From Gammaproteobacteria bacterium Ga0077554 (GTDB lineage Bacteria; Pseudomonadota; Gammaproteobacteria; Ga0077554; Ga007554), in NCBI GenBank assembly GCA_001464585.1, contig LNFF01000017.1, forward strand, positions 1 to 60,211: a DNA stretch of 60,211 nucleotides, in the 5' to 3' direction. This document shows positions 1 through 60,211 of the stretch, in pieces; positions within the stretch are counted from its first letter, which is position 1; each line of letters starts with the position of its first letter. The notes below the pieces were generated by a model. The model made no database searches, had not been told where the DNA came from, and saw nothing but the letters and a program-made list of their open reading frames with translations. The position numbers were made by a program, and so were the translations under genes.

Positions 1-81
1 GACATTGGAGAGATCCCCTGAGCGTGTCAAAAAATATTTTCAGGATGCGCGAGTAAAATATGCTGCATGACTCACGGATAA

Positions 82-315
82 ATGATGCCGGATCAATATG
101 TACATCTGGCCCAGGATTTTGTGCAATTAATGGACATATTGCAAGCCATGCGTACTTTGCACGGCCAACCATCTCTGCTGGAACCGCTGGTGGCTCATGA
201 GTTGTGGAGCGATACAGGCAGCCATCATGCCCATCAAGTGGTGTGCAGTACCGCTCAAGATCCCGCCAGGGCACTGCTGATCAAGGAGCAAGCCAAACCC
301 TCCCGACCGCATTAA
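82..315 (+). CDS. Hypothetical short ORF, possibly a decayed gene
   Basis: A 77-residue ORF with no recognised domain, signal peptide or membrane segment. In the same frame, after its TAA stop (313-315) and a second TAA (328-330), an open stretch at about 331-402 continues with coding-like residues ending LDELGVIFDDS. This could be the tail of a gene broken by stops. No clear ribosome binding site is visible and no family was recognised. It may equally be a chance ORF upstream of glnA. Confidence 0.2.
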   Translation: MMPDQYVHLAQDFVQLMDILQAMRTLHGQPSLLEPLVAHELWSDTGSHHAHQVVCSTAQDPARALLIKEQAKPSRPH

Positions 316-443
316 CCCCCACACCCATAAAAAAACCAGCAATTTTTGGAGCGCCTACTTGCCAATCTGGATGAGTTGGGAGTAATCTTCGACGATTCGT
401 AAAAACATTGGCTGGGATGCGTAATGTGCGTGGCGACCAAGCG

Positions 444-490
444 TGCACCAAAATAGATTGTATTTTGATGGAACTGCACCATTTTGGTGC
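444..490 (+). promoter_or_regulatory. NtrC enhancer sites upstream of glnA
   Basis: TGCACCATTTTGGTGC at 475-490 is a near-perfect dyad matching the NtrC consensus TGCACC-N5-GGTGCA. A half site TGCACCA lies at 444-450. The dyad is about 100 bp upstream of the expected start from the sigma-54 promoter at 556-570, the usual enhancer distance. With ntrBC downstream, this implies nitrogen-limitation control of glnA. Confidence 0.8.
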
Positions 491-555
491 TAACATCCTT
501 TGCGTCTTTGATTGCTCGTGAAATAACCCGCTGAAATGAATGAATAATTATTGGG

Positions 556-570
556 TGGCATGAATCATGC
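556..570 (+). promoter_or_regulatory. Sigma-54 promoter of glnA
   Basis: TGGCATGAATCATGC has the invariant GG-N10-GC spacing of -24/-12 promoters (consensus TGGCACG-N4-TTGC). It ends about 60 bp before the glnA start. Together with the upstream NtrC dyad it forms a standard NtrC-activated promoter. Confidence 0.75.
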
Positions 571-630
571 TAAGTCTATAATTTATTTCTATAATTAAAT
601 TTTGAGAGAGTGCCCTGGAGGGGATTTTAC

Positions 631-2040
631 ATGTCCGCAGAAAAAGTTTTTGCAATGATCAAAGACAACGAAGTTAAATTCGTTGATTTTCGTTTTACCG
701 ATACCCGTGGCAAAGAACACCACGTTTCAGTTCCGGCATCCACCGTTGATGCCGATGCCTTTAAAGACGGCAAGATGTTCGACGGCTCGTCGATTTCGGG
801 CTGGAAGGGTATTGATGAGTCCGACATGGTGCTGATGCCGGATGCCGAAAGCGCCGTCATGGATCCATTTTTTGATGAAAGCACGCTGATTTTGCGTTGT
901 GACGTGCTCGAGCCGCACACCATGAAAGGTTATGACCGCGACCCGCGTTCATTAGCCAAGCGTGCCGAGGCTTACCTGCAATCCACTGGCATTGCCGACA
1001 CCGCCTACTTTGGCCCGGAACCCGAATTCTTCATTTTCGATGACGTGCGTTGGGGCGCTGACATCAGCGGTTCTTTCTGCAAGGTCGACGCCGAAGAAGC
1101 TTCCTGGAACTCCGGCAAGAAATACCCCGATGGCAACACCGGGCACCGTCCTGGCGTAAAGGGTGGTTACTTCCCCGTACCGCCGGTTGACATGCTGCAG
1201 GATGTACGCTCTGCCATGTGCCTGGCGCTGGAAGATATGGGCTTGTCCGTTGAAACCCACCACCACGAAGTTGCTACTGCGGGTCAGTGCGAAATCGGCA
1301 CCCGCTTCAGCACCCTGGTGAGAAAGGCTGATGAAGTGCAGATTCTCAAATACGTCGTGCAGAATGTGGCGCATGCCTATGGCAAGACGGCCACGTTTAT
1401 GGCCAAGCCCATTGTCGGCGATAACGGCAGCGGCATGCACGTTCACCAGTCGTTAGCCAAGGGTGGCCAAAACCTGTTTAGCGGTAACCTCTACGGCGGC
1501 CTGTCTGAAACCGCATTGTATTACATCGGCGGTATTTTCAAACACGCCCGTGCGCTGAACGCTATCACCAACTCCACTACCAACAGCTACAAGCGTCTGG
1601 TGCCGGGGTTTGAAGCGCCAGTGATGCTGGCTTACTCCGCGCGTAACCGTTCGGCTTCCGTGCGTATTCCGTATGTGCCCAGCCCCAAGGCGCGCCGCAT
1701 TGAAATCCGCTTCCCGGACGCTTCCAGTAATCCTTATCTGGCGTTTGCAGCCATGATGATGGCGGGTCTGGACGGTATCAAGAACAAACTGCATCCCGGT
1801 GAAGCAATGGATAAGGATCTGTACGACCTGCCACCAGAAGAGGCCAAGGACATCCCCACCGTCTGTCACTCGCTGGACATGGCGCTGGATCACCTTGATA
1901 AGGATCGTGCCTTCCTGACGGCGGGCGGCGTGTTCACCAATGATATGGTCGACGCATATATCCACCTTAAGCTTCAGGAAGTCACGCGTTTCCGCATGAC
2001 TACGCATCCGGTTGAGTTTGATATGTATTACAGCTTGTAA
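631..2040 (+). CDS. glnA: Type I glutamine synthetase
   Basis: Cytosolic enzyme that makes glutamine from glutamate, ammonia and ATP, normally a dodecamer. The 469-residue length is that of GlnA type I. Visible signatures are the N-terminal [16 protein letters not shown] beta-grasp, the ATP-binding [10 protein letters not shown], and [11 protein letters not shown], whose Tyr (about residue 398) is the adenylylation site used by GlnE in enteric GS. The start is taken at ATG 631, preceded by GGAGGGG at about 617-623, rather than an upstream in-frame start at 610. Expression is likely nitrogen controlled through the NtrC dyad and sigma-54 promoter; a strong terminator follows. Confidence 0.98.
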
Positions 2041-2070
2041 TACGGCGCTACTTAATCTGGTTTGGTAAAA

Positions 2071-2103
2071 GCCCTCACCATGCAACATGGTGAGGGCTTT
2101 TTT
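2071..2103 (+). terminator. Rho-independent terminator of glnA
   Basis: A perfect 12-bp stem, GCCCTCACCATG with CATGGTGAGGGC around a 3-nt loop, is followed by a run of T. It lies 31 bp after the glnA stop and separates glnA from ntrBC. Confidence 0.92.
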
Positions 2104-2161
2104 ATGGGTGCATCACAACGGGGCGTCTTTAGATATTTTGTGCATTTATTTTATCCTTTTA

Positions 2162-2177
2162 GCACCAAAATGGTGCA
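2162..2177 (+). promoter_or_regulatory. NtrC site upstream of ntrB
   Basis: GCACCAAAATGGTGCA is a full dyad of the same type as the site before glnA. A TATAAT box lies about 90 bp downstream (2266-2271) but no convincing -35 or sigma-54 element accompanies it. By analogy with enteric glnL the site could repress or tune ntrBC transcription. That role is inferred. Confidence 0.65.
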
Positions 2178-2379
2178 ATCCTTATAAATTCCCATTATCT
2201 TTATGGGACCGACACTTTATTTCTGCGCCGGAATAGTCCCCGTGGTAGGAGTGGTGAGCACTCTCTATAATTTATAAGAGATTGAATAATATTAAATTAT
2301 TTTAAAGCTACAGGGATTTTTTGAAATTAATTGAAGAGGTTGTCCATAGCATGGTTCGCTTCTTGCTTTGCCCCATTAC

Positions 2380-3519
2380 ATGTTACCCGACGCCATGATC
2401 CCCAGCGCGGTATACCGGCGCATTGTTGATAATCAAAATACGACTTTGTTGTTGTTTGATGATGAGTTGCGTTTGAGTTATCTGAACCCGGCGGGTGAGA
2501 TGCTGTTTGCGGTGAGCGCGCGGCGCGCCAGCCGCATTCTCGCCCAGGAGCTGTTACCGGGGCCGATGGGCGAGATGGCGATTACCGCCATGCGGGGCGC
2601 TCTGGTCAGCGGGCACCCGTTTACCGAGCACGAGTTTCCGCTGCTATTGCCCGGTGGATCTGCCGGGCATACCCAGGGTCGGCCGATTACGGTGGATTTT
2701 ACGGTGACGCCAGTGAGCGATCCGCAGGGTACAGGATTACTCGTGGAGCTGGTGCAGGTAGATCGGCATTTACGCATTGCCCGCGAAGAGAATCTGCTGG
2801 CACAGCATCAGGCAGCGCGTGCTGTGGTACGGGGGTTGGCGCATGAAATCAAAAACCCCCTGGGGGGGCTGCGCGGCGCGGCGCAATTGCTGGAGCGTGA
2901 ATTGAGCGATGAGTCGCTTAAGGAATATACGCGAATTATTATTGGTGAAGCGGATCGGCTGCGCAATCTGGTGAATCGCATGCTGGGGCCGAATACCTTG
3001 CCGCAGAAGACACTGATTAATATTCATCATGTGCTGGAGCGGGTGCGTAGCGTGGTGCTGGCGGGCGCATCCACTGATGTACTGGATCGTATGCCGACTG
3101 GCGAGCTAAATGAAACACCGACCGGTGTGCGCATCATCCGCGATTACGATCCAAGTATCCCGGATTTTCAAGCCGATCAGGATCAATTGATTCAGGCCGT
3201 GCTGAACATTGTGCATAACGCAGTGCAGGCCATCGGCGATACAGGTGATATCACCTTGCGCACACGTATTCAGCGCCAGGCGACCATTAATCAGCAGCGT
3301 TACAAGCTGGCGGTGCGCATTGATATCGTGGATAACGGGCCAGGCGTCCCGGCAGATATGCTGGAAAGTATTTTTTATCCGATGGTGACGGGGCGTCCCG
3401 AGGGTACCGGATTAGGGCTGTCGATAGCGCAGTCGCTGATTAATCAGCATCAGGGCTTAATTGAGTGTACCAGTCGTCCGGGACAGACGATATTTACGTT
3501 GCTGTTGCCACTGGCATAG
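2380..3519 (+). CDS. ntrB: Nitrogen regulation sensor kinase NtrB (GlnL)
   Basis: Two-component histidine kinase/phosphatase for NtrC, normally cytosolic and controlled by PII. An N-terminal PAS domain (about residues 10-125) precedes the H box HEIKNPLGGLRG (His about 155), and a HATPase domain follows with N box (NIVHNAVQAI), DNGPGVP and GTGLGLSIAQ. The product is about 379 residues from ATG 2380; ATG 2395 and an upstream TTG (2368) are alternatives, and no strong ribosome binding site decides. It is followed 71 bp later by ntrC, so the two are almost certainly cotranscribed. Confidence 0.95.
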   Translation: MLPDAMIPSAVYRRIVDNQNTTLLLFDDELRLSYLNPAGEMLFAVSARRASRILAQELLPGPMGEMAITAMRGALVSGHPFTEHEFPLLLPGGSAGHTQGRPITVDFTVTPVSDPQGTGLLVELVQVDRHLRIAREENLLAQHQAARAVVRGLAHEIKNPLGGLRGAAQLLERELSDESLKEYTRIIIGEADRLRNLVNRMLGPNTLPQKTLINIHHVLERVRSVVLAGASTDVLDRMPTGELNETPTGVRIIRDYDPSIPDFQADQDQLIQAVLNIVHNAVQAIGDTGDITLRTRIQRQATINQQRYKLAVRIDIVDNGPGVPADMLESIFYPMVTGRPEGTGLGLSIAQSLINQHQGLIECTSRPGQTIFTLLLPLA

Positions 3520-3590
3520 GTGCTGCCACGCTTGGCGCCGAGTGCCAGTAATTTTTGGCGCGGAGTGTCAGCGATACATGGAGAATACGA

Positions 3591-5024
3591 ATGAGTGACC
3601 GGGAACATATTTGGGTAATTGATGATGATCGGGCGATACGCTGGGTGATGGAGCGCGCATTGCGCCAGGCCGATCTGGATGTCACCAGTTTTGATAGCGC
3701 CACTACTGCACTGGAATCACTGGAAGACAACAGGCCTGATGTGATCGTTACTGATATTCGCATGCCGGGCATGGATGGCATAAAACTGCTGGAGCGGGTC
3801 AAGGTCGATTACCCACAGATGCCGGTGATTATCATGACGGCGCATTCGGATCTTGATAGCGCGGTATCAGCGTATCAGGGCGGCGCTTTTGAATACATGC
3901 CCAAACCGTTTGATGTGGATGAGGCGGTGGATCTGGTGCGGCGTGCCTGCCAGCAAAACCAGCGTAATCGCAGCGCGCAACCCCCCAGCAAAGTCATGGA
4001 CACGCCGGAAATTATCGGCGAAGCGCCCGCCATGCAGGAAGTGTTTCGCGCCATTGGCCGCTTGTCGCGCTCTAATATTACGGTGTTGATTAATGGCGAG
4101 TCGGGCACTGGCAAAGAACTGGTGGCGCTGGCGCTGCATCGTCATAGCCCGCGTGCTGCAAAGCCGTTTATCGCCCTGAATATGGCGGCCATCCCGCGCG
4201 ATTTGCTGGAGTCTGAATTATTTGGCCATGAACGTGGCGCCTTTACGGGTGCGCAGACCATGCGCCGTGGCCGCTTTGAGCAGGCCGATAGCGGCACATT
4301 ATTTCTGGATGAAATTGGCGATATGCCTGCCGAACTGCAAACGCGTTTATTGCGGGTGCTGGCTGACGGTGAATTTTATCGCGTGGGTGGGCATACTCCC
4401 ATCAAGGTTGATGTGCGCATCATCGCCGCCACGCATCAAGACCTGGAACGCCGTGTGCGCGAAGGGTTGTTCCGCGAAGATTTGTTTCATCGTCTGAATG
4501 TCATCCGCATTCATATTCCGCCGTTGCGCGAACGACGTAGTGATATGCCGTTGTTGCTGAATTTTTTTCTGAATAATGCGGCGCGTGAATTGAAGGTTGA
4601 TCCTAAAGTGTTGCGCCCGGATGCCGAAGCGTTTTTGTGCCGCCTTGAGTGGCCTGGCAATGTACGCCAGCTTGAAAATACCTGCCGCTGGCTCACTGTT
4701 ATGGCGTCAGGCCGCGAGATTCATATCGAAGACTTGCCGCCGGAATTGAAGCTGGAATCAAGTAGTGTAGCGGTGTCCGGTGACGGCTGGGAAGCCGCGC
4801 TCAAAAACTGGGCCGAGCAACGCCTGGCGCGCGGCGAAAGCGGTGTGCTGGATAGCGCCACGCCTTTGTTCGAGTGCATACTGATTGAAACCGCGCTGAA
4901 ACACACCGGTGGTCGCCGTCAGGAAGCCGCACGCCTGCTGGGCTGGGGACGCAATACCTTGACACGTAAAATCAAGGAACTGGGCATGGGCGGAGATGAT
5001 GATCACGATAATGATAATGAATAA
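3591..5024 (+). CDS. ntrC: Nitrogen regulation response regulator NtrC (GlnG)
   Basis: Sigma-54 enhancer-binding activator, 477 residues. The receiver domain has the acidic pocket and phosphoacceptor Asp55 in VTDIRMPGMDG. The AAA+ domain (about 145-370) has Walker A GESGTGKE, the sigma-54-contacting GAFTGAQ loop, and Walker B TLFLDEIGD. A Fis-type helix-turn-helix ends the protein (RRQEAARLLGWGRNTLTRKI). The start is ATG 3591 with GGAG 9 nt upstream; the longer ORF from 3555 lacks a ribosome site. Its targets here are probably the dyads at 475-490 and 2162-2177. The tail is a short Asp/Asn/Glu-rich extension. Confidence 0.96.
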   Translation: MSDREHIWVIDDDRAIRWVMERALRQADLDVTSFDSATTALESLEDNRPDVIVTDIRMPGMDGIKLLERVKVDYPQMPVIIMTAHSDLDSAVSAYQGGAFEYMPKPFDVDEAVDLVRRACQQNQRNRSAQPPSKVMDTPEIIGEAPAMQEVFRAIGRLSRSNITVLINGESGTGKELVALALHRHSPRAAKPFIALNMAAIPRDLLESELFGHERGAFTGAQTMRRGRFEQADSGTLFLDEIGDMPAELQTRLLRVLADGEFYRVGGHTPIKVDVRIIAATHQDLERRVREGLFREDLFHRLNVIRIHIPPLRERRSDMPLLLNFFLNNAARELKVDPKVLRPDAEAFLCRLEWPGNVRQLENTCRWLTVMASGREIHIEDLPPELKLESSSVAVSGDGWEAALKNWAEQRLARGESGVLDSATPLFECILIETALKHTGGRRQEAARLLGWGRNTLTRKIKELGMGGDDDHDNDNE

Positions 5025-5031
5025 ATCGGTT

Positions 5032-5454
5032 TTATCCCTGCAGTGGGTTAGAGTCCATGCAATGTCCCGCTGAAGGGCGAACAAAGTCTTTTAACCACGC
5101 TACCGCTTCAGCTTCCGTCGCAAATATCCGTAGCGGATGGGGGAGCGGATAATAGCGTAAAAATATCTGCGCAAAATGCCGGGTAATTAAAGATGTGGTA
5201 ACGGTTGCTCCAGCGCTGGTGATGGTGCACACTTCACGGCTGGATACGAAAGTCTTGGCCTCCGGAGTAAGTTTGACGCTGCCTTTAGTCAGCACCATAT
5301 AGGGATGTTTTTCCGGTAAAAGCGCCATGCGTTGTTGATGGACGTAACGTACGGATTCGAGAGTAATGGGATTTTCTCGCCCATGATCAATGCGCATGAT
5401 GCCATCATCACCCAACCAAACGCTGGGCCAGACTGGGGGGCAATTAGTATTCAA
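5032..5454 (-). CDS. Conserved hypothetical protein, STAS/SpoIIAA-like fold suspected
   Basis: A 140-residue product if started at TTG 5454, which follows a good AAGGAG about 7 nt upstream; the longer ORF to 5523 has a basic N-terminus without a ribosome site. The C-terminal half (LTPEAKTFVSS ... PLRIFATEAEAVAWLKDF) resembles SEC14/STAS-like single-domain proteins in which a beta-alpha unit ends with 'F.t..eAl.WL'. No catalytic residues are evident. It converges on ntrC with only 7 bp between stops. Function unknown; the fold assignment is by eye. Confidence 0.6.
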   Translation of the reverse strand: MNTNCPPVWPSVWLGDDGIMRIDHGRENPITLESVRYVHQQRMALLPEKHPYMVLTKGSVKLTPEAKTFVSSREVCTITSAGATVTTSLITRHFAQIFLRYYPLPHPLRIFATEAEAVAWLKDFVRPSAGHCMDSNPLQG

Positions 5455-5615
5455 AGACTTTCTCCTTCGAGGAAAATAAGAAGAGCGATGGCGTTTTCGG
5501 GCGTGAGAACGCTTGTTGTACATCTTGTCCTGGCTTCATTCTAATATCTTTTTCCGTTGCTTGCCACTATCGCTACTGTTCAATTACTGTGTCTGGATTT
5601 ATAAGGTTTTTCATA

Positions 5616-6083
5616 ATGTTTCATGTTGTATTGCATCAACCCGAGATCCCTCCCAACACCGGCAATATTATCCGCTTGTGTGCCAACGTGGGCGCGCAAC
5701 TGCATTTGATTCATCCGCTGGGTTTCGATCTGGAAGACAGCAAGTTGCGCCGGGCCGGCCTGGATTACCACGAGTTTACCAGTGTGCAACAGCATGCCAG
5801 TTTTGAGGATTTTTGCGACACGGTGCGGCCGCCACGCATTCTGGCGTGTTCCACGCGTGGCAAGCAGGGTTATGCTGATGTGCTATTCCAGTCAGGTGAT
5901 GCCTTATTGTTTGGCCCTGAAACGCGCGGCTTGCCGCAGGCCTTGCTCGATGCCTTGCCGCCCGAGCATTTGCTGCGCATTCCGATGCGCCCCGGCAATC
6001 GCAGCTTGAATTTATCGAACGCGGTGGCGGTGATTCTTTATGAGGCGTGGCGGCAGCAGGGGTTTGCGGGGGGTGTGATTTAA
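5616..6083 (+). CDS. trmL: tRNA (cytidine/uridine-34-2'-O)-methyltransferase TrmL
   Basis: SPOUT-class methyltransferase that 2'-O-methylates wobble position 34 of tRNA-Leu isoacceptors using SAM. The 155-residue length matches TrmL/YibK. The trefoil-knot motifs are visible: LFGPETRGLP in the middle and NRSLNLSNAVAVILYE near the C-terminus, plus the early HQPEIPPNTGNIIRLC motif. The start ATG 5616 fits the family N-terminus MFHVVLHQPEIP; the upstream in-frame start at 5589 would add non-homologous residues. It is a stand-alone gene, followed by a nested palindromic repeat before convergent lysA. Confidence 0.93.
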   Translation: MFHVVLHQPEIPPNTGNIIRLCANVGAQLHLIHPLGFDLEDSKLRRAGLDYHEFTSVQQHASFEDFCDTVRPPRILACSTRGKQGYADVLFQSGDALLFGPETRGLPQALLDALPPEHLLRIPMRPGNRSLNLSNAVAVILYEAWRQQGFAGGVI

Positions 6084-6090
6084 TCAATGC

Positions 6091-6214
6091 AGTCTTGTCA
6101 TCCCGAACGTAAGAATAACTGTCATCCCGAACGTAGTGAGGGATCTTAAACAGGTTATTAAGATCTCTCACTACGTTCGAGATGACAGGGGATAATATTC
6201 GGGATGACAAGACT
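6091..6214. repeat. Nested palindromic repeat (family R1) between trmL and lysA
   Basis: An inner inverted repeat (6121-6186) starts GTCATCCCGAACG and ends CGTTCGAGATGAC. It is enclosed by an outer perfect 17-bp inverted repeat: AGTCTTGTCATCCCGAA (6091-6107) against TTCGGGATGACAAGACT (6198-6214). Both levels carry the same GTCATCCCGAA end, as if one copy had inserted into another. It lies between convergent genes and could also act as a bidirectional terminator. Confidence 0.8.
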
Positions 6215-6244
6215 CGCAGCAGGTTTCAATGGCCGTTTTCAGGT

Positions 6245-7495
6245 TTAATCAGGCAACAGCGTTTCACCCGCCAGCAACTCATCCAGCGTCTCCCGCGCGC
6301 GCACCACATAGGTCTGCGCGCCGTCTACCATTACTTCTGCTGCACGGGGGCGGGTGTTGTAATTGGAACTCATGACAAAACCGTAAGCCCCCGCAGAGCG
6401 CACCGCCAGCACGTCGCCAGGTTGCAGGTTGAGTTCGCGGTCTTTGCCGAGGAAGTCGCCGGTTTCGCATACTGGGCCCACGATGTCGTAACAGCGCGTT
6501 TCTCCAGATGCACTTTGTTTAACGGCCACGATTTCCTGCCACGCATTGTAAAGCGCGGGACGAATCAGATCATTCATGCCCGCATCCACAATCGCAAAAT
6601 TTTTGTGTGCGGTGTGTTTCAGATATTCCACCTGGGTGAGCAACACGCCAGCATTGCCGACAATGGCGCGGCCCGGTTCGAGCAGGATTTTGTAATTGCG
6701 CCCGTGTAATTTTGGCAGCAAGGCCTGCGCGTATTCACCCGGACTGGGTGGAGTTTCATTGCGATAAGGAATGCCCAGGCCGCCCCCGATGTCGAGGTGA
6801 TGAATGCTGATGCCCTGCGCAGTTAACTGATCGATCAGCCCCAGCACACGCTCCAGCGCATCGACAAAGGGCGTGGACTCAGTTAATTGTGAGCCGATGT
6901 GGCAATCCACGCCAATGATGTTGATGTGTGACAACGCCGCAGCGCGCGCATATGCAGACGGTGCATCGGCAATGTCGATGCCGAATTTGTTTTCTTTGAG
7001 GCCAGTGGAAATATAGGGATGCGTGCCCGCATCTACGTCGGGATTCACGCGCAATGATACTGGCGCACGTATTCCCATTTCGGCGGCAACGCTGTTGAGG
7101 CGTTCCAGCTCGGCGACAGACTCCACATTAAAACAATAAATGCCCACCTCCAGCGCGCGACGCATTTCATCGGCACGTTTACCGACGCCGGAAAATACGA
7201 TTTTGCTGGCGTGCCCACCGGCGCGTAGCACCCGTTCCAGCTCGCCCACGGAAACAATATCAAACCCCGACCCCAACCGCGCCAGCACATTCAGCACGGC
7301 GAGATTGGAATTGGCTTTCACGGCGTAACACACCAGATGATCGTGGCCGGCAAAGGCACGGTCAAAAGCATGCCAGTGGCGCTCCAGGGTGGCGCGTGAA
7401 TAAACGTAGCACGGCGTGCCATGCGCGTGGGCGATGGCGCTCAAGTCAACATCTTCGGCGAACAAGCGCCCGTTGCGGTAGGTAAAGTGGTTCAT
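6245..7495 (-). CDS. lysA: Diaminopimelate decarboxylase
   Basis: PLP enzyme of the alanine-racemase-like fold III group that makes L-lysine from meso-diaminopimelate. At 416 residues it matches LysA. The PLP lysine is in CYAVKANSN near residue 60. HIGSQL, the phosphate-binding GGGLGIPY, the EPGRAIV motif and the C-terminal CETGDFLGKDREL with its cross-subunit Cys are all present. It follows lptM on the same strand by 8 bp and probably shares its transcript. dapF lies nearby on the other strand, so two late steps of the DAP/lysine branch are clustered here. Confidence 0.97.
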   Translation of the reverse strand: MNHFTYRNGRLFAEDVDLSAIAHAHGTPCYVYSRATLERHWHAFDRAFAGHDHLVCYAVKANSNLAVLNVLARLGSGFDIVSVGELERVLRAGGHASKIVFSGVGKRADEMRRALEVGIYCFNVESVAELERLNSVAAEMGIRAPVSLRVNPDVDAGTHPYISTGLKENKFGIDIADAPSAYARAAALSHINIIGVDCHIGSQLTESTPFVDALERVLGLIDQLTAQGISIHHLDIGGGLGIPYRNETPPSPGEYAQALLPKLHGRNYKILLEPGRAIVGNAGVLLTQVEYLKHTAHKNFAIVDAGMNDLIRPALYNAWQEIVAVKQSASGETRCYDIVGPVCETGDFLGKDRELNLQPGDVLAVRSAGAYGFVMSSNYNTRPRAAEVMVDGAQTYVVRARETLDELLAGETLLPD

Positions 7496-7503
7496 GGGAT
7501 ATA

Positions 7504-7638
7504 TTATTTCTGTTGGGTGGCGACAGGTGTTTCATCCGGCAAGCGCAGTGGCCCTTTTTGACCACAGCCTGCCAGCAGGCTCGCCAGGCTGAGCAGCGTG
7601 ATGATTAGCCAGATTGTGGAGTGACGGTGCGTGTTCAT
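7504..7638 (-). CDS. lptM: Small lipoprotein LptM (YifL-like)
   Basis: A 44-residue ORF. Its N-terminal hydrophobic signal (IWLIITLLSLASLLAGC) ends in a lipobox LLAGC, followed by GQKGPLRLP, the hallmark of YifL/LptM lipoproteins found next to lysA/dapF in gammaproteobacteria. In E. coli LptM assists maturation of the LptD/LptE lipopolysaccharide translocon at the outer membrane. The start ATG (complement of 7636-7638) has a GAGG about 7 nt upstream. The stop lies 8 bp before lysA. Confidence 0.9.
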   Translation of the reverse strand: MNTHRHSTIWLIITLLSLASLLAGCGQKGPLRLPDETPVATQQK

Positions 7639-7758
7639 GTGATGCCTCGTGATGGCTGGGAAAAGCCTATTATAGGGCGTAAGAGGAATGGCCGCCTATC
7701 AAATGGTGTAAAATAACTGCAAGCCGCAGGTTGCGGAGTTGATTTATCCACGAGCCCT

Positions 7759-8673
7759 ATGCACACTCATCACCCCGCAGAGCACCACCATCACCGTCCC
7801 CAGCGTGTCACCAACTCACTGCTGGTGGCGTTGGTTTTGACACTGGTATTTGCGTTTGCCGAAGCGCTGGCGGGCTGGTGGTCGGGGTCGCTGGCGTTGC
7901 TCGGCGATGCCGGACACATGGTGTCTGATGCCACCTCACTTGGTCTGGCCGCGTTTGCCGCCTGGGTCGCCAAACGCCCGCCCTCGTTACGTCATTCGTA
8001 TGGATTAGGGCGCGCCGAAGTGCTCGCAGCCGTAGCGAATGCGTTGCTGATGTTTTTAGTGGTGGCCAGTATTGTGGTGGCGGCCATTGCGCGCCTCAGC
8101 AGCCCCACGCCAGTGGCCGGAGGCGTGGTAATGGCCGTGGCGGCGCTGGGATTGATCGTCAATCTGGTCGTAGCCTGGATGTTGCGCCACGGCGAGCAAA
8201 CCCTGAATACGCGTGGCGCATTGCTGCATGTGATAGGTGATCTGTTGGGATCGGTCGCTGCCCTGGTAGCGGGCGCAGTCATTTATTTTACCGGATGGAT
8301 GCCGATAGACCCGATTTTATCGCTGCTGATTTGCGCATTGATACTTTTTTCCTCGTTTCATTTATTGCGCGAAGCCCTGCACGTATTGATGGAAGGCGTA
8401 CCAGTCGGCATGGATATGTCTGAAGTAGGCCGTGCCATGGCAGGCGTGAGCGGCGTCGCATCCATTCACGATCTGCACATCTGGACACTCTCTTCGGGGC
8501 GCATCGCATTATCCGCCCATGTGGCGATGCGTGACATGCAGCACTGGCAGGCCACGCTCGCCGCGTTGCAGACCTTGTTGCATGACCGCTATGACATCGA
8601 ACACGCCACGCTCCAACCCGAACAAACGACCACTACACACGTTGTTAACTTGAGCAACATTCGGGGGAAGTAA
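7759..8673 (+). CDS. Cation diffusion facilitator metal exporter (ZitB/CzcD type)
   Basis: Inner-membrane divalent metal/proton antiporter of 304 residues. The N-terminus is His-rich ([14 protein letters not shown]), typical of Zn-CDF proteins. Six membrane segments follow, with the metal-site pairs HMVSD in TM2 and HVIGD in TM5, and a cytosolic C-terminal domain (about 215-295) containing the [11 protein letters not shown] motif. Zn, possibly also Cd or Co, is the likely substrate by family. It diverges from lptM-lysA; no metal-responsive operator was recognised in the 120-bp intergenic space. Confidence 0.92.
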
Positions 8674-8716
8674 GTACGTCGCTTTTATAGTTATCCATGC
8701 TAAACTAGCGTCCAAT

Positions 8717-9547
8717 ATGCTGATCAATTTCACCAAAATGCATGGCTTGGGCAACGACTTTGTCGTGATTGATGCCTTGTCCCAAGCCGTTACGCTCACG
8801 CCTGACCAATTGCGTTTCATCGCGGATCGCCACTTTGGCATTGGTTGCGACCAGATATTACTGGTCGAAGCGCCCACCGTGCCCGGTGTTGATTTTCGTT
8901 ACCGCATTTATAACGCCGATGGTGGCGAAGTGGAACAATGTGGCAACGGTGTGCGTTGCTTTGCGCGCTTTGTGCTGGATAAACATCTCACGAACAAGCG
9001 CGAAATCAGCGTCGAAACCCAGGCGGGAATTATCAGCACACAGATTGAAGCGAACGGCCTCATCACCGTCAACATGGGCGTGCCGCAGTTTGCCACGGCG
9101 GATATTCCTTTTCTTGCCGACACCCAGGCATCGACTTACACACTGGACATTGCGGGGCAGCAGATCAGCATCGGCGCTGTATCCATGGGTAACCCGCACG
9201 CCGTGATGCAAGTTGATAATGTTGATACCGCACCCGTAGCTACACTCGGGCCGCAGATAGAACGCCATGCAAGTTTCCCGCGTCGCGTGAATGCCGGATT
9301 CATGCAAATTATTGATCGCGGTCATATTCGCCTGCGGGTGTATGAACGCGGCGCAGGCGAAACCCGCGCCTGTGGCACGGGTGCCTGCGCCGCCGTTGCT
9401 GTGGGGCGTCAGCAAGGTTTACTGGATGAAACAGTCACGGTGGACTTGCCCGGCGGCACGCTTTTGATAAGATGGGCTGAAGAGGGAAGGCCAGTATGGA
9501 TGACAGGGCCAGCCGTTTCGGTTTTTGAAGGAAAAATAGAACTATGA
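8717..9547 (+). CDS. dapF: Diaminopimelate epimerase
   Basis: PLP-independent racemase converting LL- to meso-diaminopimelate for lysine and peptidoglycan. 276 residues, the usual length. Both catalytic cysteine motifs are present: [17 protein letters not shown] near residue 75 and [16 protein letters not shown] near residue 220, along with the start [15 protein letters not shown]. Its stop overlaps the start of the DUF484 gene (ATGA), and xerC follows, reproducing the dapF-yigA-xerC operon of gammaproteobacteria. Confidence 0.97.
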
Positions 9548-10350
9548 CAAAACAACAGCATTCACCCGCAGCCGTGGCAGCCGCCATCGAAGAGCAACAT
9601 GTCGTAGAGTTTCTACGTACGCAGCCGGAATTTTTTACGCGCCATCCGGATGTGCTGATGGACATGACCCTGCATCACTCCAGCGGCACGGCAATCTCGC
9701 TAATTGAGCGGCAAGTCGTCAACCTGCGTGAACATAACCGCCATCTCAAAAGCCAGTTACATGACCTGGTGCAAATCGCACGCGATAATGACCGCCTCAG
9801 CGAACGCATGCATCGCCTGGGGTTGTCGTTGATGGATTGCACCACCTTGCAGGACGTTTTCATCGGCATTTACGAGAGCCTGCGCAATGATTTTCAGGCC
9901 GATGCCGTCGTCATGCGCTTAATGGCCAAACCCAAAGTCGCCCTCAACGATGCGGCCACCGACGCCGTACAGGACGTACAAGTGTCGCGTGAGGCAGGGA
10001 TGCCGGAAGCGACCAATGGCGTGTTGTTTGTCGACAAGGATGACGTAGCATGGGACGCCTTCAAAGGCTTTCTCAAAAACGCCAAACCCGTGTGCGGCCA
10101 CCTCGGCGCCACACAAATGAACTACCTGTTTGGCGACCAGGCCAGCAGCGTGGCCTCCGCCGCGTTGATTCCCCTAACCGGCATTCCCGGAGGGGGTACT
10201 GGTGTTGGCCAGTTGCGCGTTCCAGCCGGTATCGTCGCCATCGGCAGCTACGACACCGAGCGTTTCCATCACGGCATGGGCACACACTTCCTGTCACAAA
10301 TGGGCGAAATAACCAGTTGCGCCGTGCGGCCTTATCTGGCGACGGAGTAA
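9544..10350 (+). CDS. DUF484 (YigA-like) GAF-fold protein with an inserted repeat
   Basis: Member of DUF484, the gene between dapF and xerC. 268 residues against about 235 in enterics. It opens with an N-terminal helical region containing [19 protein letters not shown], then a coiled-coil (about 55-95), then a GAF-like domain. Residues from about 142 to 157 ([16 protein letters not shown]) are encoded exactly by a 47-bp two-hairpin repeat element (9967-10013). A second glycine-rich stretch ([16 protein letters not shown], about 215-230) also looks longer than usual. Cellular role unknown. It overlaps dapF by 4 bp and precedes xerC by 19 bp. Confidence 0.9.
9967..10013 (+). repeat. Two-hairpin AAGTG element, A-type, inside DUF484
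   Basis: SL1 is GTACAGGACGTAC (9967-9979). The linker AAGTG is at 9980-9984. SL2 has outer stem GTCGC/GCGAC, sharing the last linker base, and inner stem GGCA/TGCC closing loop GGGA. It is 47 bp, the same length and layout as copies in era, the GT2 gene and the flippase-like gene. The SL2 sequence is nearly identical to the flippase copy, although that one lies antisense to its gene. It is read in frame with no stop. Confidence 0.75.
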
Positions 10351-10369
10351 GTTAAAATGCGCACGCCGA

Positions 10370-11419
10370 ATGCACCACACCCAATCCCTCTGGCTCGATA
10401 AATTTTTCACTCATCTGCGTGACGAGCGCCGTTGTTCGCTCCGCACGCTTGAAAGCTACCGTCAGGCATTAAGCAAGCTCACGGCCTTTTGTGCGCATCA
10501 CGCCATTGATGACTGGCGCGCATTAACCGCGCATCAGGTGCGCGCGCTGGCGGCCACTCAGCACCGCATGGGTCTTGGCGCGCGCAGCATACAACACCTG
10601 CTTTCTGTCGTGCGTTCGTTTTGTGATTATCTGGTGCGCGAAGGGGTGTTGCCGAATAACCCCGCCGTGGGCATACGCGCGCCCAAAGCGCCGCGCAAAT
10701 TGCCAAAAACGCTGGATGTCGATCAGATGGGGCGCTTATTAGAGCCGGACTCCCTATTAGATATAGGTCGGGTTGAGACCCGACATGTCGGGTTTCAACC
10801 CGACCTACAATCAGAGCCGCAAAAGAACCCTCTATCACCGCAGAATGCCATTCCCCCCGATCAGTCACCGTTATTAATCCGTGACCTGGCAATGCTGGAA
10901 TTAATGTACTCTTCCGGCTTGCGCCTCAGTGAGGTAACCAACCTGCAATGCACGGATCTTGATCTGACGGACGCCATGGTGCGCGTCACCGGCAAGGGCA
11001 ATAAAACCCGCCTCGTGCCGGTGGGTAGCCATGCGATTACTGCCTTGCAACATTGGTTGCAACACCGCACCACGTTAGTGGCACCCTTCGCTGGCGCTCT
11101 TCCCTTGGCATCCCCCAGCGAAGCTGCGTTATTTATCGGCGCGCGCGGCACACGCCTTACGCCACGCGCCGTGCAACTGCGCGTGCGTCAGTGGGCGGCC
11201 ACGCACGGCAGCGGTGGCCATGTTCATCCCCACATGCTGCGGCATTCCTTCGCCAGCCACCTGCTGGAATCCAGTGGCGATTTGCGCGCCGTACAAGAGT
11301 TGCTTGGCCACGCGGATTTATCTACCACTCAAATCTATACCCACCTCGATTTCCAGCACCTCGCCACTGTCTATGACAGCGCCCACCCACGCGCCAAAAA
11401 GCGTACGACCCACAATTAA
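10370..11419 (+). CDS. xerC: Tyrosine recombinase XerC with an in-frame repeat insertion
   Basis: Site-specific recombinase that resolves chromosome dimers at dif with XerD. Seen: an N-terminal SAM-like core-binding domain (about 5-95), then the catalytic domain with Arg in SSGLRLSE, Lys in GKGNKTR, HMLRHSF, LGH, and the nucleophile Tyr in TTQIYTH. The length is 349 residues against about 300 usual. The excess lies between LLEPDS and IRDLAMLELMY, where a 44-bp palindrome (10764-10807) and adjoining sequence encode about 38 extra residues. All catalytic residues remain, so activity is plausible. It is the third gene of the dapF operon; the usual downstream HAD gene is absent. Confidence 0.93.
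   Translation: MHHTQSLWLDKFFTHLRDERRCSLRTLESYRQALSKLTAFCAHHAIDDWRALTAHQVRALAATQHRMGLGARSIQHLLSVVRSFCDYLVREGVLPNNPAVGIRAPKAPRKLPKTLDVDQMGRLLEPDSLLDIGRVETRHVGFQPDLQSEPQKNPLSPQNAIPPDQSPLLIRDLAMLELMYSSGLRLSEVTNLQCTDLDLTDAMVRVTGKGNKTRLVPVGSHAITALQHWLQHRTTLVAPFAGALPLASPSEAALFIGARGTRLTPRAVQLRVRQWAATHGSGGHVHPHMLRHSFASHLLESSGDLRAVQELLGHADLSTTQIYTHLDFQHLATVYDSAHPRAKKRTTHN
10764..10807. repeat. 44-bp palindrome inside xerC
   Basis: Two hairpins, GTCGGGTTGAGACCCGAC and GTCGGGTTTCAACCCGAC, are joined by ATG-like spacing and bounded by TAG and CTA. The whole unit is itself an inverted repeat with one mismatch. It resembles REP-type 'gtaggtcgggtt' units that are usually intergenic. A related palindrome, GGCGGGTTGCAACCCGCC, occurs at 16363-16380. 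Confidence 0.85.
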
Positions 11420-11762
11420 TCCGGATTGTTCATTAGACCAAACACAGCGTCATTGCCCGAAATTACAGCCACTTACCGATCCCCCGCGATTAAATTTTAA
11501 TCTTGATGGCATCCGCTTGGTATCTTGCAGTAAATATCACATAAGATTCTGATTTTAATATATTTAAATACTTTATAAACTCTGAAAACCTGGTTTTATC
11601 CCGGTGAGATAGAGTATTTAACGCACATAAAGCTCAAGATTTATTCAGCCCGACCGTTAACCTTAATGAGCGTACTTACCTTCGTAAGGTTTGTACCATT
11701 TATATTAACGAGAACGGCAGGAGCCTCTCTCCATGTGTTAATCACTAGTGAGGAGATAAATT
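11420..11762. other. Intergenic region before the secreted protein gene
   Basis: 343 bp, AT-rich in the first half. It contains a small hairpin CTTAC-CTTC-GTAAG near 11678-11691, and GAGGAG directly before the ATG at 11763. No confident promoter boxes, riboswitch or repeat was recognised. The long leader could be regulatory but I see no family match. Confidence 0.3.
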
Positions 11763-12740
11763 ATGAGCAATCTACGTAAAGTAATTACAGCAATGAGTTC
11801 AGCCAGTTCACTGGCGCTCATTTTGGCGGGAACGGCCATGGCTGCGCCTCCGGCGGGTTTTAATACGGGAGACGCGGGGTGGTCTGTGGACACGGCAGGC
11901 ACGGTAGTGGGAGTTTGTCCTTCTGGGGGCGTCTGTGTCACAGTGGCTAACGGTGCCGGTTTTCTCCAGCAGGAGGTGACCATCGGTGCAGCTCGTTATG
12001 TCAGAACCTTGATCGGTGAAGGCTACGACGCCACCGGTACCGGGCTAGCTCGTCTGACCTTTGCTTCAGAAGATTATGTGCTGTTGGGCGGTACGGGCGG
12101 CCTGGCCTCTGCCATGACGATCAAGGAAGGTCAGGTACCTGGCACAGGAATGGCGACACTGGCAGGTTCTGTTACCACTGGCTTTTCATCGACAGCGCAG
12201 GTTTTGTCGGGGTCAATGGCCATTAATCCGGGTACTAATAAATCGGAGGCCATTCTTGGCTTGGCGCTGTATGATACCGGTGCAGGTGCAGGTGCAGGCG
12301 GTGATGAGTTCCTCACCAGCTTTAGCGTTACCGCCAATACGACTACGGCTGGCGTGAATGTTACCGACTCACTGGCTATCGACCAGATAGCCTATGTCGG
12401 TGGCGCCTCTGCTGCTAGTGACCGTCAACGTTTCGTCACTTTGGTTGAGACTGCGGTGACAACGCAACCCGCCTCACCCGGCTTCAAGTTTGCTGCCAAC
12501 ACCACGGATTCGACGACTCTGGCATGGGCCGCTGGTGACAAAATCCAAGTGGTATGGGCGGGTCAGGACATCGGCGGTGCTGGTGCGTTTAGTACGGAAA
12601 GCGTGAAAAAGGTGGCGCTTGCTAACGGTACCCTTTCAGGGCTTTCAGTCAGTGGTTCCAACTTGACCTCGCCGAACACGTTTGAGTGGGGTACTGGTAG
12701 TGTTCTTCTGTCAGAGTTTGGCACAGCCCCAACATTCTAA
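11763..12740 (+). CDS. Secreted low-complexity beta-rich protein, function unknown
   Basis: 325 residues. A Sec signal peptide is clear: SNLRKV basic start, hydrophobic SLALILAGTAMA and cleavage after AMA. The mature protein is rich in Gly, Ala, Thr, Ser and Val and nearly free of Lys/Arg, with alternating beta-prone segments, two early cysteines (VCPSGGVCV) that could form a disulfide, and a GAGAGAGG run. No C-terminal PEP-CTERM anchor or outer-membrane C-terminal Phe motif beyond the final F is evident. A good GAGGAG ribosome site precedes it and a strong terminator follows, so it is a monocistronic and possibly abundant product. Surface or S-layer-like use is only a guess. Confidence 0.75.
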   Translation: MSNLRKVITAMSSASSLALILAGTAMAAPPAGFNTGDAGWSVDTAGTVVGVCPSGGVCVTVANGAGFLQQEVTIGAARYVRTLIGEGYDATGTGLARLTFASEDYVLLGGTGGLASAMTIKEGQVPGTGMATLAGSVTTGFSSTAQVLSGSMAINPGTNKSEAILGLALYDTGAGAGAGGDEFLTSFSVTANTTTAGVNVTDSLAIDQIAYVGGASAASDRQRFVTLVETAVTTQPASPGFKFAANTTDSTTLAWAAGDKIQVVWAGQDIGGAGAFSTESVKKVALANGTLSGLSVSGSNLTSPNTFEWGTGSVLLSEFGTAPTF

Positions 12741-12770
12741 CCCTTTGGGTTAGCGCAAGGATCGCATCGA

Positions 12771-12802
12771 GAGAGAAGGGTAACCCCCTTCTCTCTTTTT
12801 TT
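12771..12802 (+). terminator. Terminator of the secreted protein gene
   Basis: GAGAGAAGGG pairs with CCCTTCTCTC across a 5-nt loop and is followed by seven T. A smaller hairpin, CTAACCC-TTT-GGGTTAG, overlaps the stop codon just upstream. Confidence 0.9.
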
Positions 12803-12871
12803 GTGCTGTATCAAGGGTAAGCTGTACAACAGGCAGAAAAGCCCCGCGCATAGAAAAAGCTGCTTTAACTA

Positions 12872-12912
12872 TTGCACAGCGTGCCCACATCTATAGTATT
12901 AATTATTAATAC
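12872..12912 (+). promoter_or_regulatory. Promoter and operator of the ParD-like gene
   Basis: TTGCAC (12872-12877), a 16-bp spacer and TAGTAT (12894-12899) form a plausible sigma-70 promoter. A perfect palindrome GTATTAATTATTAATAC (12896-12912) overlaps the -10 box. This is the expected position for an autorepressing antitoxin operator. Binding by the ribbon-helix-helix protein encoded 23 bp downstream is inferred. Confidence 0.6.
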
Positions 12913-12934
12913 ACTTAGCGGACGAGGTAATCCT

Positions 12935-13174
12935 ATGTCAAGAAACACGAGTGTTACATTAGGCGAGCATTTCGAGGGATTCATTGCCACCAAGATAAGG
13001 GAAGGCAGGTTTGAATCCAAAAGCGAAGCCGTTCGTGCTGCCATGCGACTGCTGGAAGAGCATGAGCAAAAAGTTGAAGTCCTGCGCCGCGCCCTCATTG
13101 AGGGAGAGGAAAGCGGCCATGCCATACCGTTCAACATGGCCGAAATTATCCAGGAAGCCAAACAGCAGGTTTAA
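12935..13174 (+). CDS. ParD-family ribbon-helix-helix antitoxin (orphan)
   Basis: 79 residues from ATG 12935. [26 protein letters not shown] is the typical ParD/CC2985 N-terminus, with the RHH strand and helices, followed by [17 protein letters not shown] and a flexible acidic C-terminal tail that in the family wraps the ParE toxin. No ParE toxin follows; the next ORF (2 bp gap) is a HigA-type antitoxin. It may be an orphan regulator, a remnant, or an antitoxin acting on an unlinked toxin. A palindrome over its promoter suggests autoregulation. Confidence 0.85.
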
Positions 13175-13176
13175 CC

Positions 13177-13458
13177 ATGTCGATGAAGAATCCACCGCAC
13201 CCTGGCGGCGTTGTGCTGCGCCAGTGCATTGAGCCTTTGGGGTTGAGCATTACGGATGCCGCCGCCGCCCTGGGAGTTACTCGTACCACGTTATCAGAGC
13301 TGGTGAGCGGGAGGCGTGGGATTTCCCCTGTAATGGCAGTACGCTTATCGAAAGTATTTGGAGGAAGTGCGGAAAGCTGGCTGGTGTAACAGGTACACTA
13401 CGACCTTGCCCACATCCACCCCGAGCGTTTCAAGCTCAAGCGGCTTGAGGTTGCGTAG
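13177..13458 (+). pseudogene. HigA-type XRE antitoxin interrupted by an in-frame stop
   Basis: The open part (13177-13389, 70 residues) is a HigA/VapI-type [23 protein letters not shown], then the [29 protein letters not shown]. It ends at GGSAESWLV followed by TAA (13387-13389). Reading on in frame gives 22 more family-like residues (QVHYDLAHIHPERFKLKRL...) to TAG at 13456. A single nonsense change therefore truncates the usual C-terminal helix. The final codons run into a palindromic repeat (13453-13573). No HigB toxin is adjacent. The 70-residue product might still bind DNA. Confidence 0.8.
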
Positions 13459-13573
13459 GATGCGGTGAGGTACGAACCGCATCGTTCGTGATGCGTCCAA
13501 ATTACAAGGCGAGCGGATAATAATTGCGGGATGCACGACCGATGCGGTTCACGTTGTTCACCGCATCCTACGC
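13453..13573. repeat. Inverted repeat with GCGTAGGATGCGGTGA ends
   Basis: The left end GCGTAGGATGCGGTGA is matched by TCACCGCATCCTACGC at the right end, with further internal pairing around GAACCGCATC and GATGCGGTTC. It begins inside the last codons of the HigA-like gene. The internal part (about 13492-13535) is not palindromic. It resembles widespread 'gatgcggt' proteobacterial repeats. Confidence 0.7.
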
Positions 13574-13587
13574 TTGCTGCGTTTATT

Positions 13588-13669
13588 GTCATCCCGAACG
13601 CAGAGAGGGATCTTGCAAGATCTCTCACCTTTGTTCGAGGCAAGGATTTCTCGCTGTGCTCGAAATGAC
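13588..13669. repeat. R1 palindromic repeat
   Basis: It starts GTCATCCCGAACGC and ends GCTCGAAATGAC, with an internal second pairing around GGGATCTTGCAAGATCTCTC. It is preceded by GCTTGCTGCGTTTATT, as in the copies at 30003 and 53771. It lies between the antitoxin remnant and the convergent aldehyde dehydrogenase. Confidence 0.8.
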
Positions 13670-13692
13670 ATTGAAAATCGCCGTCTTCAGTG

Positions 13693-15057
13693 TTATTTAA
13701 CCCATATAGTCTTCGCATGCAAAAACTCATGCATGCCATGATGCGACAATTCACGGCCATAACCCGATGCTTTGGTGCCGCCAAACGGTAAGCGCGGATC
13801 ACTCTTTACCATGCCATTCACAAAACATGCGCCGGCGTGGACGCGCCGTGCCAGAGCTTCGCCGTGGGCGCTGTCGCGCGTCCATACGCTGCCACCCAGC
13901 CCGAAGCGTGAGGCGTTGGCGATGCGCAGGGCGTCTTCTTCATTGTGGGCGCGGATCACAATCGCTACTGGGCCAAAAAATTCTTCGTGATAGGCGCGCA
14001 TGACGCTGGTGACGTTGTCGAGAATGGATGCCTGGTAGTAAGCGCCGTCACCTGGGACAGGCGCGCAACCTGTGACGGCCACAGCGCCTTGCTCAATGCT
14101 GTCTATTACTTGTTGATGCAGCTCAGTGCGCAAATCGGGGCGTGCCATGGGGCCGAGGGTGCTGGTTTCATTGAGGGGATCTCCCGCCGCTAATTTTTCT
14201 ACAGCCGTTTTAAAGCGCGCGACAAATTCATCGGCCACCGCATCCACCACAATAAAGCGCTTGGCGGCGATACAGCTTTGTCCGACGTTGAGAAAGCGCG
14301 AGGCTACGGCGTTGTGTACGGCAAGTTCCAGGTCGGCATCGGCCAGCACAATAAACGGATCAGAGCCGCCCAGTTCCAGCACGGATTTTTTCAAATGAGC
14401 GCCAGCGTACGCGGCGACTTTACGTCCGGCGGGTTCACTGCCCGTGAACGTCACAGCGTGTACGCGCGGATCGGCGATAACGCGCTCTACCTGGCTGGCG
14501 GGTATCATCAGTGAGCAGAACACACCAAAGGGAAACCCGGCATCGCGGAATATTTTTTCAATGGCCAGCGCGCATTGCGGCACGTTGGACGCGTGTTTCA
14601 GCAAGCCGGTATTGCCTGCGACTAACGCGGGCGCGGCAAAGCGGAACACCTGCCAGAAGGGAAAGTTCCACGGCATGATGGCAAGCACGGTGCCCATCGG
14701 TTGATAGGCGACATAGCTCTTGCCTGCATCCGAGGCAATCATCTCGTCGGCGAGAAACGCCGGGCCGTGTTCGGCGTAATAATCGCACACCCAGGCGCAT
14801 TTATCGATTTCGCTGCGCGCTTCTTTAATCAGCTTGCCCATTTCCAGGGTGATAATGCGCGCCAGATCATCACGACGTTCACGCAACAGTTGCCCGGCTT
14901 TACGCATCAACTCGCAGCGTTTTTCCAGGGAGGTGGCGGCCCAGGCGGGACTGGCATGGGCGGTTTCCTGCAAGGCTGACTCCAGTTGCGCGTCATCCCA
15001 TGCGGGCATTTCCCATAACACACTACCGTTGGCGGGGTTGATGGATTTAAAAACCAT
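13693..15057 (-). CDS. NAD(P)-dependent aldehyde dehydrogenase, succinate-semialdehyde type
   Basis: 454 residues, a full ALDH. Seen: the catalytic base Glu in VLELGGSDP, the nucleophile Cys in NVGQSCIAAKR, the cofactor-binding TFTGSEPAG, and the C-terminal EEFFGPVA and LPFGGTKASGYGREL. The short form and the N-terminus SINPANGSVLWE most resemble Sad/YneI-type succinate-semialdehyde dehydrogenases, which oxidise succinate semialdehyde to succinate. Substrate preference cannot be settled by eye. It is monocistronic and convergent with the antitoxin region, with a MITE-like element directly upstream. Confidence 0.88.
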   Translation of the reverse strand: MVFKSINPANGSVLWEMPAWDDAQLESALQETAHASPAWAATSLEKRCELMRKAGQLLRERRDDLARIITLEMGKLIKEARSEIDKCAWVCDYYAEHGPAFLADEMIASDAGKSYVAYQPMGTVLAIMPWNFPFWQVFRFAAPALVAGNTGLLKHASNVPQCALAIEKIFRDAGFPFGVFCSLMIPASQVERVIADPRVHAVTFTGSEPAGRKVAAYAGAHLKKSVLELGGSDPFIVLADADLELAVHNAVASRFLNVGQSCIAAKRFIVVDAVADEFVARFKTAVEKLAAGDPLNETSTLGPMARPDLRTELHQQVIDSIEQGAVAVTGCAPVPGDGAYYQASILDNVTSVMRAYHEEFFGPVAIVIRAHNEEDALRIANASRFGLGGSVWTRDSAHGEALARRVHAGACFVNGMVKSDPRLPFGGTKASGYGRELSHHGMHEFLHAKTIWVK

Positions 15058-15076
15058 GCGGGTATCCTCGTGTTGA

Positions 15077-15216
15077 GGGCACCTCTATAAATTCGCTAAA
15101 GCCGTGATGGCGGCGTTGGAAATGCGCTCAAAATGCTCATGTACTTTGTGTACACTCCGCTTTTTCGCGCATTTCCGCCTTGCCCTCCCGCCTTGATCGA
15201 ATCTATAGAGGCACCC
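15077..15216. mobile_element. 140-bp MITE-like element
   Basis: Terminal inverted repeats of 19 bp, GGGCACCTCTATAAATTCG at the left and CGAATCTATAGAGGCACCC at the right, match at 16 of 19 positions. Between them an inner inverted repeat (GGAAATGCGC... / ...GCGCATTTCC) gives strong folding. It has no coding capacity. The layout fits a non-autonomous transposon, but no partner transposase is present here. Confidence 0.65.
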
Positions 15217-15348
15217 TTGAATCAATTCAGCGTGGTATGGATTATGCATAAAATAGTGGCGCTGTCAGGGCAACCGTACTATATTAATGATTAGTGTAGT
15301 ATATCCAGCTTAGCGGCACATGGACACGGCTGATTAAGGGGGTTTTCG

Positions 15349-16326
15349 TTGAAAGTACAGATTCAGTCAGAAACAAAAAAACGCGATATTTGTGTGCTGG
15401 GCGGCACTGGCTTTGTGGGGCGTCATCTCGTCAATCAACTGGTAAAACAGGGCTGTCGTGTGCGTTTGCTCACACGTAACCGTGAGCGCCACCGTGATTT
15501 GCTGGTGTGGCCGGGCGTGGAAATGATCGAAGCCAATATCCATGACGCGCAAGTGCTGCATAAATATTTTGATGGGTGCGGCACTGTCATTAATCTGGCG
15601 GCGATACTTAACGAAAAGCGTCGTGGCGATTTTCATATTGTGCATGTTGATCTGCCGCGCAAGGTGGTACAGGCCTGCATGGCGCACGGCGTGCGGCGTT
15701 TATTGCACATGAGCGCGCTGAATGCCAACGTGCGCGGTTTGAGCCATTATCTGCGCAGCAAAGGCGAAGGCGAGGGATTGGTGCATGGCGCGTCAGTGCA
15801 AGGCTTGCAGGTTACCAGTTTTCGTCCTTCGGTTATATTTGGCCCTGAGGACCATTTTTTTAATCGCTTTGCCCAGATCATCAAGCTCGCCCCCATAGTG
15901 CCTGTGCCGTGTGCGGCCGCGCGGTTTTCCCCGATATTCGTCGGTGACGTGGCGCATTGTTTCATGGTTGCGTTGGACGATCATTCCACAATTGGCCAGC
16001 GTTATGACCTGTGCGGCCCCAAGAGCTATACTATGCAACAGTTGATGGAATACACCGCGCAAGTGCTGGGTGTGCATCGCCGTATTATCGGGCTGGGCCC
16101 TGCCGCATCGCGTGTTATGGCCAGCCTGATGGAATTTTTCCCAGGCAGGCCACTCACCCGCGATAATTACCTGTCCATGAAAACAGATAGTGTGTGCCAG
16201 GGTGAATTTCCGGCCATCTTTGGCGCGCACCGCACTGCACTGGAAGCCGTGGTACCGGTATATCTTGACCGCCGTGACCAGCGCTCCCGTTATTATGATT
16301 ATCGGCGTGGCGCTGGGCGCGATTAG
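15349..16326 (+). CDS. Complex I NDUFA9-like NAD(P)-binding protein (extended/atypical SDR)
   Basis: 325 residues beginning at TTG 15349, which follows AAGGGGG with good spacing. The Rossmann nucleotide motif GGTGFVGRHLVNQL is near residue 18. LLHMSALNAN and YLRSKGEGE (the Y-x3-K pair) follow, then a FRPSVIFGPEDHF motif typical of the NDUFA9/YfcH-like atypical SDRs. In mitochondria NDUFA9 stabilises complex I; bacterial homologues are often free-standing and may act on quinone or membrane-lipid substrates. The neighbours (cca) do not clarify its role. Confidence 0.85.
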   Translation: MKVQIQSETKKRDICVLGGTGFVGRHLVNQLVKQGCRVRLLTRNRERHRDLLVWPGVEMIEANIHDAQVLHKYFDGCGTVINLAAILNEKRRGDFHIVHVDLPRKVVQACMAHGVRRLLHMSALNANVRGLSHYLRSKGEGEGLVHGASVQGLQVTSFRPSVIFGPEDHFFNRFAQIIKLAPIVPVPCAAARFSPIFVGDVAHCFMVALDDHSTIGQRYDLCGPKSYTMQQLMEYTAQVLGVHRRIIGLGPAASRVMASLMEFFPGRPLTRDNYLSMKTDSVCQGEFPAIFGAHRTALEAVVPVYLDRRDQRSRYYDYRRGAGRD

Positions 16327-16362
16327 GTTTACTTGCTTGCCTGTCATTTCGAGTAAATGTAG

Positions 16363-16380
16363 GGCGGGTTGCAACCCGCC
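16363..16380. repeat. REP-like palindrome before cca
   Basis: GGCGGGTTGCAACCCGCC is a perfect palindrome 43 bp before the cca start. Just upstream (16342-16353) is a half copy of the R1 end, CTGTCATTTCGA, without its partner arm. Two repeat families therefore meet here. Confidence 0.65.
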
Positions 16381-16422
16381 AAGCGTTGCGCAGCAACACA
16401 ACACCTTATTTAGAGACATAAC

Positions 16423-17673
16423 GTGGAAATCTACCAAGTCGGCGGCTGCATACGCGACACATTACTCGGCCTACCGGTGCAAGACCACGACTGGGTCGTC
16501 GTCGGCGCCACGCCGCAGCAGATGCTTGAGCTGGGTTACAAACAAGTAGGGCAGGACTTCCCGGTATTTCTGCATCCCCACAGCCACGAAGAATATGCCC
16601 TGGCGCGTACCGAGCGTAAAACTGCGCCGGGCTATAAAGGCTTCAGCGTACACGCCGCCCCCGATGTGAGCTTGATCGACGATCTGCGCCGCCGTGACCT
16701 CACCATCAACGCCATTGCCCAAGCGCCAGACGGCACGCTCATAGATCCGTTTGGTGGCGTCGAAGACATTAAGCAACGCGTGTTACGCCATGTATCCCCC
16801 GCGTTCAGCGAAGACCCGGTGCGCATCCTGCGCGTGGCGCGTTTCGCCGCACGCTTTGCCGCGCTGGGATTTCGTGTTGCGGATGAAACCAATACATTAA
16901 TGCGTCAGATGGTCGAGTCTGGCGAAATTGACACGCTGGCGCCCGAACGCATCTGGGCCGAACTGGTGCGGGCATTGGCCGAAGCCACGCCCTCGCGTTT
17001 TTTCGAAACGCTGCGTGACTGCCATGCACTGGCGCGATTATTTCCCGACATCGACCGCCTGTTCGGTGTGCCCCAGCCGCCGCAGCATCACCCCGAAATC
17101 GACACCGGCGTGCATGTCATGATGGTGATTGATCAGGCCGCGCGCCTGTCCCCCGAGCCGTGCGTGCGCTTTGCTGCCTTGATGCACGATCTGGGCAAAG
17201 GCACCACGCCGCCTGCGGAATGGCCGCGCCACATCGGTCACGAAGCACGTGGCGTCGCCCTGGTTAAAGCCTTCTGCAAACACTGGCGCGTGCCAAATGA
17301 ATTCCGTGATCTCGCCGTGCTCACCGCAAAATATCATACTCATTGCCACCGCGCGGCTGAGTTGCGGCCCAGCACATTATGCGATACCCTGCACGCGCTT
17401 GACGCCATGCGCCGCCCGCAGCGCTTTGAAAATTTTGTCATCGCCTGCGAAGCCGATGCACGCGGCAGGCCCGGCTACGAAGACGCGCCTTATCCGCAAG
17501 CCGCCATTTTCCGCGCCGCATTCCGCGCCATACAGAGTGTCGATGCACAAGCATTGGTTGATGCGGGTTTTACGGGGGCTACGCTTGTCGAACGCCTGCG
17601 TCGCCAGCGCGTTGCAGCCATTGCCAACGCCATTAATATACCCGGCGGAATAGCCGACGAACCCCCCGCATGA
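16423..17673 (+). CDS. cca: CCA-adding tRNA nucleotidyltransferase with HD domain
   Basis: Adds or repairs the 3' CCA of tRNAs with CTP and ATP, no template. It is 416 residues, the size of the gammaproteobacterial multifunctional type. GTG start 16423 gives the canonical EIYQVGGCIRDTLLG. The catalytic motif follows as DHDWVVVGATP, then RRRDLTINAIA, with EDPVRILRVARF for the neck. The C-terminal HD phosphohydrolase domain has FAALMHDLGKG and HE (residues about 225-330). The downstream YdcF-like gene overlaps by 4 bp (ATGA). Confidence 0.96.
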   Translation: MEIYQVGGCIRDTLLGLPVQDHDWVVVGATPQQMLELGYKQVGQDFPVFLHPHSHEEYALARTERKTAPGYKGFSVHAAPDVSLIDDLRRRDLTINAIAQAPDGTLIDPFGGVEDIKQRVLRHVSPAFSEDPVRILRVARFAARFAALGFRVADETNTLMRQMVESGEIDTLAPERIWAELVRALAEATPSRFFETLRDCHALARLFPDIDRLFGVPQPPQHHPEIDTGVHVMMVIDQAARLSPEPCVRFAALMHDLGKGTTPPAEWPRHIGHEARGVALVKAFCKHWRVPNEFRDLAVLTAKYHTHCHRAAELRPSTLCDTLHALDAMRRPQRFENFVIACEADARGRPGYEDAPYPQAAIFRAAFRAIQSVDAQALVDAGFTGATLVERLRRQRVAAIANAINIPGGIADEPPA

Positions 17674-18446
17674 GCGTATTATTCACTCGTACGCTTGAGA
17701 TAATATTATTTCCACCTGCCATCAATTTTATTATATTGGCAACCGGTTTTATTTTACTGTTAAGCAAATGGCGAAAAACCGCCGTAACCTTAATCGCACT
17801 TTCATTCAGCACATTTTATTTGATCAGCACGCCCTGGGTTGCGTACGCGCTCATGAATACCTTGCAGCAGCCCCATCCCGCATTAACCCCCGCCGACTTG
17901 CAGCGCAATAACGCTGCTGCCATCGTCATTCTCGGCGGCGGACGAAAATCCCGCGCACCCGAATATTCAGGCGCGGATACCGTGTCGAAATTCACGCTGG
18001 AGCGCATCCGCTATGGCGCTTATTTACACCGCCTAACCCGCTTGCCGGTGCTGGTCACCGGGGGCGCGCCATTAAGTGAAGCTATCCCCGAAGCGCATTT
18101 AATGAAAACCGCGCTGGAAAATGATTTTCATATACCCGTGCAATGGGTCGAAGATAAAAGCCATACCACCCGCGAAAACGCCATGTTTAGCCAGACGCTA
18201 TTAACTAAAGCCAATATTCAGCATATTTATCTCGTCACCCATGCCTGGCACATGCCGCGTTCCGTCGATGTTTTTAACAAGACCGGCCTTAAAATCACCG
18301 CCGCGCCCACCGCCTTCGCCACCCCTTCACCGCTGGAAAAAGGCGGGTATGGGTGGATCCCTACGGCACGCGCCCTGGATATATCCAATCTTGCTTTGCA
18401 TGAAATAGTGGGACGCGTATGGTACGGAGTTAAAACACGTTACTGA
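17670..18446 (+). CDS. YdcF/ElyC-family DUF218 membrane protein
   Basis: 258 residues. Two N-terminal membrane helices (about 8-30 and 37-58) precede a periplasmic DUF218 domain with AAIVILGGGRKSRAPEY, the LVTGGAP loop, EDKSHTTRENA and VTHAWHMPRS. In E. coli ElyC supports peptidoglycan assembly and SanA-like members affect envelope permeability; the biochemical activity is not settled. Translational coupling to cca is indicated by the ATGA overlap. Confidence 0.88.
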   Translation: MSVLFTRTLEIILFPPAINFIILATGFILLLSKWRKTAVTLIALSFSTFYLISTPWVAYALMNTLQQPHPALTPADLQRNNAAAIVILGGGRKSRAPEYSGADTVSKFTLERIRYGAYLHRLTRLPVLVTGGAPLSEAIPEAHLMKTALENDFHIPVQWVEDKSHTTRENAMFSQTLLTKANIQHIYLVTHAWHMPRSVDVFNKTGLKITAAPTAFATPSPLEKGGYGWIPTARALDISNLALHEIVGRVWYGVKTRY

Positions 18447-18563
18447 ATATTTCTCACGCGCATCGCCTCAGCCACCGTGTCTTGATTTAGCCTGCGTGGA
18501 ACCCCATTTATATTAAGCTTTAACGGCAATTGAACTACTGCGAATAGGTAAGGCTCTGAATAT

Positions 18564-19004
18564 ATGACAAACGAATCCCTGCATCTGGTGTGCCCTCATT
18601 GCGATGCCACCAATCGGTTGCTGCGTGCCCGTTTAGATGAAGGCGCAAAATGCGGTAAATGCAAGCGGCCTTTATTTACCGCACAAGCACTGGTTTTAAC
18701 GCACGCTAATTTTCACCAGCATATCGCCAGGAGTGACATACCGGTGGTGGTGGATTTCTGGGCGCCGTGGTGTGGCCCGTGCAAAATGATGGCGCCGATT
18801 TTTGAGCAGGCGGCGGCTCAACTGGAGCCGCAGGCGCGTCTGGCCAAGTTGAATACCGAGGCAGAGCAAGGGATTGCCAGTGAATTTGGAATTCGCAGCA
18901 TTCCTACCTTGATCATCTTCAGAAAAGGCCAGGAAATCGCCCGCCAGTCCGGGGCGATGGATTTAAGCGCTCTGGTACGCTGGGTGCGGAGTCATCTGGC
19001 TTAG
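18564..19004 (+). CDS. trxC: Thioredoxin 2 (TrxC)
   Basis: Cytosolic disulfide reductase, 146 residues. An N-terminal zinc ribbon (CPHC near residue 10, CGKC near residue 31) precedes a thioredoxin fold with the active site FWAPWCGPCKMM and the cis-proline motif SIPTLIIF. This two-part layout distinguishes TrxC from TrxA. In enterics trxC is oxidative-stress inducible; no OxyR site was recognised here. Confidence 0.95.
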   Translation: MTNESLHLVCPHCDATNRLLRARLDEGAKCGKCKRPLFTAQALVLTHANFHQHIARSDIPVVVDFWAPWCGPCKMMAPIFEQAAAQLEPQARLAKLNTEAEQGIASEFGIRSIPTLIIFRKGQEIARQSGAMDLSALVRWVRSHLA

Positions 19005-19225
19005 ATCATGCTGTTCCATCCGCGCTACAGAATATATGCAAAATATTGATTAATGTAATATTTTTAAAAAAAATCGCCGCCACTATTTCTGGCTATCACG
19101 GAAAGCATCATCTGGGACATTGATAAAGTGGTACAATTCAAGGTTGCTTGGGGCGCTGGAATAAAGCGCCTAATATCTTGATTGTTAGTGTGTTTGCTGA
19201 AGAGTTCCGGAGGTTTTTTGTAGCT

Positions 19226-19498
19226 ATGCCTATTTACGAGTATCAATGTGCGGCATGTGGACATGCGTTCGAAGCCATACAGAAAATGAGTGACGCCCCG
19301 TTGCTGGAGTGTCCTGTGTGCGCCAAGGCTCAATTGCAGAAACTGGTGTCTGCTGCCGGGTTTCGTTTAAAGGGTGGCGGCTGGTACGAAACCGATTTCA
19401 AGGGCGGCGCGAAGAAGGGCGAAAAGAAAGAAGAGAAAAAAGAGGCAGCGGTGACTCCTGCCGCCGCGCCGAGCACCAAAACCACGGCATCTGAATAG
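19226..19498 (+). CDS. FmdB-family zinc ribbon protein
   Basis: 90 residues starting MPIYEYQCAACGHAFE with a second pair ECPVC, giving one four-Cys zinc ribbon over the first 45 residues. The rest is a Lys/Glu-rich then Ala/Pro/Thr-rich tail, common in the family. The start ATG 19226 matches the family N-terminus; the longer ORF from 19148 is not supported. A GGAGG lies 12 nt upstream, a little far. FmdB genes often precede DUF502 and aspS, as here. Role unknown. Confidence 0.9.
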   Translation: MPIYEYQCAACGHAFEAIQKMSDAPLLECPVCAKAQLQKLVSAAGFRLKGGGWYETDFKGGAKKGEKKEEKKEAAVTPAAAPSTKTTASE

Positions 19499-19524
19499 GT
19501 GCGCCACGTGATTAAAGGTATGTT

Positions 19525-20169
19525 ATGCGCCGTTATTTAATTGCCGGGCTGTTGATCTGGTTGCCCTTGGGGGTGACTGTGATGGTGATCAAACTCCTGG
19601 TTGATATGATGGATCAAACCCTGCTGGTGTTGCCAGCGGCCTATCATCCTGATGTGGTGTTTGGTTTTCATATCCCCGGTTTGGGTGTGTTATTGTCAGT
19701 GACGGTAGTGTTGCTTACGGGCGTGGTGGTAGCCAATTTTTTTGGCCGGCGCCTGGTGGCGTTGTGGGAAAAAGCGCTGGCGCGTATTCCCCTGGTGCGC
19801 CCGATTTATTCCGCAGTCAAGCAGCTTACCGAAACGGTATTTACCTCTGGCGGGCAATCGTTTCGCAAAGTCTTGCTGATCGAATATCCGCGCAAGGGTA
19901 TATGGACGCTGGCATTTCAGACTGGCACCGTTGTGGGTGAAGCGCAGTCCAAAACTGGCGAAGAAGTGATTAATGTCTACGTGCCCACCACGCCCAACCC
20001 TACCTCAGGGTTTTTTCTCATGGTGTTGCGCCGTGAAGTGGTGGAGCTGGACATGAGTGTGGATGATGGATTGAAGATGATTATTTCGATGGGCGCGGTC
20101 GTGCCAAAATGGGATAAATCGGGTGTGGTCGAATCCAGTGCTGCCGTCATGCCAGAGCAGAAAATGTAG
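19525..20169 (+). CDS. DUF502 inner-membrane protein
   Basis: 214 residues with two hydrophobic segments (about 5-28 and 52-78) and a soluble C-terminal domain with the conserved RIPLVRPIYSAVKQL, VYVPTTPNPTSGFF and MGAVVPK motifs of DUF502. No biochemical function is established. It lies between FmdB and aspS, a conserved order in gamma- and betaproteobacteria. An R1 repeat separates it from aspS. Confidence 0.9.
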   Translation: MRRYLIAGLLIWLPLGVTVMVIKLLVDMMDQTLLVLPAAYHPDVVFGFHIPGLGVLLSVTVVLLTGVVVANFFGRRLVALWEKALARIPLVRPIYSAVKQLTETVFTSGGQSFRKVLLIEYPRKGIWTLAFQTGTVVGEAQSKTGEEVINVYVPTTPNPTSGFFLMVLRREVVELDMSVDDGLKMIISMGAVVPKWDKSGVVESSAAVMPEQKM

Positions 20170-20175
20170 ATGTGT

Positions 20176-20257
20176 GTCATTTCGAGCAAAGCGAGAAATC
20201 TTGAAAGATTTCTCACATTCGTTCTAGACAAGGATTTCTCCCTGCGGTCGAAATGAC
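20176..20257. repeat. R1 palindromic repeat between DUF502 and aspS
   Basis: Outer arms GTCATTTCGAGC and GGTCGAAATGAC, with internal pairing of GAAATCTTGAAAGATTTC. This subtype has TTTCGA in place of CCCGAA. It sits between codirectional genes of a conserved cluster. Confidence 0.8.
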
Positions 20258-20300
20258 AATACTCCAGGATTAAAATTACACAATCATCAGGAAAAGTATC

Positions 20301-22133
20301 ATGCGTAGCCATTATTGCGGGCAATTAAATGAGTCATTACTAGGCCAGCAAGTCGAATTATGCGGCTGGGTGCATCGCCGTCGTGATCATGGCGGCGTGA
20401 TTTTTCTTGACCTGCGCGACCGTGAAGGTCTGGTGCAGGTGGTGTTCGATCCGACCGTCAGGGATGACGGAAGTGCTGGAAATGCAGGAGCAACTTTCCA
20501 GCCCGTCATGGCCGAAACATTTAGCAGTGCCGAACGCGTGCGCGGTGAATATGTGTTGCAGGTTAAAGGCACGGTGCGCCGCCGTCCTGCGGGCACTGAA
20601 AATGCCAACATGCCCACCGGGCAGGTTGAAATTGTTGCGCAAGCGCTGGAGATTTTAAACCGCGCAGAGCCACCGCCATTTTCAGTGAGTGATGATGTGG
20701 AAGTCAGCGAAGAAGTGCGCTTGCGTTATCGCTACATAGACTTGCGTCGCCCGCAAATGTTGCAGCGCTTGCGTATGCGTGCCAAAGTTGCATCTAACAT
20801 GCGGCGTTTTCTTGATGATCAAGGTTTCATGGATGTTGAAACGCCGATTCTCACCAAGTCCACGCCAGAAGGTGCGCGCGACTATCTGGTGCCGAGCCGC
20901 ACCCATCCGGGCGAGTTTTTTGCGTTGCCGCAATCACCGCAGTTGTTTAAACAATTACTGATGATGGGCGGCCTGGATCGCTATTACCAGATTGTGCGTT
21001 GTTTCCGTGATGAAGATTTGCGCGCTGACCGCCAGCCGGAATTCACGCAACTGGATATCGAAACTTCGTTCATGAACGAAGATCAGATCATGGCGCTCAT
21101 GGAAACCATGTTACGCAAATTATTCAGTGAAGTGCTGGAAGTCGCTTTGCCCAATCCGATACCACGCATGACTTATGCCGAAGCGATGTCGAGATTTGGT
21201 GTCGACAAGCCCGATCTGCGCATTCCTTTGGAATTGGTGGATTTGGGCGATTTAATGAAAAATGTCGATTTCAAGGTGTTCTCGGGCGCGGCCAATGACC
21301 CGAAAAGCCGCGTCGCCGCCTTGCGCGTACCGAGCGGTGGCGCGCTGAGCCGCAAAGAAATTGATGATTACACCCAGTTCGTTGCGATTTACGGCGCCAA
21401 GGGGCTGGCCTATGTCAAAGTCAATGACCGTGCCGCAGGCCGCGAAGGTTTGCAGTCGCCGATTTTGAAATTCATGCCCGATGACGTGATCGCCGCGATG
21501 CTCGAACGCACCGGCGCACAGAATAATGACCTGATCTTTTTCGGCGCGGATAAAACCAATATCGTCAACGAAGCATTGGGTGCGCTACGTATCAAGGTCG
21601 GCCATGATCGCGGGCTGGTAGAGCACGGCTGGCGGCCGTTGTGGGTGGTTGATTTCCCCATGTTTGAGTGGGATGAAAAGGAAAAACGCTGGTCGGCCTT
21701 GCATCATCCGTTTACCGCCCCCACTGTAAATGATATTGAAAAGCTTGAGGCGGATCCGGGCGCGGCGTTGTCGCGTGCCTATGACATGGTGTTAAATGGC
21801 ACTGAAGCGGGTGGTGGTTCTATCCGTATCCACCGTTCCGAAATGCAGTCGGCGGTATTCCGTATTTTAGGCATTGGCGAAGAAGAGGCGCGCGACAAGT
21901 TTGGCTTCCTGCTGGATGCGTTGACCTACGGCTGCCCACCACACGGTGGTATCGCTTTTGGCCTGGATCGTTTGATCATGTTAATGAGCGGTGCGCAGTC
22001 GATACGTGACGTCATGGCCTTCCCCAAAACCCAAACCGCCGCGTGTCCGTTGACATCAGCGCCTTCACCGGTGGCAGATAAGCATCTGCGCGAGTTGGGT
22101 ATACGCTTGCGCACGGCGGCAGTGCCCAATTAA
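20301..22133 (+). CDS. aspS: Aspartyl-tRNA synthetase with an inserted repeat-encoded segment
   Basis: Class II synthetase charging tRNA-Asp, 610 residues (about 590 in E. coli). Seen: an N-terminal OB-fold anticodon-binding domain (1-110), motif 2 [18 protein letters not shown], the bacterial GAD insertion domain (about 290-420), and motif 3 [13 protein letters not shown]. Residues about 52-70 ([19 protein letters not shown]), between VVFDP and AETF in the OB fold, are encoded by a 48-bp two-hairpin element (20455-20502) and its flank; orthologues normally have only one or two residues there. As a single essential gene it must tolerate the insert. Confidence 0.96.
20455..20502 (+). repeat. 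Two-hairpin AAGTG element, B-type, inside aspS
   Basis: SL1 is CCGTCAGGGATGACGG (20455-20470), followed by AAGTG (20471-20475). SL2 has outer stem GCTGGAAA/TTTCCAGC and inner stem TGC-AGGA-GCA. CCGTCAT (20503-20509) can also pair with ATGACGG of SL1. Relative to the copy at 59245-59292, SL1 and SL2 stem bases change in pairs while linker and SL2 loop are identical. It is read in a different frame from the copies in the GT2 and flippase-like genes. Confidence 0.8.
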
Positions 22134-22152
22134 GGAGACGCTGATTTGATCT

Positions 22153-22234
22153 GTCATTTCGAGCGCAGCGAGAAATCCTTGTCTCGAACGAATGTGAGAG
22201 ATCTTCCGGGATTTCTCGCTGCGCTCGAAATGAC
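22153..22234. repeat. R1 palindromic repeat between aspS and nadA
   Basis: Arms GTCATTTCGAGCGCAGCG and CGCTGCGCTCGAAATGAC pair perfectly over 18 bp, with internal pairing around GAAATCC / GGGATTTC. It is 20 bp after the aspS stop and could terminate that transcript, although no T-run follows. Confidence 0.85.
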
Positions 22235-22277
22235 ACGCTTCAGGGGCTCCTGAAATATACAAAGCGAGGTAAAGTTT

Positions 22278-23381
22278 ATGGCCGCCACAGCACTTGCAAT
22301 TCAACAGTTCGCCACGCTTTCCGAAGAGGAATGTGACGTACGCATTCGCGCCGCAAAAGCGATGTTGGGCGAGCGGCTGGTGATCCTTGGGCATCATTAT
22401 CAACGCGAAGAAGTGCATCGTCACGCGGATTATACCGGCGATTCCTTAAAGCTATCGCGCCTCGCCGCCAACTCCAATGCCGAATTCATTGTGTTTTGCG
22501 GCGTGCATTTCATGGCAGAGGTGGCGGATATTTTATCGCGCCCCGATCAGATTTCCATTCTGCCTGATCTGGCGGCCGGATGTTCCATGGCGGACATGGC
22601 GAACCTTGCCAAGGTCGAGCGCGCCTGGCGTGAATTGGCCGAGGTTATCAGCCCTGACGAACAGATTACACCCGTTACCTATATTAATTCCGCCGCTGAT
22701 TTAAAGGCATTTTGTGGGCGTCATGGCGGCATTGTCTGCACCTCAACCAATGCTCGCCATGTGCTGGAATGGTCTTTTGCGCGGCGTGAAAAAGTATTGT
22801 TCTTCCCCGACCAGCATCTCGGCCGCAACACCGCCTACCGCATGGGCATTCCGCTGGATGACATGGTGGTGTGGGATTTCAATAAACCGCTGGGCGGACT
22901 GATGCCAGATCAGATTCGCAATGCCAAAATGATTTTATGGAAAGGCTTTTGCTCCGTGCATCAAATGTTCAAGCCGCAGCATATAGATCAATTCCGCGCG
23001 CGTTATCCTGACGAGATCGTAAAGGTTATCTCCCATCCTGAGTGTTCCTTCGAGGTGTGTGAGAAATCTGATTACGTGGGTTCCACAGAATACATCATCA
23101 CTACCGTTACCGAATCCGCGCCCGGTACGCGCTGGCTGGTGGGCACAGAATTGAATCTGGTGCAGCGTTTGCACGAACGTAACAAGCATCAGGGTAAGTC
23201 CGTACACTTCATGTCACCCACCGTGTGCATGTGTTCCACCATGTTTCGTGTTGACCCGCAACATCTGGTGTGGACGCTGGAAAATCTGGTGGATGGCCAT
23301 GTCGTAAACCGCATCCGCGTTCCGCAACAGGAAGCAGATGAAGCACGCCTTGCATTGCAGCGCATGTTTGAGGTTTTGTAA
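22278..23381 (+). CDS. nadA: Quinolinate synthase
   Basis: [4Fe-4S] enzyme condensing iminoaspartate, the NadB product, with dihydroxyacetone phosphate to quinolinate for NAD synthesis. 367 residues with the three NadA repeats. Cysteines lie in [20 protein letters not shown] and the C-terminal [22 protein letters not shown] is also conserved. The initial [11 protein letters not shown] supplies active-site His and Tyr. nadB is about 2.3 kb downstream on the opposite strand, so the two de novo NAD steps are close but not cotranscribed. Confidence 0.96.
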
Positions 23382-23395
23382 ACGACATAGGCGCA

Positions 23396-23941
23396 ATGAC
23401 ACTCCGCATTCTCGGTATAGATCCTGGTTCCCGTATCACGGGTTTTGGCATCATTGATGTGCAAGGTAGCCGGATCCGGTATGTCACCAGTGGGTGTGTG
23501 CGCATGCAAAATAATGACGCGCTGCCGGAGCGTCTTAAAACCATTTATGAAGGTATACGTGACATTATTGATCTGCATAAACCTCAAGTAATGGCAATCG
23601 AGCAGGTGTTCATGAAGATCAATGTTAATTCTGCGCTTAAGCTCGGGCAGGCGCGGGGCGCGGCAATTTGTGCGGGCGTGATGCAAGCGCTGCCTGTTTA
23701 TGAATATTCGCCGACGCAAATCAAGCAGGCCATTGTCGGCAAAGGCAACGCCGCCAAAGCGCAAGTACAGCACATGGTGGTGGCGTTGCTTAAGTTAAAA
23801 GGCGTGCCACAAGCGGATGCTGCCGACGCGCTGGCGTGCGCCTTATGCCATAGCCACACGCATCAAACCTTGCGGCAGATCAGCAGATCCACGCAGGCTG
23901 CAAGTCCATTGCAAGGTATGCGCAGGGGGAGATTACGATGA
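23396..23941 (+). CDS. ruvC: Holliday junction resolvase RuvC
   Basis: Dimeric Mg-dependent endonuclease that cuts Holliday junctions. 181 residues. The RNase H-like acidic residues are in [19 protein letters not shown] and the C-terminal [15 protein letters not shown]. It starts at ATG 23396, 14 bp after nadA. It overlaps ruvA by 4 bp (ATGA). The yebC gene that usually precedes ruvC is absent; nadA is in its place. Confidence 0.96.
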
Positions 23942-24549
23942 TCGGACGTTTGCGCGGCATGCTGGTCTGGAAGCAGGCGCCGCATTTGCTGCTTGATGTG
24001 CAAGGCGTGGGGTATGAAATTGAAGCACCCATGACCACGTTTTACGAATTGCCGCCCGTGGGCAGTGAGATTACCTTGCATACACATTTGGCCGTGCGTG
24101 AAGACGCGCATCTGTTGTTTGGTTTTGCCACTGAACGTGAGCGTGTTTTGTTTCGGCAATTACTCAAGGTGAATGGCATCGGCGCTAAAATGGCATTAAC
24201 TATTTTGTCAGGCATCGCCGCAGATGCATTTGCGCGTTGCGTGCGCGATAACGATATTGCCACCTTGACGCGCTTGCCCGGCGTAGGAAAAAAGACCGCT
24301 GAACGGCTGATTATAGAAATGCGTGACAAAGTGTTGGGCGCAGGGTCGGCCACAGAAATAATAGATGTTGCTAAGGTTGGGGTAGTTACCGATGCGCCGG
24401 AAAATGATGCAACCAGTGCGCTGGTCTCACTCGGTTACAAACCTGCCGAAGCCAGCCGCATGATACAGGGCATTAATGCAGCCGGACTGACGAGCGAAGA
24501 AATTATACGGCGCGCCTTGCAGGCCGCAGCAACACAGCATAAGCGATAG
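23938..24549 (+). CDS. ruvA: Holliday junction DNA helicase subunit RuvA
   Basis: Tetrameric junction-binding protein that loads RuvB. 203 residues with the OB-fold N-terminus [20 protein letters not shown], two HhH motifs ([15 protein letters not shown] and [16 protein letters not shown]) and the C-terminal RuvB-interacting domain ([16 protein letters not shown]). Its usual partner ruvB does not follow; a nitroreductase does. ruvB must lie elsewhere if the system is complete. Confidence 0.96.
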
Positions 24550-24566
24550 AGAGTAGGGCACGGTTG

Positions 24567-25169
24567 ATGGAAGTAAAACAGGCTATAGAAGCGCGTCGCT
24601 CGGCGAAAATGTATGATGCTAATCACCGCATCAGCGAAGATGAAATACGGCATCTGCTGGAATATACCCTGCTGTCACCCACCGCATTTAATATTCAGCA
24701 CTGGCGGTTTGTGGCGGTGCGGGATGCGGCGATGCGTGCGGAAATCCGCAAGCTGTCGTGGAACCAGGCGCAAGTCACGGACGCTTCGCTGTTGCTGGTG
24801 CTGTGCATGGACTTAAAGGCGTGGGATAAAAACCCGCAGCGTTATTGGCGTAACGCACCGCAACACGTGCAGGATCACATGGCCACGGGCATCCGCGACT
24901 ATTACACGGGCAACGAACAGGCGCAGCGCGACGAAGGCATGCGCTCGTGTTCACTCGCGGCAATGAATCTCATGCTGCTCGCCAAAGACATGGGATATGA
25001 CTCTTGCCCGATGGATGGCTTTGATTTTGAGGGAGTTGCCAAGCTCATACGCCTGCCTGCCGATCATGCGATTTGCATGATGATTACCGTAGGTAAAAGG
25101 GTGCATGAACCGCGTCCACGCGGTGGGCAATTGACGCTCGACGAGGTGTTTTTTACTGACCATTTTTAG
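24567..25169 (+). CDS. Nitroreductase-family FMN oxidoreductase
   Basis: 200 residues. The N-terminus AIEARRSAKMYD with LLEYTLLSPTAFNIQHWRF is the FMN-binding signature of the NfsB/NfnB-like fold, and the C-terminal DFEGVAKLIRLPADHAICMMITVGK is also typical. Family members are dimeric NAD(P)H-dependent flavoproteins reducing quinones, nitro groups or other electrophiles. ATG 24567 is preferred over the adjacent TTG. It lies 17 bp after ruvA in the position of ruvB. Natural substrate unknown. Confidence 0.9.
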   Translation: MEVKQAIEARRSAKMYDANHRISEDEIRHLLEYTLLSPTAFNIQHWRFVAVRDAAMRAEIRKLSWNQAQVTDASLLLVLCMDLKAWDKNPQRYWRNAPQHVQDHMATGIRDYYTGNEQAQRDEGMRSCSLAAMNLMLLAKDMGYDSCPMDGFDFEGVAKLIRLPADHAICMMITVGKRVHEPRPRGGQLTLDEVFFTDHF

Positions 25170-25244
25170 TGCAGGCTGATGGTTGAAGTTCTTGAAAATA
25201 AGGTATAGGCTAATTGCTTACCTTTACCCATAAGGATCACCGCC

Positions 25245-25526
25245 ATGAAAAAATTGATTACTGCTACTGCGTTGTCCCTAATTGTTGCCTTTGCCGCCAG
25301 TCCCGCCTGGTCATGCAGCATGGCTGGCTCGAATACCCATATCGGCGTGGTGACGGATGTTAATGCCAGCGCCAATACCTTTACCATGATTGACGCTGAA
25401 ACCCAACACCCGATCACTTTTGTAACCACCCCTGATCTGCTGAAAGGCATTAGCAAGAATCAGCAGGTCACCGTTACTTTCCAGAAGACCGGCAAGAATC
25501 TTACCGCTAAAACTATCCAGTTGTAA
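25245..25526 (+). CDS. Small exported protein with beta-barrel-like core, unknown function
   Basis: 93 residues. Signal peptide MKKLITATALSLIVAFAASPAWS is cleaved after AWS, leaving about 70 residues that start CSMAGSNTH. The repeating beta pattern (GVVTDVNASANTFTMIDAETQHPITFVT ... QQVTVTFQKTGKNLTAKTIQL) resembles small OB-like periplasmic domains such as CusF or DUF5666, but metal-binding residues are few (Cys24, Met26, His32). AAGGATCACC precedes the ATG. It is a single gene, convergent with nadB. A periplasmic metal or ligand binder is possible but unproven. Confidence 0.75.
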   Translation: MKKLITATALSLIVAFAASPAWSCSMAGSNTHIGVVTDVNASANTFTMIDAETQHPITFVTTPDLLKGISKNQQVTVTFQKTGKNLTAKTIQL

Positions 25527-25548
25527 CTGCGTTTATTGCCATTCCCCT

Positions 25549-25605
25549 GTCATCCCGAACGAATGTGAGGGATCTTCAAGGATTCTTCGCGGCGCTCGGA
25601 ATGAC
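25549..25605. repeat. R1 palindromic repeat, short form
   Basis: Arms GTCATCCCGAACG and GCTCGGAATGAC around a 30-bp centre. It is followed at 25611-25645 by a degraded copy of the CCCCGCAGCTTGCTGCGGGG plus T-run unit seen after the copies at 30003 and 53771. It lies between convergent genes. Confidence 0.75.
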
Positions 25606-25639
25606 AGGGAAATACCCCCGCAATTTGCTGCTGGGATTG

Positions 25640-27340
25640 TTATTTTTCGCCAGTATAATTTGGCGGGATCAACTCCGTATTTGCCGGTGACCTGCTGTTA
25701 TCAGGCGCCGGATAATCCAGCGTGTAATGCAGGCCGCGACTTTCTTTGCGCAGCATGGCGGAGCGTATGATGAGATCCGCCACCAGTGCGAGATTACGCA
25801 ACTCAATCAAATCATTAGTGACGCGGAAATAGCCGTAGTATTCATTGATTTCCCGCAGCAATAAGTCAACGCGGCTTTTGGCGCGCTCCAGGCGTTTATC
25901 GGTGCGCACAATACCCACGTAATCCCACATGAAACGGCGCACTTCATCCCAGTTGTGTGCGACTACCACATCTTCGTCGGAGTCTGTAACGCGGCTTTCA
26001 TCCCATGCCGGAAGGGGTGACGGTGCGGGTGTGTGTGCCAACCGTTGTTGGATATGCTCGCTGGCGGTTTTGCCGAACACCAGGCATTCCAGCAGCGAAT
26101 TGCTGGCCATGCGGTTGGCGCCGTGCAGGCCGGTGAAAGCGGTTTCGCCAATCGCGTACAGGCCATCAATATCGGTGCGGCCGTGCATATCTGTCATAAT
26201 GCCGCCGCAGGTGTAGTGCGCGGCGGGCACAACAGGAATCGGTTCTTTGGTCATGTCATAGCCCAGCTCCAGGCAGCGTGCCTGGATGTTGGGAAAATGC
26301 TGTTTAATAAAATCCGCAGATTTATGGCTGATGTCCAGCAGCACGTAATCACTGCCAGTACGTTTCATTTCATGGTCAATGGCGCGCGCCACGATGTCGC
26401 GTGGCGCGAGTTCGCCGCGCGCATCGAACTTGTGCATGAAGGGACTGCCATCCGGCAGCAGCAGTTTGCCACCCTCACCGCGCACCGCTTCGGTGACCAG
26501 GAATGATTTCGCCTTGGGGTGGTATAGACATGTGGGGTGAAATTGCACAAACTCCATGTTCGCCACCCGGCACCCGGCGCGCCACGCCATGGCGATGCCA
26601 TCGCCAGTGGCGACATCGGGATTGCTGGTGTAGAGATATACTTTGCCCGCACCGCCAGTCGCCAGCACCACAAAGCGGGCGCTGAACGCCTGCACGCGGT
26701 GGGTTTGGCGATTAAACGCGTACACGCCCATGCACCTGTCGCCCGTATATTTATCAGGGGCAAGACCGAGCTTGCGGCCAGTGATCAGGTCAATAGCGAT
26801 GTGATGTTCGAACAGGCTGATGTTGGTATGTTGCCGCGCCTGTTGTTCGAGCGTCGTTTCCACGGCGCGACCGGTGGCGTCTGCGGCATGGATGACGCGG
26901 CGATGGCTGTGTCCACCTTCGCGGGTCAGGTGATAGCCTGTGTGGCCGCCAGTGGTGGCTTGACGGGTAAAGGGCACGCCACAATCAATCAGCCATTGCA
27001 CGGCTTCGCGGCCATGTTCGACGACAAAGCGCACCACGTCCTCATCACACAGGCCCGCGCCTGCATCAAGAGTGTCGGCAATATGCGATTGAATGGAGTC
27101 GCGCTTATCCAGCACCGCTGAAATGCCGCCCTGGGCATACAGCGTGGCGCCCTCGGTGAGTGGACCTTTGGTCATCAGGCAAATGCGCGCTTGCGGCGCC
27201 AGATGCAGGGCCAGGCTCAACCCTGCCGCACCACCGCCAATAACAATCACATCAAAAGATGTGTCGGGGGTCGACTGATTTTCGGGGCTTAACATAAATC
27301 GGGACATAATCGGGTTGGCAAGTTCATGATTTAGGGGCAT
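25640..27340 (-). CDS. nadB: L-aspartate oxidase
   Basis: FAD enzyme oxidising L-aspartate to iminoaspartate, the first step of de novo NAD synthesis. 566 residues. The FAD Rossmann motif [17 protein letters not shown] is near residue 30. Substrate-pocket motifs include [28 protein letters not shown], and [26 protein letters not shown] with the active-site His and Arg, plus the C-terminal helical domain. Starts at 27340, 27307 or 27295 are all possible; none has a good ribosome site. It diverges from rpoE, as nadB does in E. coli. Confidence 0.96.
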
Positions 27341-27457
27341 AATCCGTGGTGTGTAGGCACATGCAATGGTCTGTGCGGGTGTTTAAAGGCGCCCTGATCC
27401 TGAATTTATGAAAGATTTGGGGTATATGCAAGAATATAATATTTCACGCGTTTGAGC

Positions 27458-27484
27458 GAACTCCATAACATCTGCGCTGTCTAC
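27458..27484 (+). promoter_or_regulatory. Candidate sigma-E (AlgU) promoter of rpoE
   Basis: GAACTC (27458-27463), exactly 16 bp, then TCTAC (27480-27484), close to the sigma-E/AlgU consensus GAACTT-N16-TCTRA. It ends 47 bp before the rpoE start. Autoregulation is the rule for this sigma factor family. Confidence 0.65.
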
Positions 27485-27531
27485 GGATATAAGCGGGGGG
27501 AGTTTACTCCCGCAAAAGGGGATAAGCCCGA

Positions 27532-28122
27532 ATGGGCGAAGAGAACACCGATAAGCGGCTGGTTGAGCTTGTTCAGAAGGGCGATAAAAAGGCATTTGAT
27601 ATTCTGGTATTAAAATATCAGCATAGAATTGTCAAATTAATATCGCGCTATGTTCGTGATTCCAGTGAAGTTTATGATGTAGCCCAAGAAGCTTTTATCA
27701 AGGCCTATCGTGCTTTGCCGGGCTTCCGTGGCGAAAGTGCGTTTTATACCTGGTTATATCGCATCGCCATTAATACCGCCAAAAATTATCTGATCGCCCA
27801 GGGCCGACGGCCGCCGGGTGCCGATATAGAAATAGCGGATGCGGAACTTTTTGCGGGTGAAACAGAACTTAGGGATAATGCCACGCCCGAGCATCTGCTG
27901 ATGCGTGATGAAATCGAGAAAACTGTTTTTGAGGCGATTGAGCATCTACCTGAAGATTTACGCACCGCAATTACCTTGCGGGAACTTGAAGGTCTGAGCT
28001 ATGAAGAAATCGCCGAGGTGATGGGGTGTCCGGTAGGCACCGTCCGCTCACGAATTTTCCGGGCGCGGGAGGCTATCAATATCAAATTGCGGCCCTTGCT
28101 GGAATCAACGGATCCCGATTGA
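27532..28122 (+). CDS. rpoE: Extracytoplasmic function sigma factor RpoE (AlgU)
   Basis: 196 residues. Sigma region 2 (about 12-90) includes DVAQEAFIKAYRALPGFRGESAFYTWLYRIAINTAKN; region 4 (about 130-185) has the HTH LEGLSYEEIAEVMGCPVGTVRSRIFRAR. This is the group controlling outer-membrane stress and, in pseudomonads, alginate. It is followed directly by its anti-sigma genes rseA and rseB and the periplasmic protease degP, a complete envelope-stress circuit apart from rseC. Confidence 0.97.
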   Translation: MGEENTDKRLVELVQKGDKKAFDILVLKYQHRIVKLISRYVRDSSEVYDVAQEAFIKAYRALPGFRGESAFYTWLYRIAINTAKNYLIAQGRRPPGADIEIADAELFAGETELRDNATPEHLLMRDEIEKTVFEAIEHLPEDLRTAITLRELEGLSYEEIAEVMGCPVGTVRSRIFRAREAINIKLRPLLESTDPD

Positions 28123-28141
28123 TCGGGGATGAGGAAAGAGT

Positions 28142-28759
28142 ATGACAGACAAGTTGAATGAAAAAATTTCGGCGCTGATGGATCACCAGTTGAGCGCGCC
28201 TGAAGTAGACGAACTCGCCGCGCGCATGGCGCATGACCCATCGCTACGGAATTGCTGGACACGTTATCATCTGATTGGCGACGCCCTGAGGAATAACGGC
28301 CGAAATAACCTTCCTGATAACATCAAACATGATTTGGCCGCCCGCGTAGCAAAGATCATAGACGCCGAAGCACCCTTGCCGATATCCCTCGATACTTACC
28401 GACACACCCACCGATATATCAAAGGCAGAGCCGCCGCTGCATTTTTCAAACCCCTGGTGGGCATGGCGATCGCCGCGTCCGTAGCGATGGTGGCTATTGT
28501 CAGTTTTAATATGACCAGTGGTGTAAATCCCACCGGCCAACAACTGGTGATGGCGCCGTTGCAAAATAGTGCCTCAATGATATCGCCTCAATCTGTAATG
28601 GCGCCCGCGCCTGTAGCGCCTCAAATGACAGACCCGGCGTTAGCCAATCCCCGGCTCGCAGGCTATCTCGAAGATCACAGCAAATATTCGAATACCACGC
28701 TGATGCAGGGTCAAATGCTGCCCTACGTACGGATAGTAGGCTATGCTCCCAAAGAATGA
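28142..28759 (+). CDS. rseA: Anti-sigma-E factor RseA (MucA)
   Basis: 205 residues, single-pass inner-membrane protein. The N-terminal cytosolic RseA domain (NEKISALMDHQLSAPEVDELAARMA ... CWTRYHLIGDALRN) binds RpoE. A membrane helix (about 103-125, PLVGMAIAASVAMVAIVSF) leads to a periplasmic Met/Pro/Gln-rich tail that binds RseB and is the DegS-type cleavage region. The C-terminus LPYVRIVGYAPKE differs from the enteric form. It is 19 bp after rpoE. Confidence 0.93.
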   Translation: MTDKLNEKISALMDHQLSAPEVDELAARMAHDPSLRNCWTRYHLIGDALRNNGRNNLPDNIKHDLAARVAKIIDAEAPLPISLDTYRHTHRYIKGRAAAAFFKPLVGMAIAASVAMVAIVSFNMTSGVNPTGQQLVMAPLQNSASMISPQSVMAPAPVAPQMTDPALANPRLAGYLEDHSKYSNTTLMQGQMLPYVRIVGYAPKE

Positions 28760-28841
28760 TGCAGTGTGTGAGGCTCATAATGCAGCGCATGCCGCAAACA
28801 ACTGATACTGGCATATTCCCGTATCGCGAGATGTCTGAGTG

Positions 28842-29927
28842 ATGATACTTGCTGTAAAGCGTCCTTTAACGCCAGCCCCTGTTTATTTTTCTGCGTATGC
28901 ACTATTGCTGCTGGTGGTAATGTCCAGCGTTCCGGCGTGGGCTGGTGAGTCGAGTGCCGAAGTTCGTCAATGGTTTGATAAAATGTCCCGTGCGGGACAA
29001 ACGCTTAGTTATGAAGGTACATTTATGTATCGGCGCGGCGAACAGGTCATGACCATGAAAATTATTCATGTGGCCGATGAACGCGGCGAGCGGGAACGCA
29101 TTATTTCACTGAATGGCCCGGTACGGGAAATTGTCCGCGATCGCAAGGGTGTCGCGCATATCAGTGCGGATAATAAAAAACCAATCAGGGTAGACAAGCA
29201 GGTGTCGGCCCGTTCCATCCAGTCAAAAACCCCTGAACAAATTGCGCAAATCGAAAAATATTACACCTTTTCAGTGGGTGGCGATGCGCGAACAGCCAAC
29301 CGCCGGGTGCGTGTAATTAATATTGTACCCAAAGATATTTATCGTTATGGTTACCGCGTTGCCCTTGATCATCAGACGGGTTTATTGCTCCAGTCGGAAT
29401 TACTCGGTGAAGAAGGCGTGCCTCTTGAGCAAATCATATTTATTACGTTTGGCCTTCTGGATAAAAACCGCATCATGGCGCTGGATATTCCTCCGTCCTC
29501 GGTCGGGGATGAGTCAACGCCTGAGAGTGGAGCACACGCACCACCTGCTACAGAAGAAACCCATGCTGCTCTCCCATCTTCTGCCTTTCCGGTGCTGCCG
29601 GCTGAAGAGGGGTGGAAGATCAGTAAAATGCCGAATGGTTTTATATTGGTCGAACACAATCGCCGTATGAACAAGAGCGGTGCCATGGTAGAGCATATGG
29701 TGTTTACAGACGGCCTTGCATCAGTTTCTGTTTTCATGGAAAAGAATGCCCCACATGACAAAATACCTTTCACAGGTGTGTCACGCATGGGTGCAGTCAA
29801 TGCCTTTGCCAGAAGGGTGAATGATCACCAGGTTACCGTAGTGGGTGAAGTGCCAGTGGCCGCAGTGCGTATGATTGGTGAATCATTTCAGGGGGCGACC
29901 TCTCTAAATTCGCCGAAGCCACGCTAG
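28842..29927 (+). CDS. rseB: Periplasmic sigma-E regulator RseB (MucB)
   Basis: About 361 residues. A signal peptide (FSAYALLLLVVMSSVPAWA, cleaved after AWA) precedes the LolA-like N-terminal lipid-sensing domain (SYEGTFMYRRGEQVMTMKIIHV) and the C-terminal RseB domain (GWKISKMPNGF ... MVEHMVFTDGLASVSVFM). It protects RseA from proteolysis until lipids or lipopolysaccharide displace it. The linker at about 215-250 is long and Pro/Ala/Thr-rich. ATG 28842 is used; the preceding GTG 28839 is an alternative. No rseC gene follows; an R1 repeat does. Confidence 0.93.
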   Translation: MILAVKRPLTPAPVYFSAYALLLLVVMSSVPAWAGESSAEVRQWFDKMSRAGQTLSYEGTFMYRRGEQVMTMKIIHVADERGERERIISLNGPVREIVRDRKGVAHISADNKKPIRVDKQVSARSIQSKTPEQIAQIEKYYTFSVGGDARTANRRVRVINIVPKDIYRYGYRVALDHQTGLLLQSELLGEEGVPLEQIIFITFGLLDKNRIMALDIPPSSVGDESTPESGAHAPPATEETHAALPSSAFPVLPAEEGWKISKMPNGFILVEHNRRMNKSGAMVEHMVFTDGLASVSVFMEKNAPHDKIPFTGVSRMGAVNAFARRVNDHQVTVVGEVPVAAVRMIGESFQGATSLNSPKPR

Positions 29928-29978
29928 CCGCACAGTGTTGCTTTCAATCTCTTCGGGTTTGGGCCCCTCGCTACGCTC

Positions 29979-30110
29979 TCCCCGCAGCTTGCTGCGTTTA
30001 CTGTCATCCCGAGCGAAGCGAGGGATCTTGCTTAAGATTTCTTCCCCCACTTTCGCGGGGGGTCGGAATGACATGGAAATACCCCGCAGCTTGCTGCAGG
30101 GATTTTTATT
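29979..30110. repeat. R1 repeat with flanking CCCCGCAGCTTGCTGCG units
   Basis: The core R1 palindrome is 30003-30072 (GTCATCCCGAGCG ... GGTCGGAATGAC), with a second C/G-rich hairpin (CCCCCACTTTCGCGGGGGG) in its right half. It is preceded by CCCCGCAGCTTGCTGCG and followed by CCCCGCAGCTTGCTGCAGGG plus ATTTTTATTTT (30082-30110), a terminator-like unit. The same order recurs at 53749-53870. It lies inside the rpoE-degP cluster and probably weakens readthrough into degP. Confidence 0.8.
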
Positions 30111-30175
30111 TTAGGTTCAAGAAGTGATGCCGCGAAACGGCGTATTTTAGATACAGGGGCGAGGCGAGAGATATT

Positions 30176-31660
30176 ATGACATACGGTATAAAACACATTG
30201 TTGCCAAGTCTGTAGTGATGTTGGCAAAAGGTTTGCTGATTCCAGCCATGGTGCTCGGGTTGTCGATGGCATCTGTACAGGCGCGTGAGTTACCTGACTT
30301 CACCAGGATTGTTGATGAAAATAGCCCGGCGGTTGTTAACATCAGCACGTCGCAAAAGGTACAGAAGCGCGGGCTTTCGAAAAACCCGCATGGCAAGGGC
30401 CTGGAAGGCATGCCAGAAGATTTTCTGCGGCGTTTCTTTGATGACAAGGAGGGAGATAGGGGTGAAGAAAATGACATGCCTGAAGATCTCGACGAAAAAT
30501 CATTGGGCTCTGGTTTTATTGTTTCATCCGATGGTTATGTATTAACTAACCATCATGTCATCAAAGGCGCTGATGAAATTGTGGTGCGCCTGAGTGACCG
30601 TCGCGAGCTGGTGGCGAAGTTGATCGGCACTGATAATCGCAGCGATGTTGCCGTACTGAAGATTGAAGCTGACAACTTGCCGGTAGCCAAAATCGGGCGT
30701 TCCAGAGAATTGCAAGTGGGTGAATGGGTGTTGGCTATTGGCTCGCCGTTTGATTTTGACCATACCGTCACTGCGGGCATTGTCAGCGCACTGGGCCGTA
30801 ATTTGCCGAGTGAAAATTATGTGCCGTTTATCCAGACCGATGTCGCCATCAACCCCGGCAACTCGGGTGGGCCGTTATTTAACCTCGATGGTGAAGTGGT
30901 AGGCATTAATGCGCAAATTTACAGCCGCACTGGCGGGTATATGGGCCTGTCATTTGCTATCCCCATTGATCTTGCCATGGATGTGGTTGACCAGCTTAAG
31001 TCGCGCGGTCATGTTACGCGCGGTTGGCTCGGGGTGCTGGTGCAGGATGTTACGCGTGACCTCGCTGAATCGTTTGGCATGAAAAAACCGGGCGGCGCCG
31101 CCGCTGCGCGCGTGATGCCGGACAGTCCCGCACAACGCGCCGGATTTGAAGTGGGTGATGTGATTGTCGAATTTGATGGTAAGGAAGTTACCAAATCTTC
31201 AAGCCTGCCGCCTTTGGTTGGCGTCACCCCCATTGGCAAGGAAGTAACGGTGAAGGTGATTCGCCAGGGCAAGCCCAAAATTCTCAAGGTCAGCATAGGG
31301 GAGTTGCCCGCAGAAGAGGAGCCCAAGGTGTCGTCAGCCTCTACCGCCCCTGAGGGCGAAATAGAGAAGCGTCTCGGTGTGGCCGTCGTTGAGCTGAGCC
31401 AGAGGCAGCGTGCAGAACTGGATAATGGTGGTAAAGGCGGTGTGGTGGTACAGCGGATCAAGGAAGGCCCGGCACAGAAAGCAGGGGTGCGGAGTGGCGA
31501 TATTCTGCTGAGTCTGAATGGCGCCACTCTTGAAAACGTCGCGCAATTTAAACGCCTGGTGGCCGAATTGCCCACTGGAAAAGCGATTCCGCTGCTCGTG
31601 CAGCGTCGCGGTGATCCGATCTGGATGGCGCTGAAAATACCCCCAGACAGCAAAAAATAG
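30176..31660 (+). CDS. degP: Periplasmic serine protease/chaperone DegP (MucD)
   Basis: 494 residues. A signal peptide ends near VQARELPD. The trypsin-like domain carries His in [10 protein letters not shown], Asp in [11 protein letters not shown] and the nucleophile Ser in GNSGGPLFN, followed by two PDZ domains (about 285-375 and 400-480). It degrades or refolds misfolded envelope proteins and is a sigma-E target in this cluster (MucD arrangement). A strong terminator follows 18 bp after the stop. Confidence 0.96.
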
Positions 31661-31678
31661 TCTTTAAGGGTGTGTGTT

Positions 31679-31710
31679 CACGGGGCGCTGATGCGCCCCG
31701 TGTTATTTTT
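31679..31710 (+). terminator. Terminator after degP
   Basis: A perfect 10-bp stem, CACGGGGCGC with GCGCCCCGTG, and a TGAT loop are followed by TTATTTTT. It isolates the stress operon from lepA. Confidence 0.92.
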
Positions 31711-31881
31711 AGTCCCTTAAATTCCTTGAAAAACCTATTAAAACCATGTGAATACTATGGTTGTAGTGTCACACAAGGTTTAAGTAGAGGAAAAAAAAGT
31801 ATAGAATACCGGGTTAACGTGGAATTAGTCTCCAGCTTTACGCGGAGCCTCCGATTTATTCAGTTTTTGTCGACCCCAACC

Positions 31882-33675
31882 ATGAAGCATATCCGCAACT
31901 TTTCGATTATCGCGCACATTGACCACGGAAAATCCACGCTGTCTGATCGCCTGATCCAGATTTGTGGCGGCCTGAGCGCGCGGGAAATGTCTGCCCAGGT
32001 TCTGGACTCCATGGATCTGGAACGCGAGCGCGGCATTACCATCAAAGCCCAGAGCGTTTCACTGCACTATAAGGCGCATGACGGCATTACCTACCAGCTT
32101 AATTTTATTGATACGCCGGGGCATGTGGATTTTTCATATGAGGTATCACGCTCACTGGCGGCATGCGAAGGCGCACTGCTGGTGGTGGATGCCGCGCAAG
32201 GCGTGGAAGCGCAAAGCGTGGCTAATTGCTACACCGCCATGGAGCAAGGCCTGGAAGTGGTGCCGGTCTTGAATAAAATCGACCTGCCTTCGGCGGAGCC
32301 AGATCGTGTCATCAAGGAAATCGAAGAAATTATCGGTATCGAAGCCACCGATGCTGCGCGGGTCAGCGCTAAAACCGGTTTGGGTGTGCCCGAATTGCTC
32401 GAAGTGATTGTTGCACGCATTCCCCCACCAGAAGGTGATCCTGAAGCTCCCTTGCAGGCACTGATTATTGACTCCTGGTTTGATAATTTTCTGGGCGTGG
32501 TGTCGCTGGTGCGGGTCAAAAATGGGCGGCTCACACCCAAGCAAAAAATCAAGGTCATGTCTACCGGTAAGGCGCATCTTGTCGAAAAAGTAGGTATTTT
32601 TACGCCCAAACGTAAAGAGACGGACGGACTCAGCGCCGGTGAAGTCGGTTTTATTGTCGCTGGCATCAAGGACATTAATGGTGCGCCGGTGGGGGATACC
32701 CTGACGCATGCCGAGCGTCCGGCAGAGTCACCCTTACCTGGTTTCAAAGCGATTCAACCCCGCGTGTTTGCCGGGTTATTCCCAATTTCGCCCGAAGATT
32801 ATGAAGCGTTTCGTGAAGCTTTGTCCAAGCTGCGGCTGAATGACGCTTCGTTGTTTTATGAACCGGAAAATTCCATGGCGCTGGGGTTGGGTTTTCGCTG
32901 TGGATTTCTCGGCATGTTGCACATGGAAATTGTCCAGGAACGCCTGGAGCGTGAATACAATTTGAACCTGATCACCACCGCGCCCACGGTGATTTATGAA
33001 GTGCTGACCAAGAAAGGTGAAATATTGAAGGTTGATAACCCCTCCAAGCTGCCGGACATAGGGCAGATTGCAGAGATGCGTGAACCGATCATTCTCGCCA
33101 ATATTCTGGTGCCGCAGCAATATCTGGGCGCCGTGATTACGCTGTGCATTGAAAAGCGTGGCGCGCAGAAGAAGCTGCAATATCTCGGTAACCAGGTAGT
33201 ATTGACCTATGAATTACCGATGAACGAAGTGGTGATGGACTTCTTTGACCGACTGAAATCCGTGAGCCGTGGCTATGCTTCGCTGGATTACACCTTTGAC
33301 CGCCATCAGGTGGCGGATCTGGTGAAGCTGGACGTGTTGATCAACGGTGAAAAAGTCGATGCGCTGTCTTCGATTGTGCACCGTGACCAGAGTAATTATC
33401 GTGGCCGTGGCCTGGTTGAAAAAATGAAAGAGGTGATTCCCCGGCAGATGTTTGATGTGGCTATTCAGGCGGCGGTAGGCGCGCATGTGATTGCCCGTGA
33501 AACTGTTAAAGCAATGCGCAAAAACGTGCTGGCCAAATGCTATGGCGGCGATATTTCCCGCAAGAAGAAACTCCTGGAAAAGCAGAAAGAAGGCAAGAAG
33601 CGTATGAAGCAGGTCGGTTCGGTGGAAATACCGCAAGAAGCATTTCTGGCCGTGTTAAATATAGGTAAGAAATAA
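31882..33675 (+). CDS. lepA: Elongation factor 4 (LepA)
   Basis: Ribosomal GTPase that back-translocates or assists initiation and ribosome assembly. 597 residues from ATG 31882, which gives the canonical [19 protein letters not shown]; the ORF extends 70 residues upstream without homology. G motifs: [20 protein letters not shown]. The LepA-specific C-terminal domain includes [25 protein letters not shown]. Its stop overlaps lepB by one base (TAATG). It is first in the lepA-lepB-DUF4845-rnc-era-recO-pdxJ-acpS operon. Confidence 0.97.
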
Positions 33676-34580
33676 TGAATTTTGATTTTCCAACGATTAT
33701 GACTGGCGCAGTAGTGGTCACGGGCGTTATTTGGGCTGTAGATGCGTTTACTGGCGCGCCCCGGCGTCGCAAAGCCTTGTCCAGTTATTTTGAAACGGCA
33801 GGCGCGTCGCTGGATAAAGGCGTGCTGAAACACATTGCCACCGAACCCGGTCTGGAAGAAGTGGTGAAGGCTTCCGAGGGCAAGCTGCACGGTGAAACGA
33901 TTAAAAAAATCGCCAAAGAACCGCTATTAGTAGAATATGCGCGTTCGTTTTTTCCGATCATTTTGATTGTGCTGTTATTGCGCTCGTTTTTGATGGAGCC
34001 TTTCCGCATACCGTCAGGTTCCATGATGCCGACGCTGCTGGTGGGTGATTTTATACTGGTAAACAAATATACCTACGGCATTCGTTTGCCTGTGGTAAAT
34101 AAAAAAATTGTTGACATGAATGTACCTCAACGCGGGGATGTAGTGGTGTTTCGCTACCCCAAAGATCCGTCGGTCGATTACATTAAACGCGTGGTAGGAT
34201 TGCCGGGTGACCGCATTGGTTATGTGCAGAAACAGGTGTATGTGAATGGACAGCCTGTCGTGCAGGAATTCAAGAACAGTTATACCGGTGTCGGCGCCGG
34301 GATTTCCATGTCGGGTGCCGAGTTGCGCATGGAGCGTTTGGGTGATGCGCCCCATGATATTCTCATTGTACCCAACCAGCCTTCCATTGAAGGCGAGGTG
34401 CAGGTGCCAGCAGGGCATTATTTTGTAATGGGCGACAATCGTGACAATAGTAACGACAGTCGCTTTTGGGGATTCGTCCCCGAGGAAAATCTGGTGGGCA
34501 AAGCCTTCATGATCTGGATGAGCTGGGATTCTGCAAATGGTGGCGTGGGATGGAGCCGTATTGGGTCACAGGTTAAATAA
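33675..34580 (+). CDS. lepB: Signal peptidase I
   Basis: Inner-membrane protease that cleaves Sec and Tat signal peptides. 301 residues. Two membrane segments (about 5-25 and 93-113) precede the catalytic domain. Ser is in RIPSGSMMPTL, the general base Lys in DYIKRVVGLPGDRIG, and box E is GDNRDNSNDSRFWG. The cytosolic loop between the helices is longer than in E. coli, as in many environmental gammaproteobacteria. Cotranscribed with lepA and DUF4845. Confidence 0.97.
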   Translation: MNFDFPTIMTGAVVVTGVIWAVDAFTGAPRRRKALSSYFETAGASLDKGVLKHIATEPGLEEVVKASEGKLHGETIKKIAKEPLLVEYARSFFPIILIVLLLRSFLMEPFRIPSGSMMPTLLVGDFILVNKYTYGIRLPVVNKKIVDMNVPQRGDVVVFRYPKDPSVDYIKRVVGLPGDRIGYVQKQVYVNGQPVVQEFKNSYTGVGAGISMSGAELRMERLGDAPHDILIVPNQPSIEGEVQVPAGHYFVMGDNRDNSNDSRFWGFVPEENLVGKAFMIWMSWDSANGGVGWSRIGSQVK

Positions 34581-34613
34581 CCCTGTAGTGGATGATTAAG
34601 GGAGGACGTATTA

Positions 34614-34982
34614 ATGAAGCAGCAGCAAGGAATGACAGCCATTGGTTTTATCTTGATCATTGGCATGATTGCTTTTTTTACCGCAATTGGCGTAAAGCTG
34701 ATACCCATGTATATTGAATACTATTCTGTGACATCCATTCTGAAAACGATCCAGGGTGAGCCGGAAACCGCCAGTAGAAGCACCGCGGAAATTGAAGATA
34801 CGATTTTGAAACGCTTCAGCATCAATGAGGTCCACCGCGTTACCAAAGATGATATTACCATTACCAAAGAAGGCAAAAAAGTGATCATAGAGATCGCCTA
34901 TGAAGCGCGTGTGCCGCTGTTTGGTAATATTGATATCATCGGTAATTTCAAGGATAACCGTGTTGAGGTAACCGTTCCTTGA
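34614..34982 (+). CDS. DUF4845 single-pass membrane protein
   Basis: 122 residues. The N-terminus GMTAIGFILIIGMIAFFTAIG is a membrane helix preceded by a short polar stretch, as in pilin-like proteins, followed by an alpha/beta periplasmic domain. DUF4845 regularly sits between lepB and rnc in gamma- and betaproteobacteria. Function unknown. Its TGA overlaps the TTG start of rnc. Confidence 0.9.
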   Translation: MKQQQGMTAIGFILIIGMIAFFTAIGVKLIPMYIEYYSVTSILKTIQGEPETASRSTAEIEDTILKRFSINEVHRVTKDDITITKEGKKVIIEIAYEARVPLFGNIDIIGNFKDNRVEVTVP

Positions 34983-35677
34983 CAGGCTCGGGAGCGGGCT
35001 TTGGCAATGTTTCGCTGGAAGTGTTAAGCCGCAAACTCGGTTATTATTTTTTGGATCCCGACTTGTTGGAATGCGCGCTCACGCACCGCAGTGTCGGCAG
35101 CCATAATAATGAACGGTTGGAATTTCTCGGCGACGCGATCCTGAATTTTCTGATTGCTGATGAGCTCTATCGGCGCTTTCCCCAGGCCAGCGAAGGCGAG
35201 TTAAGCCGGGCGCGCGCCAATCTGGTGAACGGCAGCGCACTGGCGGTATTGGCCACTGCGTATAATCTGGGTGATTTCTTGCGGCTGGGTTCCGGCGAGT
35301 TAAAAAGCGGTGGGTTTCGCCGTGAGTCGATTCTTGCGGGCACATTGGAAGCGGTGATTGGCGCTGCCTATCTCGATAAAGGCTTTGATGCTTGCCGGGG
35401 GCTGGTGCAAACGCTGTATCAGGAGCGCCTTGCAACCATCTCGCCCGAAACCCATCCCAAAGATCCTAAGACCCGTTTGCAGGAATATCTGCAAGCGCAA
35501 AAACGTCACTTGCCTTCTTACACCGTAACCGCTATTGAAGGTAATGCCCATCTGCAGATTTTCAAGGTTGAGTGTGTTGTAGAAGGCATCTTGCCCTGTC
35601 ATGGTGAAGGCAACAGTCGCCGCGTGGCAGAACAAACTGCAGCGCAACAGGCGTTGAAATTATTAGGCTGTGAGTAA
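34979..35677 (+). CDS. rnc: Ribonuclease III
   Basis: Double-stranded RNA endonuclease processing rRNA and some mRNAs. 232 residues starting at TTG 34979, coupled by overlap to DUF4845. The RNase III signature NERLEFLGDAIL and the second metal ligands in ESILAGTLEAVIGAAYLD are present, with a C-terminal dsRBD (DPKTRLQEYLQAQKRHLPSY). It overlaps era by 8 bp if era starts at GTG 35670. Confidence 0.96.
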   Translation: MTGSGAGFGNVSLEVLSRKLGYYFLDPDLLECALTHRSVGSHNNERLEFLGDAILNFLIADELYRRFPQASEGELSRARANLVNGSALAVLATAYNLGDFLRLGSGELKSGGFRRESILAGTLEAVIGAAYLDKGFDACRGLVQTLYQERLATISPETHPKDPKTRLQEYLQAQKRHLPSYTVTAIEGNAHLQIFKVECVVEGILPCHGEGNSRRVAEQTAAQQALKLLGCE

Positions 35678-36653
35678 AGCAATAATGAAAAGCACCGACC
35701 AGCCCAACAACATTACCAGCCGCTGCGGCTATGCCGCGATTATCGGCCGCCCTAATGTTGGCAAATCAACACTGCTGAACCATATTCTCGGGCAAAAAAT
35801 CAGCATTACATCGCGTCGGCCGCAAACTACGCGACACCGCATTCTGGGGATTAAAACTACCCCTGAGGCGCAAGTGATTTATGTCGACACACCGGGTTTG
35901 CATCGTGGCGGCAAGCGTGCCATGAATCGTTACATGAATCGCGTTGCCGCATCATCCATCAAGGATGTGGATGTGGCCCTGTTTGTGGTCGAAGGTTTAC
36001 GCTGGACGCCTGAAGATCAGGACGTGCTGGAGCGGTTGAAAAAAGAAAATGTCCCGGTGATTCTGGTGGTGAATAAAGTGGATAAAATCACCGACAAGGA
36101 AACCCTGTTGCCGCACTTGCAAAAAGTGTCCGGTTATATGCGCCGGGCAGGATGCCCAAGTGGGGTGGGCGCAGGGATGCGCGAGAACCACGACTTTGTG
36201 CAGATCATCCCGATTTCCGCGCGACACGGCACCAATGTTGAAGCTCTGGAGCAGGAAATCCTGCGTTTATTGCCGCTTGCGCCGCATATGTACCCTGAAG
36301 ACCAGGTCACCAACCGTAGCGAGCGTTTTCTTGCCGCTGAACTGGTGCGCGAAAAATTGACCCGGCGCCTGGGGCAGGAAGTGCCACATTCGTTGACTGT
36401 CTCTATCGAGCAATTTTCCGCAGAGGCTGGCATAATAAATATTACCGCGCTGATCTGGGTGGAGAAGCCAGGCCAGAAATCCATCGTCATCGGCAAAGAC
36501 GGCGGCGTGCTCAAAGAAGTAGGCACGCAAGCCCGGCAGGACATGGAACGCATTTTTGATAATAAGGTTTTTTTAACTTTATGGGTCAAAGTCAAGGAAG
36601 GCTGGTCTGAAGACGAGCGCGCATTGCGCAGCCTCGGGTATGATGATACATAA
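35670..36653 (+). CDS. era: GTPase Era with an inserted repeat-encoded segment
   Basis: Ribosome assembly GTPase binding 16S rRNA. 327 residues against about 300. G1 is GRPNVGKSTLLN; other motifs are DTPGLH, NKVDK and PISARHG (G5). The C-terminal KH domain has IVIGKDGGVLKEVG. About 17 extra residues (RRAGCPSGVGAGMRENH) just before FVQIIPISA are encoded by a 47-bp two-hairpin element (36145-36191). The insert lies between G4 and G5 and leaves all G motifs intact. Start GTG 35670 or ATG 35685. Confidence 0.95.
   Translation: MSKAIMKSTDQPNNITSRCGYAAIIGRPNVGKSTLLNHILGQKISITSRRPQTTRHRILGIKTTPEAQVIYVDTPGLHRGGKRAMNRYMNRVAASSIKDVDVALFVVEGLRWTPEDQDVLERLKKENVPVILVVNKVDKITDKETLLPHLQKVSGYMRRAGCPSGVGAGMRENHDFVQIIPISARHGTNVEALEQEILRLLPLAPHMYPEDQVTNRSERFLAAELVREKLTRRLGQEVPHSLTVSIEQFSAEAGIINITALIWVEKPGQKSIVIGKDGGVLKEVGTQARQDMERIFDNKVFLTLWVKVKEGWSEDERALRSLGYDDT
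36145..36191 (+). repeat. Two-hairpin AAGTG element, A-type, inside era
   Basis: SL1 is GGGCAGGATGCCC (36145-36157), then AAGTG (36158-36162). SL2 has outer stem GTGG/CCAC and inner stem GCGCA/TGCGC with loop GGGA. Length and layout equal the copies at 9967, 57710 and 59180, but stem sequences differ with pairing preserved. Confidence 0.75.
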
Positions 36654-36684
36654 GTTCAGGTCGTCCCTGTAAATTCAGGCTCGG

Positions 36685-37464
36685 ATGGTACAGATGATCC
36701 ACTCCAGAAACCATGTTATCCTGCAGCCCGCCTATGTATTGCATAGCACGCCCTACCGCGACACCAGCGTGCTGCTGGAAGTGTTTACGCCCGACCATGG
36801 CAGGATAGGATTGGTGGTGCGCGGTGTGCGCTCTGCCAAGTCACGCCTGCGCGGTGTGTTGCAACCGTTCCGCCCGCTGTTAATTTCGTGGTACAGCAAA
36901 GGTGATCTGGGAACGCTAACCACGGCCGAAGTCAATGTGGAAGAAGGTGGTGGCGCCCATCTCGGCGGCCGTGCCTTGATGAGCGGTTTTTACCTCAATG
37001 AATTACTGCTGCGCTTATTGCATCGCCATGATCCGCACCCGGCATCATTTCACAGTTATGATATTGCCTTGCGAAAACTTGTCCTGGGGGATGATGTTAC
37101 GTTGCAACAGGCATTGCGCATCTTTGAAAAAGAATTATTGCAGGACATTGGCTACGGGCTGGTGCTGGATCGTGATGTGATAACAGGCGAGCCTGTAGCG
37201 GCAGAGGGTCTGTATCGCTACCATCTGGAAAAAGGCCCGGAACGTATGGAGTGCGTTACCGCAGCGCATATCGCCAACACCCTGGGTATCGTGCTGCATG
37301 GGCATACCCTGCTGGGATTGGCGCATAATGAATTGAGCCAGGGTGATGTATTGCAGGAGGCAAAGAAACTGTTACGTAAACTTCTGGCAGTGCATCTGGG
37401 CCGGCAGCCATTACGTAGCCGGGAGCTTTATAATGAAATGCAAGCCATCATGTCAACGCAGTAA
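36685..37464 (+). CDS. recO: DNA repair protein RecO
   Basis: Recombination mediator that helps RecA displace SSB in the RecFOR pathway. 259 residues. The N-terminal OB fold (AYVLHSTPYRDTSVLLEVFTPDHGRIGLVVRGVRS) and the helical C-terminal domain (YLNELLLRLLHRHDPHPASF, LRIFEKELLQDIGYG) are clear. It lacks the zinc-finger cysteines of other RecO groups, as usual in gammaproteobacteria. ATG 36685 or 36694. Confidence 0.95.
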   Translation: MVQMIHSRNHVILQPAYVLHSTPYRDTSVLLEVFTPDHGRIGLVVRGVRSAKSRLRGVLQPFRPLLISWYSKGDLGTLTTAEVNVEEGGGAHLGGRALMSGFYLNELLLRLLHRHDPHPASFHSYDIALRKLVLGDDVTLQQALRIFEKELLQDIGYGLVLDRDVITGEPVAAEGLYRYHLEKGPERMECVTAAHIANTLGIVLHGHTLLGLAHNELSQGDVLQEAKKLLRKLLAVHLGRQPLRSRELYNEMQAIMSTQ

Positions 37465-37482
37465 TCTCTTAAGGTAGTATTT

Positions 37483-38256
37483 ATGTCTCCCCCATATGGA
37501 AATTTATTAGGCGAAAATTTATCGCGCGATATTTTATTGGGCGTCAATATTGATCACGTAGCCACGTTACGGCAGGCGCGTGGCACGCGTTATCCTGATC
37601 CGGTGCAGGCGGCGATTGACGCTGAGCAGGCTGGCGCGAACAGCATTACATTGCATTTGCGCGAAGATCGCCGTCACATCCAGGAACGTGATGTTGAAAT
37701 AATAAAAGACATCCTGCTGACACGCATGAATCTTGAAATGGCCGTTACCGATGCCATGCTGTGTATCGCCGAGCGCATCAAGCCCGCCGATTGCTGTCTG
37801 GTGCCCGAGCGCCGCGAAGAACTCACTACCGAAGGTGGGCTGGATGTTGCCGGGCAACTGCCGCGTATTACCGAAGCTTGCGCCCGTCTGCACGCAGCAG
37901 GTTGCCGTGTATCATTATTCATTGATGCCGATCTCGCCCAGGTTGATGCGGCGGCGCGTGCGGGCGCCCCCGCCATTGAGATTCACACGGGCCATTATGC
38001 CGATGCCAAAAATCAGGCGACTACCCTGCAAGAATTACAACGTATTAAATCTGCCGTAGAGCATGGGGTGAAAGCCGGGTTACAGGTCAACGCCGGACAT
38101 GGGCTCAATTATCAAAATGTCGCCGCAGTGGCCGCAATACCGCATATCCGTGAGCTGAATATCGGCCATGCCATTATCGCCCGCGCGCTGTTTACCGGGC
38201 TGCAAGAATCGGTGCGTGAAATGAAGCGGTTGATGATCGAGGCGCGACGCCCGTGA
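37483..38256 (+). CDS. pdxJ: Pyridoxine 5'-phosphate synthase PdxJ
   Basis: TIM-barrel enzyme condensing deoxyxylulose 5-phosphate with 3-amino-2-oxopropyl phosphate. 257 residues, slightly long at the N-terminus. [40 protein letters not shown] and [14 protein letters not shown] are diagnostic, including active-site Glu and His residues. AcpS overlaps by 4 bp (GTGA). Confidence 0.96.
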
Positions 38257-38645
38257 TTTTCGGCATAGGCACAGACATCGTGCGTGTTGACAGGATGCGC
38301 GTCAACATCGAGCGCTACGGCGATAAATTCGCCCACCGTATTCTCACCGCCACAGAATTCGCGGAATTCAGTGTATCACCCCGGCCTGCGCATTTTCTTG
38401 CTAAACGCTTTGCCGCCAAAGAGGCCGTAGCCAAAGCCTTGGGTACCGGTTTTCGTGATGGCTTGAGCCTGCGCGACATTGGTGTTACCCATGATGTTTA
38501 TGGCAAACCACAGCTTATCTATTACGGTAAGGCCGAAGATTTAAGGCGCGCCCTCAATATCGGCGAAGGGCACCTGAGTATCGCCGATGAGCATGATTAT
38601 GCCGTAGCGTTTGTGGCCTTGTTACGCGCCACCGAGACCAAATAA
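38253..38645 (+). CDS. acpS: Holo-[acyl-carrier-protein] synthase
   Basis: Transfers 4'-phosphopantetheine from CoA to ACP. 130 residues with GTG start. [13 protein letters not shown] and [20 protein letters not shown] give the Mg-binding Asp and Glu. Last gene of the lepA operon, ending 33 bp before the convergent GGDEF/EAL gene. No strong terminator was seen in that gap. Confidence 0.96.
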
Positions 38646-38678
38646 ATTTTCCTGCTGTGTAGTGGAAGAATTTTTCTT

Positions 38679-41540
38679 TCATGTTGAACGTCGAAGCTGC
38701 GACGAAGCTCGTCCGATGTGGTAGCCTTGGGCCATATCAACGCCGTAGTCGCGGAGAAGTTGCAACGTCTTGCCATTTTCCACACACTCTGCAATTGTCT
38801 TTATGCCGAATCCTTTGGCAATATTGCTTATTGCCTTGACCAAAATCTGGTCCAGCTCATTTTCCGGTAAATCTTTTATGAAGGAACCATCAATTTTTAT
38901 ATAATCGACGGGAAGTTGTTTCAGGTAATAAAATGAACTAAACCCAACGCCAAAATCGTCAAGCGCAAACTTGCATCCCAAACTCCGGATCGTATTTATC
39001 ATTTCACATGCAGCAGAAAAATCAGCTAGCGCGGCAGTCTCGGTTAATTCAAAGACCAATTTTTCAGCCTTGATCTTGGTGCTTTTTAACAAGTCGTTTA
39101 ATAATGTCAGTAATTCAGTATCCCTGAACGCATGCGCCGATAAATTGATCGAGAAGCTCAGCCCTGGGTTTTGCCGGTCGAATGTTTTTAAATTGTTAAT
39201 GGCAGTGCGTAAAACCCAATGGTCAATGGCATGGATTTGCCCGGTTTTTTCCGCAACCGAGATAAATGTCCCAGGTAGCCGCAATTTTCCGGACGCGTCA
39301 CGCATGCGTAAAAGGACTTCATAATGTTTGATATCGCCACTGATCACATTAACTATCGGCTGATAGTGAAGGACATAACCATCGTTAATTAAAGCATTTT
39401 CAATCTTCTGTTTCCAGAGTACTTGCTGCTCGATACGTTCCCGCACTTGCTCCGCTTTTGAAAACATATGCCACGAGCCTTGGCCGTATTCTTTCGCTTG
39501 ATACATCGCGATATCCGCATTGGCGAGCAAGTCGCCAATGATTGTGCCGTGTTCGGGAAACAGCGCAATGCCGATACTGGCCGATACCACCACCCCCGGA
39601 ATGGTCAAATCATGCAAATGCCCACTGATCTTTTGCGCGACGCGACAGGCGCCTTCCGCATCGATTTCTGGCATCAGGATCGCAAACTCGTCACCGCCAA
39701 TACGCGCAACGGTATCCGTATCACGAATAATTTTTACAAGTTCATTAGCGACAACTTTAAGTAATGCATCACCGATTTGATGTCCAAGAGTATCGTTTAC
39801 GTATTTAAAGGAATCCAGGTCAAGAAATAGCAAGGCGCCACTATGGTTATAACGTTGTCCTATATTTACAATTGTTTCGCATATTTCCTGAAACTTCCTG
39901 CGGTTATAAAGACCGGTTAGATGGTCGTGATCCGCTAGCCAGGAAAGTCGGCCCTCTGCTTTTTTCCGCTCTGTTATATCGATCCCGACTGAGATAAAGT
40001 TCGGTGCGGTGTCTGAGTCATTTACAAGATGAGAGTGAAGCCATGCGATCGTGCGGGATTCGTCATTTTTACTGATTAATTTAGATTCATGCTTCAAGAG
40101 AGGTTCTTGACCTTGCGCCACCTCAGTCAGCATAGATAAAAAATTCGTCGGTAACGTGATCGATTCGATTAATGACACAAAAGATGTCCCGGCTAGCTCC
40201 TGGTGCGTATAGCCAATCAGGGATTCGCCATGTTTGTTAAGAAGAAGTATTTGCCCATGACGATCCTGCGTCAGGATAATGACTTGTGCCATGTCCAGGA
40301 GACTGCGGACAAAATCACGCTCCCGCGTTAACTCGCGCATTTTTTCCGCCAGGGTTTGCGTCCTTTGTACGACCGCATGTTCGAGGGCTTCCAGTTGGAA
40401 TGATAACTCGATGGCGCTATCATTCAGGCGATCTATTTCATCCATAAATTTGCCAGTCTTTTTTGACCGGCCTATATTGGCACGTACCGAGTCAAATTTG
40501 CTTTGGGCGAGCAAAGGGAGCGCCATTGCCGTACGCCTTAAACGCGACAAAGGAACCCAGAGAATCGCAAGTACGATAGCTTCCGATATCAAAAATCCAA
40601 ATATGCCAATAACGATGGTCTTTTGGCCGGCCTCGCGAATTTCATTTAACTTCTCGGACAGGTTTTCAATTGTAACTAAATAGCCAGAACCGCTATCTGC
40701 CAGATCTCGCAACGGGTATAGCCAAATTTCATATGCATCAGATTCAGTGTTCGATGTAACACCGTTTTTTAAAACCTCATCCAGAGAGGTTCTGTCTGCA
40801 ACATTTTGCAACACATCCTGTAGTACATTGGCGTTAGTCAATGCAACAATCTTCGTTTTCCATCTCGGCAGAAAGCGCTCATTTGCTGTGGAGGCAAGCG
40901 GCGGCGCATCCAACTCCGTCAGGATTTTCTTAAAATTGACGATAGTCTCGGCTAAGGTAGTACCTAAAAGTATGATACTTGAGAAATGGCCATCAGAAAG
41001 AACCGGTACTAACACGTAATGCTGGCAGATCAATTGGCAATCCAGTACGGTCTTTGGCCGCTCGGTTGCCTTTACTTGGCGTACTGCATTGTCAATCGTT
41101 TCACGCGCCTCTTTTAGCGCACTAATATTTCCCCAACTGGCAAGAGATACGCCATCAGGGGTAAAAAAAGTGATGACTTCAACACCAATATCAAATTGCA
41201 AGAGCGGCCAGTGGTGTTCAAACGCGCGGATGATTTCCTTGGAATCACCACGTGAAAGCGGCAATTTCATCCCTTCCAAATCCGGAATCAGTTCGCCTGT
41301 CTTTTGTAAAACAGATGAGGTTTGTTCGGTAAGTCCTTTAAGGGTCACCGCATTGCGGTCGTGAATAACATCGCGTTGACGGTTATAGTTATCGTTAAGG
41401 CTCGATTTTTGCATCAGGTAAAAAGAGGCATTCAAAAGCATCATGACAACACTTAAGAGCAACAATGTTTTCCACTTTAAGCTTAGGAAGGGCTTGGGAC
41501 TGATAATATTGGGGGTCGTTTTTATTGGTTCTTTTAACAT
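38679..41540 (-). CDS. Membrane GGDEF/EAL cyclic-di-GMP protein with PAS domain
   Basis: 953 residues. An N-terminal membrane helix (about 24-44) and a second (about 312-336) flank a periplasmic sensor region of about 265 residues, followed by a HAMP-like/coiled segment, a PAS domain (about 410-535), GGDEF (about 545-705) and EAL (about 715-945). GGDEF is intact (ARIGGDEFAIL). In the EAL domain the signature reads EVL, while DDFGVGFSS, the KID loop and KTIAECVEN keep the metal and catalytic residues, so phosphodiesterase activity is plausible; net direction is unknown. It is downstream of porin and phosphate-binding-like genes in one operon. Confidence 0.93.
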   Translation of the reverse strand: MLKEPIKTTPNIISPKPFLSLKWKTLLLLSVVMMLLNASFYLMQKSSLNDNYNRQRDVIHDRNAVTLKGLTEQTSSVLQKTGELIPDLEGMKLPLSRGDSKEIIRAFEHHWPLLQFDIGVEVITFFTPDGVSLASWGNISALKEARETIDNAVRQVKATERPKTVLDCQLICQHYVLVPVLSDGHFSSIILLGTTLAETIVNFKKILTELDAPPLASTANERFLPRWKTKIVALTNANVLQDVLQNVADRTSLDEVLKNGVTSNTESDAYEIWLYPLRDLADSGSGYLVTIENLSEKLNEIREAGQKTIVIGIFGFLISEAIVLAILWVPLSRLRRTAMALPLLAQSKFDSVRANIGRSKKTGKFMDEIDRLNDSAIELSFQLEALEHAVVQRTQTLAEKMRELTRERDFVRSLLDMAQVIILTQDRHGQILLLNKHGESLIGYTHQELAGTSFVSLIESITLPTNFLSMLTEVAQGQEPLLKHESKLISKNDESRTIAWLHSHLVNDSDTAPNFISVGIDITERKKAEGRLSWLADHDHLTGLYNRRKFQEICETIVNIGQRYNHSGALLFLDLDSFKYVNDTLGHQIGDALLKVVANELVKIIRDTDTVARIGGDEFAILMPEIDAEGACRVAQKISGHLHDLTIPGVVVSASIGIALFPEHGTIIGDLLANADIAMYQAKEYGQGSWHMFSKAEQVRERIEQQVLWKQKIENALINDGYVLHYQPIVNVISGDIKHYEVLLRMRDASGKLRLPGTFISVAEKTGQIHAIDHWVLRTAINNLKTFDRQNPGLSFSINLSAHAFRDTELLTLLNDLLKSTKIKAEKLVFELTETAALADFSAACEMINTIRSLGCKFALDDFGVGFSSFYYLKQLPVDYIKIDGSFIKDLPENELDQILVKAISNIAKGFGIKTIAECVENGKTLQLLRDYGVDMAQGYHIGRASSQLRRST

Positions 41541-41576
41541 GATGTCGCTTGATATGGGTCGGTAATTATTTCGCGG

Positions 41577-42815
41577 TTAGAAACGATAAGAAACCAGGAC
41601 AGTAAAAAGGCGCCAATTTTGAGAAGTTTTCGAACGATCAGGATTATCTTGAAATGGTAGCCATGCCGTGCCGTTTATCCAATGTTGCTCGGCGCGCACC
41701 ATCCATACAGGAGAAGGATTCCATCGCACACCGACCGTCCAATCCTTCGAAAACTGTGAGTGGGCAGGAATTGCTCCTGCGGCCAGGGCTGCGAACTTTT
41801 GTCCCGTTTCATCATCAACGTTTTGGTAGGCTACATCGTAGCGTGCCATCAACTCCCATTTTTCCGTGAGCCTGTATTCGCTTTGCAGGTAATAACTTTC
41901 GCCCGTTATTGTTTTTAAAATCGGTGGAACATAGGCTATCTGATCGCCAAACAAAAAGTTTCGGCGTGCGTATTCAGATGTAATAGTCCAGCGCTCAGAG
42001 TTGAATTGGGCAGAAAGAATGGTTGGGGTGAATCGTATTGCCCCGGCACCGCTAGGGTCGCCCAATCCCGGTTGATACTCCAGATTTAATCGCGCGCTAC
42101 TGATGGCCAAGCGTACGCGTCCTCCGGAATGGTCATAGGTTAATCGTCCGATAACCGATGTATCGCCTCCTAAATCGCCCAGGCGATCAGCACCCAATAA
42201 TGCGATTTCTGTATCGACATCATTTGTGCGCGGTTGCGCAACCATTAACTCCCAGCCAAGTGTATTTGCAGCGAAACGGAGCTCCCCATACATCTCGCCT
42301 CCATCAGATGACAAGGCGAGATCACGGGTACGTTCGAAGTAGATGGATTGAGGGAGAATAACCCCGGGGCGAGTAAAAGCTACATCGCGGGTATCGTTAT
42401 ACAGACCCAGGGGATTTTTAATACGGCCCAAGCGCACGCCGTGATGGTGCTGTTCATTGGAAAAAAAACGATAATCCACCAGGCCGTAGTCGAGCTGAAT
42501 TTTGTCGTCACCGATATTTCCCACTTTTCGCCATAACAGTTGACCAGACAATTGCAGTTGGGGAAACATGCGCCACGATGCATTGACGCCGAATTCAGTG
42601 GCTTCGAAGCTGCCATTCCCTGTGCTTTCGCCGAAAAAGTTATTCTTGTTCGTTAGTGTATATGCCTGGCTCGCAAATCCATGCACCTGGATGCTTTTCG
42701 CGTCAATCGCCCACGCAGGTAGCGCGACACATACGCCAATGGCTAAACTATAGGTGAGTACCCGTAAGTACGGACCGGCGAGTTTACTGTATCGGCAGTA
42801 GTCGTACGTTTTCAT
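41577..42815 (-). CDS. Outer-membrane porin-like protein
   Basis: 412 residues from ATG 42815, which has AGGAA upstream; the ORF extends further but overlaps the preceding gene. The signal peptide ends near LPAWA. The mature part alternates aromatic beta strands (VHGFASQAYTLTNKNNFFG ... LSGQLLWRKVG) and finishes WRLFTVLVSYRF with the C-terminal Phe used by outer-membrane barrels. It fits a 16-stranded porin, substrate unknown. It overlaps the upstream phosphate-binding-like gene by 32 bp and precedes the GGDEF/EAL gene by 36 bp. Confidence 0.85.
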   Translation of the reverse strand: MKTYDYCRYSKLAGPYLRVLTYSLAIGVCVALPAWAIDAKSIQVHGFASQAYTLTNKNNFFGESTGNGSFEATEFGVNASWRMFPQLQLSGQLLWRKVGNIGDDKIQLDYGLVDYRFFSNEQHHHGVRLGRIKNPLGLYNDTRDVAFTRPGVILPQSIYFERTRDLALSSDGGEMYGELRFAANTLGWELMVAQPRTNDVDTEIALLGADRLGDLGGDTSVIGRLTYDHSGGRVRLAISSARLNLEYQPGLGDPSGAGAIRFTPTILSAQFNSERWTITSEYARRNFLFGDQIAYVPPILKTITGESYYLQSEYRLTEKWELMARYDVAYQNVDDETGQKFAALAAGAIPAHSQFSKDWTVGVRWNPSPVWMVRAEQHWINGTAWLPFQDNPDRSKTSQNWRLFTVLVSYRF

Positions 42816-43215
42816 CAAAATCTTTCCTGGATAGATAGCCAATGGCACCCGGTGTTTCAGCGATACGCTTGAGCATCTCTTTTTCCGATTTAACGCTAAT
42901 GGGGGGTTGTCCCGTCCCTGAAAAAACCAAAAGATCCCAACTTCGTTCCAATTGATGGGGGAAAACACCCAAACGTTCCTTTATGAAATTTGTATGAACC
43001 GGGTTCTTTGGAGGTAAAACAAAGACAGTAATGGGCTCGCCATTTGGCCACTGCAATAGCCGCATTCCAAAAATTGCGCGCAGCGTGTTTTGGGAGATGG
43101 TAGATTGGCTTACGCCGGGATTGACAATGACATCTGCAGCATTTGAGTGAGCCGATATTAGGGCGGTACAGATAATAAGAAGGTGCCCAATATTCCGAAC
43201 TGTTGATGCGCGCAT
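42784..43215 (-). CDS. PstS-like periplasmic phosphate-binding-domain protein
   Basis: 143 residues. Signal peptide GHLLIICTALISAHSNA is followed by VIVNPGVSQSTISQNTLRAIFGMRLLQWPNG, a short version of the PstS-type periplasmic binding fold (one lobe only). The C-terminal ERSWDLLVFSGTGQPPISV and TPGAIGYLSR motifs are typical. Such short proteins often sit beside membrane GGDEF proteins. The anion specificity is not certain. Start ATG 43215 has AAGGAG 15 nt upstream, somewhat distant. Confidence 0.82.
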   Translation of the reverse strand: MRASTVRNIGHLLIICTALISAHSNAADVIVNPGVSQSTISQNTLRAIFGMRLLQWPNGEPITVFVLPPKNPVHTNFIKERLGVFPHQLERSWDLLVFSGTGQPPISVKSEKEMLKRIAETPGAIGYLSRKDFDENVRLLPIQ

Positions 43216-44112
43216 GTTATTGGATGTTCGCTCCTTGCCCGGTTTGTCGCATGAAATGTAATTTCGTTTGGCGAAATATTCGATTCGAATTAAATCGCAC
43301 ATCCACCAAAGTAAGCTGCCTGTCTCCCGGGAATCCATGGCGAATCCATCAAAACGAGTTTGGGAGCAACACGCAGGTGTCCGCGAATGTTTTACATTAA
43401 GGAATTTACGAAGCTTAACGGGAATCAATTGCGCCGCCATTTCTAAAAAGCCTTTTGAGATATCCCTGTCATCAATATAGATGGTTGTGTGGCGACACCC
43501 TCGCGCAGATCCCCCTTAAAAACAATATATCCCAAGCGTCCTGGGGTTGCTGACCACGCTCGCGTACTTATTGGAACCCTTCTTCGCTTCGCTCTTCCCT
43601 GGTTTGCCCAACGTTACTCTCGCCGTTCATTTCCTCAACAGCATCAATAGGCGAGACATGCCTTTTGTCATTCCCTGCTTGACGAAAGCCCGGTTTACTC
43701 TTGAGTAGATGTGAGCCATTGCTTTAATTGCGGGGTCAACTTTACCATAACATTATCTTGTACACTAGAATGGTTAAGGCGCATTCCATTTATCCAAACT
43801 AAACCATCTTGTGAGATATATCATGTCCATAAATATAATTTATTATAATTTCACTGTGTCTCGAGCTGATTTGGCACGTGTATTGGCGCTGCATGATTCC
43901 ATGAAGGCGCGATCCTGTTGGCCGCTCGTACGTACATTGGTTTTTGAGTGTGCCAATTAAATTGCCTGCTCAAAAGTATATTGCCTGCCTCCTGGGAATC
44001 CACTACCATCCAATAACCCCTCAGGATGCGGAGAAACAAACATGTGCCAACGAATATCTCACATGATGTGGTTTAGAAGCCCCTTAACCCTTAAATCTAG
44101 AAGATTGTTTCT
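43216..44112. other. Long gene-poor region
   Basis: About 900 bp between divergent genes without a convincing ORF. Two degenerate copies of a motif, TGCCTGTCTCCCGGGAATCC near 43318 and TGCCTGCCTCCTGGGAATCC near 43983, are about 665 bp apart and suggest decayed repeats or mobile DNA. The segment 43800-43860 is very AT-rich and may hold the acyltransferase promoter. Nothing else is supported. Confidence 0.4.
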
Positions 44113-44922
44113 ATGGTAGATCATTTTTCAAAATTTGATCAGTTTTTCGAAATCGTTCTCGCTTCAACGGAAGAACAGATTACCCAAGGTCAACGCTTGC
44201 GATTTCAGGTTTTTTCTCTTGAGCGGAAAATCTTCAACGAAGACTACTATCCAGCAGGCATTGAATGCGATGCCTATGATGGGCGCTCTGTACATTCCAT
44301 ATTACGGCATCTGGCGACCGGCCAACCGGCCGCAACTGTGCGTCTAGTGCTGAGTGATAACAATTCTCCAGACGAAGGATTCCCACTCGAAAAGCAATTA
44401 CAATGCCCGTTGTATTTTGAAGACATCGACATACGAAGCTTACCCCGCTCATCCATTGCCGAGATCTCCCGATTCGCGATTTCAAAACAATTTCGCCATC
44501 GTGCGCCTGATGAATGTTTCGGTTATTACGACACTGAAAGGCGTGTTTCGACTCCTCCTGATCAGCCCATAAAGAACCAGCGGGTAGAAAGTCGCCGGAG
44601 CTTTCCCCACATTTCCCTAGGGCTGCTCAAAGCTATCGTACAAATGAGCGCGGCAAACAATGTGCAATATTGGTACGCTGCCATGGAGCCGTCTCTTATC
44701 AGGTTGTTGAGTAGCTTTGGGGTGCAATTTCACATGCTTGGGCCGATCATCGACTATGTTGGGAAGCGCCAGCCATGCATTGCAAGCGTAGAAAAATTAC
44801 TGGCCGGAGTCGCCAAGGAACGGCCGGATGTATGGAGATTTATCACGGACGATGGGAATTTGCTGCGTGGGCAAATGGCGGCAGGCCCTGAGGTTCCCTC
44901 ACGGGCCGCGGCTGATAGTTAA
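44113..44922 (+). CDS. PEP-CTERM/exosortase system-associated acyltransferase (autoinducer-synthase fold)
   Basis: 269 residues. FEIVLASTEEQITQGQRLRFQVFSLERKIF is the family start, with the acyl-HSL-synthase-like RFQVF and EISRFAISK motifs, then the long variable middle and RLLSSFGVQFHMLGPIIDYVGKRQPCIASVEKL at the C-terminus. Such GNAT-related proteins accompany exosortase/PEP-CTERM loci. No exosortase, PrsK/PrsR or PEP-CTERM substrate is in the window, so it is isolated here. Substrate and product are unknown. Confidence 0.85.
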   Translation: MVDHFSKFDQFFEIVLASTEEQITQGQRLRFQVFSLERKIFNEDYYPAGIECDAYDGRSVHSILRHLATGQPAATVRLVLSDNNSPDEGFPLEKQLQCPLYFEDIDIRSLPRSSIAEISRFAISKQFRHRAPDECFGYYDTERRVSTPPDQPIKNQRVESRRSFPHISLGLLKAIVQMSAANNVQYWYAAMEPSLIRLLSSFGVQFHMLGPIIDYVGKRQPCIASVEKLLAGVAKERPDVWRFITDDGNLLRGQMAAGPEVPSRAAADS

Positions 44923-44940
44923 AGTGGTCCTGCCCCGAAT

Positions 44941-45237
44941 CTATGGGCAGTTGAAGTCATGCCGCTCGGCAAGTTGCCCGTTCTTCAGCATTGCCCCCAA
45001 ACCCCGGTAGTGGTATCGATGAAGCCAGTTTCATCCGGCCGATGATTGGAAGCGCCCGCCGCGCTTTTTGCTGGCGAATCCACACGCCTTTTTGCCTGAT
45101 AACGCTTGACCAACCGTATTTGGCGAGTGCTAACACTTATCTGCTTTCAATGCTTCTGATTGACTGATTTTGCCATTTGTCAGCAGATCCAGTGCTTGTG
45201 TCCACCCCACTTCTTTTTGACCCATGAGCTTGTCCAT
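44941..45237 (-). pseudogene. Decayed IS1202/ISNCY-type transposase N-terminal fragment
   Basis: Reading from ATG 45237 gives MDKLMGQKEVGWTQALDLL..., like the 'MSQKE..R' HTH start of these transposases. Frame shifts then split the homology: another frame yields TRQIRLVKRYQAKRRVD and ASNHR, and a third YRGLGAMLKNGQLAERHDF, corresponding to the 'TRQvRRLvkRY' and 'YRDFGPTLAxEkLAERH' motifs. It stops at 44941. The catalytic domain is missing. Confidence 0.5.
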
Positions 45238-45350
45238 TTTCCTAATATCTATCGCTGGTTTTAACAGGGGTGGGTTTAATCACGAGCAGACATTTCTATT
45301 TGAGAGAAAGCGGACATTACTGCTTGGCCTAACAATATTTTCAATAAACA

Positions 45351-45380
45351 TTGAAAAACTACCCCTTATTGATGTATCAT
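45351..45380 (+). promoter_or_regulatory. Sigma-70 promoter of tRNA-fMet
   Basis: TTGAAA (45351-45356), an 18-bp spacer and TATCAT (45375-45380), ending 13 bp before the tRNA 5' end. Confidence 0.6.
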
Positions 45381-45393
45381 GCTTTGATATTGA

Positions 45394-45470
<77 letters not shown>

Positions 45471-45480
45471 GCATAAAAAT

Positions 45481-45504
45481 AACCCCGGGCAACGGGGTTT
45501 TTTG
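45481..45504 (+). terminator. Terminator after tRNA-fMet
   Basis: AACCCCG pairs with CGGGGTT across GGCAA and runs into TTTTTTG. It is 10 bp after the tRNA. Confidence 0.85.
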
Positions 45505-45677
45505 TTAAAGGAACCAGGAAATGCAGTGGAGGGGGCGTAATGAGTCCAGTCCGATCCAGCGCCTTTCACCTCAGGTTGCCATCAGTTCCTTTAAAATATT
45601 GATATAATACAATGCGTTGTTTATATTTTGTGCGTGCCAGCGCTTGATGATGTGGGCTGGCATGGATTCAAATGTAG

Positions 45678-45698
45678 TGGGCCGTTGGCCCATTTTTT
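45678..45698 (+). terminator. Intrinsic-terminator-like hairpin in the rimP leader
   Basis: TGGGCC-GTT-GGCCCA followed by TTTTTT lies 33 bp before the rimP start. In this position it probably works as an attenuator of the rimP-nusA-infB operon, possibly under NusA feedback. That role is inferred from position. Confidence 0.7.
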
Positions 45699-45730
45699 GT
45701 TTTGACGGGTTTGGTGGTCACTATACTGGT

Positions 45731-46231
45731 ATGGCGCGACAGGCACCTGTAAGTTTGCAGAAATTGATCGAGCCTGCGATTGCAGCGCTGGGTTATGAGT
45801 TGGTTGGCACTGAATATTTACCGCAAGGCAAGCATTCCCTGCTCAGGATTTACATTGATACCCCGGACGGTATTAAAGTAGAGGATTGCGAGCGGGTGAG
45901 TCATCAGGTAAGTGGCTTGCTTGATGTGGAAGAGCCTATTCAGGGGCAGTACACTTTAGAGGTGTCCTCGCCGGGACTGGATCGACCCTTGTTCAAGATC
46001 GAACATTTTGACCGGTTCGCAGGACAGCAAATCAAGGTGCGCCTGAAGTTGCCCTTGATTGGGCAGGGGAATGGCCAGCGTAATTTTACCGGCAAGCTTT
46101 TAGGTACCCGTGACGGTGTGGTTTTGATGCAAGTCGAAACGACAGAGAAGGGCGGTGAGGCGATGCAGGAACTTGCGCTGCCACTGGAGAAGATAGAAAT
46201 GGCGCGGTTAGTACCGGCTTTTGATGTGTAA
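45731..46231 (+). CDS. rimP: Ribosome maturation factor RimP
   Basis: 30S assembly factor, 166 residues. SLQKLIEPAIAALGYELVGTEYLPQGKHSLLRIYID and the second domain LDVEEPIQGQYTLEVSSPGLDRPLFKIEHFDRFAGQ are diagnostic. The start ATG 45731 fits the family; the ORF extends to 45617 through the attenuator hairpin and is not used. It is followed by a perfect 14-bp inverted repeat and then nusA. Confidence 0.96.
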   Translation: MARQAPVSLQKLIEPAIAALGYELVGTEYLPQGKHSLLRIYIDTPDGIKVEDCERVSHQVSGLLDVEEPIQGQYTLEVSSPGLDRPLFKIEHFDRFAGQQIKVRLKLPLIGQGNGQRNFTGKLLGTRDGVVLMQVETTEKGGEAMQELALPLEKIEMARLVPAFDV

Positions 46232-46232
46232 A

Positions 46233-46266
46233 GGGATTACTATAAATTTACTTTTATAGTAATCCC
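46233..46266. repeat. Perfect 14-bp inverted repeat between rimP and nusA
   Basis: GGGATTACTATAAA and TTTATAGTAATCCC pair perfectly around a 6-nt loop, 2 nt after the rimP stop. No T-run follows, so it is not an intrinsic terminator. An mRNA processing or stability element is possible. Confidence 0.8.
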
Positions 46267-46325
46267 CCGAAGTAACTGGCTGAACGTGCGTTGTAAACTG
46301 AGTCGATGTTCTGAGGACTAGGGCC

Positions 46326-47840
46326 ATGAATAAAGAAATTTTGTTGGTTGTCGATGCGGTGTCGAATGAAAAAGGCGTCGCTAAAGAAGTCATTTTTGGC
46401 GCGATAGAAGCGGCATTGGCGATGGCGACCAAAAAGCGCTATGACAGCGAGGTAGAAATTCGCGTGGTCATCAACCGTCTCACCGGTGATTACGAAAGTT
46501 TTCGCCGCTGGCTGGTTATTGAAAATAACGCTTCACTGGAATTTTCCGAGAAAGAGCTGCATCTGTGCGACGCGCTGGAGACAGATGACAAGGCTCAGGT
46601 AGGTGGTTATGTCGAAGAGCCGATAGAATCCATCGCGTTTGGACGCATCGCAGCACAAACCGCCAAACAGGTCATCGTGCAAAAGGTGCGTGAGGCAGAG
46701 CGCTCACAGGTCGTGGATGCCTACAAGAGCCGCATTGGCCAGCTAATCACGGGGGTGGTGAAGCGTGTTGAGCGTGGCAACGTGATTCTGGATCTGGGTG
46801 CGAATGCTGAAGCCTTGATAACCCGCGAAGACATGATTCCCCGTGAAGCCGTGCGTGCCGGTGATCGTTTGCGTGGTTATTTGCGCGAAGTGCGCCCGGA
46901 AAGCCGTGGCCCGCAGATTTTTGTAAGCCGTTCCGCACCCGAATTACTGCTCGAGCTTTTCAAGCTGGAAGTGCCTGAGGCTGGCGAAGGCCTGATTGAC
47001 ATCATGGGCGCCGCCCGTGACCCTGGTTTGCGCGCCAAGATCGCGGTAAAAACCAATGATCCGCGCATTGACCCGGTGGGCGCATGCGTCGGTATGCGTG
47101 GTTCGCGTGTGCAGGCCGTGTCGAACGAACTGGCCGGCGAGCGCATTGATATTGTGTTATGGAATGATAACCCCGCGCAGTTTGTGATTAACGCCATGTC
47201 CCCCGCAGAGGTCACCTCCATTGTGGTCGACGAAGATGCGCACAGCATGGATGTCGCCGTTGCAGAAGATAATCTTTCGCAGGCGATTGGCCGTGGTGGC
47301 CAGAACGTGCGCCTTGCCAGCCAGTTGACCGGCTGGGATCTCAATGTCATGACCGAAGGGCAGGCTGAAGCAAAGAGCGAAGCCGAATCCCAAACGTTGC
47401 TGGTCATGTTCATGGAACAGTTGGATGTTGATGAAGATGTGGCTGCGATTCTGGTGCAGGAAGGCTTCTCCAGCGTGGAGGAAATTGCCTACGTACCCGT
47501 CACTGAAATGATGCAGATCGAAGAATTTGACGAAGAAATTGTTAACGAACTGCGTAATCGTGCGCGTGATGTGCTGTTGACGCGCGCAATTGCCAGCGAA
47601 GAGAAACTGGAAAAAACTGCCCCAGGTCCGGACTTGCTGGAGATGGAGGGCATGAATCAGGACTTGGCTTATTTATTGGCTGAGCATGGCATGGTGTCAC
47701 GTGAAGATCTGGCTGAGCAATCGGTGGATGAGCTTACGGATATTGACGGTATTGATGAAACACTTGCGCGCAAGCTGATTATGACAGCGCGCGCACCTTG
47801 GTTTGCCGCCGTTGATCCAATGTCAGGGCGTCAGGCTTAA
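46326..47840 (+). CDS. nusA: Transcription termination/antitermination factor NusA
   Basis: 504 residues. The N-terminal RNA polymerase-binding domain (1-125), S1 domain (135-200, [16 protein letters not shown]), and tandem KH domains ([39 protein letters not shown]) are present. Two C-terminal AR repeats (about 365-490) follow the long gammaproteobacterial form. GAGGACTAGGGCC precedes the ATG. It sits between rimP and infB as is standard. Confidence 0.97.
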
Positions 47841-47858
47841 GGATAATGGGAGAAAGGA

Positions 47859-50417
47859 ATGTCGCAAGTAACGGTTGAACAATTTGCGAATGCCGTTGGC
47901 ATCCCTGTTGATCGCCTCCTGACACAGTTAGGGGCGGCTGGGTTGTCGGTCAAACGTGCCGATGAAGCGATAAGTGATAAAGAAAAGCTGGCTTTGCTGA
48001 AGCATTTGCGTGAAAGCCACGGCGAAGTAACGCCTGCGGTGGCGCTGGAGCCGAAGAAGGTAACCTTAAAGCGTAAAACCGTTAGCGAGCTAAAGCAGAC
48101 GGGCGCGCCGGGCAAGGCAAAAACCGTGAATGTCGAAGTGCGCAGCCAGCGCACTTATATCAAGCGCAGTGTCGTGACAGCCGAAGAAATGGTGCGCCAG
48201 GAAGCGCAGTTGGCTGAGATCCACGAACGTGATCGCCAGAGTATCGAAGAGATTGAGGCGCTGAAGCGGCAAAAAGATGCCGAAGAACAGCAGAAGCAGG
48301 AAGCTTTGGATAAGCAGGCGCAGCAAGCACGTCTGGAAGTTGAGCAAGAAGCCAAACTGAAAGCAGCAGCGCAAGCTGAAGCGACCAAAGTCGAACAAGC
48401 CGCCGCCGTTAAAGCCAAAGCACCTGCCGATACCGCCGCTGCAAAAGCCAAAGCACCCGTCACTCCCGAGCGTCCTGATGCGGCCGCCAAAAAAGGTGGC
48501 AAGCACCGTGATGGCAAGGAAACCAAATACGGCCGCCAAGAGCTGCACGTTGCCGCTGAAAAACTCGGACACCGCAAGAAGAAAGTCACCGGCAAATATT
48601 CTGGCTCGGGTAGTGGTGTAGCCGCCAAGCATGCTTTTGAAAGGCCCACCGCGCCTATCGTGCGTGAAGTCGCCATTCCTGAAACCATCACGGTGGCTGA
48701 GCTGGCGCAAAAAATGTCGATCAAGGCCGCAGAAGTCATCAAGCTCATGATGAAAATGGGAAGCATGGCGACCATTAATCAGGTGATTGATCAGGCCACT
48801 GCTGCGATCGTTGTCGAAGAATTAGGCCATACGCCCAAACTGTTAAGTGAAAGCGCTCTGGAAGAAGAGTTGGCGCAGGTGGATATTACGGGTGGCGGCG
48901 AAAAATTCACGCGTGCGCCCGTGGTCACCATTATGGGTCACGTTGACCATGGTAAAACCTCGCTGCTGGATTACATCCGTCGCGCCAAAGTGGCCGCCGG
49001 TGAAGCTGGTGGCATTACCCAGCATATTGGCGCATACCATGTGCAGACGGAAAAGGGCATGATCAGCTTTCTCGATACGCCCGGTCATGAAGCCTTTACC
49101 GCGATGCGTGCGCGCGGCGCCAAAATCACGGATATTGTGGTGCTGGTCGTAGCGGCGGACGACGGCGTGATGCCGCAAACCATTGAGGCTATCCAGCATG
49201 CGCGTGCGGCAGCGGTGCCGCTGGTGGTTGCGGTCAACAAAATTGACAAGCCCGGTATCGACCTCGAACGGATCAAGCAGGAATTAGTGCAGCACGGCGT
49301 GGTGCCTGAAGAGTGGGGCGGTGATGCTATTTTCGCTAATGTATCGGCCAAAACCGGTGCAGGTGTCGATGCCTTGCTTGATTCCATTCTGGTGCAGGCC
49401 GAGGTGCTGGAGTTGACTGCGGTGCGCGACGGCCCTGCATCAGGCGTGGTAATTGAATCCTCGCTCGACAAGGGGCGTGGTCCGGTGGCGACGATTCTGG
49501 TGAAGAGCGGCACGTTGCGTAAAGGCGATATCTTGCTGACCGGCCATGAATATGGGCGGGTGCGCGCCATGCTGGATGAGGCAGGCAAAAGCATTGATGA
49601 AGCGGGCCCTTCCATTCCGGTGGTGGTACTTGGCTTGTCCGGCACACCCAATGCGGGCGATGTTGCCGTGGTGGTGACCGAAGAGCGCAAAGCGCGCGAA
49701 ATTGCGCTGTTCCGCCAGGGTAAATTCCGTGACGTGAAGCTGGCGCGTCAGCAAGTGACCAAGATCGAAGATGTGTTCACGCAAATGGAAAAGGGCAAAG
49801 CCAACGCCCTTAACCTGGTCATTAAGGCCGATGTGCAGGGCAGCGCCGAAGCATTGCGCGATTCGTTGTCGCGGCTTTCCAGTGACGAAGTGCATGTGCG
49901 GGTGTTGGGCAGTGGCGTGGGTGGCATCAATGAATCCGATGTCAATCTGGCGATTGCTTCACAAGCCGTATTGATTGGCTTTAACGTGCGCGCCGACGCA
50001 GGCGCACGCCGCCTGTCTTCAGAGTCGGGCGTCAAGCTGCACTACTACAGCATCATTTATGATGTGATTGACGAGATCAAACGCTCCATTTCCGGCATGC
50101 TGGCGCCGGAAATCAAGGAGCAGATCATCGGGCTTGCAGAAGTGCGTGACGTATTCAAATCGCCCAAACTGGGCGCGATTGCCGGTTGCTTGGTGGTTGA
50201 GGGCTCGGTGCGGCGCAACAACCCGATCCGGGTGCTGCGCAACAACGTGGTGATTTTCCAGGGGCAACTGGAATCGCTGCGGCGCTTCAAGGATGATGTC
50301 AATGAAGTTCGCGCAGGTACGGAATGTGGTATTGGCGTCAAGGATTACAACGACGTCAGACCGGGCGATCAAATTGAGGTGTTCGAGCGGATTGAAATTG
50401 CCAGAACGCTTTCATAA
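47859..50417 (+). CDS. infB: Translation initiation factor IF-2
   Basis: 852 residues. The N-terminal IF2_N module ([20 protein letters not shown]) is followed by an Ala/Lys/Glu-rich linker (about 80-250) with coiled-coil character, a second IF2_N module ([20 protein letters not shown]), the GTPase domain with [20 protein letters not shown] and NKIDKP, and domains II-IV. It brings fMet-tRNA to the 30S subunit, fitting the nearby initiator tRNA gene. GAGAAAGGA lies before the ATG. Confidence 0.97.
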
Positions 50418-50447
50418 ATTACAGACATAAGTTACCGGGCCTGAAGA

Positions 50448-50819
50448 ATGGCAAAAGAGTTTAGCCGTAAACAGCGCGTCGCCAGCCAGATTCAGAAGGA
50501 ATTGGCGACCCTGATCCAGCAGGAACTGAAAGATCCCCGGCTGGGTATGGTCACGGTTTCTGCGGTGGAGATTGCCTCTGATCTGCGCAATGCCAAGGTG
50601 TATGTCACGGTATTTGCCCACACCTGCCCGGCCGAGGAAGTGGTGCAGATATTGAACAGCGCGGCGGGTTTTTTGCGTCATGCCTTGGCAAAACGTATTG
50701 ACTTGCGGGTCAGCCCGGTATTGTTCTTCGTCCATGACGTGTCTGTGGAGCGGGGTGCTACCCTTAATGCCTTGATTAACGATGCAATTGCCTCACAGCG
50801 CAAGCCTACTGAGAAATAA
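50448..50819 (+). CDS. rbfA: Ribosome-binding factor A
   Basis: 123 residues, single KH-like domain: RKQRVASQIQKELATLIQQELKDPRLGMVTVSAVEI. Cold-shock factor maturing the 16S 5' end. In most gammaproteobacteria truB follows; here the next 300 bp hold only a perfect palindromic repeat and a promoter, then rpsO. Confidence 0.96.
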   Translation: MAKEFSRKQRVASQIQKELATLIQQELKDPRLGMVTVSAVEIASDLRNAKVYVTVFAHTCPAEEVVQILNSAAGFLRHALAKRIDLRVSPVLFFVHDVSVERGATLNALINDAIASQRKPTEK

Positions 50820-50884
50820 GCACCCGTAGCGGTGAGTGAGGTTGGTTTTTGTTGAATTAGCAACCATTTTTCAAGATTCAACAA

Positions 50885-50972
50885 CCGTCATTCCCGCGAA
50901 GGCGGGAATCCAGCATTTGGAACAGATGATAAATCAATAACTTCTGGATTCCCGCCTTCGCGGGAATGACGG
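50885..50972. repeat. 29-bp perfect inverted repeat, 'ATTCCCGC' family
   Basis: Arms of 29 bp (50885-50913 and 50944-50972) are perfect inverted copies beginning CCGTCATTCCCGCG and joined by a 30-bp AT-rich centre. Each arm itself contains the hairpin TTCCCGCGAAGGCGGGAA. It resembles dRS3-like repeats widespread in proteobacteria. It occupies the place where truB is expected. Confidence 0.9.
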
Positions 50973-51056
50973 ATTATTAAAGGTGCCCTATAGCCAGTAA
51001 TGTTGTGGTTGCATCGCAGTTTTTAGCAGGTTTCCCAAGTTTTATTGATGTTTAGC

Positions 51057-51086
51057 TTGTCACCCATCCCGCAGGGCGGGTACAAT
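51057..51086 (+). promoter_or_regulatory. Sigma-70 promoter of rpsO
   Basis: TTGTCA (51057-51062), an 18-bp GC-rich spacer containing CCCGCAGGGCGGG, then TACAAT (51081-51086), 42 bp before the rpsO start. A separate promoter fits the loss of truB between rbfA and rpsO. Confidence 0.65.
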
Positions 51087-51128
51087 TACGGTTTTAGATC
51101 GCGTGAGCACACGAGGAGTTAGTTACCC

Positions 51129-51398
51129 ATGCCACTGAATGCACAAGACAAGGGCGCAGTTGTCAAGAAATACCAGCGCAGCACCAGCGATACCGGTTCG
51201 TCCGAAGTCCAGGTGGCGCTGTTGTCCGCCCGTATTGAACAACTCTCTGGCCATTTCAAGGCCCATGCCAAAGACCATCACTCCCGTCAAGGGCTGCTGA
51301 AGATGGTGAGCAAGCGCAGAAAGTTGCTTGATTATGTCAAGACCACCAATGTTGAAGGCTACCGCGAATTGATTTCGCGTTTGGGCCTGCGTCGTTAA
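51129..51398 (+). CDS. rpsO: 30S ribosomal protein S15
   Basis: 89 residues, full length. [49 protein letters not shown] is diagnostic. It binds 16S rRNA helix h22 and autoregulates its mRNA in E. coli. GAGGAG lies upstream of the ATG. It is followed by a long GC-rich hairpin and pnp, the conserved rpsO-pnp pair. Confidence 0.97.
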
Positions 51399-51423
51399 GT
51401 AGTAGTAAATGCCAAATCAAAAA

Positions 51424-51458
51424 TGCGCCCGCCCCTGTTCCCTACAGGCGCGGGCGCA
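51424..51458 (+). promoter_or_regulatory. Long hairpin between rpsO and pnp
   Basis: TGCGCCCGC pairs with GCGGGCGCA and an inner CCTGT with ACAGG around a 5-nt loop, followed by GGTTTTC. It could be the attenuating terminator of rpsO or the RNase III site that in E. coli starts pnp autoregulation. The sequence cannot separate the two. Confidence 0.7.
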
Positions 51459-51617
51459 GGTTTTCATGGGTACGCATAGTATTTTTTGCGTGTCCTGAAA
51501 GTTGTCGGTTGTCGAAAAAACACAGGTTCTGGTAGCGCTTCGCTATAAAGTAAAGTAACGCTTTGCTATAAATTGGAACGCGCGTTTCCGCGCTAAATTA
51601 TTCGTAAGGAATGTGAC

Positions 51618-53711
51618 GTGGCTCTTGTAAAAAAATCTTTTCAGTACGGCGGCAATCAAGTAACCATAGAGACCGGCGAAATCGCCCGTCAGGCATCCGG
51701 TGCAGTGATGTGCAGCATGGGTGAAACCGTCGTGATGGTTACCTGTGTCGGCATCAAAAAAGTCGTGCCAGGCCGGGATTTCTTCCCGCTGACGGTGAAT
51801 TACCAGGAGCGTACCTATGCCGCCGGTAAGATTCCCGGTGGATTTTTCAGGCGCGAAGGTCGCCCCACTGAAAAAGAAACCCTCACTTCCCGCCTGATTG
51901 ACCGCCCGTTGCGCCCCTTGTTCCCCGACGATTTTATCAACGAAGTCCAGATCATCGCTACCGTGGTGTCACTGGATCCTGAAATTGATCCTGATGTCCC
52001 TGCGCTGCTCGGCGCATCCGCTGCTGTTGCCATTTCCGGCTTGCCATTCAGTGGCCCTGTGGGCGCTGCCCGCGTCGGTTATATCAACGGCCAATACGTA
52101 CTGAACCCTACCTTGGCGCAGCTTAAAGAGTCCGCGCTGGATCTGGTGGTTGCCGGTACGCAGGATGCCGTGTTGATGGTGGAATCTGAAGCCAGAGAAT
52201 TATCAGAAGCCGTGATGCTCGATGCTGTAATGTTTGGCCACACGCAAATGCAGGTTGCCATTAATGCGATTCGTGAGATGGCCGCTGAAGTGGCAACCCC
52301 CGCCTGGGATTGGCAGCCACCCGAGAAAAATGTTGCGCTGGACAATGCGGTTAAAGCGGCATGCGCCACTGCAATTGCCGATGCTTACAAGGTTAGGGAA
52401 AAGCAGGTGCGCCAGAAGCGTCTGGCCGAGATTCGTGCCGATGTGGTTGCTAAATTGACTGCTGAAGGTGATGGTAGCTTGTGGTCTGCTGATGCAATCA
52501 AAGGCGCTGTCGAAGCCATCGAAAGCAAACTGGTGCGTAACATCGTCATCGCCGGTGAGCCGCGTATTGATGGCCGTGATACCCGTACCGTACGCCCGAT
52601 TGCCATGCGTACTAACGTGTTACCGCGTGCGCACGGCTCGGCATTGTTTACCCGGGGTGAAACCCAGGCGCTGGTCGTGGCAACCCTCGGTACTTCGCGC
52701 GATGCGCAGGTGATCGACGCCATTGAAGGCGAGCGCAAAGAGCCGTTCATGCTGCATTACAATTTCCCGCCATCATGCACGGGTGAAACCGGCATGGTCG
52801 GTAGCCCCAAGCGCCGCGAAATCGGTCATGGCCGTTTGGCCAAGCGTGGTGTTGCCGCGATGATGCCGGACATGATTGATTACCCGTACTCCGTGCGTGT
52901 GGTGTCTGAAATTACTGAATCTAACGGCTCCAGCTCTATGGCTTCCGTGTGCGGAGCCAGCCTGGCGTTGATGGATGCCGGTGTGCCGATCAAGGCGCCC
53001 GTGGCAGGTATCGCCATGGGTCTGGTGAAAGAAGGCGAGCGCTTTGCAGTGCTCAGCGACATCCTTGGTGATGAAGATCACCTGGGCGATATGGACTTCA
53101 AGGTTGCCGGCACCAAAGACGGTATCACTGCCTTGCAGATGGACATCAAGATTAACGGCATCACCAAGGAAATCATGCAGGTTGCCCTGGCGCAGGCCAA
53201 GGAAGGACGTTTGCATATTCTCGGCTTGATGAATCAGATCATTTCGGCGCCGCGCAGCGAACTGTCAGAATACGCGCCGCGTTATGTGACGTTCAAGATT
53301 AATCCTGAGCGCATTCGTGATGTGATCGGCAAGGGCGGCGCAACCATCCGCGCATTGACCGAAGAGACCGGCACCAGCATCGACATTACTGATGATGGCA
53401 CGGTGAAGATCGCCTCCGTCGATAAAGCCGCAGGCCTGGAAGCACGTCGCCGCATCGAAGAAATTACCGCTGATGTGGAAGTGGGGCGTGTTTACGAAGG
53501 CAAAATCTCCAAGCTCATGGATTTCGGCGCGTTCGTTACGATTCTGCCGGGCAAAGATGGCTTGGTACACATCTCACAAATTTCCGATGACCGCGTTGAG
53601 AACGTCAGCGACAAACTGACTGAAGGTGAAATCGTGAAAGTGAAAGTGCTGGAAATCGACAAGCAAGGCCGCGTGCGTTTGAGCATGAAGGCTGTGGGTA
53701 AAGATAGCTAA
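51618..53711 (+). CDS. pnp: Polynucleotide phosphorylase
   Basis: 3'-5' phosphorolytic exoribonuclease of the degradosome, 697 residues from GTG 51618. Two RNase PH domains (about 5-215 and 310-530) flank the helical linker. Catalytic-core motifs [14 protein letters not shown] and [18 protein letters not shown] are present, then KH ([17 protein letters not shown]) and S1 ([30 protein letters not shown]) domains. GGAATGTGAC precedes the start. Confidence 0.97.
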
Positions 53712-53748
53712 GCGGCTTTCTGGTTTTAATCTCGTTCGGGTTTTATTC

Positions 53749-53870
53749 CCCGTAGCTTGCTGCGTTTATTGTCATCCCGAACGAAGTGAGGGATCTTGCT
53801 TAAGATTCCTCGCTGTGCTCGGAATGACATAGAAATACCCCGCAGCTTGCTGCGGGGATTTTTATTTTTT
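53749..53870 (+). repeat. R1 repeat with flanking CCCCGCAGCTTGCTGCGGGG terminator unit
   Basis: CCCCGTAGCTTGCTGCG, then the R1 palindrome 53771-53828 (GTCATCCCGAACG ... GCTCGGAATGAC), then CCCCGCAG-CTTG-CTGCGGGG (53838-53857) with ATTTTTATTTTTT. The last unit is a textbook terminator downstream of pnp. The same composite order occurs at 29979-30110 and, degraded, near 25549-25645. Confidence 0.85.
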
Positions 53871-53875
53871 GCTGT

Positions 53876-53914
53876 AAAAAAGGCCGGTGAGATTATGTCT
53901 CACCGGCCTTTTTT
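53876..53914. terminator. Bidirectional terminator after pnp
   Basis: AAAAAA-GGCCGGTGAGA, loop TTATG, TCTCACCGGCC-TTTTTT: an 11-bp perfect stem flanked by A and T runs on both sides, able to terminate in either direction. Confidence 0.92.
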
Positions 53915-53922
53915 GTTGATCC

Positions 53923-54362
53923 GTCATTTCGACCGTAGTGTAGTGGTCAAGTAAATTTGGACAGTCGCTTAGGTTGCCAACTCCCGCTAAGCGGCTTTCA
54001 AAAACTGTTGTTCATATTGAGTGGATGACATTGTGCCAATGGCGGAAGGTATCCGTTGCGTATTGTAAAAAGGGATATACTTTTTCACCGCCCAGACCCG
54101 TTCCTCCTGGCTTTGATGGCGGTATCGGTTGATGGATTCCCCCTTCAGGCTGCGAAAGAAACGCTCGGCATTATCCCATCAGTTGCCCCCGGCGGCTCCA
54201 TGCGGGCCTTGATGCCCAGTGCCGTCAGGCGATCCTGGTAGGCATGGCTGGGGTACTGACAGCCTGGGTCGGAATGGACAATACCCCCGAGTCCGACATG
54301 CGGCGGCTGCCGTAGGTCTGGTTGACCGGCAGGGAGGGTCTTGACGCGTACCTGCAGTTGCT
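53923..54362 (-). mobile_element. IS3-family insertion sequence remnant in an R1 repeat
   Basis: Half of an R1 repeat (GTCATTTCGACCGTAGTG, 53923-53940) abuts TAGTGGTCAAGTAAATTTGG, which looks like an IS3-type terminal repeat. Behind it lies a transposase fragment on the reverse strand. The other IS end and the second R1 half are missing, so a deletion followed insertion. The right limit is approximate. Confidence 0.65.
53987..54320 (-). pseudogene. Broken IS3-family transposase (OrfB) C-terminal fragment
   Basis: Reverse-strand reading gives HSDPGCQYPSHAYQDRLTALG, then after a frame change GN*WDNAERFFRSLKGES and AVKKYIPFYNTQRIPSAIG to the stop at 53987. These are the second Asp region and the catalytic Glu region of the IS3 DDE integrase core. 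A TGC-to-TGA nonsense, a frameshift and an internal deletion (TYGSRRM joined directly to the HSD region) make it nonfunctional. Confidence 0.75.
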
Positions 54363-54395
54363 GGCGAGCGACCGGGGGTTAGCGGTGCGCCTGCC

Positions 54396-54454
54396 AGCAA
54401 GCGTAGTATGCGCTGTGCGCGCGAAATGGGCGTGACATGCTACGCTTGCTTTTT
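54396..54454 (+). terminator. Hairpin AGCAAGCGTAG/CTACGCTTGCT with T-run
   Basis: An 11-bp perfect stem around a 33-nt GC-rich centre is followed by TTTT, reading on the plus strand. It overlaps the stop codon of the reverse-strand gene. The large loop makes termination uncertain. Confidence 0.45.
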
Positions 54455-55115
54455 ACGCTTCTTTGGGGATATGGATGAAAAAGTAGCGCGGCTCGTCCTT
54501 GATAAACAGCCGGATATCGGAGGATCGTGAGCGGCTTTCGCCGGGTGTCAGGTCGAGGCGTTCATTGGTTTCTGCCATGCCGATCTGCACCCCGTGGCTG
54601 TTGAAAACGAATATCTGAACCTGGGGGCGCACTAAAAGGTTGGATGTGTTTTCCATTACCAGCTTGTATTCATATTTATTTTTAGAGTTCACGCTGAGCA
54701 CGGAAAACATGATGTTCTTTACATATCCATCGCCGATAGTGAGAACCTTATCGGGTTCGAGGGTACGGAGATGTGGCATGCGGCCTTTTATCATCCCCTC
54801 CAGTTCGCGTTGCGTTTTCTTTACCTCCGGCAGCAGCTTGCTGAGTTCACTCTTCGTGTCAAACAACTCACTACGCAGTGTGCTGTTCTCCTTGTTTAAG
54901 TTAATGATGTGTGTGCCAAACAGCACACTCTCCACAATAATCACTGCCACGGCCAGTCCAAGGCCTGTTGCCAGAAGCAGCCGCTGGCTCACTCTGCGGC
55001 GGCGCCCACTCTGCCTGCCAAGTCCTCCTTCACGTGTGAGTCCGCTCGAACCACTGCGGCCCGAACCATTGCGCTCGGGTGTATTGATAACTTTCTCGGT
55101 GTGTTTTTCTGTCAC
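54453..55115 (-). CDS. Single-pass membrane protein with coiled coil, unknown function
   Basis: 220 residues from GTG 55115, with AGGAA upstream. A polar, Arg/Gly-rich cytosolic N-terminus (1-43), one membrane helix (about 46-66, LLLATGLGLAVAVIIVESVLF), a coiled coil (about 72-108) and a C-terminal beta-sandwich-like domain (about 120-215) with LTPGESRSRSSDIRLFIKDEPRYFFIHIP. I recognise no named family. It is 104 bp downstream of the glycosyltransferase operon and may belong to it. Confidence 0.7.
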   Translation of the reverse strand: MTEKHTEKVINTPERNGSGRSGSSGLTREGGLGRQSGRRRRVSQRLLLATGLGLAVAVIIVESVLFGTHIINLNKENSTLRSELFDTKSELSKLLPEVKKTQRELEGMIKGRMPHLRTLEPDKVLTIGDGYVKNIMFSVLSVNSKNKYEYKLVMENTSNLLVRPQVQIFVFNSHGVQIGMAETNERLDLTPGESRSRSSDIRLFIKDEPRYFFIHIPKEA

Positions 55116-55219
55116 GTTGTTCTATTCCTGCGGCTCACGAATGTCACTCTACGATGGAGGCCATATAAATATACTTCATTATGCCATGTGGCAATGTCAA
55201 GTCAAAGGCACCGCACTTT

Positions 55220-56686
55220 CTAATATGACCCAGGCACCGGCCATCTAATCGGACGGTAATTTTTGCACACCCTGCCATAAAAAACACGCAGCACGCGGCC
55301 ATCGGCGGCACGGGCTTCGATGGGGGGTAGCGCTATACACTGCTCAAAGGCTTGAGCAAGTTGCGCGGGAGGGGATGGGCTGCCACTGACAAAAATAGCG
55401 TTGCGGCCTGCTTCACGGTCGATGCTGGGCCACAGGTCATGCTGATTAAAGCGCCGGCCACTGTTGCCAGTGATATACACGGGCACGCGATGCGGCCAGT
55501 AAAAGGCTAACTCGCCAGCCATGGCGTAGGATTCTGTCAAAATAAAATCATGGTTGGGCGCTTGTGCGGCGAGCATGGCGATGGGTTGTTGCCAGGCTTT
55601 GGTGTCCTTGAATGGGTCGCCGCTCAGGCCGAAGACATGGGGAAAGTAGGCGATGCCCATCAACACGGTGGCCAGGGCCATACCGGTATACAGAATACGT
55701 TGCTTGATATGTGAAAACGCTGGAACGTGTCCCGCAAATAAAATCACAAGACCAATATAGCTGGGCGCAGGCCAGTTAATCTGCACCTTGGCGCTGAGCG
55801 CCTTGAAGGCGAAGAAGCCGATCCAGCACAGCGCCAGCCACCACAAAAAACGTTGGTCATCGCGTGCCGGGCGCCGCCACAATACGCTGACGGCGAGTGC
55901 TGCCACGATCGGCGATAGCGCCATGAACTGGCCGCCGATAAAATCCAGCAGGTATTGGTTGGATGAGCCACTTTTTACATGCCCCATTTCATGGCGGAAC
56001 ATCACCCAGTTGTGGGTGGCGTTCCAGAAAATCACCGGGCTCATGAATGCCAGCAACACTGCCACGCCGCCCCATACATGCGGATTTTTCAGGTGATGGC
56101 GCAACTGGGGATTAAGCAGAATCAGCAGCCCGGCAAAAAATGGCAACAGGCCAATGCTGAGTTTGGTGAGCGCACCGATGCCAATTGCGGCACCGGCTTC
56201 ATACCATGCCAGCGGTTGATTTTTGAAAAGCGCGCGATAGATCGCCCACAATCCCCATGTCCAGAAAGTGAAGAGGAAGATGTCAGTAGACATCACCATG
56301 CCGAGGGTAAAATATAAGGGCGTGAACAGGGTGATGATCACTGCCCACCACGCGGCGCGGCGGTTGCCCCACACATCGTGGGCGAAGAAAAATACCAGCG
56401 CCAGCAAGATGCCGTGCGCGAGCCAGCCAAACAGGCGTACCTGCCATTCGCCATGGCCGAACAGCGCTTCGGATAGCGCGATCAACCAGGCGAGTAGCGG
56501 ACCTTTGGAATAGTAGCTCCAGTCGAGTTGTTGCGACCACTCCCAGTATTGCGCTTCGTCGTAATGCAGATCAAAACCGGCGGCCTGGGTGAGCCAGGCT
56601 TTGAAACCCAGCAAGGTGATGGCGAGCAGGGCTAGCGTGCGCACGTCCCGATGCCGATCGGATAATGTCACACGGGGTGTTTCCAA
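55220..56686 (-). CDS. GT39/ArnT-like membrane glycosyltransferase
   Basis: 488 residues with about 11 hydrophobic segments. FDLHYDEAQYWEWSQQLDWSYYSKGPLLAWLI carries the DE motif and the second acidic motif (MVMSTDIFLFTFW) of polyprenyl-phosphate-sugar-dependent transferases (PMT/ArnT superfamily). It should transfer a sugar from a polyprenyl-phosphate donor to a periplasmic acceptor (lipid A, protein or glycan). Its start overlaps the GT2 gene by 19 bp. The upstream GT2 likely makes its donor. Confidence 0.88.
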   Translation of the reverse strand: METPRVTLSDRHRDVRTLALLAITLLGFKAWLTQAAGFDLHYDEAQYWEWSQQLDWSYYSKGPLLAWLIALSEALFGHGEWQVRLFGWLAHGILLALVFFFAHDVWGNRRAAWWAVIITLFTPLYFTLGMVMSTDIFLFTFWTWGLWAIYRALFKNQPLAWYEAGAAIGIGALTKLSIGLLPFFAGLLILLNPQLRHHLKNPHVWGGVAVLLAFMSPVIFWNATHNWVMFRHEMGHVKSGSSNQYLLDFIGGQFMALSPIVAALAVSVLWRRPARDDQRFLWWLALCWIGFFAFKALSAKVQINWPAPSYIGLVILFAGHVPAFSHIKQRILYTGMALATVLMGIAYFPHVFGLSGDPFKDTKAWQQPIAMLAAQAPNHDFILTESYAMAGELAFYWPHRVPVYITGNSGRRFNQHDLWPSIDREAGRNAIFVSGSPSPPAQLAQAFEQCIALPPIEARAADGRVLRVFYGRVCKNYRPIRWPVPGSY

Positions 56687-57798
56687 TCCGCGTCGGAGAC
56701 GTTGTCCACCGCCGCTTTGTTGCGCACAATGTAGGAGTGGGTGTTGCTTGATTCAAAATAAGTGCGTGCGGTCAATTCACTGAGTACGCCAGTCGTAAAA
56801 AACTGCACCGCGACTACTACGAACAACACGCCGATCATCAGTAGCGGTCTGGTGCCAATGTTTTCATCGAGAAACACTTTGATGAAAAATAAATAGCCGA
56901 GAATGGCGGTGCCGAGTGCGCCAAAGATAAAGCCGATCTTGCCAAAAAAGTGTCCGGGGCGGCTCCTGTAACGCATGAAAAAATACACCGAGAGCAAATC
57001 GAGAATCACGCGGAAGGTGCGCGAAATGCCGTATTTTGAGGTGCCAAATTGCCGGGCATGGTGTTGCACGACTTCTTCTTTGATGCGGGATGGCGACGTG
57101 CTTGAGGCCAGCCATGCAGGAATGAAGCGGTGCATTTCACCGTAGAGGCGCACGCTTTTCAGCACATGGGCGCGGAATACTTTGAGGCTGCAACCGTAAT
57201 CGTGCAAATGCACTTGCGTGATGCGGCCGATCAGCCGGTTAGCGATCCACGATGGCACTTTGCGCAGCCATAGGCCGTCTTTGCGGTCTTTTCGCCAGCC
57301 TGATACCAGATCAAGATCTTCGTTGATCAGGCGTTCCACCATACGCGGAATGTCGATGGGATCATTTTGCAAATCACCGTCGAGCATGGCGATGATGTCA
57401 CCGCGCGCGGTATCAATGCCCGCTTGCATGGCGGCGGTCTGGCCGAAGTTACGCTGCAAATTCACCACCCGCACATGCGCGCCGTATTGTTGTTGCATGT
57501 GCTTCATCTGGTGTTCAGTATTGTCGGCGCTGCCATCATTGACGAGAATCAGCTCCCATTGATACGCGTAATCCTTAAGCACTTCATGAACGCGCGCAGC
57601 CATGGGAGCAACGCTTTGCTCTTCGTTATACATGGGAATCACAATCGAAAGCCGATGTGGTGAAGGCAAGCGGCCGGAAAGTTGCTCCTGCATTTCCGGC
57701 ACTTCCGCCGTGCAAGGATGCACAAGTGCCGAGGGCGCAGGATGCGCAGGATCGGCCTCCATCCCTGGCGGTTGTGTGATGGGTTCAATGATTTTCAT
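56668..57798 (-). CDS. Polyprenyl-phosphate glycosyltransferase (GT2, GtrB/ArnC-like) with a repeat-encoded N-terminal insert
   Basis: 376 residues. The GT-A domain starts HRLSIVIPMYNEEQSV (about residue 48), with LVNDGSADNT, DGDLQNDP (the DXD metal site), SGWRKDRKDG and RFIPAW; two C-terminal membrane helices (about 285-345) fit the GtrB/DPM1 type, which loads a sugar onto polyprenyl phosphate. The N-terminal residues from about 10 to 42, including ALVHPCTAEVPEMQEQLSG, are translated from a composite of repeat elements (57673-57771). It overlaps the PAP2 gene by 4 bp and the GT39 gene by 19 bp. Confidence 0.92.
   Translation of the reverse strand: MKIIEPITQPPGMEADPAHPAPSALVHPCTAEVPEMQEQLSGRLPSPHRLSIVIPMYNEEQSVAPMAARVHEVLKDYAYQWELILVNDGSADNTEHQMKHMQQQYGAHVRVVNLQRNFGQTAAMQAGIDTARGDIIAMLDGDLQNDPIDIPRMVERLINEDLDLVSGWRKDRKDGLWLRKVPSWIANRLIGRITQVHLHDYGCSLKVFRAHVLKSVRLYGEMHRFIPAWLASSTSPSRIKEEVVQHHARQFGTSKYGISRTFRVILDLLSVYFFMRYRSRPGHFFGKIGFIFGALGTAILGYLFFIKVFLDENIGTRPLLMIGVLFVVVAVQFFTTGVLSELTARTYFESSNTHSYIVRNKAAVDNVSDADWKHPV
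57673..57771. repeat. Composite of AAGTG two-hairpin elements in the GT2 gene
   Basis: Plus-strand order: SL2-B reversed (57673-57700, arms GCCGGAAA/TTTCCGGC), CACTT, a truncated SL1-B (CCGCC), a full 47-bp A-type element (57710-57756: GTGCAAGGATGCAC, AAGTG, nested stem GCCGA/TCGGC with inner GCGCA/TGCGC), then a lone SL1 (CCTCCATCCCTGGCGG, 57756-57771). 99 bp, an exact number of codons. The A-type copy is antisense to the gene, the B-type sense. Confidence 0.75.
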
Positions 57799-58406
57799 GG
57801 GTCAGACTTTGTTGTCCGTAAAGGGAGCTTTAATAAAGTGATCCGAGCTTGAATGCGTTGCATGAAGCCAAGGTATTTTAACCCAATCCAGGCGCCAAGA
57901 AAGCCTAATATTGCGCCAATCGTAGCGCCCGCGAGCACTTGCAGGGGGTAATGTTTACCTAAATAGATGCGTGAAATGCCCACCAGTAACGCTAATGTGA
58001 GCAGGCTTACTGACCAGGCCCACGAGCGCATCACCAGGCTTAAAAAAATAGCTGTGGCAAAAAAATTGAGCGCATGGTTGGACGGCATGCCATTTGGGGC
58101 GCTGCCACACGGGGTATTGGGGGGCGCTCCGAGCTGGCGCACCAGCTCGGGTTGTGCGGAGCAGGGGCGTAGTTGATCCGTACTGTGCTTGATGATGTTG
58201 CCCAGCCCGTCACCCACGCCAATCACCAGCACCAGCACCAGCCACAGTTTCGCGCCGTCTTGCTTGAAACGCCAGCTATAAAATATCAGCAATAATCCCA
58301 GCAACGGAAAACTGAAGCTGGCGCGTTGTGAAATCCAGTGGAAGAAGACATCCAGCGCGGGGTGCGCCCAGTCCTGGTTAATCCACAGCAGGAGTGTTTC
58401 ATTCAT
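57795..58406 (-). CDS. PAP2-family membrane phosphatase
   Basis: 203 residues from ATG 58406 (MNETLLLWINQDWAHPALD). About five to six hydrophobic segments. The phosphatase motifs are split: KHSTDQLRP, MPSNHALN (usual PSxH) and SRIYLGKHYPLQVLAG, with the catalytic His residues present. Family members remove phosphate from undecaprenyl pyrophosphate, phosphatidylglycerophosphate or lipid A. In this operon carrier-lipid recycling or lipid A dephosphorylation is plausible. It overlaps both neighbours by a few bases. Confidence 0.9.
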   Translation of the reverse strand: MNETLLLWINQDWAHPALDVFFHWISQRASFSFPLLGLLLIFYSWRFKQDGAKLWLVLVLVIGVGDGLGNIIKHSTDQLRPCSAQPELVRQLGAPPNTPCGSAPNGMPSNHALNFFATAIFLSLVMRSWAWSVSLLTLALLVGISRIYLGKHYPLQVLAGATIGAILGFLGAWIGLKYLGFMQRIQARITLLKLPLRTTKSDP

Positions 58407-59523
58407 GCGTTTTTTTCTCATGCGGTGATCGGCCCAGCAACAGGCTGATCGCGCCACCGATCAAAGTCGACGCCAGCAGAAACAGATGCAGGTTGACCGC
58501 CGCAGGCAACGCATTTTGCGGCGTGATGCCATAAGGCAGCAGCCCGGCGATCACTCCCGCTTCATATGTGCCCATACCTGCCACGCCGTGTACCGGCAAC
58601 ACACTGGTAAGATCGCCTGCAATCACGCCCATCAGTGCGGCGGTGGGCGCAATATCAATAAATAACAGCAGCACCCAGGCGAAGACCGCCAGCTTGACTG
58701 CCCAGGTGATCACCGTCCACGCCCAGGCGCGCCAGAAGTCGCTGCGGCTCTGGGGCAGGCTATTGAGGGTTTTGTGCAGTAGTGAGTGAAATCTGCCTGT
58801 GGCAGTTTTTTTCTGCAAGGTGCGTTGCCAGTGGCCTTGCCCCCAAGACATCAGTAGAGGCAAAAGCATCCATGCCAGCAGCAGAATGCCTCCCGCCACC
58901 GCAGAGGGCGCCGTACCCCATGCCCATCCAGCGAGAAGCGCGCACGCACCCAAAGTGTGCAAATCCAGCAGACGGAACCAAAACAGAGCAGGGATAGACC
59001 GCGCCATTGGTATGGCGAAGTGCCGCATCATCAGCACCGGAAAACTGATTTCGCCAGTACGCATCGGCAACAGATTGTTAAGGAAGTTATGTTGTAGTGT
59101 CACTTTGAAGCACAGCGCAAATGCGCCCTGCATTTCCTTGCGACCGGAAAATTGCTCCTGCATTTTCGGCACTTTCGCCGTGCAAGGATGCACAAGTGTC
59201 GCGGGAGGCAGGATGCCGGAAGCGACCGCCATCCGTGGCGGGCGGTCGGAAAGTTGCTCCTGCATTTCCGACACTTCCGCCATCCGTGGCGGGCGAAAAT
59301 AGTCATATAAACGCATGGCGCGTGTCCAATAACTGACGAACGCCAATCCCAGTGCGGCGAATATTTGACCGGCAGACAGGGTTTGCCATGGGGCGAGTAA
59401 TCGCACCCAGCCAAAGTAGTGTTCCACAAGCACCACAAAGCCAATAAAGAGAGCGACGCCCAATAGTTTTTTCAGTGTGGTGCCTGACCAAAGATTGCGG
59501 ATTATAAAGGAATTTGTTTTCAC
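58399..59523 (-). CDS. Lysylphosphatidylglycerol-synthase-TM/UPF0104-type flippase-like protein with repeat insert
   Basis: 374 residues with about eight membrane segments. FLNNLLPMRTGEISFPVLMMRH and GVAGMGTYEAGVIAGLLPYG are signatures of the AglD/MprF transmembrane family, proposed to flip lipid-linked intermediates. Between MRLYDYFRPPRM and GAFALCFKVTLQHNF about 50 residues (including SEMQEQLSDRPPRMAVASG and VPKMQEQFSGR) come from an array of repeat elements (59144-59292). It is the first gene of the reverse-strand lipid-linked-sugar operon. Confidence 0.85.
   Translation of the reverse strand: MKTNSFIIRNLWSGTTLKKLLGVALFIGFVVLVEHYFGWVRLLAPWQTLSAGQIFAALGLAFVSYWTRAMRLYDYFRPPRMAEVSEMQEQLSDRPPRMAVASGILPPATLVHPCTAKVPKMQEQFSGRKEMQGAFALCFKVTLQHNFLNNLLPMRTGEISFPVLMMRHFAIPMARSIPALFWFRLLDLHTLGACALLAGWAWGTAPSAVAGGILLLAWMLLPLLMSWGQGHWQRTLQKKTATGRFHSLLHKTLNSLPQSRSDFWRAWAWTVITWAVKLAVFAWVLLLFIDIAPTAALMGVIAGDLTSVLPVHGVAGMGTYEAGVIAGLLPYGITPQNALPAAVNLHLFLLASTLIGGAISLLLGRSPHEKKTHE
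59144..59292. repeat. Array of AAGTG two-hairpin elements in the flippase-like gene
   Basis: Plus-strand order: SL2-B reversed (about 59144-59170, imperfect), CACTT, a truncated SL1-B, a full 47-bp A-type (59180-59226: GTGCAAGGATGCAC, AAGTG, nested GTCGC/GCGAC with inner GGCA/TGCC), a lone SL1-B (CCGCCATCCGTGGCGG, 59226-59241), then a full 48-bp B-type reversed (59245-59292: GTCGGAAA/TTTCCGAC, CACTT, CCGCCATCCGTGGCGG). The first 98 bp parallel the GT2 composite. Confidence 0.8.
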
Positions 59524-59761
59524 ACCCGTCAGTATACCGCGATCTTCAACGAAAGTGCGCAGCCAGCCTGGCGCGATTTCTGCATTGTCTTTTATCAGAA
59601 GCTTGCTGATGGAATCGAATTCCTTGGATTAGCATTGTCACCGCAAAATTTATGGAAAATCGCCGAAAACAGGTTTAGCTTCGTGAATTACTGGCCGATA
59701 TGTCGTTAGGGACAGTAGTTTTGTCAACCAACCGGGTAGTTAGTATATTGGGGAGAGTGTC

Positions 59762-59908
59762 ATGAATGAGTTTCTTGTTGAAGTGGTAGTAATCTCGTTT
59801 ACGATTGGTGGTATTGTCGGTGCATTAGTGTCATTAAGCCTCACTACCAAGAAGAAAAGCGCTATTGAAATTGCCGAAGAAAAGCCACAGGATATTTTTC
59901 ATTCCTGA
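59762..59908 (+). CDS. Small single-pass membrane protein, unknown
   Basis: 48 residues: a hydrophobic helix (about 6-28, VEVVVISFTIGGIVGALVSL) followed by a charged tail TTKKKSAIEIAEEKPQDIF. GGGGAGAG lies about 6 nt upstream of the ATG, a good ribosome site. No named family is recognised. The 238 bp before it hold no repeat or gene I can support. Confidence 0.55.
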   Translation: MNEFLVEVVVISFTIGGIVGALVSLSLTTKKKSAIEIAEEKPQDIFHS

Positions 59909-60027
59909 TCTGCTGCTGATCAAGTGGTGTTGTATGACAGCGTAAGCAGTGTTTTGCCTGCCCGCTACGCATCCCGCTTAGCCATATAATAATGATCTGG
60001 AATCCAGATCCATCGGTCTTTATTATC

Positions 60028-60150
60028 ATGCCGAAGACGCCCTGCGGGCTTGTCGAGTACACAGTCGCTGGCGATGGACAGCCGGTATTGGTCGTGCATG
60101 GCTCCGGCGACGGATTTAACCGAGATTTCCCATTAGCCCCCAATTTCTAA
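60028..60150 (+). pseudogene. N-terminal fragment of an alpha/beta hydrolase
   Basis: 40 codons. GLVEYTVAGDGQPVLVVHGSGDGFNRDF matches the start of alpha/beta hydrolases (strand, oxyanion-hole HGSG, then GGFDQ-like). The reading frame then ends at TAA in LAPNF, well before any nucleophile elbow. It is probably a truncated or rearranged remnant. Confidence 0.55.
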
Positions 60151-60211
60151 TGGAAGCCATTAGAGTGAGTTATTGATTTTGATGGTTTTTAGGGTATTCT
60201 TTATCTAAAGC

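Follow-up and report, generated by a model that had tools for sequence, protein, structure and literature searches.

Two genes that likely belong to one operon of a gammaproteobacterial genome carry arrays of DNA hairpins about 1.4 kb apart, and the hairpins follow the same order in both. How did two unrelated genes come to share such an arrangement? The arrays lie in a window of 60,211 nt, by which we mean the whole stretch of DNA that was analyzed. Four genes are encoded there head to tail on the minus strand: a PMT_2-type transferase gene (55220-56686), a GT2 glycosyltransferase gene (PF00535, 56668-57798), a PAP2-family gene (PF01569, 57795-58457) and a flippase-like LPG_synthase_TM gene (PF03706, 58399-59523). 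The first array is carried by the GT2 gene and the second by the flippase-like gene, with the PAP2-family gene between them. Because the genes run head to tail with overlapping ends, we consider it likely from the sequence that the array-bearing genes form a single operon.

A sequence-only reading had located both arrays and their common order correctly, and had held that this order must stem either from a composite that moved as a unit or from the copying of one array into the other gene. Orthologous genes in related genomes lead away from both, as they document stepwise nested insertion at the aspS and GT2 sites. We estimate a probability of about 80% that the arrays consist of small, non-autonomous mobile palindromes, each 51 nt long, and that their like order came about through the repeated landing of one such element, A, inside another, B. 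Insertion is read here from comparisons of alleles.

Anatomy and folding of the 51-nt units

The composite in the GT2 gene is a B element with an A element nested in it, 102 nt or 34 codons long and in frame (57673-57774, minus strand). The nested A belongs to the GCGC subfamily and occupies 51 nt (57706-57756, minus strand; covariance model R1 match at 57707-57757, 77.7 bits), its ends being taken from empty-site comparisons of other A copies. On its two sides lie the parts of the interrupted B, namely the X-hairpin side with its ACTT linker (57673-57705, minus strand) and the SL1 side (57757-57774, minus strand). The array in the flippase-like gene is also in frame and measures 153 nt, or 3 x 51 (59143-59295, minus strand), as it comprises a B with a nested A' and a complete second B. 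Here the nested A' is a 51-nt element of the GGC subfamily (59176-59226, minus strand; R1 match at 59177-59227, 68.8 bits), and the complete B beside the composite is likewise 51 nt long (59245-59295, minus strand; covariance model R2 match at 59242-59295, 83.5 bits). The position of A in the composite is the foot of B's SL1, which reads ..ATGGCG^[A]^GAAGTG.. on the coding strand. The order of parts given by the sequence-only reading stands, but its 'half SL1' and 'lone SL1' are not separate parts: they are the two sides of one SL1 of B, split by A. The 'half SL1' resembles CCGCC because the terminal tetranucleotide of A (CGCC on this strand) lies directly against the split.

The 51-nt units share a common build: hairpin X, which is imperfect, is joined through an ACTT linker to hairpin Y, which is perfect and has a TCCN (NGGA) loop. 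In B, the X hairpin GCTGGAAA..TTTCCAGC encloses an inner stem and a TCCT loop, and is followed by ACTT, SL1 CCGCCATCCNTGGCGG and TCG, for a total of 51 nt. The layout of A is that of B: an X hairpin of GCCGC..GCGGC or GTCGC..GCGAC with an inner stem around ATCCT, then ACTT, the Y hairpin GTGCATCCNTGCAC and GGCG, again 51 nt. In the GT2 gene of one relative (G001) and the flippase gene of another (G005), the loop of B contains a third nested unit, which is about 48 nt long and carries a GTAG tag. In the composites at loci L006, L012 and L026, the B-like half bears a GGTAG/GATAG motif, which may point to some mixing with REPs that have the GTAG tag.

The hairpins are maintained across copies. 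In an alignment of 38 A copies (A1), 97.1% of cells are paired, changes on both sides of a stem occur in 28 cells versus 5.9 expected from shuffles, and covariation is 0.272 versus 0.138 in shuffled alignments, a level reached in 0/500 shuffles. Pairing and covariation are similar in the alignment of nine distinct B copies, and the pairing signal is lost when the partners are slid against each other. Judged from these alignments, stem variation in A and B is compensatory, and a fold as DNA or as RNA would fit.

Target site and candidate routes of movement

Comparison of filled and empty alleles at five clean sites gives an inserted block of 51 nt, whose ends are ambiguous or overlap by no more than 2 nt, and none of the five has a target-site duplication. 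The base at position -1 is G in 86 of 100 A copies and in 18 of 20 B copies. The tetramer to the left of A copies is most often GGCG, as are the last four bases of A itself; B ends mostly in GTCG or GGCG, and its SL1 contains GGCG. Among 64 A copies that lack GGCG on the left, the left tetramer is identical to the end of A in only 2, so the flank of A is not a duplicated target. As these alleles read, insertion is 3' of a G, prefers GGCG and proceeds without target duplication. Two other interpretations of the flanks were tried and rejected: a 4-nt target duplication, with CGCC on both sides of A in composites, is ruled out by the clean empty sites and the tetramer comparison, and a MITE moved by a DDE transposase would be expected to leave a target-site duplication that these sites do not have.

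By analogy with IS200/IS605 or REP/RAYT systems, the elements could move as folded single-stranded DNA served by an enzyme in trans, a route to which we give roughly even odds. Genes of the RAYT or Y1_Tnp type occur in many of these genomes. No mobilizing enzyme was found, and neither A nor B flanks the RAYT/Y1_Tnp loci examined: a screen for hairpins and motifs at 30 RAYT loci, including one of the three in the window's own genome (G000), turned up a single element, at locus L081 of G002, inside a neighboring rlmKL-like gene. G004 has a RAYT yet almost no elements. These observations bear on the alternative that the elements are in essence REPs with an altered tag, mobilized by a resident RAYT. 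The presence of RAYTs, the tetranucleotide that stands at the foot of each imperfect hairpin and the GTAG-bearing unit nested in B in G001 and G005 all lend it some weight, but A and B carry AAGT rather than GTAG, many of their copies are intragenic and they do not flank the RAYT loci examined, and we regard it as unlikely, though the least so of the alternatives.

Probable stepwise filling of orthologous sites

The window holds a B within aspS (20452-20502, plus strand), where it forms a 17-residue insert in the OB-fold region. At this site B stands alone in G000 and G002, with SL1 CCGTCA..TGACGG, and G001 has that B variant too, its SL1 bearing a 51-nt A' at the foot; the insert is absent in genera g2 and g3. 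Precise loss of A in the lineage of G000 and G002 could mimic a gain in G001 at aspS. At the GT2 site, the orthologous B contains no A in G002, an A' in G001 and an A in G000, and the composite is absent from the short N-termini of genera g2 and g3. The flippase site is empty in G001, G003, G004, G006 and G007 and filled in G000, G002 and G005. G002 is the closer relative of G000, at 97% identity in the aspS segment and 84% in polA, versus 81% and 70% for G001.

We propose that B would land first in each gene and that its SL1 arm (..ATGGCG^G..) would then offer a GGCG landing site. A, itself ending in GGCG, would insert there and so give the same composite order in unrelated genes, and tandem growth of the arrays would obey the same rule. 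A preference of A for GGCG, with B's SL1 supplying this tetramer, would be enough to produce the recurring order. On the alleles compared, recurrent nested insertion at a preferred target most likely explains the order, and does so better than unit movement or array copying.

Movement as a unit would mean that the composite of B and A formed once and that the operon genes received two copies of it. The composite itself is real, since a whole-genome search aligns the GT2 and flippase versions at 85% identity over 102 nt (E 6.5e-26), and it recurs: the search gave 47 composite-derived matches in G000, including a third full composite on contig 8 (89%, E 3.1e-32), so that chance resemblance is far from sufficient. 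Outside the two operon genes, composites with A at the same point of B lie at C8:79092, C25:57201 and C40:101188 in G000, and others in G001 and G005, as a traveling unit would predict. Against this, members of the A and A' subfamilies are found at one and the same point of B, the aspS site has B alone and B with A' in congeners around one SL1 variant, and the GT2 site has a B with none, A' or A. We therefore hold it improbable that unit movement accounts for the shared order. Some composites may have moved in this way, and the composites in GT2 and at C8:79092 have a common A subfamily, with A parts 94% identical and B parts about 82% identical by hand count. The sequence-only reading had named a composite found nowhere else and orthologues with stepwise gain as observations that would tell against it; the composite does recur, but the orthologues do carry stepwise nested insertions.

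Among 20 further G000 copies taken down the score list, 9 fall inside a Pfam domain match. Another 5 are located close to the end of an open frame that has a Pfam match, and an N-terminal copy of this kind may actually precede the start codon. A or B is in frame in many conserved genes, among them aspS, pheT, polA, rimM, gpsA, lpxK, glk, coaX, etfB, hprK, yhdP and a rubredoxin reductase gene, and copies in G002, G003, G005 and G006 lie in frames that read, on sequence inspection, as era, alr, aat and argS. At the etfB, pheT, hflD, glk and coaX sites relatives are shorter by exactly 17 residues, and at the aspS, rubredoxin reductase and cyclase gene sites by 51 nt, making eight filled/empty sites in total with an exact 17-residue (51-nt) difference. 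The AspRS insert accounts for 17 extra residues relative to the solved AspRS of P. aeruginosa and E. coli. As the elements are present or absent as exact 51-nt units, the reading frame is kept, and we infer that translation turns the inserts into 17-residue loops which the proteins tolerate. Openness of the elements in all six frames was considered as a sign of selection and set aside as weak, because shuffled sequence is open in all six frames in 43% of cases for A, 22% for A' and 17% for B; a GC-rich composition explains part of why they lack stop codons.

It is very improbable that ribosomes instead bypass the inserts or that the inserts are cut out of the mRNA. The inserts do form hairpins and do occur in essential enzymes, AspRS and PheRS among them, but their lengths are multiples of 3 (51, 102 and 153), partly eroded copies stay in frame as well (aspS of G001 minus 9 nt, rimM of G002 minus 39 nt) and the open frame is continuous through the insert in Pfam-matched genes, though frames were chosen open.

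The two arrays of the operon can also be compared directly. The difference between their A stems that the sequence-only reading pointed out is genuine (GCCGA/TCGGC in GT2 versus GTCGC/GCGAC in the flippase gene), and its argument against a recent duplication between the two genes is borne out: the two A parts match each other at 71% identity, and each matches other genomic copies at 94%. Copying of one array into the other gene, by gene conversion or duplication, would account for the 1.4 kb proximity and the same order, but it is refuted for the A part by this nearest-neighbor identity (the flippase A' ranks twelfth among the neighbors of the GT2 A), and as G001 has the GT2 array and lacks the flippase array, we give it almost no credence.

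Horizontal exchange may have touched one of these sites. In G005, a member of g2, the 21 nt just ahead of the flippase array, ATGCGTTTATATGACTATTTT, match the G000 gene exactly, and other g2 members differ there (L060). Arrival of this array by recombination from a g1-like donor is only suggestive, given the few sites.

Spread and relation to known systems

Element A is abundant. The R1 model detects at least 145 copies in the 2.9-Mb G000 genome, a count that draws on searches and retrieved stretches of the genome and on the scoring of 150 candidates, and, among relatives, at least 142 in G002, 71 in G005, 47 in G006, 45 in G001, 22 each in G003 and G007 and 1 in G004. Across a sample of 274 Gammaproteobacteria genomes, 50 genomes from 43 genera have A-model matches at E <= 1e-6, where class-wide E-values are rough owing to a short calibration of the model. 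In other gammaproteobacterial families, genes named by sequence inspection carry a tandem in-frame pair of A (2 x 51 nt, murD of G087) and an in-frame A (moaA of G088), at loci L229 and L235. The B core matched one record in a named genome collection, the MAG SW_26; G002 is this MAG, Gammaproteobacteria bacterium SW_26 (L076, JAGVME010000095.1; 100% over 3507 bp). No Rfam 15 family matches the elements at E <= 1, and the literature searched, of incomplete coverage, gave no earlier description of a 51-nt element.

The window contains other repeats as well. Two further diverged A-like copies lie at 9964-10014 and 36142-36192 (R1, 51.1 and 42.2 bits), the first within an open reading frame. A separate MITE-like inverted-repeat family, TGTCATTYCGAGC...GAAATGACA, is found at 6119-6188, 13587-13670, 20175-20258, 22152-22235, 25553-25606, 30002-30029 and 53770-53797, and at L012 and L026 A-bearing composites appear inserted within copies of this family. 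At 50885-50972, a 34-nt near-perfect hairpin, CCGTCATTCCCGCGAAGGCGGGAATCCAG, represents a different palindromic repeat.

Extended to the class, our tentative view, to which we give somewhat less than even odds, is that there exist coding-compatible mobile palindromes of a fixed 51 nt that move as folded single-stranded DNA, spread for the most part within genes and land at GGCG, with nesting producing loops of 17, 34 or 51 residues in essential enzymes.

Three known systems invite comparison. Rickettsia palindromic elements (RPEs) are 105-146 bp long and were reported from Rickettsia (PMC2229807). Like the elements described here, they are palindromic, repeated and found in frame in genes for conserved proteins that have insert-free orthologues, and also between genes (PMC2229807). 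The 51-nt two-hairpin unit, compared by description, falls outside the RPE length range, and it differs further in its gammaproteobacterial host, its many more copies, its nested insertions and its G/GGCG target. REP elements are GTAG- or CGTC-tagged and mostly intergenic, with some intragenic in other bacteria (PMC3733652). The imperfect hairpin, the unpaired tetranucleotide at its foot, the compensatory stem variants and the occurrence in clusters are all REP-like (PMC3733652). In contrast to REPs, A and B have AAGT (ACTT on the other strand) as their tag rather than GTAG or CGTC and comprise two hairpins per unit, and many copies are intragenic, with no RAYT association found at the loci examined. 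Because they fail the RPE length and the REP tag, we do not count the elements as members of either group.

IS200/IS605 elements have hairpins at or near their ends, insert 3' of a short target without target duplication and have a right end with its own fixed tetranucleotide. The elements here resemble them in inserting 3' of a short target without duplication, in their hairpins and in their fixed end tetranucleotide; they differ in that no transposase gene lies inside or beside the element and in that the left hairpin already starts at base one, so that a 5' guide sequence would have no space. Single-strand transposition of the IS200/IS605 type is mentioned by name in PMC6006769.

The best-known in-frame palindromic insertions are those of the obligate intracellular genus Rickettsia, along with scattered intragenic REPs; here a related phenomenon is abundant in a 2.9-Mb gammaproteobacterial genome. 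It comes with a fixed unit length, a target rule and an allelic series of nested insertions. Since empty and filled alleles coexist for enzymes such as AspRS, PheRS, glucokinase and EtfB, the long-standing questions of how palindromes move and how proteins gain internal loops become directly testable.
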